Shown here in pieces: positions 1-64,000 of a stretch of 64,000 nucleotides of DNA; within the stretch, counting starts at the first letter, position 1, and each line of letters opens with the position of its first letter. Location of the stretch: NCBI GenBank assembly GCA_930367215.1, contig OV884058.1, positions 202,014,208 to 202,078,207 of the forward strand. Direction: 5' to 3'. Origin of the DNA: Pollenia angustigena (Eukaryota > Arthropoda > Insecta > Diptera > Polleniidae). The notes under the pieces are model-generated. The model searched no databases and was not told the origin of the DNA. It saw nothing but the letters and a program-made list of their open reading frames with translations. Both the position numbers and the translations under genes were made by a program.

Positions 1-1805
1 ATGGTACATATTGCACTTCTTTTCTGAGCCGCTTAAGGTAAGTTTTTTCAGTGTTTTCTAAAAAAATATTTGAAATAGTTCATATATTTATGAATCGTTA
101 ATTATTAAAAAAAACAACATAAATTTTGCAACAAACACATGATAAAAAGCTCAAATGATAAAAAGGGATACTGCGGTATTTTTAATATGGAAAAGTACTG
201 AAAAAAGTACCAAAGTACAGAACTTTTCAACACTGTATTCTATAATACATTGTGAGATAGAAATCTAATGTCGCGTCGCGTATTCCATAATACATTGTGA
301 AATATAAATCAAATGAGTTTGGTTGCGATTGTCAAAAAATCTAATTTAAAATGACATTTTGTGTTCACACTATCACACAAAGTATAAACACTCACAAATG
401 AAATTAAAATGCATGCCTGATCCAATGAAAAGTATTATTGTTTAGAAATTTTTCAAAAAACGATGAAGTCGTATGGGATGTAAAACTTTTTTCATAATAC
501 ATGCGTTTTTGACATGTATTACTACAAAGTATAATAGTGATAGATTTTTATCAACCAAAAACAAGCTGTAAAATACATTATTACAAAGTTATTGTTATGC
601 TTAAACAAGCAATACTGTTGTGGTGTGGGCATAAAAATTACCGATAAAAGTTTGCGAGAAATGATGATTTCCTTCTGATTAAATTTACAAAATTCACATT
701 TTTTCGTCCACAATAATCAATATTTTGAACTTATTTTTTTGCTTCCTTGGTTTAATATGTTTGATATTGAATGACATTAAAATTTTGGAAATCGGCTATT
801 ACACAAAACTGAGCTTTTGGCCAATGCAATTTATTTCTGAGCAACCATGAGCAGGGCTGTCAGATCTATTTTCACCTTTTTCGCCAAATTCAATGTAAAA
901 AATCACAGAAATATCCCAAATATTTATATTTTCGTAAATTTAATAAATTTTCATATTAATTCGAATGTGTATCCTAAGTCAAATTAACATTTTAAAAGCT
1001 TTTATACTTTTAATTTAATGATACATATTTTGCTTGCTTGTTATTTTAAACAAAGCAGCGTTTAAAAAACTGCTGTCAAAGTAGAAAAGCTGTCATTTCT
1101 TCCACATTTTCGTTTGTCATTCGAAAAAAAAACTTGCTTTTACTTCTGATTCATTAAATGTAAATAGTCACTGTCAAACCAACTCAAAAAGCGAAAAGTT
1201 GTACACAAATTTTCGTTTATTCTTCGGCAGTTTTTGTTTTTGACTGTATTTTTTTAAATCCTGAAACAAAGTAAAAAGGATTAGTGAACACAAAAATGAA
1301 CAATGAATTCGTTCTATACCAATAAAAAATTGAGCTGCTAACGAAGCAGGCTTGCAGGCATTGCGCTTACGAAAAGCATGAATTTTATATGGCGAGTTTT
1401 CACTTTGAAGCAATGTCAATACATTGACACATAAAGCGCATTATTCAGCGCACATAAAAATTGTTGGATGTAACGATCAGCTTTATACACTGAATGTTTT
1501 GATACAGTTATTCTTTAGTATTCTCCCTTACAAACCTGCTGAGTAGTAAAGGAATGCCGTAGCACTTGAAATGTTATTTTTTTTGTACAAAAGTTGTATG
1601 TCTTATTGCGTAGTGCATAATTGTGCGCTTATTTTTTTAAATGTTCCATTAGTGCTTCGCAAAATGATAAAATTTTCGATCTATAATTTACCATAGGCCC
1701 CATATAAATCTCGGAAAAAACTTTAGTTTGCGTCATAGTTTTATAAGACCACAAATCACTATGTCAAATTTAAATATAAAATCAACTGTGGAAATATTAC
1801 TACTA
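1..1805. other. AT-rich spacer, no gene seen
   Basis: I find no coding similarity, RNA gene or transposon terminus here. The only local structure is an imperfect tandem duplication at about 235-312: two units containing ataatacattgtga, separated by tcgcgtcgcg. The short open frames are low-complexity and not protein-like. Confidence 0.5.
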
Positions 1806-2101
1806 CACTCAGAGAAAATATATGCTTAACTATGGTCACTTCCTATTTTTAAAGAAAATTGTTAACATATTATGTTTAATTTAACCATATTATTGTCACC
1901 GGCAACCATATTTTGTTTTCTATAGTCCTCCGTTAAGAAGCCACTACCATATAATGGTTGCCTCCAAACATGTTATGGTTAATAATATCTAAAAAACCAC
2001 TTGCATGGTTGGTTTTCGACCATAGCGTGTTGCTCTTGAAAAAGAGGAAAATAGTATTGTTAATATTAAAACAAATTATCGTCATATTTATTCATAACAT
2101 G

Positions 2102-3738
2102 CACACAGAAAACAAATTGGTTGGGAAACGGTTGCAGTAATAAAATATTGATCAAGTAACATGATTTATTATTGCAACTATTAGAAATGTATAGTTCTAA
2201 CTGATTTTTAATTCTCTTGATTATAAAAATGATGTTCCAACTGAAATATGATTCCATCAATTCTTTTATTAGTTATGATAACTAATTTAATTAAGTTCTA
2301 AACATTAGTACAAACGGTTGGAATCACAACCGAATTTAATATAGGGCAATACTGAATATTGGTCATTTCAATCAATAATTTGCTTTCGTCAATAAATTTT
2401 GTAATATAAATGATTATTCATTTATTGCAGCTAATTATTAATTGTTGGAATCGATTCAATTCGAGTACAACAAATGAAAATATAATTATTCGGAATTCAC
2501 AACCAAAAAATAGTTAAAAGCCCCAATTGCTTACAAATTTTCTGTCAAAACATTTGATAGATTAAATTAATTTTTAATATTATAATTAAAAAATATATTT
2601 GCGGTCAAAAATGGAAAATGTGAAAAACTTAATAAATAGGGGTAAGTAATTTACGTATTCTTATAGGTATGAACATATACACGTACATACATATCGAGCC
2701 TTTGGTGCAAGATCGTAGTAACTCAAAATTTGAATTTTTTGAGATGGGCATGCAGAAATGATCTTTGGGAAAATATCCATCTAAAGAAAAAAAGATTATG
2801 GTTCTATCTCTAACTGTTCAGATTTTACAGCTAAATATGTCTTTATTGCCTCTAGCTATTTTCAACCATATTTATATTAATATAAAAAAAAAATATTTAA
2901 TATTATTAATAATTTTCACCTTTTTTTAATTACAAAACATTCCTCTTTATTAAAAAACTTGTAAAAAAATAACTTTAGTAAACGGAATTATTATTAAAAA
3001 GATGGCTGAAAACTTCAAATGCATTTTTCTCAGTTCACGATTTTTTGAATTACTACGGTATTGCACCAAAGGCTCGATATGTATGTATGAATGTATGTAT
3101 TATATTTTATACCCTGCAAATTATATTGGACTTCTTTATCCATTTTGATCCTGGACTGGTCCAATGTAGTGCAAGTATGGACCATGTCATTATTAAAAAG
3201 GAGTTTGCAGTGAAACGACATGTCTTCGTTTTTTAACGACATGTTTTCGTTTTGAAACGTTTTCAAAGCTAATCCTCTGGAGTATACCATGGAGTAGTTT
3301 TAAGACTTCCCCTTTGTAATGCAAGCTGGGTTATATGGTCCTGCCCTAGGACATCGTACTGTAAAATAAGCCATTTTTTCCATTCATTGAGATTACCTTT
3401 GGACAAGTCCTTGCCCCTTATGGGCTTCATTTGTCCGGTTAAAAAAAATATATTGATAACGACAATCAAATCTCTTGTTATGAACACCAATTATGTGTTA
3501 ATTCAGTTGCACCTATCATTTGTTCGGGTATAAGCACAATTTTGTTTCTAATAATCATACTAACAACTAACAATATCTGCTGATAGTGTACTAAAATTCA
3601 AATGTTGTTATCAAACCTATTATGCTAAGCAACGAAATTTTCAGTAATTGGAACCGAATTGTGGGATAGTACATGCAACCGACGAAATTCGATTGGCGCC
3701 AAATTCGGTTGTGATCACGAATCTGTTTTCTCTGTGTG
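2102..3738. mobile_element. Inner CACACAGA-ended element nested in the outer copy
   Basis: The left end is CACACAGAAAACAAATTGG. The right end in reverse complement is CACACAGAGAAAACAGATTC. Both ends are followed by ACAACCGAATT- or GGTTG-type words (2315-2335, 3700-3712). It lies wholly between the arms of the 1806-3909 element and itself holds the MITE at 2694-3077. Non-coding. Confidence 0.5.
2694..3077. mobile_element. 382-bp MITE, copy 1 (TCGAGCCTTTGGTGCAA ends)
   Basis: Inverted ends read TCGAGCCTTTGGTGCAAGATC on the left and TCGAGCCTTTGGTGCAATACC (reverse complement) on the right, followed by CGTAGTAA and CAAAA words. A near-identical copy of the same length lies in the opposite orientation at 21807-22190. 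TA flanks both ends, compatible with a Tc1/mariner-type TA duplication. No open frame. Confidence 0.8.
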
Positions 3739-4302
3739 TTTAGAGGAAAACCATAATATGTTTGTGGCATCATGAAGAAGGACGAATTGAACCATAATAT
3801 GATTGTCGGTGGCAATAATATGGTTAAATTAAACATAATAGTTAGCAATTTTCTTTAAAAATAGTTTTGTTGGAGGTGACCATATTAAGGCATATGTTTT
3901 CTCTGTGTGTATATGTGGAGGGTACCAAAGATTCGGCACAGCCAATTATAGCACTTTGCTCAACTTACTTTACTGCATCTTTGTATGTCGAAATGAGTAC
4001 AGTGTAGCTTAAGCTAGCTCATTCACGTTCTGGTGGAGCCTTTAGTTGGTTCTCTATCGTGTTGCAAAAAATAAAGGGTAAAGCGGTACAATAATGCGAC
4101 GCCAAGGTATTAACCAATGCGGACGCGACAAAGAACGCATGCAGGCGGACAAAAGAGACGGTCGAATTGCCCTTAAGACAATGACGCCTTAGGAGTTTTA
4201 TGAAAGTGTTTAGTTATTTTTGTTATGAAAACATAATATCGTTATATCAAAAAATTACAATGCAAACTCACTAGATTTTCAAGAAGTGGAAATCAAATCT
4301 AT

Positions 4303-4482
4303 CAAAGTTGCAAGAAAAGAACTCAAGAGGTTTATTATAAAGGAACCTAGAATTCGTTGTAATGTAAACGGACTATAAGTAAATTTCTATTTAAATATAT
4401 TGTTACGGTACTGTTTTTACAATAACGTTCATGGTTTATTTCCTTTATAATAAACCTCTTGAGTTCTTTTCTTGCAACTTTG
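4303..4482. repeat. Perfect 42-bp inverted repeat (hairpin MITE or foldback)
   Basis: Bases 4303-4344 (starting caaagttgcaagaaaagaac) are the exact reverse complement of 4441-4482 (ending gttcttttcttgcaactttg), with a 96-bp AT-rich loop. This is a very young or conserved palindrome. No TSD is obvious. Confidence 0.85.
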
Positions 4483-5305
4483 ACAAAAAAAAAAAAATAA
4501 ACACAACAATTTAAACACTTTTTCTATTCACAAACTTTATTCAGAACTTACGTTTTAAACACAAAATTCTGTTCTTCACTAAGCACTTAAATGGAACTTA
4601 ATTCACCAAGCAGGTACATTTAAATTAAACTAAAGTTGCCATTGTAATAACTTAACAAGATGGCACCAATTTCCCAACAATACAATAACAACAGGCACAC
4701 TGTTTTTTGAGACCACCTTGTAGCTAAGCGGACAATAATATAAGATCTTATATTTTTTAACAAAAAAGCTATTGGGAGATTCACAAGGTGTCATAAAGTC
4801 ATAAGTCTTAAAATAATAACATGAAAAAAGACTGTTGTAAGCAACCCCTCATAATTTATGGTTTTCTTTTCTAAAAAAAAGTGGTGTATAAGTGTTACAT
4901 GTGACTTGGCAACATTTTTTAATGCTCCCTTAATTTTTAAGAAGTGTTCATATTTTACGTTAACAAAAGACCACAAATTTCCGCAATAAACAATAAAGTA
5001 CAATTAGCGCAAGGTAAATTTAATTACAGTTGGTGGCAAGACTACAACAATCCAAAGCCAACAGAAACAACCGATGTTTTTTGTATGGCATTGTTAGTGT
5101 TTACGGCTCGAAACTTGCCACCACTTTGTACTGAATTCGCCTTGATCTAGTGCTGCACTCATGCCCCTTTAATTAAAAATAAGTGTTGAACATGTAGCTT
5201 TTATTTTAATTTTAAAGGCAACATCATCAGAAAAGAACGTTTTACACTTTTAAAATAACACATGTTTTTCAGAAAAAAAACATAAATGCTCAGCCGCTCA
5301 GCGCT

Positions 5306-5538
5306 GGGGGCAAATTATGGCAGTCGTGATCGAATACTTTTTCGATTCGAAAGCAATTTTATTTCAGTCGATACTGAACGTATCGTAATTATTTGTTTTG
5401 TGTTATGAACACTCAAATAAATGTTGTACAACACTTAAGAAATAATTTCGATCCGTTCAGTAGGAACAGAAAGAATTAGAGCTAAAAATGCTTTCGAATC
5501 GAAATAGTATTCGATCACGACTGCCATAATTTGCCCCC
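5306..5538. mobile_element. 233-bp palindromic MITE (GGGGGCAAATTATGGCAGTC ends)
   Basis: TIRs of about 48 bp differ by roughly one base: both read GGGGGCAAATTATGGCAGTC then GTGATCGAATACT and TCGATTCGAAAGC. Non-coding. It lies about 200 bp upstream of the first visible exon of the gamma-glutamyl hydrolase gene. Confidence 0.8.
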
Positions 5539-5750
5539 TGGTCTCTTCTGATTAATTACAACAGCATAATAAACATAGCAAGCAAGGTTCTGTTAATTTA
5601 AGACACTTTTTGTTCTAAGCAACAACAATATTTTTAAACCATTGTAAAATGTTAGAACATTATGACAATATAACCTGATAGCACACCTTGTGAATACCCC
5701 ATATGTTTATTGTAATCGCTTTATTTTGATCTGTTTCATTTCTTTTAAAG

Positions 5751-6739
5751 GATAAATCAACCTCGTTCCTATTATGAGGATATAATGGGCAAAATTAATG
5801 GGTACGAAAGTAATTGTTAAAAAGAACCAACAAGTTAAAATATTAAGCTATAAAATTCATACTTATAGCGTTTTATTTCCCGGTGGTGCTGTTTACTTCG
5901 ATACCAAATACTGTAACAAAGGAATGCGCAGTGATTGTGTACAAAGTTCCAAATACATATTTGACATTGCCAAAGAATTAAACGCAAAAGGACAATATTT
6001 TCCGTTGTGGGGCACATGTATGGGATTTCAATTAATGCTTACACATTCAGCTGATCTCAAAGATATCAGAAGAGATTGTAAACCAATGGACTGTTCATTA
6101 CCAGTAGTATTTGAAAGTGATAAAGGTGAGATAGTCGAATTGAAAGTTGAATTTTTTTTTAACATTTTAAACATTTTTTCAACTAGTTTTAGCATCATCA
6201 AAACTTTTTGGTCATTTAGATGATGCCTTAAAAATAAAAATGTCTTCTCTTCCATTTGGTGTCCACTTTCACAAATACTGCATAACAAAGGAAGATTTAC
6301 AAATGTATAAAATCGATCAGCAGTGGAAAGTCTTAGCTTGTAACGCAGATGAAAATGGTACGGAATTTATAAGTATTGTGGAACATAACAGGTACATATG
6401 AATATACATTTCCTAAATTAATAATAAACCATCTATTTCTTATTTAATAGTTTACCCTTTTATGGCTCACAAATACATCCTGAACGTGTGGAATTCGACA
6501 ATTTTATGCCAAAAAATAACAAAAATCATTGCTTAGAATGTTTCGAGCTGGCACAGTATTTTGGGAAATTTTTTGTTCAACAATGTAGCTTGAATGCAAG
6601 TCGTTTTGCAAACAAGAATGAGGTATCCCGACACACTATTCAAAATTTTCCTGTAATCAAACATGCTACAGCCGACACAGAAGTATGTCATCATTATTAT
6701 CTATTTAAAATGGATGCTGATTATCCCAAAGAAGCCTAA
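5751..6739 (+). CDS. Ggh: Gamma-glutamyl hydrolase (folate gamma-glutamyl hydrolase), partial gene, last four exons
   Basis: A class I glutamine-amidotransferase-fold peptidase (C26) that trims the poly-gamma-glutamate tails of folates, usually lysosomal or secreted. Exons fit 5751-5801, 5869-6125, 6193-6391 and 6451-6739, with GT/AG introns of 67, 67 and 59 bp. The spliced frame encodes about 264 residues. Exon 1 carries SYYEDIMGKING, and the splice to exon 2 restores NGVLFPGGA. Exon 2 holds the nucleophile elbow LWGTCMGFQLM (Cys codon 6017-6019). Exon 4 holds GSQIHPERVEFD (catalytic His codon 6476-6478). The end is the TAA at 6737-6739. The acceptor of exon 3 is ambiguous: AG at 6186 or 6192, both in frame, 2 residues apart. 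About 50 N-terminal residues (signal peptide and first beta strand) are missing. No exon for them was found upstream, so they lie outside the window or behind TE-filled introns. No stops or frameshifts are seen, so the gene looks functional. Confidence 0.93.
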
Positions 6740-6833
6740 AAACTTAAATATATTAACTTAAAATAATTTTTATCTTGCATAAAAATGTGATATTATACTA
6801 TTGTTACAATTTTTAGTTTAAGGTAGTTAAAAT

Positions 6834-6839
6834 AATAAA
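6834..6839 (+). terminator. Candidate polyadenylation signal of gamma-glutamyl hydrolase
   Basis: AATAAA lies 95 bp after the stop codon and is the first canonical hexamer downstream. This fits a short fly 3' UTR. Cleavage site not determined. Confidence 0.5.
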
Positions 6840-7430
6840 AACTCGATATATGCGGGCACGTTCTAGAAATCGAAATGAAGTGGAATTAAAATCGAACGCG
6901 ATATTGATTTCAAATATTTAAAAAATGACTGTAGTTTTCAAAACATGGAGAATATGAAAAGTATTATTTTTATGAAGTTTCTTTACAGGCTCGTTTTTAA
7001 AAATTTGTTCGATTTTCAAACCACTTTAACTAATTCTTTCAATTTGATTTAAAACAATCAACAAATTGTTTACTTGATTCAACGGATTTGGTGATTAAAC
7101 AACTTTTATATTTTTTCCGTGTATTAACTACAGATAATAAGTAAATTTTTTTAAATACATATCGTTACCTTAAATGCAAATACTCTAACTAACAAAAATT
7201 CAATTTTAACAAATTTCGATGTATCTCATCAAAATACAATTTGTACTTACGAGTTTTAAAAAATAAAACAAATTTTGAAACGGGAGAATGGACTCGAATT
7301 ATGCTCGCGAGTAAAATTTTTTCCAACCCTGCTTTTTATTTTTGTGTGCGTCGTATTCGTCTTAAAAAAAGATCAAGAAAGTATCAAATGCACAAAACGC
7401 GTGGATCCAGATTAAGTCAAACACCACTAA

Positions 7431-7799
7431 CAGCCATACGTAAACAAGAGCGGAAGGCGGAACTTTTTCTTCCGCTTAGCTTTTACGCTGATATGCCAAC
7501 CTAAACAAGAGCGTCAACGTTGTAACACAAACAGTAGTGTTAACTTTCAAGTTTAAAAAAACCCACAAAATACAAATAAAAAGAAGAGAAAAAACTGCTA
7601 GATTGACAAAAAATAGCTAAATAGCCATTATTTATTAACAAAAGCGGCCAACTTCACTATTTAACGCGCTGTCAAAATCAAATTTTACAATTGTAAAGCG
7701 TTGACGCCGCGCTATTTAGGGATGCTTCATACAAATTGTATGAGCATGAGAATTTTTGACAGCTAGAAAACGCTTTCCGCTCTTGTTTAGGTATGGCTG
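7431..7799. mobile_element. 369-bp MITE, Harbinger-like (TAA TSD)
   Basis: Ends are CAGCCATACGTAAACAAGAG and, in reverse complement, CAGCCATACCTAAACAAGAG, followed by CGGAAGGCG or CGGAAAGCG. TAA flanks both sides (7428-7430, 7800-7802), matching the 3-bp TWA duplication typical of PIF/Harbinger. The words GAGCG and TTCCGCT recur inside. A fragment of the same family occurs at 44224-44335. Confidence 0.75.
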
Positions 7800-7941
7800 T
7801 AAGAAAGAAGAAAAGTAAAAAATAAGTATTGTCAAAAGAAGTCAACCGAATAAAACAATTTAATCACTGAAGACATTGTGACGTATGAATATTTAATAGG
7901 ATTTTTTTTTAAATATTAATCATACGAAACCGTGAGTGGGT

Positions 7942-9317
7942 AATTAAACCAGTGCCCATGTTCTGTAACTCTCGCGTCGAGAAAGTTTTCGATTGAAATG
8001 TGTGAAATGAAACAAAAATGCCATAAATTGAAACAAACAGCTGTTTTTCTCACTTAACTGTGTCTGTAACTTTTTTTGGCGAGTACAAGGTGTCACGTAA
8101 GGAAATTACTAGCCAATTTACAGAAAAAGTGTGTCTGTAACATTTTAGTGAGAAAAGTTCCCGCTTTGAACTGTCAAATAAACTCACGAAAAAAATGGGG
8201 CGAGAAAAAATTTTAACACTAAAAAACAATTAAAAATGCAAAATGCAAAGAATAATAATAATAATATTTTATTCTTGTCACATTTTTCATTGTTTTATTA
8301 TTTTGCTTTTAACATTTTTATAAAATATACGAATGTCTTCAAAGTTCGTTTGCAAACAACAAACATTAAAGTCGCTCTTTACACAATTTTGCATAGCCGA
8401 CGGTTGTGTTTTCGCCGCCGTCGTTGAAAAATGTTCAATTTAAGTAAATTTTGGTCGCCGTCAACGATATGTGTTACTTGCGTTCTGAACGTCTGCAATG
8501 TCACATCGGCTTCGAGTGCAATATTATGACATTTATAACGTAACGACGTAATCTCTTTTGATAGTTTTCGACATGAGTTACAGACACACATTTTTCTCAC
8601 TTTTCGAGAAACGATGGAATATTTTGTTTCACATCTTTTCGATGCAAGAAGTTCTCACTTAAGTTACAGAGCATGGGTACAGTGTTTGAAAATAAACACT
8701 AACCCCCGTAATCATAAAAAATAAAGTAAGTTTGCAATGTGTTTTAAAGCAAAACTTTCTTACAAATTTTTCTTAAAATGAATTTCAAATCCGTTTTAAT
8801 TATTTATGAATACGGCAGTAAATATCGTTTCTTAATGTTCGGTTCGATAGATATGTGGAAAACACAAACGCTAATAGTGTTGGTGTAGAAAATCATTAAA
8901 AAAAATAACGTTTCCCTGTTAGTCATCTTTCGAACACAAAAATATCACTGTTTTTATCAAACTCAACAAAAGATGTGAACATTTAATTCCGTTCGGTTTT
9001 TTTTTTTTAATCCACAAACTTCAATGTGTTCGGTTCGGCTCATTAATGTTCGTCCCTTTTTGGCTGGTAAAAAAACCAAACATTTTTAACAAAAACAAAA
9101 TACACACACGAAAAACATTATAGAACATTAAAATATAATGTTTGTCTACTGTATCATTACAATTGTTCTGTTCTTTAACGAAGAACCGTTAAATAGTTAC
9201 GAACGGTATTAAGGGTTGTGTATGTCTACACAATCACTAAAAAAATAGATATCGTTCCTGGGTGTGTGAGCCGAACGTTAAATAATGTACGGTTTATTTT
9301 CGAACACTGATTTAAAC
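7942..9317. mobile_element. hAT-like non-autonomous element (CAGTGTT ends), copy 1, interrupted
   Basis: The right end (to 9309) in reverse complement reads CAGTGTTCGAAAATAAACCG. The left end reads CAG at 7950-7952, then resumes TGTTTGAAAATAAAC at 8683 after an inserted element (7953-8679). The outer flanks are AATTAAAC (7942-7949) and ATTTAAAC (9310-9317), 7 of 8 bases alike, as expected of an 8-bp hAT duplication. Internal words such as GAACGTTAAATAATGT and TTCGGTTCG repeat. A second copy in reverse orientation is at 28146-28554. Confidence 0.65.
7953..8679. mobile_element. CAG-flanked TIR element (TGCCCATGTTCTGTAAC family), copy 1
   Basis: Ends are TGCCCATGTTCTGTAACTC and, in reverse complement, TACCCATGCTCTGTAACTT, with about 60 bp of imperfect TIR similarity. 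It is directly flanked by CAG on both sides (7950-7952, 8680-8682). The 8-mer CTGTAAC plus context (or its complement) occurs five times: at both ends and at about 8067, 8132 and 8576. No transposase. The other copy (49726-50443) is also bracketed by CAG. Confidence 0.75.
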
Positions 9318-9944
9318 TTTTCTTATATGTGTATCTTAATAACCGTTGGCCAGGTTGCCGTTGATGATACCCTGCAAGATTATAGACTCGCCCCTTGCTA
9401 AGGAGCTTTATCTGTACTCTCCACTGATTTACGAATAGCCAGCAGAATCAATTGGAAAGCAACTGCATCTAAAGATGATACATCCATCAGGCCGAATTCT
9501 CCTACAGGTGGTGAAAACCCATTGAGAGGGTTTTCAGGATTTCTCAACCCGCGACCTTGGGATAAAGCCACAGTCAACCAAGTGATTCCTGAAAGTGTGT
9601 TTTTTACGGAAAATTTAAAACTCTCTGTAATGACAATCTTCCTAAAAAAAAAGAATTTCCCGCAAGAAATATACTTCCGGAGTGCTCAACCAATAGTCAG
9701 TCTGATGCCATGCTACCGGGGGTTTGTGACTCTTGTGGTGCTGGATCAGCCTCGATCTCAAGATATATGTCTAGATCTCTCCCGTCAATTTTGGATTTTT
9801 GCTGAATCCCAGGTATTGACTGACTGCACCTGATTTTCCCGGGGAATACATGCATCTAAATAAGAACATTTAAAAAAAATTTTTTTTAGGAAACGCTTTT
9901 CTTAAAAAAGAACATTTAAAAAAATTTTGCCCGCCCCCCCCCCC
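9318..9944. other. GC-richer stretch of unknown origin
   Basis: This stretch is clearly less AT-rich than its neighbours and holds one open frame (9522-9833) with no family I recognise. Two copies of aagaacatttaaaaaaa lie near 9862 and 9908. It may be TE-derived. I do not call a gene. Confidence 0.3.
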
Positions 9945-10225
9945 TTAGATTTTATCCTGGCTACGCCAATGTATTCGTGTACTGTCATCGGGAATATGTA
10001 TGCCTGCAAAGTTGCATCCATTTGCATTGAGTAAAAGGCAGTCAAAAAAGCATTTTACTAAAAAAAGACAAATTTTTACCCCCCACCACTCCTAGATTTT
10101 GTCCTGGCTACGCCCATGTATTCCCGTATTGTCATCGGGAATATGCATGCCTGCAAAGTTTCATCAATTTGCATTGAATATAAGGCGGTTAAATTAACGT
10201 TACAAGATTTGATTTTCCGAAGTGA
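9945..10225. repeat. Two tandem units of about 147 bp (TAGCCAGG-type transposon ends?)
   Basis: Units start at 9946 and 10093. Each contains tagatttt.tcctggctacgcc, ctgtcatcgggaatatg (or its close variant) and tgcctgcaaagtt. A C-run precedes each. The reverse complement reads GGCGTAGCCAGGA followed by a G-rich run, a word common at ends of animal DNA transposons, but I cannot define an element. Confidence 0.5.
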
Positions 10226-11042
10226 AGCTAAAGAAAAGGTTTTAAAAAGCAAGTTGCTCTGCAAGCGACGATTTGGAACTGAGCCTTAAGTATAGATAAT
10301 ACAAATAATTAACCATTTGCTCCTTTTTTGCATATTTACGGGTTATTGGTTTATTAAATGGAATTAAATCTTAAAAATAAAAGAACGCCCAATTAAAAAA
10401 CCCTTAAATTCTAAATAGTCTAAGTAATTTTCCATTCACTTAATTTTGATTTTTAATACACTTCCCTACCATTTTAAATCTGTTGTCAAGCATTTAGAAC
10501 TTGTTGCTTGATTTTTGTTGGGTTATCCAACCAGTTTAAATGTTTATGGCTTTTTCAGTTTAATTGAAATTTTTGGAATTCTTTGCTGTCTACGAGAAAT
10601 GAGAGGTTACTCCTCCTGTTTTGGTTGGCTTTTTTTCCTGTTTGTAAACAAACACAAAAATACAAACATGTAAGAAAGTGTAGTCGGAAAATCTTAGCAA
10701 TATGATACCCTACACCACTGACTTGTTTGGGAGATACTATGCACTCGGGAAAACGTAAACGCTCGTTTACGTTAACATCCCAAAACGTCGAACCTTTTTT
10801 TTACATTGCCTACTCTAAAACGTCAACCCAACCACAAAGCTCTTAAACGTCAACTCTCGTTCCCGCGACAATTGGGTCTACGTAACGGAACGACTCGGAG
10901 CATTAATTGCGCCGACCAAAGATTGTCAACTCAGCAACACCAACACCAATACAAGTCGTGCTGTTACAACAACAAAACGTCAACTCTGAATAAAACAAAA
11001 TTTTAAATTTAGCAGCAGTTAAAATACACACATTTGTATACG

Positions 11043-11046
11043 CACA
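11043..11046. repeat. Target-site duplication of errantivirus (CACA), left
   Basis: CACA immediately precedes the 5' LTR and again follows the 3' LTR (16028-16031). A 4-bp duplication of alternating pyrimidine-purine is usual for errantiviruses. Confidence 0.8.
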
Positions 11047-11396
11047 AGTTTTACCCAACGACATAATTATGACCAAATATCCAGTCGTAATATGAATATC
11101 CTGTGATTCTAATTCTTGAAATACGAATCGCAAGTAATTATTTATGTTTGAAAATAATTACTCACACCATACTTACACTTCGTGTAATATGAGTAAAATA
11201 AAAACAATATTGTGCAGGTTATATTTTTAGTAAGTTTTATTTTTTTTATCATCATTTGTTTATATTCAATATGAGCCAAAAGCCAAATTGAATTTAACCA
11301 ACTGCAATTAGTTTTTAAGTTCAGTCTTAAAACTCAAATCGAATAATAAACGTTAAAATTTAAATAAAAGAAAATGTTAATCGTTTTATTTAAATT
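11047..11396 (+). repeat. Errantivirus 5' LTR
   Basis: 350 bp, beginning AGTTTTACCCAACGACATAA and ending CGTTTTATTTAAATT. By eye it differs from the 3' LTR at fewer than about ten positions, suggesting a few percent divergence since insertion. It contains AATAAA-like words and a GAGTAAAATAAAAACAA stretch suitable for RNA processing. Confidence 0.93.
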
Positions 11397-11413
11397 GGCG
11401 CAGTCGGTAGGAT
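11396..11413 (+). promoter_or_regulatory. Primer-binding site, tRNA-Ser type
   Basis: TGGCGCAGTCGGTAGGAT starts on the last base of the LTR and resembles the complement of an insect tRNA-Ser 3' end. This is the primer class used by the 17.6/297/ZAM group of errantiviruses. It supports the gypsy-group assignment. Confidence 0.75.
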
Positions 11414-11683
11414 AGATAAAAAAAGATTTATCTATCCTGTAAAGAAGATCCTACGAAAAAGGATAAAATATTTTCAAAATACTCCACGAAAAAGAGTCAA
11501 ATAAAAATAAAATAAAATCGGGTTTTATAATCCTATTTAAAAGGACACAAAATATTTTTCCCTAAAAAATATAATTTTAATAATTTAAAGGTTCAAATGT
11601 GTAGGATCTATGAAGAAGATCCTTAAATGAACTTACCTATCAAATAAAAATAAGACAAAAAAGAAAAAAAAAAAAGAAAATAA

Positions 11684-11890
11684 AGTGGATATCAGAAGAA
11701 TAAAGTTCGTATTGTGAAACAAGTGTCACCAAGCATCGAAATTGTTTGGGCAGCTATAATAAAGCGGATAGCAGAAGAATAAAATTCGTATTGTGAAGTT
11801 GCGAGATAAAGTGTCACCAGGCAACGATATTGTTTGGGCAGCTATAAAAAAAAAATATAATAACGTGGATAGCAAAAGAAATAAATCCCG
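11684..11890 (+). repeat. Tandem repeats in errantivirus leader
   Basis: Two and a third units of about 75-85 bp, each carrying GGATA.CAGAAGAATAAA, TTCGTATTGTGAA, GTGTCACCA and TTGTTTGGGCAGCTATAA (starts near 11686, 11764 and 11866). They lie between the primer-binding site and gag. A leader repeat can host regulatory or insulator sites, but no known binding site is recognised. Confidence 0.7.
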
Positions 11891-11930
11891 GAGAGAAGCA
11901 GTATTCGACAACAACCGGGAGAAGTCAATA

Positions 11931-12680
11931 ATGGAACAACAATTGCTACAACAGCAGGCGTAGCTCCAGCAAGTGCAGCAACCGTATCCTCAGCAAGCAA
12001 TGGCTAAGGACATTGATCCATTAAAATTTCTTGGCTTAGTTCAGGATTTTGATGGAAGAAAAGAAGACTTGTACCCCTTCCTGGAGAGTATTGATAACGT
12101 CATCTCATCGATGGATGAGTGCAGCCCCACTTCCCAGAGAATGTTTTTATCCATAATAAAAGGGAAAATAAAAGGTAAGGCAAGAACAGTTTTGGAAATA
12201 CATCCCCACTTGTCTAGATGGATTGAGATAAAGAATCTATTAGAACTTAATTTTGGAGGTTTAGCCTCCACTAAACTTTTATACGAAGAATTGAAAGGTG
12301 CCCAGTATAGGGGTAACGTAGTACAATTCTATAATTATATTCAAGCAAAACTGTCTTTACTTAATCAAATACATAGATTGGACGGAAGTCAATCTGAAAT
12401 CAACCATAATAATAGGGTAGCATTAAAGGTCTTCGTAAATAAGTTGCCACTCAACTTAAGAACGGTCCTCAGTGCCCTCAAACCAAATTCTTTAGAAGTA
12501 GCTCTTCACGAGCTTGGACAGGCGAATCTCTTGTCAAATGAAAAACCAAAGAATAATAATAATAGTAACAATTTTAAAAATCAAAGTTATTTACAAAATT
12601 CTAATTCCGAAAATAAAGCGAAAAATCATGAAGGTTATTCCAATAATTATAATAAAAGTTTTGTTAAAACAAATTTTTAA
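11931..12680 (+). pseudogene. gag: Errantivirus gag, with early in-frame stop
   Basis: The structural capsid protein of a gypsy-group endogenous retrovirus of insects. The ATG at 11931 opens a Gln-rich N-terminus that meets TAG at 11961-11963. The same frame then stays open to the TAA after 12677. The next in-frame ATG is at 12000, so a slightly shorter product is still possible. The body (about 225 residues) has the retrotransposon-gag fold signature: DPLKFLGLVQDF, a helix-rich capsid region, then an Asn/Lys-rich tail with no CCHC knuckle, as in many errantiviruses. It ends abruptly where pol should follow, and the next 650 bp are unrelated repeats. The element could not replicate alone. Confidence 0.85.
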
Positions 12681-13335
12681 CATTTTTAATTAGGCTTAAG
12701 TTCATCAAATTTAATTTTCATTAAATTATTTTTATGAAGAATGGAATTTTACAACATGAAAATTAATTAATATTTACTGATAATTTTTCATTCTTGACTC
12801 AATCTGGGTTCGAACCCAGGCATTTTTACGGACAGGTTACCCTGACATATTTCGATTGCAACCACTCAATCTCCTCAGAGGGCTTGCCGTTTAACACTCG
12901 CAGCCATCGACGACTGCTGACGTCATTAGTCAAACATGAATCCTTAAACCAAATTGTATTTAACCTTTGGTAGATCGAAATTTGCTTTGAATGATTATCT
13001 ATTTTAATCTATTTTACATGTTCTTCCTTTACCTCTGTTTTTTCGTACTTTTGTCAAGAATTCTTCTTGAAGTTCAAAGTACATATTTTGTTTTTGTTTT
13101 TGTTTTTCATTTTTTTTTTTTTGTCTTTCTTTTTCTTGCTGACCTTTTCAGAACAACTTGAAGGACAAATGCAGACAAATTTAACAATTAGAAATTGGGA
13201 ATTATTTCCTTGTGAAGGTAACTTTATATTATTATAAACATTTTTTTCTTTTTTCGAATTTATTCTATGAGTTAAATTTCAGTTATGTATTTTGTAAAGC
13301 TTTTTTGTAATAGTTCTATTCCTTTAGTTTTTCAG
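12681..13335. repeat. Foreign repeat patchwork replacing most of pol
   Basis: Where protease, reverse transcriptase and RNase H should lie there are three pieces found elsewhere. The first (about 12683-12760, taggcttaagttcatcaaat) recurs at 35754-35831. The second is a tRNA-like B-box segment (12790-12895). The third (13187-13325, gggaattatttcctt then cgaatttattctatgag) recurs at 51237-51330 and twice, inverted, at 63187-63400. The pol deletion therefore has an insertional filler made of other repeats. Confidence 0.75.
12800..12895 (-). repeat. tRNA-like (SINE head?) segment
   Basis: On the minus strand a perfect 5-bp T-stem and loop, CTGGG-TTCGAAC-CCAG, contains a B-box match (GGTTCGAACCC). 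About 50 bases upstream, GAGTGGTTGCAATCG is a weak A-box. No acceptor stem closes, so this is at most a degenerate tRNA or a tRNA-derived SINE head. Confidence 0.3.
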
Positions 13336-13337
13336 AA

Positions 13338-14093
13338 ATGACTTTATACACTACCAGACTATTATATTGTATTTTCTTTTTACATTTTACCTTAGCCTTC
13401 ACCCTGGTATCGAGAGTCATAAATAATTGTGAGATTTGTAATTACAAAATAGAAAGGCATCCGGTTAAACTTCCTTTGGAAGGACAGAAACGCCCAGTGC
13501 ACCATATAGGATATATCATGCCGATATATGGTTGTTAGACACAAAGGACGCCTACATAACGATGATTGATACATTTTCCAAGTATGCTTTGGTACAAAAA
13601 ATTGAAGAGAGAACTCCATTAAACTTTATAAAACATTTCACTATTCTTTTTAATTTAATGAGAACCCCCAAAAAAATTGATTATAGACAATGAACCTGGG
13701 TTTAATTCAGCTCTTTTTAAAGATTTTCTAGAGAAGACAAATGTGGAATATCATTTTACTACTCCTTATCGTCACACAGGAAATTCAGACGTTGAAAGAT
13801 TTCACAGTAGCCTTAATGAGAATATAAGGATTTTTAGAAAAAGAGAGCTAACATCTGATATAGTTTATAACATAGATTTGCCTACTCAAGCAAATTTTAT
13901 TTATAATAATACCCTCCACCTAACAACTCGGAGAAAACCAATAGAAATTCATTTTCAAAACAATTCTGTAGAAAACCAAAAAATTAGCGAAATAATTGAA
14001 TTTAGGAAAAGGAAACATTTAGCGTACCTTAATAAGAATCGAAGGGATCAGCCAGTAAACGAAAACTTCAAAAAAGATTTTAGGGAAAGATAA
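13338..14093 (+). pseudogene. pol: Errantivirus integrase remnant (3' end of pol)
   Basis: The remaining 3' part of pol. An HHCC-type zinc-binding end (CEIC near 13435) is followed by the DDE core: an Asp near 13568 (IDTFSKYA), an Asp near 13688 (DNEPGF) and a Glu near 13795 (ERFHSSL). Frame changes occur near 13535 and again at the run of A near 13672, and the C-terminal tail shifts frame again past 14093 and overlaps the start of env. Protease, reverse transcriptase and RNase H are absent. With frameshifts and no polymerase it is clearly non-functional. Confidence 0.85.
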
Positions 14094-14198
14094 TTTTAGA
14101 AAAAATTACTGACAAAAGATATAGAAATAAAAATCAAAATGTTTATAAAGATCAGTTAATTCGAGCCAAAAATACTTTCAGCTCAATGGAGGTTTCGG

Positions 14199-15611
14199 TT
14201 GACCATAGCGATGAACACACTAATGATCTACTCTCGGAAGATGTTCTGGTTGGCGTTACCGACAATGTTCACACTTTACGAGACACACGCTCAGAAAATT
14301 GAATTTACAGACCTGAGTACAGGAAACGGATTTGCTATCGTAAATTTAGGGAAAAGACACCTTATTAAAGAATATCATAACATCGTACATATATTCAATG
14401 TTACAAAATATGAAGAATATATACAGAAATTAGAAAATAGTACCACAAATCTGGATGATGATTACATAAATCATGAATTACGGCATTTGAAAGCATCCCT
14501 GAAAACGCTTATTTCACATAGACAGAAACGAGGACTTATTAATGTTTTGGGAACGGGATTAAAATACTTATCCGGTACAATGGACAATGACGACAGACTA
14601 GAAATTGAGAATAGGTTGAGAATGATGGAAACTAATACCCATAACACAATTGAACAATCCAATAGTCAAATTAATATAAACCAACATTTTGATGACCAGT
14701 TGACCAAATTATCTAAAATATATGAAATGGAAAGTAAAAAGATGTATTTAGAATACGCAACGATTAATTATGCGAATGAAAAGGATAAATTAGAAATACA
14801 AAAGACAAAGGTCACCTTCCAGATAGCAAAACTAGAAAAGATAATTGACAATGTTAAAGGAATCCTTTTGACATCAAGCCTAGGGCTTCTTAGCCAAAAT
14901 ATATTAACCGATGAGGAAATAGAAGAACATGACATAACTTTTAAAAAGTTGCCAAATATTAGAATAGCCGTAGCAACAAATGAACGAAATATCCTGATTA
15001 TAATCCAAATTCCCCAGCTAACACCTGAATTTTATGAAACCCTATTTATCCAACCCATTCCAAATAACAAAAATTTAGAGTTAAGTGAAAAATTGCATAC
15101 ATATATCACAAAAGATAATATTATATATTTTGAAACCAATCATAAGAAGAATTTAACCATGATTAAAGATAACTGTATTGAAAATATACTAAATTATAAA
15201 AAAATGCAATGTAATTATCGGAAAAATCCATTTATAAATGTAATAGAAGTAAATTCTAATTTGATTTTTGCCATAAATATGAATAATGTAACTATAAACC
15301 AAACCTGTAATCAAATTCCTATAAATTTAACTGGACACTATCTCATAAAAATTGAAGAATGTAAAATTAAGATTATTGAAAAATGGTATGATAGAAAATC
15401 ATACGGTAAAAGTATAATAATACCTAATTTTCCTAAAGAAATACAGATAAATTTTGAAGAGGAATTACCCATAAAAAACTTAACTTACCAGCACATTAGA
15501 AATATAAGATACATAGAAGAACTTAAATACAATCAAAAAACAATTAACATAGCCTTTTATATTCTTATCATTGGGTATCTAATAATTAAATTCAAATCTA
15601 AAAAACAATAA
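14199..15611 (+). CDS. env: Errantivirus envelope glycoprotein, intact open frame
   Basis: A membrane fusion glycoprotein of insect errantiviruses (baculovirus F-protein-like), normally made from a spliced RNA. The frame is open for 470 codons and the first ATG is at 14211. A hydrophobic signal (about residues 15-25, FWLALPTMFTL) is followed by a furin-like site RQKR (108-111) and a fusion-peptide-like stretch starting GLINVLG. A coiled-coil-rich region, several N-glycosylation sequons and a C-terminal membrane segment (about 449-464) complete it. The start overlaps the end of pol in another frame, which is usual. It is the only long undamaged frame of the element, in contrast to gag and pol. 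That may simply reflect recent insertion rather than selection. Confidence 0.88.
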   Translation: MTIAMNTLMIYSRKMFWLALPTMFTLYETHAQKIEFTDLSTGNGFAIVNLGKRHLIKEYHNIVHIFNVTKYEEYIQKLENSTTNLDDDYINHELRHLKASLKTLISHRQKRGLINVLGTGLKYLSGTMDNDDRLEIENRLRMMETNTHNTIEQSNSQININQHFDDQLTKLSKIYEMESKKMYLEYATINYANEKDKLEIQKTKVTFQIAKLEKIIDNVKGILLTSSLGLLSQNILTDEEIEEHDITFKKLPNIRIAVATNERNILIIIQIPQLTPEFYETLFIQPIPNNKNLELSEKLHTYITKDNIIYFETNHKKNLTMIKDNCIENILNYKKMQCNYRKNPFINVIEVNSNLIFAINMNNVTINQTCNQIPINLTGHYLIKIEECKIKIIEKWYDRKSYGKSIIIPNFPKEIQINFEEELPIKNLTYQHIRNIRYIEELKYNQKTINIAFYILIIGYLIIKFKSKKQ

Positions 15612-15666
15612 ATAAAACTATTGTATCGTTTCCCAAATGTCATTCAGAAATTGGAAACCAATCTTC

Positions 15667-15675
15667 GCCGGGGGG
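15667..15675 (+). promoter_or_regulatory. Polypurine tract upstream of 3' LTR
   Basis: A G-rich run (GCCGGGGGG) directly abuts the 3' LTR and is the expected plus-strand priming site. Confidence 0.7.
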
Positions 15676-16027
15676 AGTTTTACCCAACGACATAATTATG
15701 ACCAAATATCCAGTCGTAATATGAATACCCTGTGATTCTAATTCTTGAAATACGAATCGCAAGTAATTATTTATGTTTATAAATAATTATTCACACCATA
15801 CTTACACTTCTTGTAATATGAGTAATATAAAAACAATATTGTGCAGGTTATATTTTTAGTAAGTTTTATTTTTTTTTTATCATCATTTGTTTATATTCAA
15901 TATGAGCCAAAAGCCAAATTGAATATAACCAACTGCAATTAGTTTTTAAGTTCAGTCTTAAAACTCAAATCGAATAATAAACGTTAAAATTTAAATAAAA
16001 GAAAATTTTAATCGTTTTATTTAAATT
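15676..16027 (+). repeat. Errantivirus 3' LTR
   Basis: 352 bp, matching the 5' LTR end to end with scattered substitutions and one extra T in the T-run. It is followed by the CACA duplication at 16028-16031. It defines the element as 11047-16027 (4,981 bp), against about 7-8 kb for complete errantiviruses. Confidence 0.93.
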
Positions 16028-16127
16028 CACACATATGTATACTTTATGAAATCATTTCAGAAATTGGGGATTCCTCTTCAAAGTAGAGTAGAAAAGAAGT
16101 TACAACTGTATGTATGCATTGTCTTTT

Positions 16128-17693
16128 TATACCCTTCACCAGAGGTGTAAAAGGGTATATATAAGTTTGTCATTACGTTTGTAATTTCCACAATATTGAT
16201 TTTAGACCCCATAAAGTATATATATTCTGGGTCCATATGAGAAGAGAAGTTGATTTAACAATGTCCGTCTGTCCGTCTTACGCTTGATATGTGTTTTCCG
16301 GGAAAACCAGACATGATAGTGGCTAGGTTGTTTTACATTTATGTCACATATAGTCCACCATTTCGTGCTATTGAAATTCAGCAAGATCAGTCCACAAATG
16401 GCTGAGATATGATCAAAAAACCACGACTGCCTCTAATTTTTTCCAAAAATCCCTTGTTGTTGTTGTATTTTTATTGCTTTTTTCTGTATATCTGGAGAAC
16501 GGTAAGAGCCAAAGTTTCCAAATTGGGTACACACATTTAGGTTGTCAATACACACCACCCTACAAAATGTGGGTGGATTGGAGAAGTGGGCATGGTACCT
16601 CCCGTACAAAAAAATTAAAAATTGTATAAAAACCTTAATTTTAGGGCTGTCATATGTCCTATGGATATGACTTATATACCGGAAATAAATATCGGAAATT
16701 TTTAGTAGAACATATTTTATAAAAAACTCGGGAAAATCGGTTCAGATACAAAAAAGTTATGACCAAAATTAAATTTTTTTTTTTTTAAATACCCATTTTC
16801 GGTAACCATGGATCTTCCCGAGTCCAAGTTTTATAACACAAATAAATGGTAAATTTCTTGCTAAACACGTCGGTATATAAATCTGTCAAATCGGTTAAAA
16901 AATGGCTGAGTTATAAGCAAAATACTGAAATCCCAAAAGTTACTCTTTTTATACCCTTCACCAGAGGTGTAAAAGGGTATATATAAGTTTGTCATTACGT
17001 TTGTAATTTTCACAATATTGATTTTATTTATAATTAAGTTTGTTTTTTTATAATTAAGTTTGCTTAAATATATGTACATATATGTAGGACATTGTAGGTA
17101 TATATACATATATGCCTATAAGCCAATTCAATGGAAATATTATTTTTAAGCACGTTGGTATATAAATCTGCCAAATCGGTTAAAAATTGTTAAGTTATGT
17201 GCAAAATACTCCAAAAAAGGACTAAAAACATTAACATTTTTATAAAAATTTTAGAGCTGTATTATGACCTATTCATACGTTTTAGATATCAAAATATCGG
17301 AAATCTTTAGAAAAACTCGGAATATCGGTAAAAAAAAAGTAATGTCAAAAATATAGTTTTTTTTTAATACATATTTTCGTGATCCATAGAACTTCCCGAC
17401 TACAAGTTTTATCACCAAAGTAAATGGTAATTTTATACTTTAAGATGTCGGTATGACCAAATACTGAAATTCGATCAAAACTTAACGTGCTATATATTAA
17501 TTAAACTTTTAATATATTTAATAGCACGCAATCATATGCAAATAATTAAATAAAACTAAACGATATATATTTTATAAATATACATGTATATATACATATA
17601 TTTAAATATATATATATAAACTTCTGTTCTTTCCAAACCATGGTGAAGGGTATATAAGATTCGGCATAGCCGAATATAGCACTCTTACTTGTT
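16128..17693 (+). mobile_element. DINE-1/mini-me-like repeat, two units head to tail
   Basis: Unit starts at 16128 and 16949 share TATACCCTTCACCAGAGG, then tgtaaaagggtatatataag, then gtttgtcattacgtttg. The first has the core GACCCCATAAAGTATATATA followed by GTCCGTCTGTCCGTC, the conserved dipteran mini-me/DINE signature. The second ends with a hairpin (ATTCGGCATAGCCGAAT) and CTTACTTGTT. Such repeats are considered non-autonomous rolling-circle (Helentron-type) elements. They lie inside the pogo element, between its left end and the transposase ATG. Confidence 0.75.
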
Positions 17694-17855
17694 ATTTATC
17701 AGTTCCTTTTTGTTCTCATAAGTATCACATTACCAAAATGAGCTCAAAACAACCGAAAGTGCTTAAATTACAAGAATAGGCAAATATTTTGGACTCATTA
17801 GATAAGGGTACAAGTGCGGTAGCTTTAGCGAATTAAAGTCAACAATTAGCAAGAT

Positions 17856-18644
17856 AACAAGTTAGAGTGCTATATTCGGCTGTGCCGAATCTTTGATACC
17901 CTCCACCAACAGGTCGAATATTTAAGGAGTAATATCTGTATGATGTTATTATTATCTTAAGCTGTGAAGATTTGTTATTAATTATGGTTTTAGGCGACTA
18001 AACTGTTTTCCGGTAGTAGGGTTTATATGGGGCCTAGGGTAAATTATGGACTGATCATCACGAAATTTCACAGCGTCATTTCTAGTCCTTTAAAACTGTG
18101 ACGTCCCAATTTCTGTTATGATTGCATTATTTTTTACGGTTTTAGGCGTACTAAACTGTTTTCCGGTAGTAGGGTTTATATGGGGCTTAGGGTAAATTAT
18201 GGACGGATCTTTACGAAATTTAACAGCGTGATTTCCAGTCAAATAAAACAAATTTTTGCAAAATCTTATCTCATTCCGTGCCCTGTTCCAGCATTTATGC
18301 TATTTTGTAACAAAATTATCAATTTTTTTAGGTGGTGGTTCCAAATTTTGATTCATAGCTCTGGTCCTACGCAACAGATTTTGCTGGATTTCAATCCCAA
18401 ACTGCTTAGGGTAACTACAATCATTTTGGCACCAAGTTTGTTCATTTCTTTTTAGTTGTTCGAAAGTGAGCGTGTTTTCAACAGACGGACAGACAGACGG
18501 ACATGGCTAAATCGACTTAGAATTACTCAAGGACCCAGAATATATGTACTTTATGGGGTCTGAGATGAATAATAAAAAAGTTTCACACGGAATGACAAAC
18601 TTAATATACCCTCTTCATAACTAATTGTGGTGGAGGGTATAAAA
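17856..18644 (-). mobile_element. DINE-1/mini-me-like repeat inside the pogo transposase
   Basis: It reads in reverse. The terminal AACAAGTTAGAGTGC with the hairpin TTCGGCTGTGCCGAA is at 17856-17895. The GTC-rich core (ACAGACGGACAGACAGACGG) and the GACCCAGAATATATGTACTT block are at 18480-18560. The TATACCC-type end is near 18605-18644. Transposase sequence continues immediately on both sides. Confidence 0.8.
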
Positions 18645-19585
18645 ATGAAAAAAGAAGATTTTGGACTGTGTTAATAACACAGTTTCCGGTCCAGGAAAAA
18701 GAAAGGCATTCCGAACATCAGAGTTGCCGAAAATGGAAAAACGTCTGTACCAGTGGTTTGTTAAGCCGAGAGAAAGGAATTATCTGGTAAATGCATTAGC
18801 GCTCAAGGAAAAAGCTAAAGAGATCCATCTGAAAGGAAAATAATGCTATTAAAATAACTGCGGAAAAGCTATCTTCGCAACCTTCGCTTGTCGAACCATT
18901 TAAAGTCAATATTGAAGAAATGGGTCTATCCCATGATCAGCTATACAATGCTGATGAATCTGGATTGTTCTGATTTTCTTTTAAAAAAGAACTTGCCAGC
19001 TAAAGCGGTCCTCCTAATCGACAATGCTCCGTCTCATCCAAGTGAAATAGAGCTCAAAACCGCAGATGGAAACATAATTGCAATGTTGTTTTCCTTCAAA
19101 TGTTACCCCACTTATCCAACCAATAGATTAGAACGCAATCAAAATAACAAAGCTGTACTACAGAAACAGCCTCTTAGCCATGGTAGCGGCAAAAAATTTA
19201 GATCTAGTAGAGTCAATGAAAAGTGTTACATTAAGGGATGCTGTTACAATTCTAGAATCCGCATGGTATAAAGTAAGCAAAGATACAATGGTAAAATGCT
19301 GGCAAATTGTTTTATGTTTCACGGAAAATGACACAGATCCGGAGGAAGATATTCCGTTAAGAAAACTGAAAGAAAATATGAACTCAGAAGTTCAGCAACA
19401 AATGGAGCTTGCAGTTCTGCATAATGAACCTAACCCATAGGTTGGTTGATTTTTACAATTGTTTCAACAACACGACAGGTAACTTTTAATATTTTTCTTT
19501 AGGTTGACTATACAGTATCATACATTCAGGAGTGGAATGAAGATATTTTGCTGGATAATGTTTCTAGTTCGTGTGAAATTGAGGA

Positions 19586-20804
19586 GTTAGAAGTAGGGTT
19601 TTTTCCCGGGAATTCCCGGGACGGGAAATCCCGGGAAAATTTCACTTATTATATTTTCATTTCACTTATTATATTTCCCGTTTTCCCGGGATTTTTGTTG
19701 CGGGATCCCGGGAAATAAAAAGTTCTTCATAGTTTCAGAAAACAGCTATTTTTACTCTGAAATTTAGTTTTCTTTTCTCTAAAAATTAGAATCTGTGGAT
19801 GGGTTGTCGATTAGATCAATTATAAGAAATGTGTACAAACGTAAATTAATGTCTCCTGCGGCAATAAATCTATTAAAAGCAGAATGGGCAGTGCAACAGT
19901 TGATAATTAATAAATTAAGTGATGTGATGAATTGATAAAGAACATAAATTCAAAATAAGATGCAGGCAGTAAATTCTCATTGTCCATGGACAAGTCTTAA
20001 AAATAGGATATACATAAACATATCGCTCCGTTATTGCAACATAGTCGTATCTACAAAAAAAAAAAAAAAATCGAGCTTGGTAATATATTCGGGAAGTGCG
20101 GGGAAACCGAAATAAAAAAAATAATGAAACTCGTGTAAGTTACTAAAACATACAAATTGAAAAATAGATTGTCCTAAAGATTACAGATGGACCTAATGAA
20201 AAGAAATAGTTTGTAAGAAGTAGTCCGGATGATGCTATTTTTTGCATCAACCTTGACATCAGAAGCATGCAACAACGGTGCACTTTTAATTATTTGTCCA
20301 ACCTCGGTAAAAAAGTAAACGAAATTTTTCGGAAACATGGTAATCAGTAAACAAAATCAGAAATATACTTTGGCGACTCACTAAACGCTTTGAGTGTGTC
20401 AGAAAGTAATTTCCTACGCCGTTAAAAAATGTTAATATATTTATTAAAATATTTTATATATTTTATGAATTTACTTTTTGATCTCATATCTTGAGTACCT
20501 CAATTGTTATGTTTATTTTTTCTTGTACTAGATCATCATAATACGGAATTTACTTATAATAGCCAAAGGTAATAATAATTCAAGTTCCGCTTTCAATCTT
20601 CAATTATTTTTGTAGTATTTAAGCATTTATTTTACTTACTTTGTAGACAAGTTCCCTCACGTTTGTTTATAAAAGTTTTTTTCATTAATAAAACCAAGTT
20701 TACTTTGTATTATTTGTATGGAGCGGGATCCCGGGAAATTTAAAAATTTTTCCCGCTTTCCCGGGAATCGAAAAACTCCGGGAAAAAAAAACTCTAGTTA
20801 GAAG
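19586..20804. mobile_element. hAT MITE with CCCGGG repeats, 8-bp TSD
   Basis: The element 19594-20796 (1,203 bp) starts TAGGGTTTTTTCCCGGG and ends, in reverse complement, TAGAGTTTTTTTTCCCGG. It is flanked by exact GTTAGAAG copies (19586-19593, 20797-20804). TTCCCGGGA-like words are clustered at both ends (more than ten copies) and absent in the middle, as expected for subterminal transposase-binding sites. Non-coding. It sits inside the pogo transposase frame and so is younger than it. Confidence 0.92.
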
Positions 20805-21599
20805 TGATCGATGATGAGGAGAACGATTTAGATACAAATGTGCAGACAATAAAACCAAGCGAGGCCATCGAAATATTAAACAGAGCTTTGGATTGGGCTT
20901 AATGCGAGAGTGTTGAGCAAAATGAATTAAATGTATTAATACGTTTAAGAGAGAAGGCTCTCTTCCAAGTGTTGGAAAGAACAAACAGCAGAAAAAATTA
21001 ACAGTTTTTTTTTTAAATGCATATGTGTGCATGTAACATTAAAAATATGTATGATCTCATTTAAAATGTATTCTTTTGGTTCTAGTTGTCTTCTATGGTT
21101 CTTGTCAGGTTGAATGCCTTTTTGGTTTCCTTTTGAAATTTGTTTATGTTTGGTTTTAGTTTATAATCAATAAAAACGTTTAAAAAGACATTATGGATAT
21201 GTTGTTTTTATTTAAAAATTGTTCATACGTAAACGTCAACAATTTGTTAAACGTCAACACCCGTGGTTTTAATTATGGACCTTCTAGTACACAATTTAGG
21301 CTTGCACTTAAATTGATACAAAGCTATTTGTGCCGAATTTAATATAATTATGAAAATAATTCACTTAAATTTGATTTTCGAGAGGGGGTCCATGTGGGGC
21401 CAATGATCATTCCTGGCGGGTTATCGCGTATTTCGAATCAAAAGAAATAATTTAAGAGTTCCAAAAATTTGTATTATGTATAACGATTTTCGTAATATTT
21501 GTTTCGAATGAACGCAAGTTTTTTATACTTTAGCCAAAACAAAAAATTCCTTTCAAAACAGCAACTCTCTGTTTTGAACAATAAGTTTTCCACAAATAT

Positions 21600-21806
21600 C
21601 ATACAGAGATTAAAGTAAACCATAAGGAAGGGGAAGCACTTAATCTACGAATCCAAGGGCAGCATGGAGAAAGAAAGGGGAAGCACTTAATCCACGAAAT
21701 ATTTTTCATACTGTTAAGCACGGTGGCGGCAATGTTATGGTTTGGGGGTGTATGAGTGCCAACGAAGTAGCTAACCATGTGTGTATCGAGGAAATCTATC
21801 TATATA
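21600..21806 (+). pseudogene. Tc1-like transposase fragment
   Basis: The frame from about 21680 reads STLNPRNIFHTVKHGGG and then MVWGCMSANEVANH. This is the hallmark segment between the first and second catalytic residues of Tc1 transposases (VKHGG..VMVWGC). Upstream, a near-duplicate of ggggaagcacttaatc appears at about 21630. It is cut off by the 382-bp MITE at 21807. Only about 45 residues remain. Confidence 0.8.
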
Positions 21807-22190
21807 TCGAGCCTTTGGTGCAATACCGTAGTAATTCAAAAAATCGTGAACTGAGAAAAATGCATTTGAAGTTTTCAGCCATCTTTTTAATAGTAGTTCC
21901 GTTTACTAAAGTTATTTTTTTACAAGTTTTTTAATAAAGAGGAATGTTTTGTAATTAAAAAAAGGTGAAAATTATTAATAATATTAAATATTTTTTTTTT
22001 ATATTAATATAAATATGGTTGAAAATAGCTAGAGGCAATAAAGACATTTTTAGCTGTAAAATCTAAACAGTTAGAAATAGAACCATAATCTTTTTTTCTT
22101 TAGATAGATATTTTCCCAAAGATCATTTCTGCATACCCAGCTCAAAAAATTCAAATTTTGAGTTACTACGATCTTGCACCAAAGGCTCGA
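21807..22190. mobile_element. 382-bp MITE, copy 2 (inverted relative to copy 1)
   Basis: The same length and ends as 2694-3077, read in the opposite direction. The left end here is copy 1's right end. Differences by eye are few. It interrupts a Tc1 transposase fragment. Confidence 0.85.
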
Positions 22191-22339
22191 AATATAAAAA
22201 TTTGTTGGCTTATAGACTCCTAAGCTACTGAACCGATTTTCCTGAAATTTTTACAGTAACATCACGTGAGCCCTTAAAATAAAATAGGCTACCTATTTTT
22301 TCGATAGGGGCAGGGGAATTAGTACCCCCCATAGGATGC

Positions 22340-23410
22340 CAATATTAATTATCGCATATTTTAAGAGCGGCTGCACGCATTTTGCTGAACTTTTGGTAGT
22401 AGGATCTTCTGAGCCCCAAAATTGAAATAAAATAGCGGCGTGGGAAGTGGAATCCCCCATAGGACGCCAATGTTTAACATCGCATATCTTAAGAACTGTT
22501 GTAGTGAGAATGTTCAAACTTTGTGGAAGTCACTCTTATGGTATACTACACTTTTGAAAATAAAAATGAAGCGGGAAGGCGCAGGGGGAAACACCTCCCG
22601 TAGGATGCATGTATTAAATATTGCTCAACTGAAGAAGTATTAAAGAGAAAGTCTTCAAACGTGGTTAGAGCTACTATTAGGGTAAATTATAAATTTCAAT
22701 ATAAAAATAGGCGGGGTAGACAGGGGAGGAGCAGTACCCCTCATAGATAGAAATATTAATAGTAGCCACTGCACGCATTTTGCTGGACCTTTGGTAGTAT
22801 GATCTTCTGAGCTCCAAAATTTAAACAAAATAGCAGAAGGGGAAGTGGTACCTACCATAGGACGCCAATGTTTAATATCGCATATCTTAAGAACTGTTGT
22901 AGTGAGAATGTTCAAACTTTGTGGAAGTCACTCATATGGTATACTACACTTTTGAAAATAAAAATAAAGCGAGAAGGCGCAGGGGGAAACACCTCCCGTA
23001 GGATGCATATATTAAATATTGCTCGACGGAAGAACTATTAAACGTGGTTAAAGCTACTATTATGGTAAACTATAAATTTCAATATAAAAATGGGCGGGGA
23101 AGACAGAGTAGGAGCAGTACCCCTCAGATATAGAAATATTTATAAGAGCCGCTGCATGCATTTTGTTGAACTTTTGGTAGTAAGATCTTCTGAGCGCAAA
23201 AATTCAAATAATATAGCAGACCCCCCATAGAACGACAATGTTTAATATCTCTTATCTTAAGAACTGTTATAGTAAGAATGTTTAAACTTTGTAGAAGTCA
23301 CTATTATGGTATACTACACTTTTGAAAATAAAAATAAATATCTCTCTACTGAAGAACTTTTAAAGGGAGAGTCTTCAAAGGTGGTTAAAGCATTGTAGCG
23401 AAGCGCAACG
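22340..23410. repeat. Tandem repeat, about 2.7 units of 375-400 bp
   Basis: The word ataggacgccaatgttta (or a close variant) occurs at about 22456, 22857 and 23228. Between them recur ttttggtagta.gatcttctgagc, cttaagaactgtt and tatggtatactacacttttg. Units differ by substitutions and deletions. Short frames here are not genes. The block ends near tgtagcgaagcgcaacgggt. Confidence 0.85.
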
Positions 23411-23655
23411 GGTTAAGCTATTCATGAATAAAGTAGATTATTTAAATATCCTGAAAAATTATTTGCCATAATCCGCCCAAAACAATGGGTTTAGGGAATG
23501 ATTTTATTTTCATGCAAGAAGTTACAAAAAATCTAATCCATTCGATGCCAAGAAGACTTCTGTCTGTCAAAGAAGATAAAGGAAACCATACAAAATACTG
23601 AAAACCTAAATATTTTAACTATCAAAGTTTTTCCTGGGACTCAAAAATTAATTAT

Positions 23656-24095
23656 CAGGGTTTCGTTATAATGTGCTTAATAAACTAATATGCATGTTGT
23701 AGTATAAATAAAACTGAACTGGCAAAATAAAATAAAGAAATTTGTTTTATTTTTGTTTTTTCTTTTCCCACTTACAACTACATTTAGAGTTGACAAAAAA
23801 ATCAACCAATTGGGGTCGGGAGTGTAAGAAAAGATAAACTCACAGTTTATTGTTGCTGTTTTTGTTTAATCTTTGATATTGTTACAAGTAAAACTGGGGC
23901 TTATAATTCTTATTCGCTTAACAGTTTTATTTGTATAATGTCTTTAGATTTTCTAAAATTCTTGGACGAAGTTTCCTGACGATCTGGCCTAAGCAACCAG
24001 TGAAATGCGCATAGGGATAGCTTATCCCATCAACAATAAACTTCAGTTTGTCAATAGTATGAAATGGGAATTTAGCACATTATAACGAAACCTTG
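23656..24095. mobile_element. 440-bp hAT-like MITE (CARGGTTTCGTTATAATG ends)
   Basis: The left end is CAGGGTTTCGTTATAATGTG and the right in reverse complement CAAGGTTTCGTTATAATGTG. Flanks TTAATTAT and ATAAGTAT are partly alike. A related segment (ctaaattcccatttcatac, then gggataagctaggga) occurs at 35331-35420. Confidence 0.65.
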
Positions 24096-24327
24096 ATAAG
24101 TATTTTAATCTTTATTTAAGTTACGTTAAGTTTTTTGTCGTGTACAACTATTTTTTTGTTTATGAATTTTAGCATATATATGTTTTTGTTGTTTTTTAAC
24201 GTTAAAATATACAAAATATATCTTAAAATTTAATTAATGTGAAATAAAAGTTATGGTTTTACTTTAATCTCTGTGTTTTCTTTTATTTTAATTTAACAAG
24301 CTTACAAGTTTTTTTTTGGCTCACTGT

Positions 24328-25100
24328 ATATGGGAATTTCCGTCAAAAGGTCCACCGTGACCAAAAATTTAAAAGTTATTAAAAGCTGATTATTTAACGA
24401 TATTGTTATAGAAAAATATTTAGATTTTACTAATTTTATAAATTTACTCATAAAGTTGATCACTTAGATGAGCAATTAGACTGCAAAGTTGTACAAACGT
24501 AATTTCTTATTTGTGAGAGTGTTTTATTGTATGTTTTCTTTAATATGATCTCCTTTAAAAGAGGTGATATTTGATAAAAATTATTCCAAAAAAATTTTCT
24601 TAAATGGTCTGTAATCTAAGGAAGAGTTCAAAGAGAAATATGGTATTCGGATTAACGGTAAATTTTTATTTTATTGTGATCATTATTCCGTTAAAGTATT
24701 ACGGAAAAAATTTCACGTTCGAAATGTCATGTATCGACCTAGATTTTGGCTTAAAAAAAAGAAAATACAGAAGATTTTGGAATCAAACCAAGACATTTTT
24801 ATGTTACATTGCTACGTAAAATTCTGAAAGTAGCTTGACTAAAAATTATGCCAGGTTTCGCTGAATTACGTCTTTTTATACATGGCCAAAAAAACTACTT
24901 CTGTTTTTTTCACGTTCGAACCGCTAATTCTTTTGCCATTATCTTTGACCTAGAATCCATAAACTTAAGCATAGATAACAGTGCATTCTTAGTGCTATAA
25001 TTTAAGGGCTAAGAGAACGTAAAAATATTTGTTGTTTAAAATGTTATTGTATTTTTGCTACGTAAAACTGTCACGTTCAACACTTTGGAATTACCCATAT
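24328..25100. mobile_element. ATATGGG-ended element, member E
   Basis: Ends are ATATGGGAATTTCC and, in reverse complement, ATATGGGTAATTCC. The internal block ACTTCTGTTTTTTTCACG at about 24897 is shared with members at 33436, 53336, 59112 and 63414. A TCACGTTCGAA-like word occurs at 24711, 24910 and, near the right end, 25072. Non-coding. No consistent TSD. Confidence 0.65.
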
Positions 25101-25437
25101 GTTTATAAATACAACTCTTCCATCGTTGTGCAAACTCGTAAATAAAAAAGCTGAAAACATATTAAGAAGGGTTACCGAGAGAAATGCTTTATTAAGAAAG
25201 ACATTTGCTTAGGGCCAGGTTAAATCTTTGACCTATTTTTATAATTTTTAATATGCTTCGTTGGATTGGATCAATGAAAGCTTATGTTTATAACTAATTT
25301 TATCTTTTAATCTAAAAAACCACGACTTGCACTTGGTGCATAAGGTTTTAAATGGAAACAGCCAGCTGGCGAGTAGTACCGAGCAACGGACAGGCTCTAA
25401 AAGTGATAATAAAGTTATTCTATGTCGATCGATAGAC

Positions 25438-25662
25438 TAAGGCCCGTTTTCACAACTTACCGATAGCTTCAAGTAGACTTTAAATGGCCTTATAAAAAGT
25501 GTTCTATTATTATAACTTTACTTTAACCTTAAGTAAACGATAAAGTAGATTAAGGTTAATCCTACGTGGTAGGTTAAAGTAAAGTTGTAATAATGGAGAA
25601 CTTTTTATACGGCCAATAAAATCCTACCTTTAGCTATCGGTAAGTTGTGAAAACGGGCCTAA
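25438..25662. mobile_element. 219-bp palindromic MITE, copy 1 (TAA flanks)
   Basis: The element 25441-25659 has TIRs GGCCCGTTTTCACAACTTAC in both orientations, with TAA on each side. A second copy is at 47214-47432. It is almost fully palindromic, with a centre near 25550. Confidence 0.88.
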
Positions 25663-25969
25663 AATGCACAACTTTTAGTACTAAAAATTTGGGAGTTACC
25701 AATTTAACGAAAAACACATTTTACCCTCCTCGTTCATGGTAGAATCGGGCATAAAAACCACAACAATGATACCAAACAATAACAAAACAATAATAAGGTT
25801 AAGCAATAAGTACGCAGTGTTACCAGATCTTAAGAAACTTTACAGCTAAATATAGCGTTGACCCTTAAAAGATTAATTTTTGATTAATTAAGAACAAACT
25901 AATATGGATTTTATTTTTACATTTATCAAGGATGCCATAGAATCCAAGTCGGTTTTGCTGTTTTTTGGT

Positions 25970-27390
25970 TTTGTAAACGGGGGCGTGCTTTAAAACCTTG
26001 TGAGATAAGGCCATGATGGCTTTATTGCTCAATTTAATGGGAGATAAAGCCATAATGACCTTATTGAGAGGTAAGGTCATGAAATGAGAGATATAGTCAT
26101 ATTTTTTTTTCGCAAATGAGAGATAAAGCCATATTTTTCCAGAATATTGTTATTCATGGTGTAAACATTCCATACAAGGGAAAATCCTTAGTTATCATTA
26201 AAAAAAACACAGGAAAACTTTATTCAGCGAAGCCACCTGCCGCGTCCTACTGCACGCAGAGAAAAACTATGGTTGGGCATGGTTACGGCAACAACACTAT
26301 GTTTATTGTAACAATATATTGTTGTCGTACACAAATAATTGTTATTTTTATTTAATATTAACAATATTATAGTTACTGTAAACATATCAATGTTTATCGC
26401 AATTATTAATTTGAGTATTGTTGACCGAAAAATAATTATTTTTCTAACAACTAAATTATGATAACTTTCAAAACATATTATATTACCCACAGCCATATCA
26501 TGACATTTAATAGCCATAACATGATAACTTTCTATACAATTATCATATTATGTTTAAGATGCAATCAAACTATTTTTACTCTAATAATATTATGCTAGCG
26601 TCATTTGTAAAATTATTTTGAATCAGTTGTGTCGTTTGTTTTATATGTGAGCGGTTAAACAAGATAAATTACCATAAAAAATAATAAATTTAAAGAAATT
26701 AAAATAATTAATAATTAATAGTGTAAAATATCGTAGTAAAATCCAACAACAAATATTGAACTCCACTATTTTATTTACATCAAGAAAAATTGTAAAAAGT
26801 CACAAAATAAAAAATCGATACTTAAAAATTTTAATTTATTTTGTATTGTTATGACAATTTATTATGATTAACATGATGATAATATGATTACTTCTTAGCT
26901 TATTATGATTAACATGAAAATAATATGATTCATTCTTAATTTATTATGATTAACAGAATAATAATATGATTAAGGGAAAAATATTATGATGTAATATTAC
27001 GAATATATTTAGCCATTATATGATTCAATAATAATCTTAATATGGTGACAACAAACATGAATATGTTGCTCTTAGAATATGTTTACCACAACCATGTTTT
27101 TTCTTTGCGTGTGGAGGAAAAAACTCTTAAGCACGGCCGCAGGCCGCCACGCAGAAATTCTTTAGTATGCGAAGCTAGATTTCAATACTTAACTTTAGTG
27201 TCTCCGGAACTGCAATGAGAGATAAAGCCATTTTCTAATATTGCTAATGTGAGCTAAGACCATGACGGCTTTATCTCCCATTCAAATAAAAAAAAAAAAA
27301 AAAAAAAAAGGCTTTATCTCCCTATTGAATGAGAGATAAAGCCATTATGGCCTTATCTCACATGATATTAAAGCACCCCCCTTTGTAAAC
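25970..27390. mobile_element. Element with GAGATAAAGCCAT arrays and 9-bp TSD
   Basis: The element 25979-27381 begins GGGGGCGTGCTTTAA and ends, in reverse complement, GGGGGGTGCTTTAA. TTTGTAAAC flanks both sides (25970-25978, 27382-27390). At least eight GAGATAAAGCCAT-like words in both orientations lie within about 170 bp of each end. A 9-bp duplication suggests a Mutator-like or foldback element, which is an inference. Another transposon (26253-27111) lies in its middle. Non-coding. Confidence 0.88.
26253..27111. mobile_element. CAC-CAGAGAAAA family element nested in the 9-bp-TSD element
   Basis: Ends CACGCAGAGAAAAACTATGG and, in reverse complement, CACACGCAAAGAAAAAACATGG belong with the element at 1806-3909. 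ATTATGATTAACATGA words repeat three times at about 57-bp spacing (26860-26975), and AACCATGTT/AACAATGTT words repeat near the ends. Non-coding. Confidence 0.65.
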
Positions 27391-28145
27391 CAATATTGGC
27401 TTCATTTGGTGTCATAAAAACAAGTCTGTTTTTTTATTTTCGAATACATATAAAACCGATATTCGAATAATCTGTTTTATGTTTTGGAGCATGTGTTTAC
27501 AGCTTTAAATGCAATTTTTGTTTGTTTTTAATTAAAAGAAAATTATAGAAAATAAAATAAGAATAGTAATACAGTAAACATATGAAATAAATGCCATCGT
27601 TGTATTATTTGCATTTGTTGTTTATATTTGTGTTATTTTATTGTTTTGTAAAAATATAAAGCGAATTTATTAAAGTACAAAAAAAAAAAAAATTAATTAA
27701 ATAGTTTGCGACGAAAGAGCAGCAAAGATGCGTAAAAATTCGGAAAAGTTTGTAAAAATCGCGAAAATTCGAGAAAAATTTTAATAATTCACACAAGCCA
27801 TAAAATTGGTTAAAAGTCCCTAAAACTCTAAGGAATGACGACAATTCGGTAAAAATTGTTATATTAGCGGAAATTTTCAAAAATTTGCTAACATTGGCAT
27901 GATAGCAACGTTTAATAATTATTAAGAATTGTTAAATCTGTAAAGAACCCCAGATATATAAGAGGAAAAAACGCTTCTATCGCGAACATGGCTAAAATTC
28001 GCAAAAACTTGCAAAATTTAAAACAAACCCTATAATTTATATGAAATCGATAAATGGGTTTAAAATATTTGTAAAATTTTAGATATTAAATTAGTTGAAA
28101 ATAAAGTTTTCAAGAAAGATGCGTTTAGCATTTGTCTATCAACAT
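27391..28145. other. AT-rich spacer, nothing recognised
   Basis: Low complexity with A-runs (for example 27678-27690). No TE terminus or coding similarity seen. Confidence 0.5.
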
Positions 28146-28554
28146 CAGTGTTCGATAATAAACAAAACATTATTTAGCGTTCGGCTCTCACACCCAGGAA
28201 CGTTATCTTTTTTTAGTGTTTGTGTAGAGAACACAGCCCTTAATACAGTTCGTAACTATTTTCAAGAATGAGCCAAACATTATATAGTGTTCTGTTCTTC
28301 GTTAAAACAGAACACTTGTAGTGGTACTGTAGACAAACATTATATTTTAATGTTCTATAATGGTACTTTTTTACATTGATAAAGAAATGAACAAACCAAA
28401 AATTTTAGCAACGACCGCAATGTAAAATTTTTGTTCCGGTTTTTTTTGCTCTTCTATCAACAATAAATTTCAGTGTTTTTATTAAACACTTTACGCGTTT
28501 GTGTTTTCCACAAATCTACTGAACCGATCACTAAGGAGCGATTTTCTAACACTA
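28146..28554. mobile_element. hAT-like element (CAGTGTT ends), copy 2
   Basis: The reverse orientation of the element at 7950-9309. It starts CAGTGTTCGATAATAAAC and shares ttatttagcgttcgg, cacccaggaacg and gacaaacattatattttaat. Flanks ATCAACAT and ATCTAAAT agree at 6 of 8 bases. It is about 220 bp shorter than copy 1's own sequence. Confidence 0.65.
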
Positions 28555-29900
28555 ATCTAAATAAACAAAAAATGACTTAAATATGTAAGTTTAATAAATA
28601 AAATCATTCCTCTGGATATTCAAAATAAATCTAAACATTTTTTTAAGTTAAATGATGAGAAATGTTAAAAGGAAATTTTACAGCTTATTTAAAATTTAAA
28701 ATGCTAAATTAAGCTGCCAAAATGGTTACACTGCTGCAAAGTGTGAGATAACGTTAATATAAAATAATGTGTATGAAGCATATATGTATGTATGTTTGTG
28801 AGTAAAAGAGCCTTTGAAAATAATCAAAATCATCTCTGAAGATGAGTCTGTTACAGGGATGGAAAGCACAGTACAATTGTACTTTTCTTTGATACGAACT
28901 AATTATGTAAGCATTTGCTTTAAACCTACGATAGGCAAAATTAGGGCATCGCGTTTTATATTTTGTTACGTACGTGTGCACACACATTGAAGAGAATTTA
29001 CCCTGCAGCTAAAATCTAATTAAATATTACCAGTTGTAGGGCGTCGAAAAAAATGTATGAAATTTCGGCTGCTATGCTTTATACGTGACGTCGTTAGTTG
29101 TTCAAACAACAACAACACTAGAAAAGTTTGTAAAGATACTAGTTCGTTGTAGAAACAACAACCACTCTACAAAAGTGTTATAAAACAACCCTTCAAGAAG
29201 AAAAATGTACATTTTTGGTTGGTTTTAGAGTTGACAAGCTATTTTAATGTTTAAAAAATAAATAAGGGAAGGTAAATTTCCGCCTTCTTTTTGTTAAAAT
29301 TATTTAGTGAATTAAATTAAATTTTTCAATGTAGAATGACGGAAACCATTTTGCTAGTTTCTTATAATTCTGTAAACAAAGGGAAATTCAACAAAATTGA
29401 AACATGGTGTAACAGGAAAATCAATAATTCAATATTCTCTCACTCTCGTTCCAGGAGAATTATTCTAAAATAAATACAAACACTACACTCTTAAACAATA
29501 TTTAAGTATAACACAAATATTGAGGGGAATTGTCAAACTAATTTTGCTTTTATTGGTCCTTATACTGAAAATAAAGCAATTTGTTTTAAACTATTATAAA
29601 AATGCATAAAAATACGATAGTTTGATATTGGAAAAAATAAATAGTGCAACAAGTTAAAAGTAAATACTAACCAGTTTATTTCTAGCTAAATACTAGTAAC
29701 TTCGTCTCAGGATAACAATATTAACAAAATCATATGTAAAATTCATACAACCCATACAACCGCAAAATTAATCCGAATTCTCCCGGTTTTTGAAATAATC
29801 ATCCGATTATTATAATATTTGATTCACGTTATGTCTAGGATACCTTAAGTATGTGTTTGAAAAGAAAAATGGAATATCGGGTCCAGTTTTCGAGGAAATA
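28555..29900. other. AT-rich spacer, no gene seen
   Basis: No repeat ends or coding signals could be supported. Confidence 0.45.
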
Positions 29901-30279
29901 GGCGTCGTCATATGACGACGCTAATAAAATAAAGGTACAAAATTGTTCATATGAATTTTAGTTTTAGAACTTTTATTTGTTCTTCAGTGTTTTATGTTTT
30001 TAATAGTTACAATCAAGGCGAATTCAACAAGATAAACTCGTCGCTACAACAATTACAACTCTAACAAAAATAACAGGCATTTTGTTAGTGTAACAAATCC
30101 GATTTGTCAAAATAGTTGTTTACGAAAAGTGTGAGTAAAAAGTAATCAATAAAAAATTTTATTAATTTTTTTATATTTAAAGTTGTGTGTTTATGAACCA
30201 ATCTTAACAAAATTTAATGGATTCTATGTTTAAGAAGATTTAATGAGAAATATAAATTTTAAAGGCACGATTTTTCACA

Positions 30280-30475
30280 TTTGGTTATTTGACTCGTTTC
30301 CTACTAAACCGATTGTGGTAGAGTTCAATTCCGAAATGCTCAGGAGAAGTGGAAAGAATTGTACACCAATATTGTTCTTGCCTTTTGAGTTCTTTTGAGA
30401 GTGTTTTGAACAGACGGACATGGCTAAATAGACTAAGAATTGCTCAAGGATCCAGCATATACATAAAAATTGGAA
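30280..30475 (-). repeat. DINE-1/mini-me-like fragment
   Basis: ACAGACGGACATGGCTAAAT, then AGACTAAGAATTGCTCAAGG and ATCCAGCATATAC, match the core of the copy at 18480-18545. The upstream ctaaaccgattg..gg and caattc.gaaatgct words fit too. No ends preserved. Confidence 0.6.
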
Positions 30476-31384
30476 AAAAGTCTAGTTTACTAACGCAAAA
30501 AGAAAAAATTAAATGGCAAAATTATAGGAAACGCATAGCTTCCGATTACTGGAATTCTGAAGTTTTCACATGAATTTGCGATTTTCCACTACATTTGTAA
30601 ACGTATGTGGCCAATATTGGTGTCTTTTAAAAGCTTTTGAACAGATCTTTCTGAAAATGTAAAATGTATCCAAAAGTTTTTAACTCTTTAGCTTCAAAAC
30701 AATTTTTAAAAAATTGTTCATCAAAATGTTACGGAAGTGCACTAGGAAACAAAAATTTAATCAAATAAACCCCAGCTTCGCTAAATAAACCTTCTCCGCA
30801 TAGCCGGCCTTCAATATAACAAACACCGACTTCGCTAAATAAAGCTTCTCCGCATAGCAATTGATATGCTAACTACCTAGGTATAAACTCTTGTGTTGTG
30901 GCAAACTCATCGCCGCTCCTTAATGGATTAAGAATTTTTAAATAAAATGTTCATATTCAGAAAGAACTATTTAAAAGCTCTTAAATTATAACAGTATTAG
31001 CTATTTGCGTTCAGAAGTGTAGTGGGGAATCGCGAATTTATATGAAAACATTATTTTTCCCTTTTCTATTCCCCTTTGTCTTTTTTATTTGGTGCTGCGT
31101 TGGCAAACTAGAATTACCTTACAATTTTTTTGTTCTTGCACATTTTGCTCAAGTTAAGGATCTTCATTTAATATAACTGTTAATATAATAGAAAAAAAAA
31201 TTTCACAAATTTCATTAATCACAATTTTTTTTAAATGAAAAACAAAAATAATAAAAAAATAAAATTTATTGACAAATCGGATTTTACAGCTGACGAACAG
31301 ATGTTCTAAAGAGTTTACCTTGTTGAATGCGCCTTGGTTACAATGAAATATAAATTGAAATATTTTTATATTTGATGATATGGG

Positions 31385-32128
31385 GCGAAGCAATCAACAC
31401 ACAAACCTTTATCACATTTTTGGCACTCTCTCCTTACAGTTGATTTACATTTATCTCTGCTTATTATTTTTTGTTCTTTGCACATAGTGCATATATCCAT
31501 CATACCTAATAGCATCAGCCCCAGTCTGGGATTTCGACATTCTCCCCAGACCTTTCGGAAAATTAGTCTCTGACGAAAGATATGACATTTTTAAGTCTCT
31601 TCGGAAACTGTTTTGCTTGCGTTTAGGATCATGCTGTCTCGCTAAAAGCCAAGCATTTTGTACAGACACGTCCAACATCCAGGTAAATAGTGGCCACCAC
31701 CATTTTTTACTTCGAATAGATATGCGAACAGAACTTACATTTTGATCCATTCGATCTGTTCCGCCCAGATTTTTATTATAGTGTTAGATAGAATATGGAA
31801 TATTTACTTCAACGTATTTTAGGTTTGCCTTACTCCACCTCTTTGCCGTTCCCACGGGATCTGCAGAAAAAACAGTTGAAGCTACTGTGACCACCGCGTT
31901 GTCTTTCCACCTTGTTACAAAAAAATCTCCTCTCTCTGGTTCTTCGTATTTCAGAAGATGCCGGAAGTTGGTTACGAGACAAAGAATTAATATTTAATTC
32001 GATGTCCTCATCTGAGTTTTCATCAGTCAAAACGTCAACATCTGGAGGTTCGATGTAAAACTCGTTTGTTCCATTTTATTCCTCTAAAATATCCAAAATG
32101 TCAGCGACGCTAAGAAATTTACTGACAA
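31385..32128 (-). pseudogene. piggyBac transposase pseudogene
   Basis: A cut-and-paste transposase (DDE_Tnp_1_7 family). Reading down the minus strand: an N-terminal leader ending EFYIEPPDVDVLTDENSDED (about 32065-32010), typical of the family. The frame then shifts into DNAVVTVAST (about 31905). YNKNLGGTDRMDQNV (about 31755) follows, then the WWWPLFTWMLDVSVQNAW signature (about 31690). A C-terminal cysteine-rich domain with repeated CxxC pairs (ECQKCDKGLCVDC, about 31420) ends it. Most of the catalytic core between the leader and DNAVV is deleted, and there is a stop just after VEVNIPYSI and another near 32078. It cannot be active. Confidence 0.88.
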
Positions 32129-33435
32129 AAAAACGAAAACAAAAAAAAAAAAAAAATTTATATCCATTGTACTCGTTATATCATAGTGTCGTCATTTGAC
32201 GACAACCAAATATGTATATTCCCAAAAAAATTATATTTCTTCCACAACTCGAATAAAAATTTTAAGCAAGAATCTTGTAAACTAGTATTAATTTTCATTT
32301 ATGATACTTTTACGGCACATTTATAAAATTTATTAAGTTTTTAACACTTACTTTCCAGCCAAACTCATAATTATGAATTTTTTGCAAAAACTCTCACAAT
32401 AAAAACTTTACCAAACGCGAACTGTTTGAATCACAACGTTGAACTAAATTTTTTATGAAAAAGCAATGAACACACAAGACAATTAATTGTCTTTGGTTTA
32501 TTTGTTTCTATGCAATAATAACGCTTCACCAGCCAGTGTAAACTACCAATGTTTTTGTCGTCATATGACGAAGGCTTCCAAGCTTTTTTCAGATATTATA
32601 TTTATGACAACAAATAAATGGTGTACATAAAATATTAGACAATTTAAACTTACAACATACAACATTATTTTTCTTAGAAGTTTTGCCTAATGAATTAAGA
32701 GTTTTGTTTTCGAAAATTTCAAGAGATGATCTGGTTCCACAATACTTATGGAGCCAACAATAAATAACAAATGGCAAAATTCAAAAATTGCTTTGACGTT
32801 AGTCTTAAAAGTACACTTTGCTATTGAAGTTTGTACAAAATCATTAAAGTAATTTTCCATCCCTGTTCCGTTATTGTCATTATGTAAATATTTCCATTTG
32901 ATTACAATAAGCACAAGCTGATTCTAGACATGATGGTATCCGTTTCAATGTGTCTGAATTTTATGAAAACCGTTGAATGTGTTTGTATTTTAATACACCG
33001 AAAAAATATATGCGAAAACTGTCTTACATTGCATAAAACTTGGGGCAATAACTTCAAACTTTCGCGGACATTGTACGAAAATATATTTAAAATTTTTAAG
33101 AATTTTTCAGGATTCATTTAAATAATTCGTATATCTAAGCAAAACTTTATAAGTTTGAAAAAGTATTTCTAAAGGTTAACAAATAATTTTAAATCTTGTT
33201 CAACTATACTGTGTTAACTCAAAATTAAAAAATTTTCAGTGGAAGCAAAACAATTTTTAATTAAACATTAAAGGCATATGAAAAAGATTTTCTAAGCAAA
33301 TCATTTTATTACCAGAAATTATACTGAATAGCATGATATTTTTACAGCAGGTAGATATGAATATAACGTAACGATTTTTTTCCAAAGAGTGAAATCTGAA
33401 AGTTAATACACTGTTGTTGAACAAGTGCGATAGGT

Positions 33436-33850
33436 ATATGGGCACTTCCAAGATTGTAAACGGGACATTCGCACACGTTTATATTGACAAAACTGTAAAA
33501 AACAACCTGATTTTAATTTTTTAAATTAATGATTCTTTTAACTCTCAATTAGCTCTTTAATTTCTGCAAATTAAATTTTTCGCTTACTGTCGTGGTTTCC
33601 GAGATAATTGCAAAAAACCAGTGATTGTAAACGGGACAAAAAAAAGGAAGTGGGTTTTAAGGGGTAACCGTTTAAACAGTGATTTCTGCTAAACCTGACA
33701 CAATATTTTATTGGGATTAATTTTAAAATGTTGCGTACTAAATGTGCCCTAAAAATGGTTTCGATTTCAAAATAAAATATGAAATACATTTTTTAAATAA
33801 ATTGTTAAAGAAATTGTAAACGGGACATTGTAAACGGGACAATTTTTCCA
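33436..33850. mobile_element. ATATGGG-ended element, member A (TGTAAACGGGAC motif x4)
   Basis: The left end is ATATGGGCACTTCCA. The 12-mer TGTAAACGGGAC occurs at about 33455, 33625, 33815 and 33829: immediately inside the left end, next to the shared internal block (reverse complement ACTTCCTTTTTTTT, about 33645), and twice at the right. The right ATATGGG end is not found, so the right boundary is uncertain. Non-coding. Confidence 0.6.
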
Positions 33851-35752
33851 CCATGATTTAAAATTTTTTTATGTTGCTATTTATAATCCTTTATATAAGA
33901 AACTTAATAAAAAATGTTTTTCAGATCATAAATATGCCTTAGATTAGAGTATTGTTGTTCCAAATGCATATTTTCTAATATACACAAGTATGTGCTAAAA
34001 GTTGTAGTACTTCGTTTACCATTTATCTTTTTTTCGAATCAATTAATTTATACGCATATATTAAAAAAATATAAGCAATTCTCTAAATAAATCTTGAAAA
34101 GAAAAAATTTTTTTTTTCATTTTTTGTGGTTGACGTTTTTTTGGAAATAGCCATATACATATGTGAATTAAAAGAAACACGAACTTATAATTAAAAAAGA
34201 GGAAGTGGACGCTTATGGAGCTCAAAGTGGGGGTAAAAAGGAACAAATTTACAAAAAATTAAAAATCAATAGCTGCCACAGAGTAGCCAATAAAAGGTTT
34301 AATGTAGAACCGATCCCTTTTATTTTAAACATTTGAAATTGTAAAAAATTGGTCCCCACAGCTCCTAATAAGATGCCAGATACGGATCCAATGTATAACC
34401 GACCGCAATTTATTTTTTATCCCTAATATTTAATTCAAACTCCTTAAGGGCGTTCCCATACAAAATTTTGATACAAATATGGCATTAAATTAAATTCATG
34501 AATTAGGCACGAGCAGTGCCTCTTTGCTCTTTATCTGTAACATTTGTTTCAAACAAACCTATCCACTATCTCCTTTCCTTAAAGAGGCTTCCACACAAAA
34601 TGTCAATTATTTTTTATTCATAAATTTTGCACAATTTATCTGACCTTTGCACAGTATTTAGTTTGACCCGAAATCTTTGCCAAAACTAATTTCTTGCACT
34701 AACAATAATAATGTTTTTGTTAATGACTGTTGATTAAGAATAAATTAAAGTAAATAACTGCATATGTATAAGGAATTTTGCAAAAAACAAATATCTTCTG
34801 ATTTATGCGCAGTCGATGTTGACATTTGCAAGCAACGTAGACAGAGCAGCATAAAAACTGTAATTTTGATATAAATTAAAAAGTATTTTATCTATTATTA
34901 AATAAAAAGAAGGAAGTCGTGCATAATATGGTGAAGAGAGGGATAAGTAATTAAAAAAAAAACAAATTATTTTGGTGGAGCAAAAATTCTAACTTAACCT
35001 TAAATAAAAGACTTTTTCAATAAATATAAGCTTCTTCGAGTCTTTCATTAATTAAAAGTTCTAATAAAAGAATTCGTAATCTATTTTTTGTTATTTTTCT
35101 GGATTTGATTTATATCATTTTCTTTCAGACAGCTTCAGCTTCAAATAAAGCGCTCTATCTAATGTTTGGATTTTTGAAAAAATAAAAAGGAAAAAAACTG
35201 ATGCTGTTTACAATTTAATTATCAAGGAAATTGATTTAAATAACGTTGCAAAACAAGATTTGCCTTCGTAAAAAAACAAGGCTCATGGAAAAATGAACGA
35301 ATTTTTCGAGAAAAGCCAAAACTGATTTAACCAGGTTTCGTTTAAATCTGCTAAATTCCCATTTCATACTTATGATAAGCTGAAATTTATTATTGCTGGG
35401 ATAAGCTAGGGATTGCTTTTCGGTTTAAACCGTCAAAAAACCCTCGGTTTAAGCTTTTACTTTAAATATGTATATATGCCAAAAAAAATTAAAAAAACTT
35501 TATACATAACAAAATTCTTTAAATTTAAAATAAGTAATAAGTAGAACAAATGTTTCTTTTTTAAAAAAAGGACCTGAATTAAAACAAATAAAAAAATTGT
35601 ATTTTGCACTCCATACACGTTTCAATTCAATTGTCAACTGAGTCTTTCAACTGAATTGATGCTTGGCTACACACTTCATCGACTGAATTAAAAGATTTTA
35701 AATAAATAATTAGTATTGTGGTTATTTTGTTGAACTATTTATGGTTTTTAAT
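33851..35752. other. AT-rich spacer with one MITE scrap
   Basis: The only recognisable piece is at 35331-35420 (aggtttcgtttaa.tctgctaaattccc), related to the element at 23656-24095. No gene. Confidence 0.45.
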
Positions 35753-35753
35753 A

Positions 35754-35831
35754 TTTTTAATTAGGCTTAAGTTCATCAAATTTAATTTTCATTAAATTAT
35801 TTTTATGAAGAAAGGAATTTTAAAACATGAA
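35754..35831. repeat. Copy of the 78-bp repeat also found inside the errantivirus
   Basis: taggcttaagttcatcaaat and the following aattttcattaaattattt then tatgaaga match 12687-12760 nearly base for base. Here it abuts the left end of a mariner element. Confidence 0.8.
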
Positions 35832-36767
35832 AACACTGGTATTAACTTTTAAATAAGTGACATAACCCGGTCCAACCATAATGCACGAAGTTAGTTGTGA
35901 GTCACACCTTAACGTCAAGCTTTTTGCCCAACTTAATTTGACATTTCTTTGTTTCATTGTGTGACAAATTCAGCCATGGAGAGGTATACAATTGCGCTGC
36001 GCGTTAAGATTGTTGAGAGGCCCAACTGTAATATACATAAGCTTGCTTAAGCTTCTATCAAAAATTAACAAAAAGCCTCTCAAATGCATTGAAGAAAACA
36101 AAACATTTGATTCCGTACGAAAAGTGCGATCAGTTGCTTATTTTGCTTAAGCAAAAGAAAGATTTATAAAACTTAATAAAAAGTTTCCCTAAGTTCAATA
36201 TGGTTTGACACTTATGATTTAAATGTAGTCGCACAGGAGCTTTATGAAAACTTAAGCATATTTAGTTGGGCTTAAACCAGTGACGTCCAAAATTTAAATT
36301 GTGGCTGTATTGCTTTTTATTAGTATAAGTGAATAAAGAGACAAATATTCTTAATAAAAATACAAAAAATATGTAAGCATCCGTCGCATGTGCACTCGTC
36401 GCTTGGTAATCGACGACTGAATTGTGTACTCTCGTGGACTAAATGAAAGAGCGTAAGAATGCGTGTGAAGAATGTGTGTGAATTGATTTCCACAATTGTG
36501 GTATGGGCTGGACACCAATGGCTTAAACCCTTTAATGAAAAAGGGCATTCAAATAAAAGAAAATTTCGTGCACTTCGTGATTTTTTTGGTCAGCATAATC
36601 GACCAAATGTTCCCAAGTTTCAGCAAACCGGGTCTGTAGGAAATGGGAAAATACCTGTGCATTAGGGATATAACATTTTAACAATTTTTTAAAATATCAA
36701 ATTGGCATAGCACAGTCCGATAGAGCATAAACAATTATAAAGGAACGTATATTTATTTTTTCGCTAC

Positions 36768-37050
36768 GGTCAAAAAAGTTCACGCACCAACCGCGATGAA
36801 GTTTTTAAAATTTTTAATTTTCTGTTTGGTTAAGAAAAATTAATAATTTGTTTATTTAAAACAAAAAATAGGTCAAGTATGAAATTTTATTAATATTTAG
36901 AGATGGTAAGATTTTTCCGCAACTAAAACGTAACTAAAATTTTTTAACAATAAAAAAAATTGAAAAAGAATAAAAAACACCGTATAAAATTATGAATATT
37001 CAATATTGCATTGGTTTAGAAAAACCAATTGGTGCGTGAACTTTTTTGAG
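36768..37050. mobile_element. MITE with GGTCAAAAAAGTTCACGCACCAA ends
   Basis: Inverted ends (tcaaaaaagttcacgcacca at 36770, ttggtgcgtgaacttttttga at 37029) lie inside the mariner copy. Non-coding, about 283 bp. Confidence 0.75.
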
Positions 37051-37663
37051 AAAAATTAAAAAATATTATGATTTTCGTTGTTACTAGGACATGGTTGACC
37101 TCATGGTACTATGCCAAAAAATTGGTTATACCCCTACTGTGCATGCTCACCCAGTTCGTTCTACGGAAAACATTGCTGTTGTTCGCAATAGTGTGGCAGA
37201 AGAGCCGTTACCCTCGACTCTTCTACGTGCCCAACAATTGAACATTTTTGAACAACACTGATGCTGATGAAATTAATATTGATATGGACCTGGATGATAT
37301 TTGTTCCAACTTGCCACACAGCCAACGAAACGAAGGTTCTTTTGCGCGAGAAATTCAATGGCCGTATTTTCTCACGTCGCACAGTGCTCGTAGAATGTTG
37401 AAATTTTGTTCTGAGCCTTTGAATAGCTCAATTAAGAAAAATATAAAGTTTCATCAAAATTGGCCACGCCTACTTCCCACCGCCGCGGTAGATAGAAATT
37501 TGAAATTTGCCACAGAGCCTTTATTACCTCAATTTACGCGCACCACTCACCGCCCATATAACCCATATTATATTTTTTCCCACAACTTTTTGTTTATTTA
37601 CCAAAACTAATTATTTTATAAATAAATTTCAATACATGCATTTAAATACATATAGACTTTTAT

Positions 37664-38008
37664 TCAGCATCTATTATTTCTGTAACTATGTATATCATAA
37701 AGTTCCAGAACTTGTTTACGGGGTTGGCATCGAATGCTACTTATAAAAGGATCTGACGATACTAGAAATCGATGAAAAACATCTGTATTTGTTGCAACTC
37801 TATCACACTTTCTGGATAACCTTAATCTACAATTTCTATAATCTTTATTTCTGGCTTCTTCAGAAAGCATGCCAATAGTAAGTATTGCCGCATCCATGAT
37901 ATCCTTTCCGTGTATCAGTATTTTGTGTACTGTTACTGGCATATAATACCAACTATATTTTTCAACAAAAAGTTTTGCTGTATCTTGAGCAAAATTCTTG
38001 AACTTCAA
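37664..38008 (-). pseudogene. C-terminal piece of a transposon-encoded protein (superfamily not assigned)
   Basis: 114 residues including SWYYMPVTVHKILIHG, IGMLSEEARNKDYRN and SRKCDRVATNTD, then VSSDPFIS. From memory of similar sequences I believe this pattern (WY.MP..HK.L.HG...LSEEA..ARNK...R..SRK.SR....D....L..SDP) marks a family that is multicopy in arthropods and cnidarians and thought to be transposon-borne. I cannot name its superfamily with confidence. It is truncated at the N-terminus and embedded in a broken mariner. Confidence 0.55.
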
Positions 38009-38479
38009 GGAATCAACTTTTTTGCCACAAGTTATTATTTGTTGTATAATGCGAAACCGATCAAACCTTTCATTTCATTATAGCGGGAGCACCGAGCTCG
38101 ACCGAGCAACCTTTGTTTTTCTTCCAAGGAAGTTTGCAATCACGGCACATTATAGAACAAATTTTATTCTATCATACCTTTTAAACCCTATGAGCGAACT
38201 TTATAATTTTTTAAACTACGCAGAAAAGGTTATATTTGAAAAAATAAAGCAATAAAATTATCTTACGTACAAACACTATAGAAGTGCGTAAAAAGTTTTC
38301 AATATTTTGAACCAAAATTTGCATGTGACTTTATATTCATTATTTCAAAGACAAATAAACGTTTTTTGGGATACAATTTATGGTTTCTTCATACTGGATC
38401 AATTTTCTACAAAACTGCATCATTACATTTTTAAATTTTATGTGTCGAAAAAATTACTTATTGCACAAAAAATCCCTCT

Positions 38480-38740
38480 GTGCGTCGTGGCGATGTTAAT
38501 TGGCCATCACGATCATGTGATTTGACACCGTTGGACTTCTTTCTATGGGAAAATTTTAAAGAAAAAGTGTGCGTCAGTAAACCAAGAATAATTCAAGCAC
38601 TAAAGGATGAGATAATTCGGCACATTAACGACATTGAACCTCAATTATTCCTCAGAGTCATTAAAAATATGGACCATCGGATAGAGATATGCCACCGAAG
38701 CAGTAGCGAGCATTTGACCGATATTTTGTTTCACACATAA
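38480..38740 (+). pseudogene. mariner transposase C-terminal fragment (copy 2)
   Basis: 86 residues containing GDVNWPSRSCDLTPLDFFLW, the conserved block around the third catalytic Asp of DD41D mariners. It ends in DILFHT and TAA exactly as in the better copy at 45.5-46.6 kb. The upstream part is separated by more than 1 kb of foreign sequence. Confidence 0.85.
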
Positions 38741-39334
38741 TTGTCATAGATCCTTCTATAAAAATAAAAATAAAATTTTTTAAAATAATTGTCTGAAAAA
38801 TTTTTGTTTTATTTACAATTAACATCGTGCGTTTTAGTGGGACCACATTAAATGTATGTACAGTAGTATCGCGAAGACGTTAACTCTCGTAAAATTAAAA
38901 CTCGTGGTTAAGTTCATTGAATTTTGGAGTCCATATGAGTTGTTTTAAAAATTTAACTCTCATTGAACTTTTATGAGCCCGTTATTAAAAAATTTCAACA
39001 ATTCAGTAAAAACATGGCATAGCAGAAAGTTTAAACTTAATTGGCAAAGATATTCAAGGAAAAGTATTGGCGAAGGATTGTGGTATATGTGAAGTAGCCA
39101 TTTTAAAAATAAAACGTTAATAAATTCTCGGGGCTGCTGGAACAGAAATGAAAAAGAAAAAACTACAAAGACGGGAGTATTAAATATGGTCCGATTTTAA
39201 TATAAAAAGCTAAGCATGAGTTCGGAATAAGTTCTGTAATGGATGGCTGGAAAATTCTAAGAAAAGATCGAAAATCGCTATCAGAAACAAATTCAATGTC
39301 AGCTAGCAAAAAAATCATATCATAGCAGATAATA

Positions 39335-40147
39335 TGCTATATCTTCAGAGGATGGTACGAGCTGTTATAACTTTGGATTAAACCTTAATATCCAGAAAAC
39401 CAAATTCATCGATCGAAATTACCATATACAAACGCCACTCTATCGATTAACAATCAACAAATTGAAAGAGTTAACAGATTTGTATACCTTGGCTCAATGT
39501 TACACGAAGACTGGGACAGCGATGCAGAAATATAAAGACGAATAGAAATAGCTAGATCCACACACACAAAATATCATGAAATTCTAGCAAGTCGAGAAAT
39601 TAACTTATCCCTTCGTCTTCGTTTCATAATATTCTATGTTTGGTCGGTGCTCTTGTATGGATTGGAAACTTGGACACTTAAAATAAACACAATGAATAGA
39701 CTTGAAGCTTTTGAGATGTGGTGTTTTCGTAGGCTCCTAAGAATTTCGTGGATTGATCGAGTTTCTAATGCTGAAGTCCTGAGAAGAATAAGAACTGAGC
39801 GTGAGCTCTTAAAATGCATCAAAAGACGCAAAACTGCATATTTTGGACATATTGTACGCGGTGGAAAATATGAACTCCTACAATTAATACTGGAAGGCCG
39901 TATTGAAGGAAGAAGAGGCATGGGCCGGAAACAGATGTCATGGCTAAGGAATATTAGAGATTGGACGGGGCTGAGAACTATTGGCGATTTAATACACACA
40001 GCAAGAAGCCGAGAAGAGTTTTGTAGCAAAGTTAATGATATTATTTAAAACCTTATATAATAAGTTAAATTATATGTAAACATGCATGTGATCACTTATA
40101 TCCAGTAATGGATTGGTAGAAAGTAGAAGAAACAAAAAAAAAAAAGG
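39335..40147 (+). mobile_element. 5'-truncated LINE (non-LTR retrotransposon) 3' end
   Basis: A copy truncated within the reverse transcriptase, ending in an A-run at 40134-40146 after a short 3' UTR. Its left boundary with pogo sequence is approximate. No clear TSD was found. Confidence 0.75.
39355..40048 (+). pseudogene. LINE reverse transcriptase C-terminal part
   Basis: The frame starts in the thumb region: GLNLNIQKTKFI (about 39377), RFVYLGSMLHEDWDSDAEI (about 39475), a stop at about 39533, then the long open stretch from 39647. That stretch holds LLYGLETWTLK, FEMWCFRRLLRISW, YFGHIVRGGKYELL and GRKQMSWL. These are the conserved tail blocks of RTE/CR1-like non-LTR reverse transcriptases. 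The catalytic palm (YADD) is missing because of the 5' truncation. The last 133 codons are undamaged. Confidence 0.85.
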
Positions 40148-40945
40148 TTTTATTATAAAACCAAAACGCGTCTTTTAAAGGTAAAAATGCAACATTATAT
40201 ACAAAATCGTGGATTGTGAAAACACGACAAAATTAGATAAAAAGTTTATTTTTTTTTGGAAAATGTAGCATGGATTATTTTCAGTGTAGACAGTACTTCT
40301 TCCTCTGCTGCTTTCGTTCAATGTTCAACAGATGGTTAGTTAATATTTCCTTGTAGACTTTATTGTGTTGATAAAATTTTCAACAAATGTTTATGGAATC
40401 AACCAAAAAAACGAGAGTTTATGTAAATTAGTATTAAAACAAGTAAATAAATGGGAAGTTTACTTGTTTCTTGCGTTTATCTTTATTTTTTCCTTAAGTT
40501 TAATTAATGACTTAATAATAAAAGTAAAATAATAAATAAATAATTTTAGATGGAATGGATTTTGTTTGAAGAAAAACGATGCTGGCAACAAGTGTCAGGA
40601 AAGTTTATTTTGAAATTCTATGTTTGATTATTTTTTCATTGATTAAATTAAAACAATTTGATTTTTAGTTACCCCTTCAACAGCAAAGCTATTGAAGAGC
40701 AATTATTTGGCCTCACAAAATTTTTATTCTACCATTTCAAATTATAGCTTACGCCTCCTGATGAATCTCCTTAAGTAAGTTTAAAAACGACTGATTAATG
40801 TCGAACAGATAAAAACTGTAACTGAATGCAGATAAACTAAGACGGCCTTATTGTCCTTAAAAAAATAATGACAATAAAGCGCAAACTGCTATCCCATTCA
40901 GAGTAGTTTAACGAATGTCTACATTTTTTACACAAACGAGATTGC

Positions 40946-41221
40946 TTAGGAGTTTTTTTTTTTAATCCTCTCCACCATTTGTGGTGAATGAGGGCTTGCT
41001 AAATTTGTTCTTTCGGCTATGGCTTTGGTGGCATACCTCCTTTGGACTATATTTTCAATGACTCTAAGACATAATTTAGGTTCAGTGTCGTTTATTATCT
41101 CATCATTTAGCTCTTGAATTGTTTTTGGTTTATGGACGAACACTTTTTCTTTTAAATATCCCCAAAGAAAGAAGTCCAATAGTGTCAAATCACATGCTAG
41201 TGGCGGCCAATTTATGGCTTA
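40946..41221 (-). pseudogene. mariner (DD41D) transposase C-terminal fragment
   Basis: Minus strand: NWPPLACDLTLLDFFLWGYL (with Leu where Pro is expected), KEKVFVHKPKTIQELNDEI, then LCLRVIENI. The end drifts out of the family's usual tail. Only about 90 residues. Confidence 0.85.
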
Positions 41222-41601
41222 AAAGTAGTAGTTTTCGATGAAAACTTAAAATGGATTAATACGAACATTTGAAAGAAAAATTTGTCAAATCGATGGAGCC
41301 GTTTTCTGATTTTAGGTCATTCGAAAAAATGGGCGTAGAAGTGGGCGGGGCAACATTTTCTTTTCGTATAAATCTTAGTTGGACCATGCCGATAATTTTA
41401 AAGAAAAAATCGTCCAAATATATGGATGTCAATGGTGGTGCAATATGAAAATTGGATTTTGCACGCCCCTCCGCCCGAAAATCAGACTTCACAGTGTCAC
41501 CCACCTGAATATTCTGAAGATTCCCTGAAAATTTCATCAAAATGGGCCCAGCCTTTTTGGAGTCCATACGTTACAAACATACATACATACTACATACATA
41601 C
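41222..41601. repeat. Repeat tail ending in CATA microsatellite
   Basis: Contains cgttacaaacatacatacat, with a tract of CATA/TACA repeats at 41576-41605. The preceding sequence (gggcgtagaagtgggcgggg) resembles common fly repeat tails. No ends defined. Confidence 0.4.
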
Positions 41602-44158
41602 ATACACACTAGACTGGTCGCAATTTTTTTTTTAAATTTAATTGTTTGCGCTGCTTAAAATATGAGGTTTGGTGAAAGAAATCATGATCTAATTTTTCAG
41701 GTCAATCCGACGGTGCCTAGCCGTACCGGGTGGGGCCCAAAGTTCCCCATTTTATAAAAAAAACATCTTTTCTATCAGATCTTTAAAGTTATACTAGTTG
41801 AAAAGCCGAAAATCAAAAATATGGCTTCGTTACGATCTTCCGCAGAGAAAGTACTTCAAGTGTGCCAAATTTCAGCTTCCTATGTCATCAGATGGCTTCA
41901 GAAAGTTGCGGAAAGAATAGGACATACATGCAAACATCGTGACATACTAAGTAATTATATATTGTATAGATAGATTAACATATGTTCGCGCAACTCAAAA
42001 ACGCTTTAGCTTATTGAAAAACTAAAAACCGAAATTCCGCAATAAAATTTACTTTAAGTAAGTTAAAACTTTTTTCTTTATGTTGGCTTTGGTTTTCGAG
42101 ATATACCGTTATTTCGATAATTAAGGATGTTACACAACATATGTTCGCGTAACTCAAAAACGCTTTAGTTTATTGAAAAACTAAAAAAAAAACCGAAATT
42201 CGGCAATAAAATTTACTTTAAGAAAGTTGAAACTTTTTTCTTTATGATGGCTTTGGTTTTCGAGATATACCGTTATTTCGAAAATTAAGGAGGTTGCATA
42301 AGATATGTTCGCGTAACTCAAAAACGCTTTAGTTTATTGAAAAACTAAAAAAAAACCGAAATTCCGCAATAAAATTTACTTTAAGAAAGGTAAAACATTT
42401 TTCCTATATGCGCAGTCGTTTTAGAAACATAATTTTTTTTCTGGGAAAAAAAAATATTTTTTTATTAAAATTTCGGAATTTTTGTTTTTAAAAATTCATA
42501 AAAAATTGAAAAATTCAGCTATGCTTCTAATTTTATGCAGACATATAAAAAACAACATTGCAAACAAAACAAGCTATAAATGATTAAAATCTCTAAACAA
42601 CTTTTGATTTTATGTATTCACAAAAATGTGGCGGTTTTTTCCAGAAAAAAAAATTATGTTTCTAAAACGACTGCGCATATAAGAAAAACGTTTTACCTTT
42701 CTTAAAGTAAATTTCATTGCGGAATTTCGGTTTTTTTTAGTTTTTCAATAAACTAAAGCGTTTTTGAGTTACGCGAACATATCTTATGCAACCTCCTTAA
42801 TTTTCGAAATAACGGTATATCTCGAAAACCAAAGCCAACATAAAGAAAAAAGTTTTAACTTTCTTAAAGTAAATTTTATTGCGGAATTTCGGGTTTTTGT
42901 TAGTTTTTCAATACACTAAAGCGTTTTTGAGTTACGCGAATATATGTTGTGCAACCTCCTTAATTTTCGAAATAACGGTATATCTCGAAAACCAAAGCCA
43001 ACATAAAGAATAAAGTTTTAACTTTCTTAACCCTAGAACACACACCCGGGTACAAATGAATCCACTTGCAACTTTGCAGTGATGTAACTCAGGAACGGCT
43101 TAACTTAAGGAATAGAGATTCCAGATCTAGGAAACATAAGTAATTTTTAATTGTTTAAAGTTTATTTGATGCAATTCGGATCAGTGGTTCAGCAGCTACG
43201 AGCTTACAAAGTCGACACCTACGTAAACACACACCCGGGATACGTTTGTGCCACACCAGCTTATATCAAAATAAAAGGCAACAAACCATTTTATAGTGTG
43301 TTTAAATTATATTATTTTATTTGAAAAATTAAAATTATGAATTATTGTTACATATTGTGCACTCGGTATTGGTGATCAGCTAAATAATGGCGAATGCACA
43401 ACAACATCAAAAAGCAACCGTTAGAATATCCAAATACTACAAACACTTGTTTATCACTTGAATAATAGTTGCCTGCATGCACTCTTTTGCTTATATCTTT
43501 TGAACTATGTAGAATATTTGCATGAAACAACACTAAAACATTTTTAAAATATTTATTTACGCTTTAAAAAAAAAAAAATAAAAATTAAATTGGATCATTT
43601 AAACATAAAAAAGTCAAAATAAGCTAGTAGGTACAAACGTATCCCGGGTGTGTGTTCTCGTAGAAAAAGTTGGGTATGAATCGTACGGTTAAAGTAAATT
43701 TTATTGCGGAATTTCGGTTTTTTTAGTTTTTCAATAAGCTAAAGCGTTTTTGAGTTGCGCGAACATATGTTAATCTATCTATACAATATATAATTTCTTA
43801 GTATGTCAGGATGTTTGCATGTATGTCCTATTCTTTCCGCAACTTTCTGAAGCCATCTGATGACATAGGAAGCTGAAATTTGGCACACTTGAAGTACTTT
43901 CTCTGCGGAAGATCGTAACGAAGCCATATTTTTGATTTTCGGCTTTTCAACTAGTATAACTTTAAAGATCTGATAGAAAAGATGTTTTTTTTAAAATATG
44001 GGGAACTTTGGGCTCCACCCGGCACGGTTAGGCACCGTCGGATTGACCTGAAAAATTAGAACATGATTTCTTACACCAAACCTCATATTTTAAGCAGCGC
44101 AAACAATTAAATTTAAAAAAAAAAATCCCATACAAGATGCGACCAGTCTAATACACAC
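41602..44158. mobile_element. 2.5-kb foldback element, arms of about 840 bp, 8-bp TSD
   Basis: The element 41610-44150 starts TAGACTGGTCGCA and ends TGCGACCAGTCTA, flanked by ATACACAC (41602-41609, 44151-44158). The arms mirror each other almost base for base around a loop of about 190 bp centred near 42545. Each arm holds three tandem units of about 160 bp (left starts 41981, 42140, 42304: TATGTTCGCG.AACTCAAAAACG). The right arm is split by a TTAA-flanked MITE (43031-43688). No coding frame. TAG ends and an 8-bp duplication suggest a hAT-mobilised foldback; the flank is a TACA-rich tract, so the duplication is less decisive. Confidence 0.9.
43027..43692. mobile_element. piggyBac-type MITE (TTAA TSD) in the foldback arm
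   Basis: The element 43031-43688 is bounded by TTAA on both sides and starts CCCTAGAACACACACCCGGG. The word ACACACACCCGGG(A)TAC recurs at 43042, about 43232 and (inverted) 43640. The right terminus (CGTACGG) is a weaker match. Continuity of the foldback arm on both sides proves it is a later insertion. Confidence 0.85.
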
Positions 44159-44223
44159 ACCCTGTTTTATATATATTGAAGATAGAAGATGTGGGTTTTA
44201 TGAAGAAAAAAAGCTATCACTAT

Positions 44224-44335
44224 TGTTCGTGACACAATGTTGACGCTCTTGCTAAGATATGGCATATCAGCGTAAAATCTAAGCGAAAGAAAACTTTCCG
44301 CCTTCCGCTCTTGTTAAGCTACGGCTGCTTAACAT
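44224..44335. repeat. Fragment of the 369-bp Harbinger-like MITE
   Basis: gttgacgctcttg..aagatatggcatatcagcgtaaa and ttccgccttccgctcttg match 7434-7520 in reverse complement, ending at the tacggctg terminus. The other end is lost. Confidence 0.65.
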
Positions 44336-45469
44336 TCCAAGAATAAAAGCACGAATCTGTCAGAAAATTTAATGTTTTATTCAGACTCTGCAGGCTTAAA
44401 AAAATCGTCACTTTTTAGAAAAAAATCAACAAATCGGCACATTGCTAAATTCGTAAGAAAAAATCGTTAAAATAACGATAAATCTTAAAATCTGGCAGCC
44501 CTGGTCGAGGGTATTACAGATTCGGCACAGCCATAAGGCACACCTACTAGTGTTTCTAATATTCTTATATTAAGGCAATTTATTTTTCAACTTACTTTAC
44601 GTCGCTCTACAAATTTCATTATATTTTATTAGCTCTTTTCCAAAACGCTTAATTTATAGTTGAAATTTAATCTTTTAATCCGATGAAAATAGAAAAATTC
44701 GCCAACCGCATTCTTGAATCTTTATAAATTAAAAAATTTTTATCTAAATTGTTATCAAATGCTAAATTTTTTAAACTAAAAATCAGTTGTACCTTTTTTT
44801 TAAAGTTCTTGTAAATTTAATTACCGCATCCTCCCAACAACATTATGGCATCGAACGCTAAGATATCTTTCATTATATAATTTTATTAATAAAAATTGAT
44901 TTTTTTCTTCTTTTAAATTGATTTATTTTGTTATTTAGTAATTGTTCAGACATGACATAAAAGGTTTCCCTCATACCTCATTGTTGTTTGTTTCGCCTGG
45001 TAACAGTTGACATTTTTGTACAACTTTTAAACTTTGGAAAGAAATATGATATTTTTTATTATGCCCATTTGGCTGATGTTCGATCGAAGACAAAAATAAA
45101 TATAAACTTTTATGCTTTGGGCATTTGTTGAAGTTGTAAGCAAGAACAAATTAAATTTGTATATAAAAGTTTGTGTAAAAGTAATTTTTGTTAATAAATA
45201 ATAATCAATCAATTATTTTGGTGTTAAACCTTAAAAGGGGAAAAGACTGAGTTTTTATTTTAAAAACAATAAACTCGATTGTAGAATTTGAAACAAAAAA
45301 TTAAATGCCAAAATGCTCGACTTACTCAGTTTGTATACAAATATTGCTCATTTGCTGCAATGTCTTCATAACTCCAAAAAATATTTCGAAATAAACGTGT
45401 TTAAAGGTTTTGATTTGCTAGCATAAAAGCAGAAAAATTAAAGACACATTCTCATCTAACGTGGAAGTG
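44336..45469. other. AT-rich spacer with a DINE end scrap
   Basis: At 44506-44545, tcgagggtattacagattcggcacagcc matches the DINE-like terminus. Nothing else recognised. Confidence 0.45.
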
Positions 45470-46687
45470 GGTGGTTAAATTGTAAGGGCCGATGTTGAAT
45501 GTGAACCACACCTAAACGCCAAGTTTTTTTCCGAATTTTATTTGACATTTCTCTATTTCAGACTTATTCAATTTGAACCAACAACGTGTTAAAGTTATCC
45601 AGACTTATTATGAAGATGGGCGTTCAAATCAAAATGCATATCGTGCACTTCGTGATTTTTTTGGTCAATTTGATCGTCCAAATGTGCGTACAATCGCAAA
45701 AATCGTGGAAAAATTCGAGCAAGCAGTGCATGCTCGTACAGCTCGTACTGCAGAAAATATTGCTGCTATTCGCGTCGTCGTGCCCAACAATTGCACCTCT
45801 CACGCTCGTCGTTGATGTACATTATGCATAAAGACTTGCATTTACACGCTTACAAGGTGCAATTGGCTCAAGAACTAAAGCCTATTGACCATTCCAAACG
45901 TCGTGAATGGGCAGAATGGTGGCAAGAAATGGCAACAGTGGATGATCAAGTTTCGAAGAAAATCATCTTCAGTGATGAGGCACATTTTCACCTCAGTGGA
46001 TTCGTCAATAAACAGAATTGCCACATTTGCTTGAATGATTACCCAAGAGTGATTGTCGAAAACCCAATGCACCCACAAAGAGTGACTGTTTGGTGCGGTT
46101 TATGGGCTGGCGGCATCATCGGGCCGTATTTTTTCCAAAATGAGGCCGGTCAGGCAGTTACTGTGAATGGTGTTCGCTATCGTGAGATGATAACGAACTT
46201 TGTATGGCCCGAATTGGAAGATATGGATGTGGACGATATGTGGTTTCAGCAGGACGGTGCCACTTGCCACACAGCTAACGAAACAATGGCTTTTTTGCGC
46301 AACAAATTCAATGGCCGTGTTATCTCACGTAATGGCGATGTCAATTGGCCGCCAAGATCATGTGATTTGACACCGTTGGACTTTTTTCTTTGGGGTTATT
46401 TGAAAGAAAAGGTGTACGTCGATAAGCCAGCAACAATTCAAGAGCTAAAGCATGAGATAATTCGGCACATTAACGGCATAGAACCTCCATTATGCCTCAG
46501 GGTCATCGAAAATTTGGACCATCGGATGGAGGTGTGCCGCCGTGGTCGCGGCGCCCATTTGGCCGATATTTTGTTCCATACATAATTGAGTAATACCAGT
46601 ATATCATAATAAAATAAAATTACAATAATTTCCTAAATAGTTTGTGTTTTATTCAAAATCAACATCGGCCCTTGAAATTTAACCACC
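45470..46687 (+). mobile_element. mariner (DD41D, rosa-type), nearly full-length copy 1
   Basis: 1,218 bp. Ends are GGTGGTTAAATTGTAAGGGC and, in reverse complement, GGTGGTTAAATTTCAAGGGC, both continuing CGATGTTGA. The right flank begins ATATAT. A TA duplication is not evident on the left. It contains a transposase with one frame disruption. Confidence 0.9.
45573..46585 (+). pseudogene. mariner DD41D transposase, single frame disruption
   Basis: A cut-and-paste transposase. The N-terminal part (from 45573 in one frame) shows the first HTH, YEDGRSNQNAYRALRDFFG, then NVRTIAKIVEKFE. A small deletion near 45774 shifts the frame, after which 45791-46585 runs open to TAA: LHLHAYKVQLAQELKP, FSDEAHFHL (Asp-62 of this segment), WFQQDGATCHTA (Asp-155) and CDLTPLDFFLW (Asp-197). 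The spacing between the second and third Asp is 41 residues, the mark of the rosa-type DD41D mariners first known from tephritid flies. All three catalytic residues and the DILFHT tail are intact, so this is the least damaged mariner of at least six in the window. Confidence 0.92.
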
Positions 46688-46994
46688 ATATATAAAAGAT
46701 ATAAAGAATGCATCTTTATACACAATATAAAAAAAAACATAGCGAATAATTCTGCATTAATAACTCCAAAATGCTATTTTTGAATTATGACAACGTTGAA
46801 GAAAATAGGCGATAAACCTACAGATTTTTTTTTTTAAATACTTAACAAACTATTTTTTAAAATTATTTTCAGTGACATGGAAATAATACACGTGTTTTCC
46901 TTTCCTTACATTATATTTCTAAGGTGCTTGATAATATAAAAATATCTTCAGATTTTTTTTTTTTTTTGATAAATAAAAATAAGGACTCTTTTTT

Positions 46995-47037
46995 ATATGT
47001 AGGACTGCTTATTTTTTAAATAAGTAGTCCTACATAT
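46995..47037. repeat. Short hairpin
   Basis: atatgtaggactgcttattt and aaataagtagtcctacatat form an imperfect inverted repeat of about 20-bp arms with almost no loop. No clear function; it is not at a gene end. Confidence 0.6.
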
Positions 47038-47209
47038 TAAAGCTTCTATATAATTTTTATTAAGGTTTATTATTATTACGGAGTTTAGGGCGATCCATTC
47101 AATAATATTCGGTTATAAAGTTTTATCGTTTTTTTTTGCAAATTTTTTTTATAATTACAGAAATTCAAATATGTAAATACAAGATTTTTTAGAAATTTTC
47201 AAAAAAATA

Positions 47210-47436
47210 TTAAGGCCCGTTTTCACAACTTACCGATAACTAAAGGTAGGATTTTATCGGCCGTATAAAAAGTGTTCCATTATTACAACTTTACTTTAAC
47301 CTACCAGGTAGGATGAACCTTAATATACTTTATCGCTCACTTTAGGTTACAGAAAAGTTTGAATAATGGAACACTTTTTATAAGGCTGGTTAAAGTCTAC
47401 TTTTAGCTATCGGTAAGTTGTGAAAACGAGCCTTAA
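47210..47436. mobile_element. 219-bp palindromic MITE, copy 2
   Basis: The element 47214-47432 has the same GGCCCGTTTTCACAACTTAC ends as 25441-25659, here flanked by TTAA on both sides. The same length and palindromic design. Confidence 0.87.
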
Positions 47437-47457
47437 TTTGGTGAAATTTAAAAAAAA

Positions 47458-47565
47458 AAACAAGTAGGAGTGCTATATTCGGCTGTGCCGAATCTTATAT
47501 ACCCTTCACAATTGTGGGAGCAGAATACAGAGCAACTAGACAAAAACTAAATAATTTTTACATAT
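47458..47565 (-). repeat. DINE-1/mini-me-like terminus
   Basis: AACAAGTAGGAGTGCTATAT plus the hairpin TTCGGCTGTGCCGAA, then tatatacccttcac, match the ends at 17856 and (inverted) 17693. It is split from any further body by the hAT element that follows. Confidence 0.75.
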
Positions 47566-48270
47566 GTATACATTAGGGTGGCAGCTAAATGTATGGAGCA
47601 ATTTTTTTGTATTAATATTGATGTCTCCCGGGCGGAATATTGTGCCACATGGTCTAAAACTGATGTGGAAAAAATTTCAGCCAAATCGGATAACTTTTAC
47701 CCCTGCCCCTTTGAGGTCAAAGTTCAAATGATAAAAAAAAATTCCATACAAGCAAACAATTTTTTTTTCGAATTTTTTTTTATCATTTGAACTTTGACCT
47801 CAAAGAGGCAGGGGTAAAAGTTATTCGATTTGGCTGAAATTTTTTCCACATCAAAAAACCTGGTATTAAGAGCAACAAAAAATCTTTAATGTGTGCTTAT
47901 CAAAACTAAAAAAAATTTTTTTTTTAAATTTTTAAGAGTAAGCCCCTAACAAGCCTCAAATTTTTTTTTCAGAGTCACTTTTGAAACTGAAAATCTTGTC
48001 CGATCGAAATGAAATTTTTTGTTGTTAATAAGCTTATAAAGCTTACTAATATTAAAAAAAAAAAAAAAAAAAATCGAAAAAAAAATTTTTTGCTTGTATG
48101 GAAAATTTTTTTTTTATCATTTGAACTTTGACCTCAAAGGGGCAGGGGTAAAAGTAATCCGATTTGGCTGAAATTGTTTCCACATCAGTTTTAGACCATG
48201 TGGCACAATATTCCGCCTGGGAGATGTTGATAATCCAAAGTTGAAATTTAGCTGCCACCCTAGTATACAT
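47566..48270. mobile_element. hAT MITE (TAGGGTGGCAGCTAAAT ends), 8-bp TSD
   Basis: The element 47574-48262 (689 bp) has exact GTATACAT on both sides and TIRs TAGGGTGGCAGC(T)AAAT. The two arms (about 200 bp: CCCGGGCGGAATATTGTGCC, CATTTGAACTTTGACCTC) mirror each other. A third copy of the inner arm lies inverted at 47775-47860. The open frames on both strands are the same arm read twice, not genes. Confidence 0.92.
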
Positions 48271-48404
48271 ACATACATATTAACAATATGTACTTTAAAC
48301 TTCATTATAAATTAAATTTAAAAAGTGAAAACTGGTAAATTTTTTTTAAATCGTTTTTAGAACATAAAAAAAATAAAAATTTAAAAAAAAAAATTTCTTT
48401 TTAA

Positions 48405-48485
48405 AAAAACAAGATTCGAACCAGAGAACTCACAGTTTCTAACTTAACACACCCCCTAGACAACTAAACCATGAAGGAACGTTGT
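48405..48485 (-). repeat. tRNA-like remnant
   Basis: The minus strand reads CATGGTTTAGTTGTCTAGGG (A-box-like) and, 30 bases on, CTGGTTCGAATCTTG (B-box). The acceptor stem does not pair and the T-stem is imperfect, so it is a pseudogene or SINE head at best. Confidence 0.35.
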
Positions 48486-48817
48486 CTGAATATCATTTAA
48501 ATGAAATACGGCCCGTTTAATGTTCTTTGTGTTGAGTTGTAATTACTTTTGGTGTTTTTGTTCACCACAATAGCAAAGTTGTAAACCATAAAACTTATTT
48601 CAGTTGTGAACCGAAATATATTCACCAAAATAGTTTGTGGCATGTAAGTATGCGTGTTTGTTTTCTTTTATCTTGGGGAGTTTTGAAGTAGCAAAAAAAC
48701 ACAAAAATTCCTAGTTTCGATTTGTTAAAATAATTTCGTTAAATAGATGAAATAATAAAGAAGGATGATAACGAAAATCATATTGAGCATTATGCTAGTA
48801 TATGTAAACAAATATTA

Positions 48818-48836
48818 GGGGGGGGGGGGGGGGGGG
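48818..48836. repeat. Run of 19 G
   Basis: A homopolymer in otherwise AT-rich DNA, directly before a DINE-like GACGGACAACCCAGAATATA segment. Its length may be an assembly or sequencing artefact. Confidence 0.9.
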
Positions 48837-49145
48837 AAGAGACGGACAACCCAGAATATATATCCTTTATAGGGTGTAGGATCAATATTGTAGAAATTAC
48901 AAACGGAATGACAAAGTTAATTTTAATTTTGGTCATAACTTTTTTGTATCTGAGCCGATATTTTGGTATATAAATCATATCCATAGGACATATGGCAGCC
49001 CTAAAATTTAAGTTTTTATACAATTTTTAATTTTTTTTGTACGGGAGGTACCACGCCCACTTCATCAATCCCGCCCACATTTTGTAGGATGGTGTGCTTT
49101 GGCAACCTAAATGTGTGTACCTAATTTGGAAACTTTGGCTTTTGC
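48837..49145 (-). repeat. DINE-1/mini-me-like fragment
   Basis: Its reverse complement matches 16500-16760 of the tandem DINE copy: gccaaagtttccaaatt.ggtacacacattta, gtacgggaggtacc, and cctatggatatga with an adjacent gtcctat. It is joined at about 49145 to mariner transposase sequence. Confidence 0.75.
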
Positions 49146-49400
49146 CAATGATGCCATCAGCCCATAATCCGCACCAAACTGTGACATTTTCTGGATGCAT
49201 TGGTAGCTCTTGCAATGCTTCTGGCTAACCTTCACTTCAAAATCGACAATTCTGCTTATTAACGTACCCATTTCTTTCTTAACAGAGCACGCATTTTGAT
49301 AATAAAATTCAATAATTTGCAAGCGTTGTTCGTTTGTAAGACGATTCATGGTTAAATTATAGACCAAACTGAAGATGTTTGGCAGTGAAACAAAACACGA
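49146..49400 (-). pseudogene. mariner-type transposase remnant (second subfamily)
   Basis: Minus strand: the start MNRLTNEQRLQIIEFYYQNA (about 49350) is the N-terminal HTH of a common fly mariner. After an internal deletion the frame shifts to ALQELPMHPENVTVWCGLWA (about 49205), from between the first and second catalytic residues. Most of the protein is missing. It is less AT-biased than its neighbours and breaks directly into a DINE fragment. Confidence 0.82.
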
Positions 49401-49722
49401 AACGTGCGTCAGCTGTTTAAACCAGTGTTGCCAAAAAGATAATAGCTAAAAAATCACCCATATAAAAAGGAACTTTTTAACAAAACTTAATATAAATAGA
49501 GAATAGAAAAACAAAAAGAAAATTTTTAATCTACATATTTATATGGGGAATTTCATGTTAAGTGACCAAACTTTTGAAATCGATGTCTTCCGATTTGGAT
49601 GAAATTTGCACCAAGGTTAGTCCCATTGAATAGTAGTTTAGACAAAATTTCAACAAGATCAACAAGATCGATCGAAAAGTTTCTGAGTTAGAGAGCGTCA
49701 AAATTTGACTTTTTGACTCAAC

Positions 49723-50446
49723 AGTACCCATGTTCTGTAACTTTAGTGAGATCTTGTCGCATCGAAAAGATGTGAAACAAAATATTCCATCGTTTCTCGA
49801 AAAGTGAGAAAAAATTGTGTCTGTAACTCATGTCGAAAACTATCAAAGAGATTACTTCGTAACATTATAAATGTCATAACATTGCACTCGAAGCCGATGT
49901 GACATTGCAGACGTTAAGAGCGCCAGTAACACTTATCGTTGACGGAGACCAAAATTTACTAAAATTGAAAATTTTTCAACGACCGCGGTGAAAATACGAC
50001 CGTCGGCTAAAGCAAATAATGTAAAGTGCGACTTTGATTTTTGTTGTTTGCAAACGAGCTTTGAAAACATTCGTATATTTTACAAAAATGTTAAAAGCAA
50101 AATCATTAAACAATAACAAAATGTGCCAAGAACAAAATATTATTATTATTATTCTTTGTATTTTGCATATTAATTGTTTTTTAATGTTAAAATGTTTTCT
50201 CGTCCCATTTTTATTCGTGGGTTTATTTTACAGTTCAAAGCGGAAACTTTTCTCACAAAAATGTTACAGACTCACTTTTCCTGTAAATTACCGAGCTAGT
50301 ACCGAGCTAGTACTCGCCAAAAAACGCTACAGACACAGTTTAGTTTGAAAAACAGCTGTTTGTTTCAATATATGGCATTTTTGTTTCATTTCACACATTT
50401 GAATCGAAAAGTTTCTCGTCGCGAGAGTTACAGAACATGGGGACAG
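49723..50446. mobile_element. CAG-flanked TIR element, copy 2
   Basis: The element 49726-50443 is bracketed by CAG (49723-49725, 50444-50446). Ends are TACCCATGTTCTGTAAC and, in reverse complement, TCCCCATGTTCTGTAAC. It is inverted relative to copy 1 (7953-8679), and the CTGTAAC/GTTACAG words repeat at ends and inside. Frames such as 50034-50348 are not conserved in copy 1. Confidence 0.78.
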
Positions 50447-50711
50447 TAGTTCTTTGTCTTCCATGTTACTTATTACCAATGGTTGTTAGCAAAATTTGTC
50501 CCAAACAAATTAGAAAGCTTTTTCTGCAATCTTTCGAAAATTTATTTTTTGTTTTTTTTTTAATTTTTTAAGTTTTTTTTTAATGTAAAACTTTTTTTAT
50601 TTTGGGTATTTTTTTTAATTTTTTTTTTTGGCTCCTAAGAAAGCTTATGTCTTTTCCTTTAAGGAAGTTTTGGCCGATTAGTGGGCTGCGAGTTGAATAA
50701 ATATTTTATCG

Positions 50712-50829
50712 ACATTAACGACATTGAACCTCAATTATGTCTCAGAGTCATTGAAAATATGGACCAGTGGATAGATTCATGCCACCGAACCTGTGGCGAG
50801 AATTTGGCCTATATTTTATTTCACACATA
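50712..50829 (+). pseudogene. mariner (DD41D) transposase tail fragment
   Basis: DINDIEPQLCLRVIENMDQW, then a tail ending YILFHT and TAA, match the last 39 residues of the mariners at 38.6 and 60.5 kb. The upstream part is absent. Confidence 0.85.
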
Positions 50830-51236
50830 ATTGTCATAGATCCTTCTTTAATATTAATATAATTTTCTGATAACATTTTATTTTATTTATGTTCTATAGG
50901 TATAATTTAAAAATGTTTATCAAAGTTATAGACAATTTCCTTAAAATAGGAAATTTTTGTCAAAATTCCCAAAATTCTAAAAAATTGCCATTTTTTTTTA
51001 AATAGCAACATCTTCTTTAGATAGGAAAATTAAAGTTTAATTAACCTTAAACTAATTAATTGTAAAAAAATAATAAATATTAAATACAAAATTTCCCGTA
51101 TATAGTACTGTTTCAAAAACTCCCTTAAAGTACTAAATTTCAGAAAAATTTTCTTAAAATAGTAATTTGCAAGAAAAATTTTCGTTAAAATTGCCAATTT
51201 TAGAAAAATATCGAAAAAATATTAAACTTTTAGAAT

Positions 51237-51335
51237 TTAGAAACTGGGAATTATTTCCTTTCGAAGGTTACTTTATATTATATTCAACATCTTTTATTTT
51301 AGCTTATAGAATAAATTCGAAAAATAGAAAATGTT
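51237..51335. repeat. Copy of the GGGAATTATTTCCTT repeat
   Basis: agaaactgggaattatttcc, gaaggttactttatatta and agaataaattcgaaaaat match 63187-63400 and part of the errantivirus filler (13187-13270). It forms a partial inverted pair around the central atttt. Confidence 0.75.
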
Positions 51336-51344
51336 GAATACTTT

Positions 51345-51474
51345 AAGGGCCATTATTATAACTTGGCGTTAGCTGTTATCCGACAGTTAACAGACGCTTT
51401 TTGACAGATAACACATTATTATCTGTCAATTTAATCTTAAGTTTAGCTAACTTCAAGTAGTAATAATGGCCCTT
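51345..51474. mobile_element. 130-bp palindromic MITE (AAGGGCCATTATTA ends)
   Basis: AAGGGCCATTATTATAACTT at the left and, in reverse complement, AAGGGCCATTATTACTAC at the right. Internal TTAGCT and CTGTCAA words pair as well. It lies just after the GGGAATTATTTCCTT repeat. Confidence 0.75.
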
Positions 51475-52104
51475 AGAATTTATTTAGAACTAGCATTTAA
51501 CCCGCTACTTCGTTAGCGTCTCCTTTTTCTTCGTGGACAACTTGTTTAAATTCTAGCATTTAACCAGCTACTTTGTAATCGGGCCTTTTCCTTCATGAAC
51601 ATATTTACATATATGCCAAAGTAAACATATGTATCTAGGTTTTAACAAACAAGTTCCAACATTTTTTATCTCACAGGACTTAGCACCTATAATTTTGTGT
51701 TTCTTAGTTCAATATTAAAGAAAATTCAAAAAGCCCACTCGAAAGCAAATGAAAGAAAGTTAATTTCCCGTAGTATCTTTGATTCTTTTTTCTCCCCATT
51801 AATGTGCCAAAAATTTCAATGTTGCAGTGGGTGCCCATAATTAAGTACGTATTTGTCAATGAATGGGGAAAATGTTTTGGTTTAAAATGTACAGGTTTTA
51901 CGCGTTTACTTTTCAAAAGGACCAAATTTCAAAAAATTACCAGACACCTGTCCACTTATTTTTTTTAATGAGCAACAATAAGTGTTAAATTTTTTGGATC
52001 TCTTATAGTTTTGGATTTTTGAGGTAAGCGGAATCGATTTGGCGAGCTTTAGGAGTTAAGAATGTGCGATGATGAATCAGTCAGTAACTTTACAATTTTA
52101 AATT

Positions 52105-52640
52105 ATACTAGCATTTGACCCGCCACTTCGTTAGCGTCAGACAGTAAGTAGCACCAAAATTGATTAAATGTTAAAACGAAAATAACAGTTAATGAACAAA
52201 AAAGTACCAAAAACTTCCCTCTTATAGATTTTTATCCACTCTGGACATTGCATCAATAATTTTATGTTTCTAGTTCCAGTACTAATGGAAATTCAAAAAG
52301 CACCAGTTAAAGAACAAAAAAGTACCAAAAAGTTCCCTCATAGATTCTTATCTTCTCTGGACATTTCATGTTTAATTTTATGTTTCTAGATCCAATAATA
52401 ACGAAAATTCAAAAAGTACCAGTTAAAGAACACAAAAGTACCAAAAAGCCCTCTTATATATTCTCATTCACCCAGGACGTTGCACCTTGAATTTTATGTT
52501 TCTAGGTCCAATACTGACGGAAATTCAAAAAGTACCAGTTAAAGAACAAAAAAGTACCAAAAAGTTCTCTTATAGATTCGTATCCACTCACGACATTGCA
52601 TGTTGAAACTTATGTTCAAAGGTTTAATATTAACCATAAT
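52105..52640. repeat. Tandem repeat of about 116-bp units
   Basis: ttttatgtttctag..cca.tactaa/gacggaaattcaaaaag recurs at about 52263, 52379 and 52495, each followed by accagttaaagaac and agtaccaaaaag. It begins at a segment actagcatttgacccgcc that is also present near 51490. Non-coding. Confidence 0.85.
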
Positions 52641-53333
52641 ATAAAATACCAGTTGTAGAACCAAAAAGCTGAAGAAAGATATACAATTTCTCGTATTTGC
52701 CATTTTGGTACTATTTTTACCCGCATTAAAATATCAAAAATTGCAATATTGTAGTGGGGACCCATAATTTAGTACGAATATGTCAATGAATGGAGACAAA
52801 TGTTTAGCAATAAAAAGTTACGATTTTCGAAAACGTACCGAATTCATATTCGTGTTTTTTTGATAAGTTTCGAATATGGTATAAACTTTATTTCTAGGTT
52901 AATTGGTTCAAAAGATAGATGGGGTGTCAAAAAAGTACCAAAATTCCGGTGGTATAACCTTAATTTCTAGGTAAATTAGTTTAAAAGATAGATGGGGTGA
53001 CAAAAAAGTACCAAAATTTAGGTTTTACCCGTTTTCTCTCCTAAATGAGCCGAATTTCAAAAAAGTACAAGACACCTGTGCGCTTATTTTTTAAAGAACA
53101 ACGATAAGTATTACAGTTTTTTTGTATCTCTTTTAGTTTTGGAGATATAAGGTTATCGAATTTATCGTGTTTACAATTTTTTACCCCCTAAGCATTCGAA
53201 TTTCCAAAAATCCCGTCTTAGTGGATCGATTTGGGGAGAGACCCACCTCCGGTCCAAATTTCAAGTTTTTAACTTTAGGCGTTTAGGCTGTGCGCTGATG
53301 AATCAGTCAGTGAGTCAGTAACGTTACAATTTT

Positions 53334-53693
53334 ATATATGGGCATTTCCATTTTGACGTGTCGTGATATTTGAACCACAACATTTAAAAAAAATTTAATG
53401 AAGAAGTCAAATTTGTAAAAAGGGTTTTTATATATACAAAGTAATGAAGTAGCACTGTATTCAGAAAAAAAATTACAGCAATCGACGCTAAGGATTTGCA
53501 GATATAAGCAAAAATATGCGCTGGCGTGACGTTAAAAAAACGGAAGTGTATTTTGACTTGCATTACAAAACTGAATAAGACTGCGAATTGAACAAGACGT
53601 TTTGTATAAAACCTTTTTTTAGTAAGATTTGGACTTATATAGATTTATTTTTCAAGCTACCAAATTTAAAAATCTTTGCTCGTTTAAAGGTAC
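53334..53693. mobile_element. ATATGGG-ended element, member C (left part)
   Basis: The left end ATATATGGGCATTTCCA is followed by GACGTGTCGTGA. The internal block, read in reverse complement, is ACTTCCGTTTTTTTAACGTC (about 53530-53550), with ggcgtgacgtt as its adjacent motif. The right end is not intact; member C2 follows. Confidence 0.5.
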
Positions 53694-53915
53694 ATATGGG
53701 CATTTTCAGCGAAAAGTCTGCTTTTTTTAATGTAACGCCAGAAACATGTTTTTCAAATGTTATCCCTTTTGTTTCAAAATGTAGGGCTAGTTGCGCTTTA
53801 TACCAAAATATAAAAGAATAAACTATACATATAAAATTGTTTGAGAACCAATTAAAATTACTTCCGGCGTTATGTGACAAATAGTAGACTTTTCGCTGGA
53901 GCTGCCCATACATAG
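53694..53915. mobile_element. Small ATATGGG-ended palindrome (member C2)
   Basis: The left end tatgggcattttcagcgaaa and right end in reverse complement tatgggcagctccagcgaaa both continue with agtct.ct and, 15-20 bases on, taacgcc.ga. About 220 bp, non-coding despite the open frame across it. Confidence 0.65.
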
Positions 53916-54129
53916 ATTAAAATTTCAAGAGAAAAGCAAAATTTAAGCTAAACTTTTATACCCACACCACAATAGTGGAGAGCGTATTTGTGCTGATGTG
54001 TGTAACGCCTTAAAATATTGGTCATAGACCCACCTTAAAGAATACCGATCGACTCAGAATCACTTTCTGAGTTGAACTAGCGATGTCCGTCCGGCATATG
54101 GGATTTTTTGTTTTTGTGAATTTGTCTTG

Positions 54130-56392
54130 CAGATCGGTTCCTTTTCCCAAAAAAGTAATTGTTGCAAAATTTTATTCAATTCGGTTGGGGGGAAATGGCA
54201 CCTCAAAGCCCCCAAAGTTTACTAAAATCAGCATTTTTGCACAAAAGTTGACTTTGGGCTTGAATAACTCAGCAATTACTCATAAAAATGACATATCACT
54301 GAAATGAAGGAAATTTAACGCTGAATAATATTGCCAAAAAAAGTTTTTGATTTTCTCCAACCGTTTTCGATTTATACCCCCCAAACAAGATTTGCGCCTT
54401 CAATAAGTTAATTTGCAAAACGTTAAATTTTGTGTTATTTATTGTATTACGTATGTAGGTATTTATAACAATGTATTAATAGTTTGTATTGAGTAAAGTG
54501 TATTTGTTGCAGTCAGGAAACCTGCGGCGATAATCTTGAACTACTTGTAGTATATATTGTTTTTGTTCTTTATTTGTTGATAGTATGGAATTATAATCTT
54601 GTATCGATTAAACCCCCCGTTCTGCCGCATCATTCACAACTTTTATCGTTTTAATTTTTTCTATTCCCTTTTTATAATTTTCATCTACTTCCCACTCAGA
54701 GGGTGGCTTTTTTAAAAAGTTTATATTTATATTAAATCTGGCAAAAAAATTTAATGTTGTTTTCGAAACAAACTGTTCGATGCCCTCTTCCAGGATTTCA
54801 GAAATTGTTACATTTTTTTTATCATTTTGTTTAGACGATGATTCTCTATTTAATCTTTCCACCATTTTCGCCTTAGTCTCCGAACTTACGCTTGAATCAA
54901 AAAAGGCAAAGGCGACAGCTTCTGAACATAAATACCAAAGATGCCTACAAAATTTTTCAGACGCTATTTTTGAGATTTCGCTATCATATTTTGCATATTC
55001 GTGAAGCTTAATCAAAAAATTAAAATCACAAAAAGGTGCTTTTATTGGTAAAGGAGATGTGAACCATGCATCAGCATAAATTTTTATAAGAAAGATAGAA
55101 ATTTCGCATAAGGCCCTTTCTTCTTTCTTGGTAAGCTCAAATTAATTTCTAAATAAAAATATTTTCAAACTGTATATGGCCTTTGACATCCATCTGGCAT
55201 GATGCATAGCCCCTGGTGCTTTAATTTTTAAACCACGTCCTGGTGTTTTCCCCAAGAATATTATTATTAGTTCAAGAAATTCCCTATAATCGGCACGGGG
55301 CTGTTCGGCATTTAAAAATTTCTACAAATTCGAAATTATGATTTCTATTTCGCTTGCACAGAATTTTTTCTCAACTCTTTTGTCACTAATGCCACTGCTA
55401 ATGTTTTTGACATTTATTTTTGGCCACGATTTCTGAAATTTCTGGAAAATGACAACATAAGGGTTTCCGGACTTTGAAAGTTTTAAATCAAACACGCTTT
55501 TTAAAACTATTTCATAGATATGATGCCGGCATGGTAAATACAAAAGTTCTTTTTCTAATAAGTTTTCAAGAATCGTAGCTGTTCCATTTAGACGACCGGT
55601 GTTCACTGCTGTTGTATCAAAAACTAACGCTTTCACTTTATCTTGTAAACCCCACTCGTAAACAGCTTTACAAATAGCTAATGCTTGGGCTCTTCCAGTG
55701 CTCAGCTTAACAACACGCGTATTGAAAACAATCACTTTCATGACTTCTTTAACAGATGGCAATTTATAACCAACCAAACTATTGGAATGATTTCCAATCA
55801 AATATATTCGCTCACGTAAACACATAGACATGTTAGCACAACGATCACTTGCAAAATAATAACTACTTATAAATATGAAATATAATTCATTTATTGTCGC
55901 AAAAATAAAGTTCCGTTATCCAGTAAAGCACAACAACACTTTTGCAAAAACAAAGTACCGTAATCGGCAGCGTTGGTAAGTTCAAACATCAAAACACTTT
56001 TGTAAATTTTTTGTGTTTACAGATTCTAAGGGGATATCTGCTTATTAGCCTACCTACATACGTAATACAATAAATAACACAAAATTTAACGTTTTGCAAA
56101 TTAACTTATTGAAGGCGCAAATCTTGTTTGGGGGGGTATAAATCGAAAACGGAGATAATGGAGATAATCAAAAGCTTTCTTTGGCAAAATTATTCATCGT
56201 TAATTCTTCATTTCAGTGATATGTCATTTTTATGAGTAATGGGTAATTGCTGAGTTATATAAGCCCAAAGTCAACTTTTGTGCAAAAATGCTGATTTTAG
56301 TAAACTTTGGGGGCTTTGAGGCGCCATTTCCTCCCAACCGAATTGAATTAAATTTTGCAACAATTAGTTTTTTGGGAAAAGGAACCGATCTG
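54130..56392 (-). mobile_element. 2.26-kb DNA transposon with about 350-bp TIRs
   Basis: The left arm 54130-54475 and right arm 56045-56392 are inverted copies at roughly nine bases in ten. They start CAGATCGGTTCCTTTTCCC and include GCCCCCAAAGTTTACTAAAA, TCGATTTATACCCCCC, then ATTTGCGCCTTCAATAAG. Between them is a transposase-like pseudogene on the minus strand. Direct flanks show no convincing TSD. It sits inside a DINE-like repeat. Confidence 0.85.
54608..55831 (-). pseudogene. Transposase-like protein of the long-TIR element (superfamily not assigned)
   Basis: Reading the minus strand from 55831: SNSLVGYKLPSVKEVMKV, then KALVFDTTAVNTGRLNG (a DTT/DDT-like acidic motif), LLYLPCRHHIYEIVLKSVF (a CxHH-like motif) and, past a stop near 55322, ADYREFLELIIIFLGK. 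Next is APGAMHHARWMSKAIYSLKI, then a stop near 55140. The last open part (55015-54608) includes FCRHLWYLCSEAVAFAFFDS and ends VVNDAAERGV. The layout resembles a family I recall as repeated in aphids, hydras and other animals, with Asp, Cys-His-His and Asp-Ala-Glu-Arg-Gly motifs. It may be a hAT-like or other DDE enzyme; I cannot place it. Two stops and a short gap make it inactive, though most of the length survives. Confidence 0.7.
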
Positions 56393-56840
56393 TGGAGTGC
56401 TGAAAGATTTTTTTGTTTAAGTGGCAGTCTACTGTCCATGTAACCTTGTGCGCAAAGTACAGGTCGCAATTATGAAGATAAGTCAATAAAACTTGGGACA
56501 TAGGTTTTTATTGGCACAAGGACCAAGCGTATTGAAAATGGGCCAAATCGTAGGACCACTAGGGAAGATAAGGGGAAATTTCTTCCACTCAGAAACTATC
56601 AAACCGATTTTAATGAAATTTAAAACATACATAGATAGATCCATATCTATATGGACACATAAGCTATACAGTTTTTAAAAAATTTCTGCCTCTCACAAAC
56701 TTTTAAAGCGATTTTAATGAAGTTTATAAACATAGATAAATCCATATTTATATGGACATATAAGCATGATGTGTTTTTTAATACTGTGGTATAGGTTATC
56801 ATATGGTCGGGCTTGACCGACTATACTTTCTTACTTGTTT

Positions 56841-58272
56841 TTAAATAATAAATTTTTGAAATATATCCTTAAATAATAATAATTCATGGAAAAAGAAAAT
56901 TATATAAAGATTTCCTTTTAATAATACATTTTTTAAAAATTTCTTAAAAAAAATTTTTTTTGGGGAAATTTTCTAAAACTCATAAATTTCAGCAAAATGT
57001 ACACGTTTTTGCTAATTTCTAAAAATGTTTCTTGAAACCAGTAAATTTCCCAAAAAAGCAAATAATAAAATATATTTCCGGTTCGCCTAACATTTACCCT
57101 TCCAATTCTCAGTGTTAAACATAAAAAGCACATCTGAAGACATTTCATAAGAAAATTATTAAATAAATAGCATGATGCTTCTTCGTCTTCTAAATACAAC
57201 AGGGACTGCGACACGTGTTTATTGAAATATTTCGTTTATTATTGTTATTATTATTTTTGCTTCGGAAAATAATATGTGGAACATTGATGTGGGTGGTCCC
57301 CAATGTGTAACGGCCATAGAGAATATGAAAACGTTATTGATAGTTGATGTTAAAAGGGCATTTTTTATTTAACAGGTATGAAATGAAGGCATTTCTTTGA
57401 AGTTGTTTCTGTTGTTAAACAAGAATACAAAACATTTTAATAATATTAATATTTTTCACAATATTTCTCAGTATGCATGTGTCAGGAGAATAATAACATT
57501 ATTAGAATGGAAATGTAAAAGGCGTATACTTGATTTTAATTTCTTTTAAATATTTATCATACGTCGAAGTGAACCATAAAAAGATTAACTATTTAAGGGG
57601 AATTTCAAGCACGTTTTATTTTAAGTAAATATTGAAGGGATAATTTCAATTAACTTAAATTGATTAACAGTTTTCTTTGCTTTGAACCCTTTAAACTAAC
57701 GAAATTGTTTCAGATTGGATATGACTTGAATTATGACAAAATTTTAAAAAATCACTATAAACATTTTTGAAACAAAATCAAAAAAAAAATTCTAGAAATA
57801 TCTAACTTTGTTTAAAAGCGTTTCAAGCTAAATTTGTATCTATGAACATAAGGGATGTTAAGCATTGTATGGCTATTTTTCAAAGTGAATTCTAAAGTGA
57901 ATGAATGGGTAAATTTTGATTTTTTTAAATATTAATTACCAGTTAAAGAAACTAGTTAAGTAAACTTTCATTAAAATGTAAATATACCCCACGATATTTC
58001 GTTAAAAATTCAAAACTTCCAAAAAATTTACTTTAAAGGTTTGGCGTGGTTCAATTTGATCAAATTTTCAGAATATTATCCATGTAGCACGTGCCACAGA
58101 AATCTGCATTGCATTAATTGAAACTTAAAAAAAATAAATAAACTTTATCCTATTGATAAATTCTGTGCAAAAAAAAACATTTTACTCGAAATCCCTAAAA
58201 ATCAAATCGTTGCCGTACCCAAGAGTACCAGGGACATTTTGAAAATATTTCATTTTTATTTTCTTAGCTTTT
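56841..58272. other. AT-rich spacer, no gene seen
   Basis: No TE ends, RNA gene or conserved frame recognised. Confidence 0.45.
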
Positions 58273-58673
58273 TTAACACTTTCGTTCCGACTTTTTATTT
58301 GAGAAACAACAATGTAAGTGAAAAATCTGTTTACACATATTGAAAAAGCTTAAAAAGTTATTATGTTTTGCATTATTAGTTTTTCCGTAAGTCCTTTCAT
58401 AGTTCTGAGATATTGTCCCAATCGGATTTTTTGGACTATTGTCCCAACCGGGTTTTGAATGCAAATGGGACATTATGTCCCACTCGTATCGAAACTATGT
58501 ACAAATCTTATGAAAATGTGCTCAAAATTGGCAACCGCTACTTCTTTGATAAAAAAAAACACAAAAAGTTCGACTAGGACAATTGCAAACGTGAATTTTT
58601 TACTTTAAAGAACAAATCAGATCATTCAAATATTGTCTGGGATGTATTATCCCAATAGGACCGAAAGGGTTAA
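58273..58673. mobile_element. piggyBac-type MITE with TTAA TSD and TATTGTCCCAAT repeats
   Basis: The element 58277-58669 lies between TTAA sites (58273-58276, 58670-58673). Ends are CACTTTCGTTCCGA and, in reverse complement, CCCTTTCGGTCCTATTGGGA. (T)ATTGTCCCAA.CGG words occur at 58412 and 58439, with variants at 58473 and 58646. Non-coding, 393 bp. Confidence 0.8.
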
Positions 58674-58867
58674 ACAAGTCCCTGGTGTAACAATCTTAAT
58701 TGTGTTGATTTTTTTAAAGAAAATTTTTGTTTTACAAAAAAACTTTTTCCATATCTCACAAGTTTAAGTCCTTTGAATAAAAAATTTAAGAGGTGGTTTA
58801 ACCATAATGCACGATATTAATTATGAATCACATCTTAACGTCAAGTTTTTTGCCCAACTTACTGCCA

Positions 58868-58999
58868 GGCCCACGATGTCGACAAGAACATTTCTTTCTT
58901 ATATTTATATTGAAAACAATAATAAAAAACTAAACTTTGTTTTTGTTTTCAATACAAATATACGAAAGAAATGTTCTTGGCGACATCGTGGGCAGGGCG
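58868..58999. repeat. About 130-bp palindrome inside mariner copy 3
   Basis: CCCACGATGTCGaCAAGAAC, CATTTCTTTC and TATTGAAAACAA on the left return in reverse complement on the right (ending gacatcgtgggc). Arms are about 50 bp with few mismatches. It replaces the segment that in copy 2 holds the transposase start. Confidence 0.85.
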
Positions 59000-59040
59000 T
59001 TAAGATTGTTGAAGCGTTTTTTTTCAAAAATCGGCGTTCA

Positions 59041-59981
59041 AATCAAAATCCACAGCAAAACCTTCTAAGCATTATGGTATGATCACTGGATTATAGCCAT
59101 TTAAAAAATATATATGGGCATTTCCCCAGAATGGTCTACCAGGACGATAAAATAAAATGTTGATTATCATCGTCTTTTATTGTTTCTTATTAGAACAAAT
59201 GCTATGTTCTTATAAAATAATGGTTTCCTAGCATATCTGAGCTGTTTTACTTGAGGAAATTAGTCTGGAAACTGGAAAATTTTATAATTTCCTGTATTTT
59301 CTACTTCTTAAGACATTTTTATATACTTATTTTACATGCAAAAAATATGTTATGTTTACACTCTTTCTTCATAATCTCGCCATTACAGTCAATTGTAAAA
59401 GGAGTATTAATTTTTTTGTTAAGGAAATTTGAAGACATTTATGATAAAATGCATGGTGATAATAATAAAAAAAAAACACATGGAAAAATCGTACGTTCGC
59501 GATCCGTACGTTCGCGACCGGTACATAAGCCAATTAAACAAAAACCAAGAGAGATATTTTATTTTGTAAATACTGGATGGAGACCTACATTAATACACTT
59601 TTAAAATAAATTAATCACTTTTGAAAATTCCGTTTCATTACGCAGATTTTTACATTTCACTACTGTCAGCCGAAGTTGACTTCTATTTTGCGTACGTTCG
59701 TGACAAATTGTTTATAACTCTTATTATGCAAACTTAAACACGATGAAATCCAACTTTTGTACTAAACATAGAACTACCCAAATGCTATCGAATCGCAAAA
59801 AAATGCTAGGAAAAGTTTTGTTTTTCTATATTATTTGTACATCAAAAGCGTACGAACGTACGTTCGTGACTCCAGGAAATGCCCATATGTAAATATAACT
59901 CAAATCTAATGTTGAATATCAAAAAAGATAGATTGCATTAATAAAGAAATAAAAAAAAAAAAAAAAAAAAATCAAAATCCA
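59041..59981 (+). mobile_element. Polyadenylated retro-insertion with 12-bp TSD in mariner copy 3
   Basis: AATCAAAATCCA at 59041-59052 is repeated at 59970-59981. The insert 59053-59969 ends with AATAAA (59940-59945) and, a few bases later, a run of about 20 A. This is the signature of LINE-mediated insertion of a polyadenylated RNA. The transcript body is short and unrecognised: only about 60 bp before and 70 bp after a nested DNA element (59112-59888). Confidence 0.8.
59112..59888. mobile_element. ATATGGG-ended element, member D (CGTACGTTCGTGAC motif)
   Basis: Perfect ends ATATGGGCATTTCC and GGAAATGCCCATAT. CGTACGTTCG(C/T)GA words occur at 59491, 59506, 59691 and 59859, the last next to the right end. 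The internal block GACTTCTATTTTGCG at about 59677 corresponds to that of the other members. It lies inside the poly(A) insertion. Non-coding. Confidence 0.75.
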
Positions 59982-60004
59982 TTTTGTGCACTTTGTAATT
60001 TTTC

Positions 60005-60544
60005 TGGTCAGCATAATCGACAAAATGTGTCCACAGTCGGGAGAATTACTGCATTTTTGGGGAAATTAGAATCCAAGAGTGATTGTTGAAAAGCCGATGC
60101 ATCCACGAAGAGTGACTGCTTGGTGCGGTTTATGGGCGGCGTCATCGGGCCGTACTTCTTCAAAAATGAGGTCGGCTAAGCAGCTACCGAAAATGGTAAT
60201 CGCTTACGCTAGATGATAATGATATTGAGGATATGAACCTGGACGATTTGTGGTTCCAACAGGATTGTTACACTTGCCACACAGCCAACGAAACAATGGC
60301 TTTATTGCGCGAGAAGTTCAATGGCCGTGTTATCTCAAGATCATGTGATTTGACACCGTTGAACTTCTTTCTTTGGCGATATTTAAAAAAAAAAGTGTAC
60401 GCTAATAAGCCAAGAATAATTCAAGAGCTAAAGGTTGAGATGGTTCGGCACTTAAGCGACATTGAATCTCAATTATGTCTCAGAGTCATTGAAAATATTG
60501 ACCATCGGGTTGAGGTACGCCACCATAGCTGTGGGGAGTATTAG
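60005..60544 (+). pseudogene. mariner (DD41D) transposase 3' half, copy 3
   Basis: Scraps NPRVIVEKPMHP-like (about 60070) and TAWCGLWA-like (about 60115) lie in shifting frames. The longer frame 60233-60544 follows: MNLDDLWFQQDCYTCHTANE (second catalytic Asp), a deletion that removes GDVNWPP, then SCDLTPLNFFLW. Here the third catalytic Asp is replaced by Asn. Inactive on several counts. Confidence 0.88.
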
Positions 60545-60669
60545 GCCGATATTTTGTTTCACACATAATTGCCATAGATCCTTCTATCATAATGAAAAAT
60601 ATTAAGAATAATCAATGAAAACTTTTAGTTTTATTAACAATTAGCATCGTGCGTTTTGGTTTGACCACC

Positions 60670-61102
60670 CCTTATATTGCAGAGTCAAATTTTAAAAATG
60701 TTTGAGGGTGCGCTCGAATTTCTCAGTTAAGTAATAATGTGCACATTAGTGGTGGTCTGGGGCATTATCTATGACTTAGTTAGTTCTTAACCGATTTTGG
60801 GTTCGTATACCTTTTTGAAAACCTAATTGTTCTTCAATTCGATTATCTGGAATAAAAATTTTAAATGTATTAAAATTTTGACAAAAACTTAGAAAAATAA
60901 CTTTTTCACTATTCAAATTTTCAATCGATTTCCGCCTCGACTTTTTATTTATCCAATCGCCAGCAATCTTCATATACAATTTTTTTTTTTCATACAAAAG
61001 CACCAAATTGGCCCATTTAATTCACTTAAAAATTCAGTCTCATTTTTTTTATCACCTCTAAGGTACATACATATGTATGTATGTACTTAAATAGTAACAG
61101 CA
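60670..61102. other. AT-rich spacer, no gene seen
   Basis: Contains a short ACATACATATGTATGTATGT palindromic microsatellite (61062-61085). Nothing else recognised. Confidence 0.5.
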
Positions 61103-61824
61103 TCTGTAACCAGGGTTCCCAGTATTATTTTAAGCCTTATCCCCAATTTGCGATTTTTCATCCCCAAAATAGCTATTTTCTTATCCCCAAAAATCCCCAC
61201 ATTTTCTTAAACATAAAATACATAATATTATGTCAATGGAATGGAAAAATATAAATGCATATTTAAATAAATTCATTTGTGTAATATTATTACAACTAAT
61301 GTTATTGATTCTTTGAGTTCTACGTATCTATATACGCATGAATAGTATGCGGCAAGGGTAACGTAAAAACGAAAAAGAAAAATAATTATGCGTCAATATT
61401 TATCATTTCAAAAACTAGGGATTCAAAATCTTCTGGTTAAAAAAACTGTATTTGAAATGATTGAATAAATTTGTCAGAGTAAGCTGCATTATTTTAAAGT
61501 GTGTATTTATTCTTATTAATTCTAATAACTTATCTTGTAACGCTACTTGGTACAAAAAGCATATTTAAAACTATTTCAACAAGTTCTTGAAAAAGTTTTA
61601 ACCGCGAAAAAGACAAAATTTTGTACCCACATCTTGACCAAATCGGTATTGCCATTGCAAAAATGGAATTTATAAAAATATATTATCCCCAAAAGTCCCC
61701 ACCGTAAAAAGCGCTTTTCCCCAAAAAATCCCCTGGGGATTTTCACGAAATTTGTATCCCCAATTAAAAAAAAAAATCCCCAATTTGGGGATAAATCCCC
61801 AAAACTGGGAACACTGTCTGTAAC
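61103..61824. mobile_element. hAT MITE with ATCCCCAA repeats, 8-bp TSD
   Basis: The element 61111-61816 (706 bp) starts CAGGGTTCCCAGT and ends, in reverse complement, CAGTGTTCCCAGT. TCTGTAAC flanks both sides exactly (61103-61110, 61817-61824). TATCCCCAA-like words are clustered within about 140 bp of both ends (more than ten) and absent in the middle. Non-coding. Confidence 0.93.
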
Positions 61825-63186
61825 ATATGTGTGTTCATTTGGCATATCTCTTACAAACACTCTCACCCATTTTTCCACACTAATACGATAAAAGAAATCT
61901 TCTTACACATACATTATTTGGCAATGATACATATTTGAACAACATACAAATGGGCAGGGAATGAGAGCAAAGAGAAAGTATAAAACAAAGAGTGTGAGAG
62001 CGCTGAATGCTGTTAGAAAGATTTTTTTTGAAAAAGTTCAATAACCATAAACTAGGTTAAATATTAACTGGATATACACTTAAATATGTATGTGTGAACG
62101 TATATCTGTTCAAACGTTTAAGATACAGTGTTTGTGTGTGTCTGTGTGTGTAACTTTTGTATACATTTTTGTTTCGGTTTATTTTTCTCGCTTTTGTTTT
62201 GCTCTATCTCCTGCTATGCCGTTTTTAAAAATGCTTTAAGGCAATCTGTGACGTCATTACTTATACATAAACATATTTGAATTCATTTATTCATACATAC
62301 ATTCGTAGAGTTAGTAAGGATGTGTATGTTATACACCCTAAAATGCGGTACTAATAAACGGATATTAGATGGTTGGATGTTTTGAGTTCCTTTTTTTTTT
62401 TTTTTTGTTAATACCTTTTTATTTGGTTCCTGTTTGTTTTTTGTGTAATTTTTGTATTTTGCGGATTGTGTAAAAACCAGAACAAGGTTGGTAAACATGA
62501 GGGCATACATGTGAATGTGATTTGGAATAACATAGAAGAGATAAGATATTTATATGTACATATCTAAATATTGGTGAACATTCGTGATAAATTAATTTAA
62601 GATTTTTTTGTGTGAATTGTGTATACAAGAGATAACATTATACATAATAAATGATGTATTAGTGATAACATTTTATATATAAATAAGCTGTAAAAAATAA
62701 GATAAAAAATTCTATTTAGAAAAATAGTCTCTTAAAAATATAAGTGCGTGTGGATATAGATAATAATGCTAAATACCGTTTGAGGGTTTTTCAATAACAT
62801 AGAACAATATTGATATTTCGTTAGAAAAAAAATTCAACTGTTATATTATCCGGCAGGAGTTAAACCAAAGAAAACGACTTGAACGGAAAGAGGGGGAAAG
62901 AATTTTATTTTATAATTTTGTTTGTAAGTTATTTTACAAAATTTCGTGCGTGTTAAGTAACAATAACACGCATGGAATTATGAGAGATAAATATACCAAC
63001 ACCACCCTTTGCTATCGAAAATATCGTTCGCTGAACTTACTTGTAAAACAAAAACAATATTTTAAAGTTTGTTTTTATTTCAAACGTAGGTTAGGCGAAC
63101 AAAGCCTTCCTTTAAAATCGAGGGACAGACAGTTAAAATACCGCTCCACTTAAGCTGTCTTTTATATATATAACTTACATTATATT
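61825..63186. other. AT-rich spacer with GT-rich microsatellite
   Basis: A (GT)n/(TGTC) tract lies at about 62130-62152. No gene or TE end could be supported. Confidence 0.45.
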
Positions 63187-63400
63187 CAAAATTTTTTTTC
63201 ATTTTTCGAATTTATTCTATGAGCTTAATTTCAGTTATGTATTTTATAAAGCTTTTTTGTAATAGTTATATTCCTTCAAAAAGCTTTATAAAATACATAA
63301 CTGAAATTTAGCTCATAGAATAAATTCGAAAAATGGAAAAAAATGTGGAATATAATATAAAGTAACCTTCGGAAGGAAATAATTCCCAGTTTCTATATAA
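63187..63400. repeat. Inverted duplication of the GGGAATTATTTCCTT repeat (hairpin)
   Basis: Left arm 63202-63258 and right arm 63278-63333 are near-perfect inverted copies (about 56 bp: TTTTTCGAATTTATTCTATG and so on), separated by about 20 bases. The right arm continues to the gggaattattt.c motif shared with 13187 and 51237. Confidence 0.85.
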
Positions 63401-63413
63401 CTTATATTTATAT

Positions 63414-63825
63414 ATATGGGCATGGGCACTTCCATCATGTCGAACGTGACTATCGTACACACTTAAAATTAAAAAAAAAGTCAAAATAAAACGTATATTT
63501 ATTTTGGCAATAGATTCAAGTTATAGCTTTTTATTAGCCCTATAATTTGTGCTATTGTTCATTTTGATAAATTGTTTCGTTTTCAAGAAAATTGCAAAAA
63601 AACAAGGCGTTTGCAGGTGACAAAAACAGAAGTGGTTTTTGTGGCCATTTTTTCGAATGCCGATTTCAGCGAAACCTGAGGCAATATTTGAATGCAAAAA
63701 ATTGTAGAATGTTATGCACTCATATCTCTTAAATATGGCTGTCATTTTAAATAAAAATAATGTATACTTTTTTTTATTTAGCTTTAATCGCTGTCGCACG
63801 TGATCTGTCGCACATGACATTTTTT
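63414..63825. mobile_element. ATATGGG-ended element, member B
   Basis: The left end is ATATGGGCATGGGCACTTCCA, then TGTCGAACGTGAC. TGTCGCACGTGATCTGTCGC lies at the far side (about 63790). The internal block, in reverse complement ACTTCTGTTTTTGTCACC, is at about 63620-63637. The region up to caatattt aligns with member A. The right terminus is not seen. Confidence 0.55.
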
Positions 63826-64000
63826 TTCATCATGATCTATATGTTGATTAGACCGGGTCGACCTCCATCCAAAAAAAAGTTGTGCCAGTCACCCCTTAGA
63901 ATGAAAAATATGTCAATGAAGTGTCTAAAACAGGAATAATATTTTTTTTGCCACGCCCCAAAATACAGCCCTTTTGGTTTTTTATATTTAGCGCTGCTAT
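63826..64000. other. Window end, nothing recognised
   Basis: Short AT-rich stretch with gccacgcccca. Too short to judge. Confidence 0.4.

Follow-up and report, generated by a model that had tools for sequence, protein, structure and literature searches.

The window analysed here, a stretch of 64,000 nucleotides from Pollenia angustigena, is part of a 1.37-Gb genome in 31 contigs. It contains five segments that are real non-autonomous DNA transposons, MITE-like, ~0.6–0.8 kb in length and bounded by the inverted ends ATATGGGCATTTCC (Table 1). The five window elements define families F1–F5; F6 is an additional family known from fetched copies (L049, L052, L054–L056, L058 and L064). Every fetched copy (loci with L numbers) lies in the initial 10 Mb of contig C1; the genome-wide scope is that of counts only. 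F2 is based on a single fully read copy.

A first-pass annotation had described the five segments as starting with ATATGGG and sharing their ends. The ATATGGG start is present at all five places, and opposite-strand partner ends lie at 25100, 34157, 53911 and 59888, with the fifth element cut by the window end. Two boundaries needed correction: the second end of the F2 element is at 34157 and not at 33850, and the F5 element runs past the window instead of stopping at 63825. The last 200 bp of F5 in the window match L051 and L053. Near End B, the window copy has a 6-bp duplication, GGGCAT, which is absent from the L053 copy.

Table 1. Coordinates of the five transposons and their internal sites in the window
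Feature	Positions	Strand	Details
F1 element (773 bp)	24328..25100	-	End B 25100, End A 24328; inverted ends and words
F1 word, site 1	25070..25080	-	TTGAACGTGAC
F1 word, site 2	24909..24920	-	TTCGAACGTGAA; then ACAGAAGT block at 24897-24904
F1 doubled site 3	24712..24736	-	CGATACATGAC + TTCGAACGTGAA
F2 element (722 bp)	33436..34157	+	End B 33436; End A 34157, decayed tip, GTCAACC box
F2 word, site 1	33455..33466	+	TGTAAACGGGAC
F2 word, site 2	33626..33637	+	AGGAAGTGG at 33645-33653
F2 doubled site 3	33815..33840	+	
F3 element (576 bp)	53336..53911	+	End B 53336, End A 53911
F3 site 1	53355..53367	+	GACGTGTCGTGAT
F3 site 2	53522..53533	+	TGGCGTGACGTT; block CGGAAGTG at 53541-53548
F3 218-bp inverted-repeat module	53694..53911	.	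End-A-type sequence on both sides, in place of site 3
F4 element (777 bp)	59112..59888	-	End B 59888, End A 59112
F4 word, site 1	59857..59870	-	GTCACGAACGTACG
F4 word, site 2	59691..59704	-	Block TAGAAGTC at 59678-59685
F4 doubled site 3	59490..59517	-	TCGCGAACGTACG x2
F5 element, truncated by window end	63414..64000	+	
F5 site 1	63438..63450	+	TGTCGAACGTGAC
F5 site 2	63610..63621	+	TTTGCAGGTGAC; block ACAGAAGTGG at 63626-63635
F5 doubled site 3	63792..63818	+	TGTCGCACGTGAT + TGTCGCACATGAC

The shared ends hold genome-wide: the exact 14-mer ATATGGGCATTTCC occurs 10,545 times (5229 + 5316), against 2 occurrences (1 + 1) of a reversed control. Inside this tip the two ends of an element differ, with End A carrying a box and End B carrying words. 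The End-A box, GTC(A/C/T)AC(C/T), is common to all six families seen and is of one type in F1, F3, F4, F5, F6 and the decayed F2 end. Under a strict rule, GTC(A/C/T)A(C/A)(C/T) was found at about +20–31 in 22 of 55 distinct exact-tip ends, and several further ends among the 55 resemble a decayed form of it. Full words are found towards End B and in the interior, not at both ends. The division between the ends is not absolute: End A of F1 also has a CGTGAC core (ACCGTGACC), and End A of F3 also carries a GTAACGTAACG stretch.

The elements target ATAT. From 72 ends collected with the pattern GGG(C/T)(A/T)NTTCC, we kept the 70 in which no more than one of the four letters preceding GGG departed from ATAT, and in those 70 the letters were A in 69, T in 68, A in 70 and T in 70. 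Outside ATAT there is a palindromic TRY..RYA preference in the same 70 ends. The flanks of the printed elements hold no repeat beyond ATAT. Insertion is demonstrated by paralogous empty copies, found for four elements in the fetched DNA at ~76–88% identity. Relative to a single ATAT, the empty-site junction was at +1 for L030/L052, -1 for L037/L024 and 0 for L060/L011 (all within 1 bp), but at +5 bases for L037/L051 and +4 for L004/L046, and ATAT was kept letter for letter in no empty copy across the five comparisons. The comparison with empty sites proposed in the first-pass annotation is compatible with one ATAT in three cases, whilst the copies are too diverged to settle the duplication. 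With ATAT on both flanks and diverged empty sites, duplications of TA, AT or ATAT would all fit.

Each member had been proposed to carry its own recurring word. In the window, TGTAAACGGGAC recurs (4 occurrences), as do TCACGTTCGAA (2) and CGTACGTTCGTGAC (2), but GGCGTGACGTT occurs once and TGTCGCACGTGAC has no exact match; near forms of the latter are at 63438-63450, 63792-63804 and 63806-63818. Beyond these counts there is a common layout. In F1, F2, F4, F5 and F6, four sites are near-fixed in distance from End B, at about +25, +194, +379 and +393, so that motif positions are conserved in these families. The core heptamer is at 25/194/379/393 in F1, 25/196/385/399 in F2, 26/192/378/393 in F4, 25/194/376/390 in F5 and 25/195/379/393 in F6 (measured on a consensus for F1 and F6, on the window copies for F2 and F4 and on the L053 copy for F5). 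The third site is a close pair, with units 14–15 bp apart, and a block that reads AGAAGT or GGAAGT on the other strand adjoins site 2 on its inner side. F3 has only sites 1 and 2, weakly alike, plus the block at the usual places, and has no site 3. Copies vary in spacing through indels and some are without sites; the F4 site-1 word is missing in L061 and L057, and L016 has End-A sequence at both ends, yet all three are still present as insertions.

The word is private to each family and nearly constant across the sites of one element. Typical words are TTCGAACGTGA (F1), TTGTAAACGGGAC (F2), GTCACGAACGTACG (F4), TGTCG(A/C)ACGTGAC (F5) and ATCGTACGTGAC (F6). All are variants of one box, with an ACGTGAC, ACGGGAC or ACGTACG core and a variable 5' half. 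Identity of the variable half is 0.66 within elements and 0.37 between families, and that of the core half is 0.94 and 0.71, respectively. The claim that the word differs by member is therefore right as to family specificity, but the words have diverged from a single box with an ACGTGAC core and are not unrelated swaps.

The doubled site can also be followed genome-wide. A doubled F2 word gave 451 exact matches (longer runs counted more than once) and none in the control, and a doubled F5/F6-type pattern gave 378 matches, again with none in the control. Letters were available for 42 of 100 places listed among the 378, and in 41 of the 42 the same variable base was present in both units (32 C/C and 9 T/T, the remaining place being C/A). 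The 41 concordant pairs are copies of two families, so they indicate that the pairing has been kept and are not 41 independent events.

Two tests against chance were made. In a blind search over the first 430 bp we counted repeats of 12-mers, allowing up to two mismatches and requiring four or more G or C, with 200 shuffles for each family. F2, F4 and F6 gave 52, 46 and 51 pairs, against shuffle means of 1.5–2.0 and a maximum of 12, and F1 gave 13 (shuffle maximum 8). Neither F5 (6 pairs, shuffle maximum 9) nor F3 (7 pairs, shuffle maximum 11, the word not being among them) was significant, so that by this search recurrence exceeds chance in F1, F2, F4 and F6 and is weak in F3 and F5. The offsets of the blind repeats agree across F1, F2, F4, F5 and F6 (14–15, 166–171, 184–189, 198–203, 351–360 and 367–374), with a few additional pairs at other offsets in F1, F4 and F6. 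In the second test, word identity was 0.79 within an element versus 0.53 at the same site between families, the within-element value being reached in 0 of 2000 permutations, although the test is partly circular since the site windows were picked by the word itself. In control windows +18 to +60 off the sites the order is reversed, as in ordinary homologues, with identity of 0.26–0.34 within an element and 0.33–0.50 between families. Masking the words still left the anchors no more than three alignment columns apart, but masked stretches are able to attract one another. Layout and concordance are evident in five families and weakly so in F3.

The families are related outside their words. F1, F2, F4, F5 and F6 align over ~400 bp with 60–68% identity (z 4.5–19.6, words unmasked), and F3 aligns with the others over ~215 bp (z 3.5–5.5). 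Copies within a family are 83–99% identical in the pairs compared. We built a tree from the first 330 bp, leaving out the first 34 bp and masking the remaining recognised words. Each of the five word-defined families represented by two or more copies was monophyletic: F1 (6 copies, support 0.98), F3 (5, 1.0), F4 (11, support only 0.69), F5 (2, 0.96) and F6 (6, 1.0). Families defined by the word are thus clades, a test that the first-pass annotation had proposed. The single F2 copy is sister to F5, which places a large word change, F5 to F2, between sister families. Separately, L028, L029 and L030 are stretches ~7.7 kb apart on C1 that share one 783-bp F1 insertion within matching hAT-like surroundings; segmental duplication has probably multiplied this insertion.

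The common internal block reported earlier needs qualification. Exact ACTTCYGTTTTTT is present in two of the five window members (24897, plus strand, and 53547, minus strand), and the other three have shorter or variant forms: a shorter one at 63633 and, on the strand read from End B first, AGGAAGTGG (33645) and TAGAAGTC (59678). Within the elements, this 13-mer is one form of the AGAAGT/GGAAGT block just inside site 2. Genome-wide, ACTTCYGTTTTTT occurs 23,405 times versus 878 for the control. In a sample of 92 occurrences at 44 loci in the first 5 Mb of C1, 76 belonged to an unrelated ~565-bp tandem repeat without the element ends (75 assigned by script and one by eye), 10 to F1, 4 to F3 and 2 to neither. 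We therefore rejected ACTTCYGTTTTTT as a family marker, since in the sampled loci it mostly reflects that repeat.

The ~565-bp units occur singly or in arrays, some of them plus then minus, head to head, and a related stretch lies at 13032 in the window. By eye, the unit (L009, L014, L017, L027, L044) has a tRNA-like stretch, GGGCTCGAACCCAGG; ARAGORN reported no tRNA in five tandem-repeat loci. Other repeats in the window are two tandem arrays of a ~164-bp unit in inverted orientation to each other (41977-43030) and tandem arrays with 116-bp and 73-bp units and a common phrase, AAAAAAGTACCA (52179-53018).

The autonomous copy that the first-pass annotation hoped for was not recovered among the fetched copies: like MITEs, these show no transposase frame of their own, and no transposase could be tied to their ends. 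A translated comparison of the longer interiors gave no convincing shared coding sequence among the matches listed. Among the 40 places listed for each end of F4, End B and End A meet, judged by eye, in two elements of ordinary length and in no long copy. A hAT in the F6 copy L052 was rejected as nested, having CAGGCGCGGAT ends and the 8-bp repeat ATGTATGT on both sides; a mariner-like frame, so named by eye and giving nothing over the Pfam cut-off, lies within it. Copia-like frames in L050 and an integrase frame in L051 (Pfam rve) were also taken as nested. The long F6 copy further contains a short frame that by eye resembles the end of a Pif1-type helicase (L052:1472-1615, minus strand).

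We consider it probable that the families are subfamilies of one non-autonomous transposon clan, each with a word array that matches its own DNA-binding protein. A transposase encoded elsewhere would cut and paste the elements into ATAT targets, and the shared outermost ~14 bp and the End-A box (GTCNAC) would be read by a conserved part of the transposition machinery. At End B there would be an array of one ~14-bp putative binding site, at ~+25, at ~+194 beside the AGAAGT block and as a pair at ~+379/+393. Within a family, every copy of the site would have changed in step with the others, above all in the variable 5' half, and may follow the DNA-binding domain of the family's own transposase or of a partner protein. 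The concordance is most likely explained by such a protein reading the word. The shared ends and target, the near-fixed positions, the within-element concordance and the clades are observed; from these we infer a protein, its identity and its co-evolution with the words. At the level of the DNA, the earlier idea of a lock and key that turn over together is strengthened. In its fullest form, at least six families would make up a lock-and-key series, where tip, target and layout are fixed and the word alone has turned over, in concert across as many as four positions, every turnover being matched by an altered DNA-binding domain in a private transposase or partner protein. This stronger version is a serious possibility, though one that we advance tentatively. 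If true, the families could coexist without mobilising one another's copies.

A division of labour between two proteins is possible but, on balance, doubtful. Here, the transposase would read the tip and the End-A box, and a separate DNA-binding partner, like the Myb/SANT protein of PIF/Harbinger-like elements, would read the End-B words, the array serving to nucleate a complex or to mark orientation. The asymmetry of the ends fits, with the box at End A in all six families and the full words on the End B side, but a related core is borne by End A of F1 and F3. GG-type termini, an AT-rich palindromic target and very short duplications also recall the PHIS groups, as far as the available portions of PMC4482050 and PMC10045372 describe them, although the ISL2EU target given in the former, A|AT|T, differs from ATAT. 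First-look candidates for DDE_Tnp_4, the PHIS transposase domain, number 1,947 in the genome; 150 were scored and every one passed the cut-off. No element had a PHIS transposase within it or next to it, and by eye no listed DDE_Tnp_4 place was <10 kb from a listed F4 or F2 place. The abundance of the domain leaves a PHIS partner possible and shows no link to the elements.

It is unlikely that the words are sites for host transcription factors, serving germline expression of former autonomous copies, with a factor that differs by family. The sites fall in the ~400 bp next to one end, a possible place for a promoter, and the CACGTG-like and TACGTGAC-like cores resemble known factor sites. However, each family has one site at about +16–31 from the tip, better suited to end recognition, and the words are family-private although the host is common to all families.

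We think it very improbable that gene conversion or slippage, with no protein exerting selection, made the words of an element alike. In favour of this, site 3 is a tandem pair 14–15 bp apart, which grows to more units at C1:176069207-176069261, and the identity is confined to the site itself. Against this, the sites are up to 370 bp apart at near-fixed positions with unlike flanks (0.26–0.34 at +18 to +60), and conversion would tend to bring the flanks along.

The long F5 copy L051 contains a 214-aa frame that matches the HzTransib transposase (PDB 6pqn, E 4.4e-43) and has 94 homologues; wherever an organism is named, it is an insect. Matches in the genome amount to 7,256 first-look candidates, and the 150 scored fall in groups near 93% and 78% identity. 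The frame belongs to a canonical Transib (L051:3769-7015) with ends CACAGTGG and CCACAGTG, sitting between CGACG repeats (the duplication) and between site 1 and the remainder of the F5 copy. That this transposase moves the elements is scarcely credible, and we rejected it as the F5 transposase: it lies in its own nested element, with F5 sequence continuing on both sides.

Returning to families whose words would match their own DNA-binding proteins, how related transposons within one genome come to disregard one another's copies has usually been argued from few element pairs. As the families agree in tip, target and layout and differ in the word, the change in recognition is largely isolated from other changes. 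They would thus be natural substrates for testing how scattered sites and the DNA-binding domain that reads them evolve jointly, and could show whether a word change frees a family from the parasitic copies of its relatives.

Among known systems, MITEs are likewise short and non-coding with inverted ends, many copies and both ends equal in number (1,559 and 1,555 first-look candidates genome-wide for the two ends of F4, 40 scored each), but here there is an ordered, one-sided array of a family-specific word at positions kept across families. Transib elements have CACWRTGG-type ends and a 5-bp duplication, whereas these elements have ATATGGGCATTTCC ends and an ATAT target. The target of piggyBac is TTAA, compared with ATAT at nearly all of the 70 ends. 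Tc1/mariner targets are palindromic and centred on TA; so is the target here, and it is compatible with a TA duplication, as it is with AT or ATAT. We know of no family with the tip TGGGCATTTCC. The TA duplication made by Tc1/mariner is described in the accessible part of PMC10045372. In titles and the openings of abstracts we found no description of this layout, which is not proof that it is unpublished, and a text search of the literature for forms of the end sequence gave an unrelated match only.

The hAT element Herves has a short subterminal motif bound by its transposase, with binding that differs between the ends, and the motifs differ between hAT elements (available section of PMC3143072). 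The word array would work likewise, being a short motif near the ends, but here the word varies among families whose tip is the same, and the sites reach to about +400. hAT elements also make 5–8 bp duplications (PMC4482050, in the part available), which the printed elements do not show. PHIS/ISL2EU elements, as outlined in the same excerpt (PMC4482050), are animal elements with GG-type termini, an AT-rich palindromic target and a very short duplication; their target is A|AT|T with an AT duplication, in contrast to ATAT here, where no transposase is tied to the ends. Lastly, in the coral CMITEs, according to the accessible text of PMC2872659, conservation between families is greater in the interior than at the inverted ends. 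They too are MITE families that share a conserved part and differ in another, but in the elements described here it is the tip and the positions of the sites that are conserved and the word that differs.
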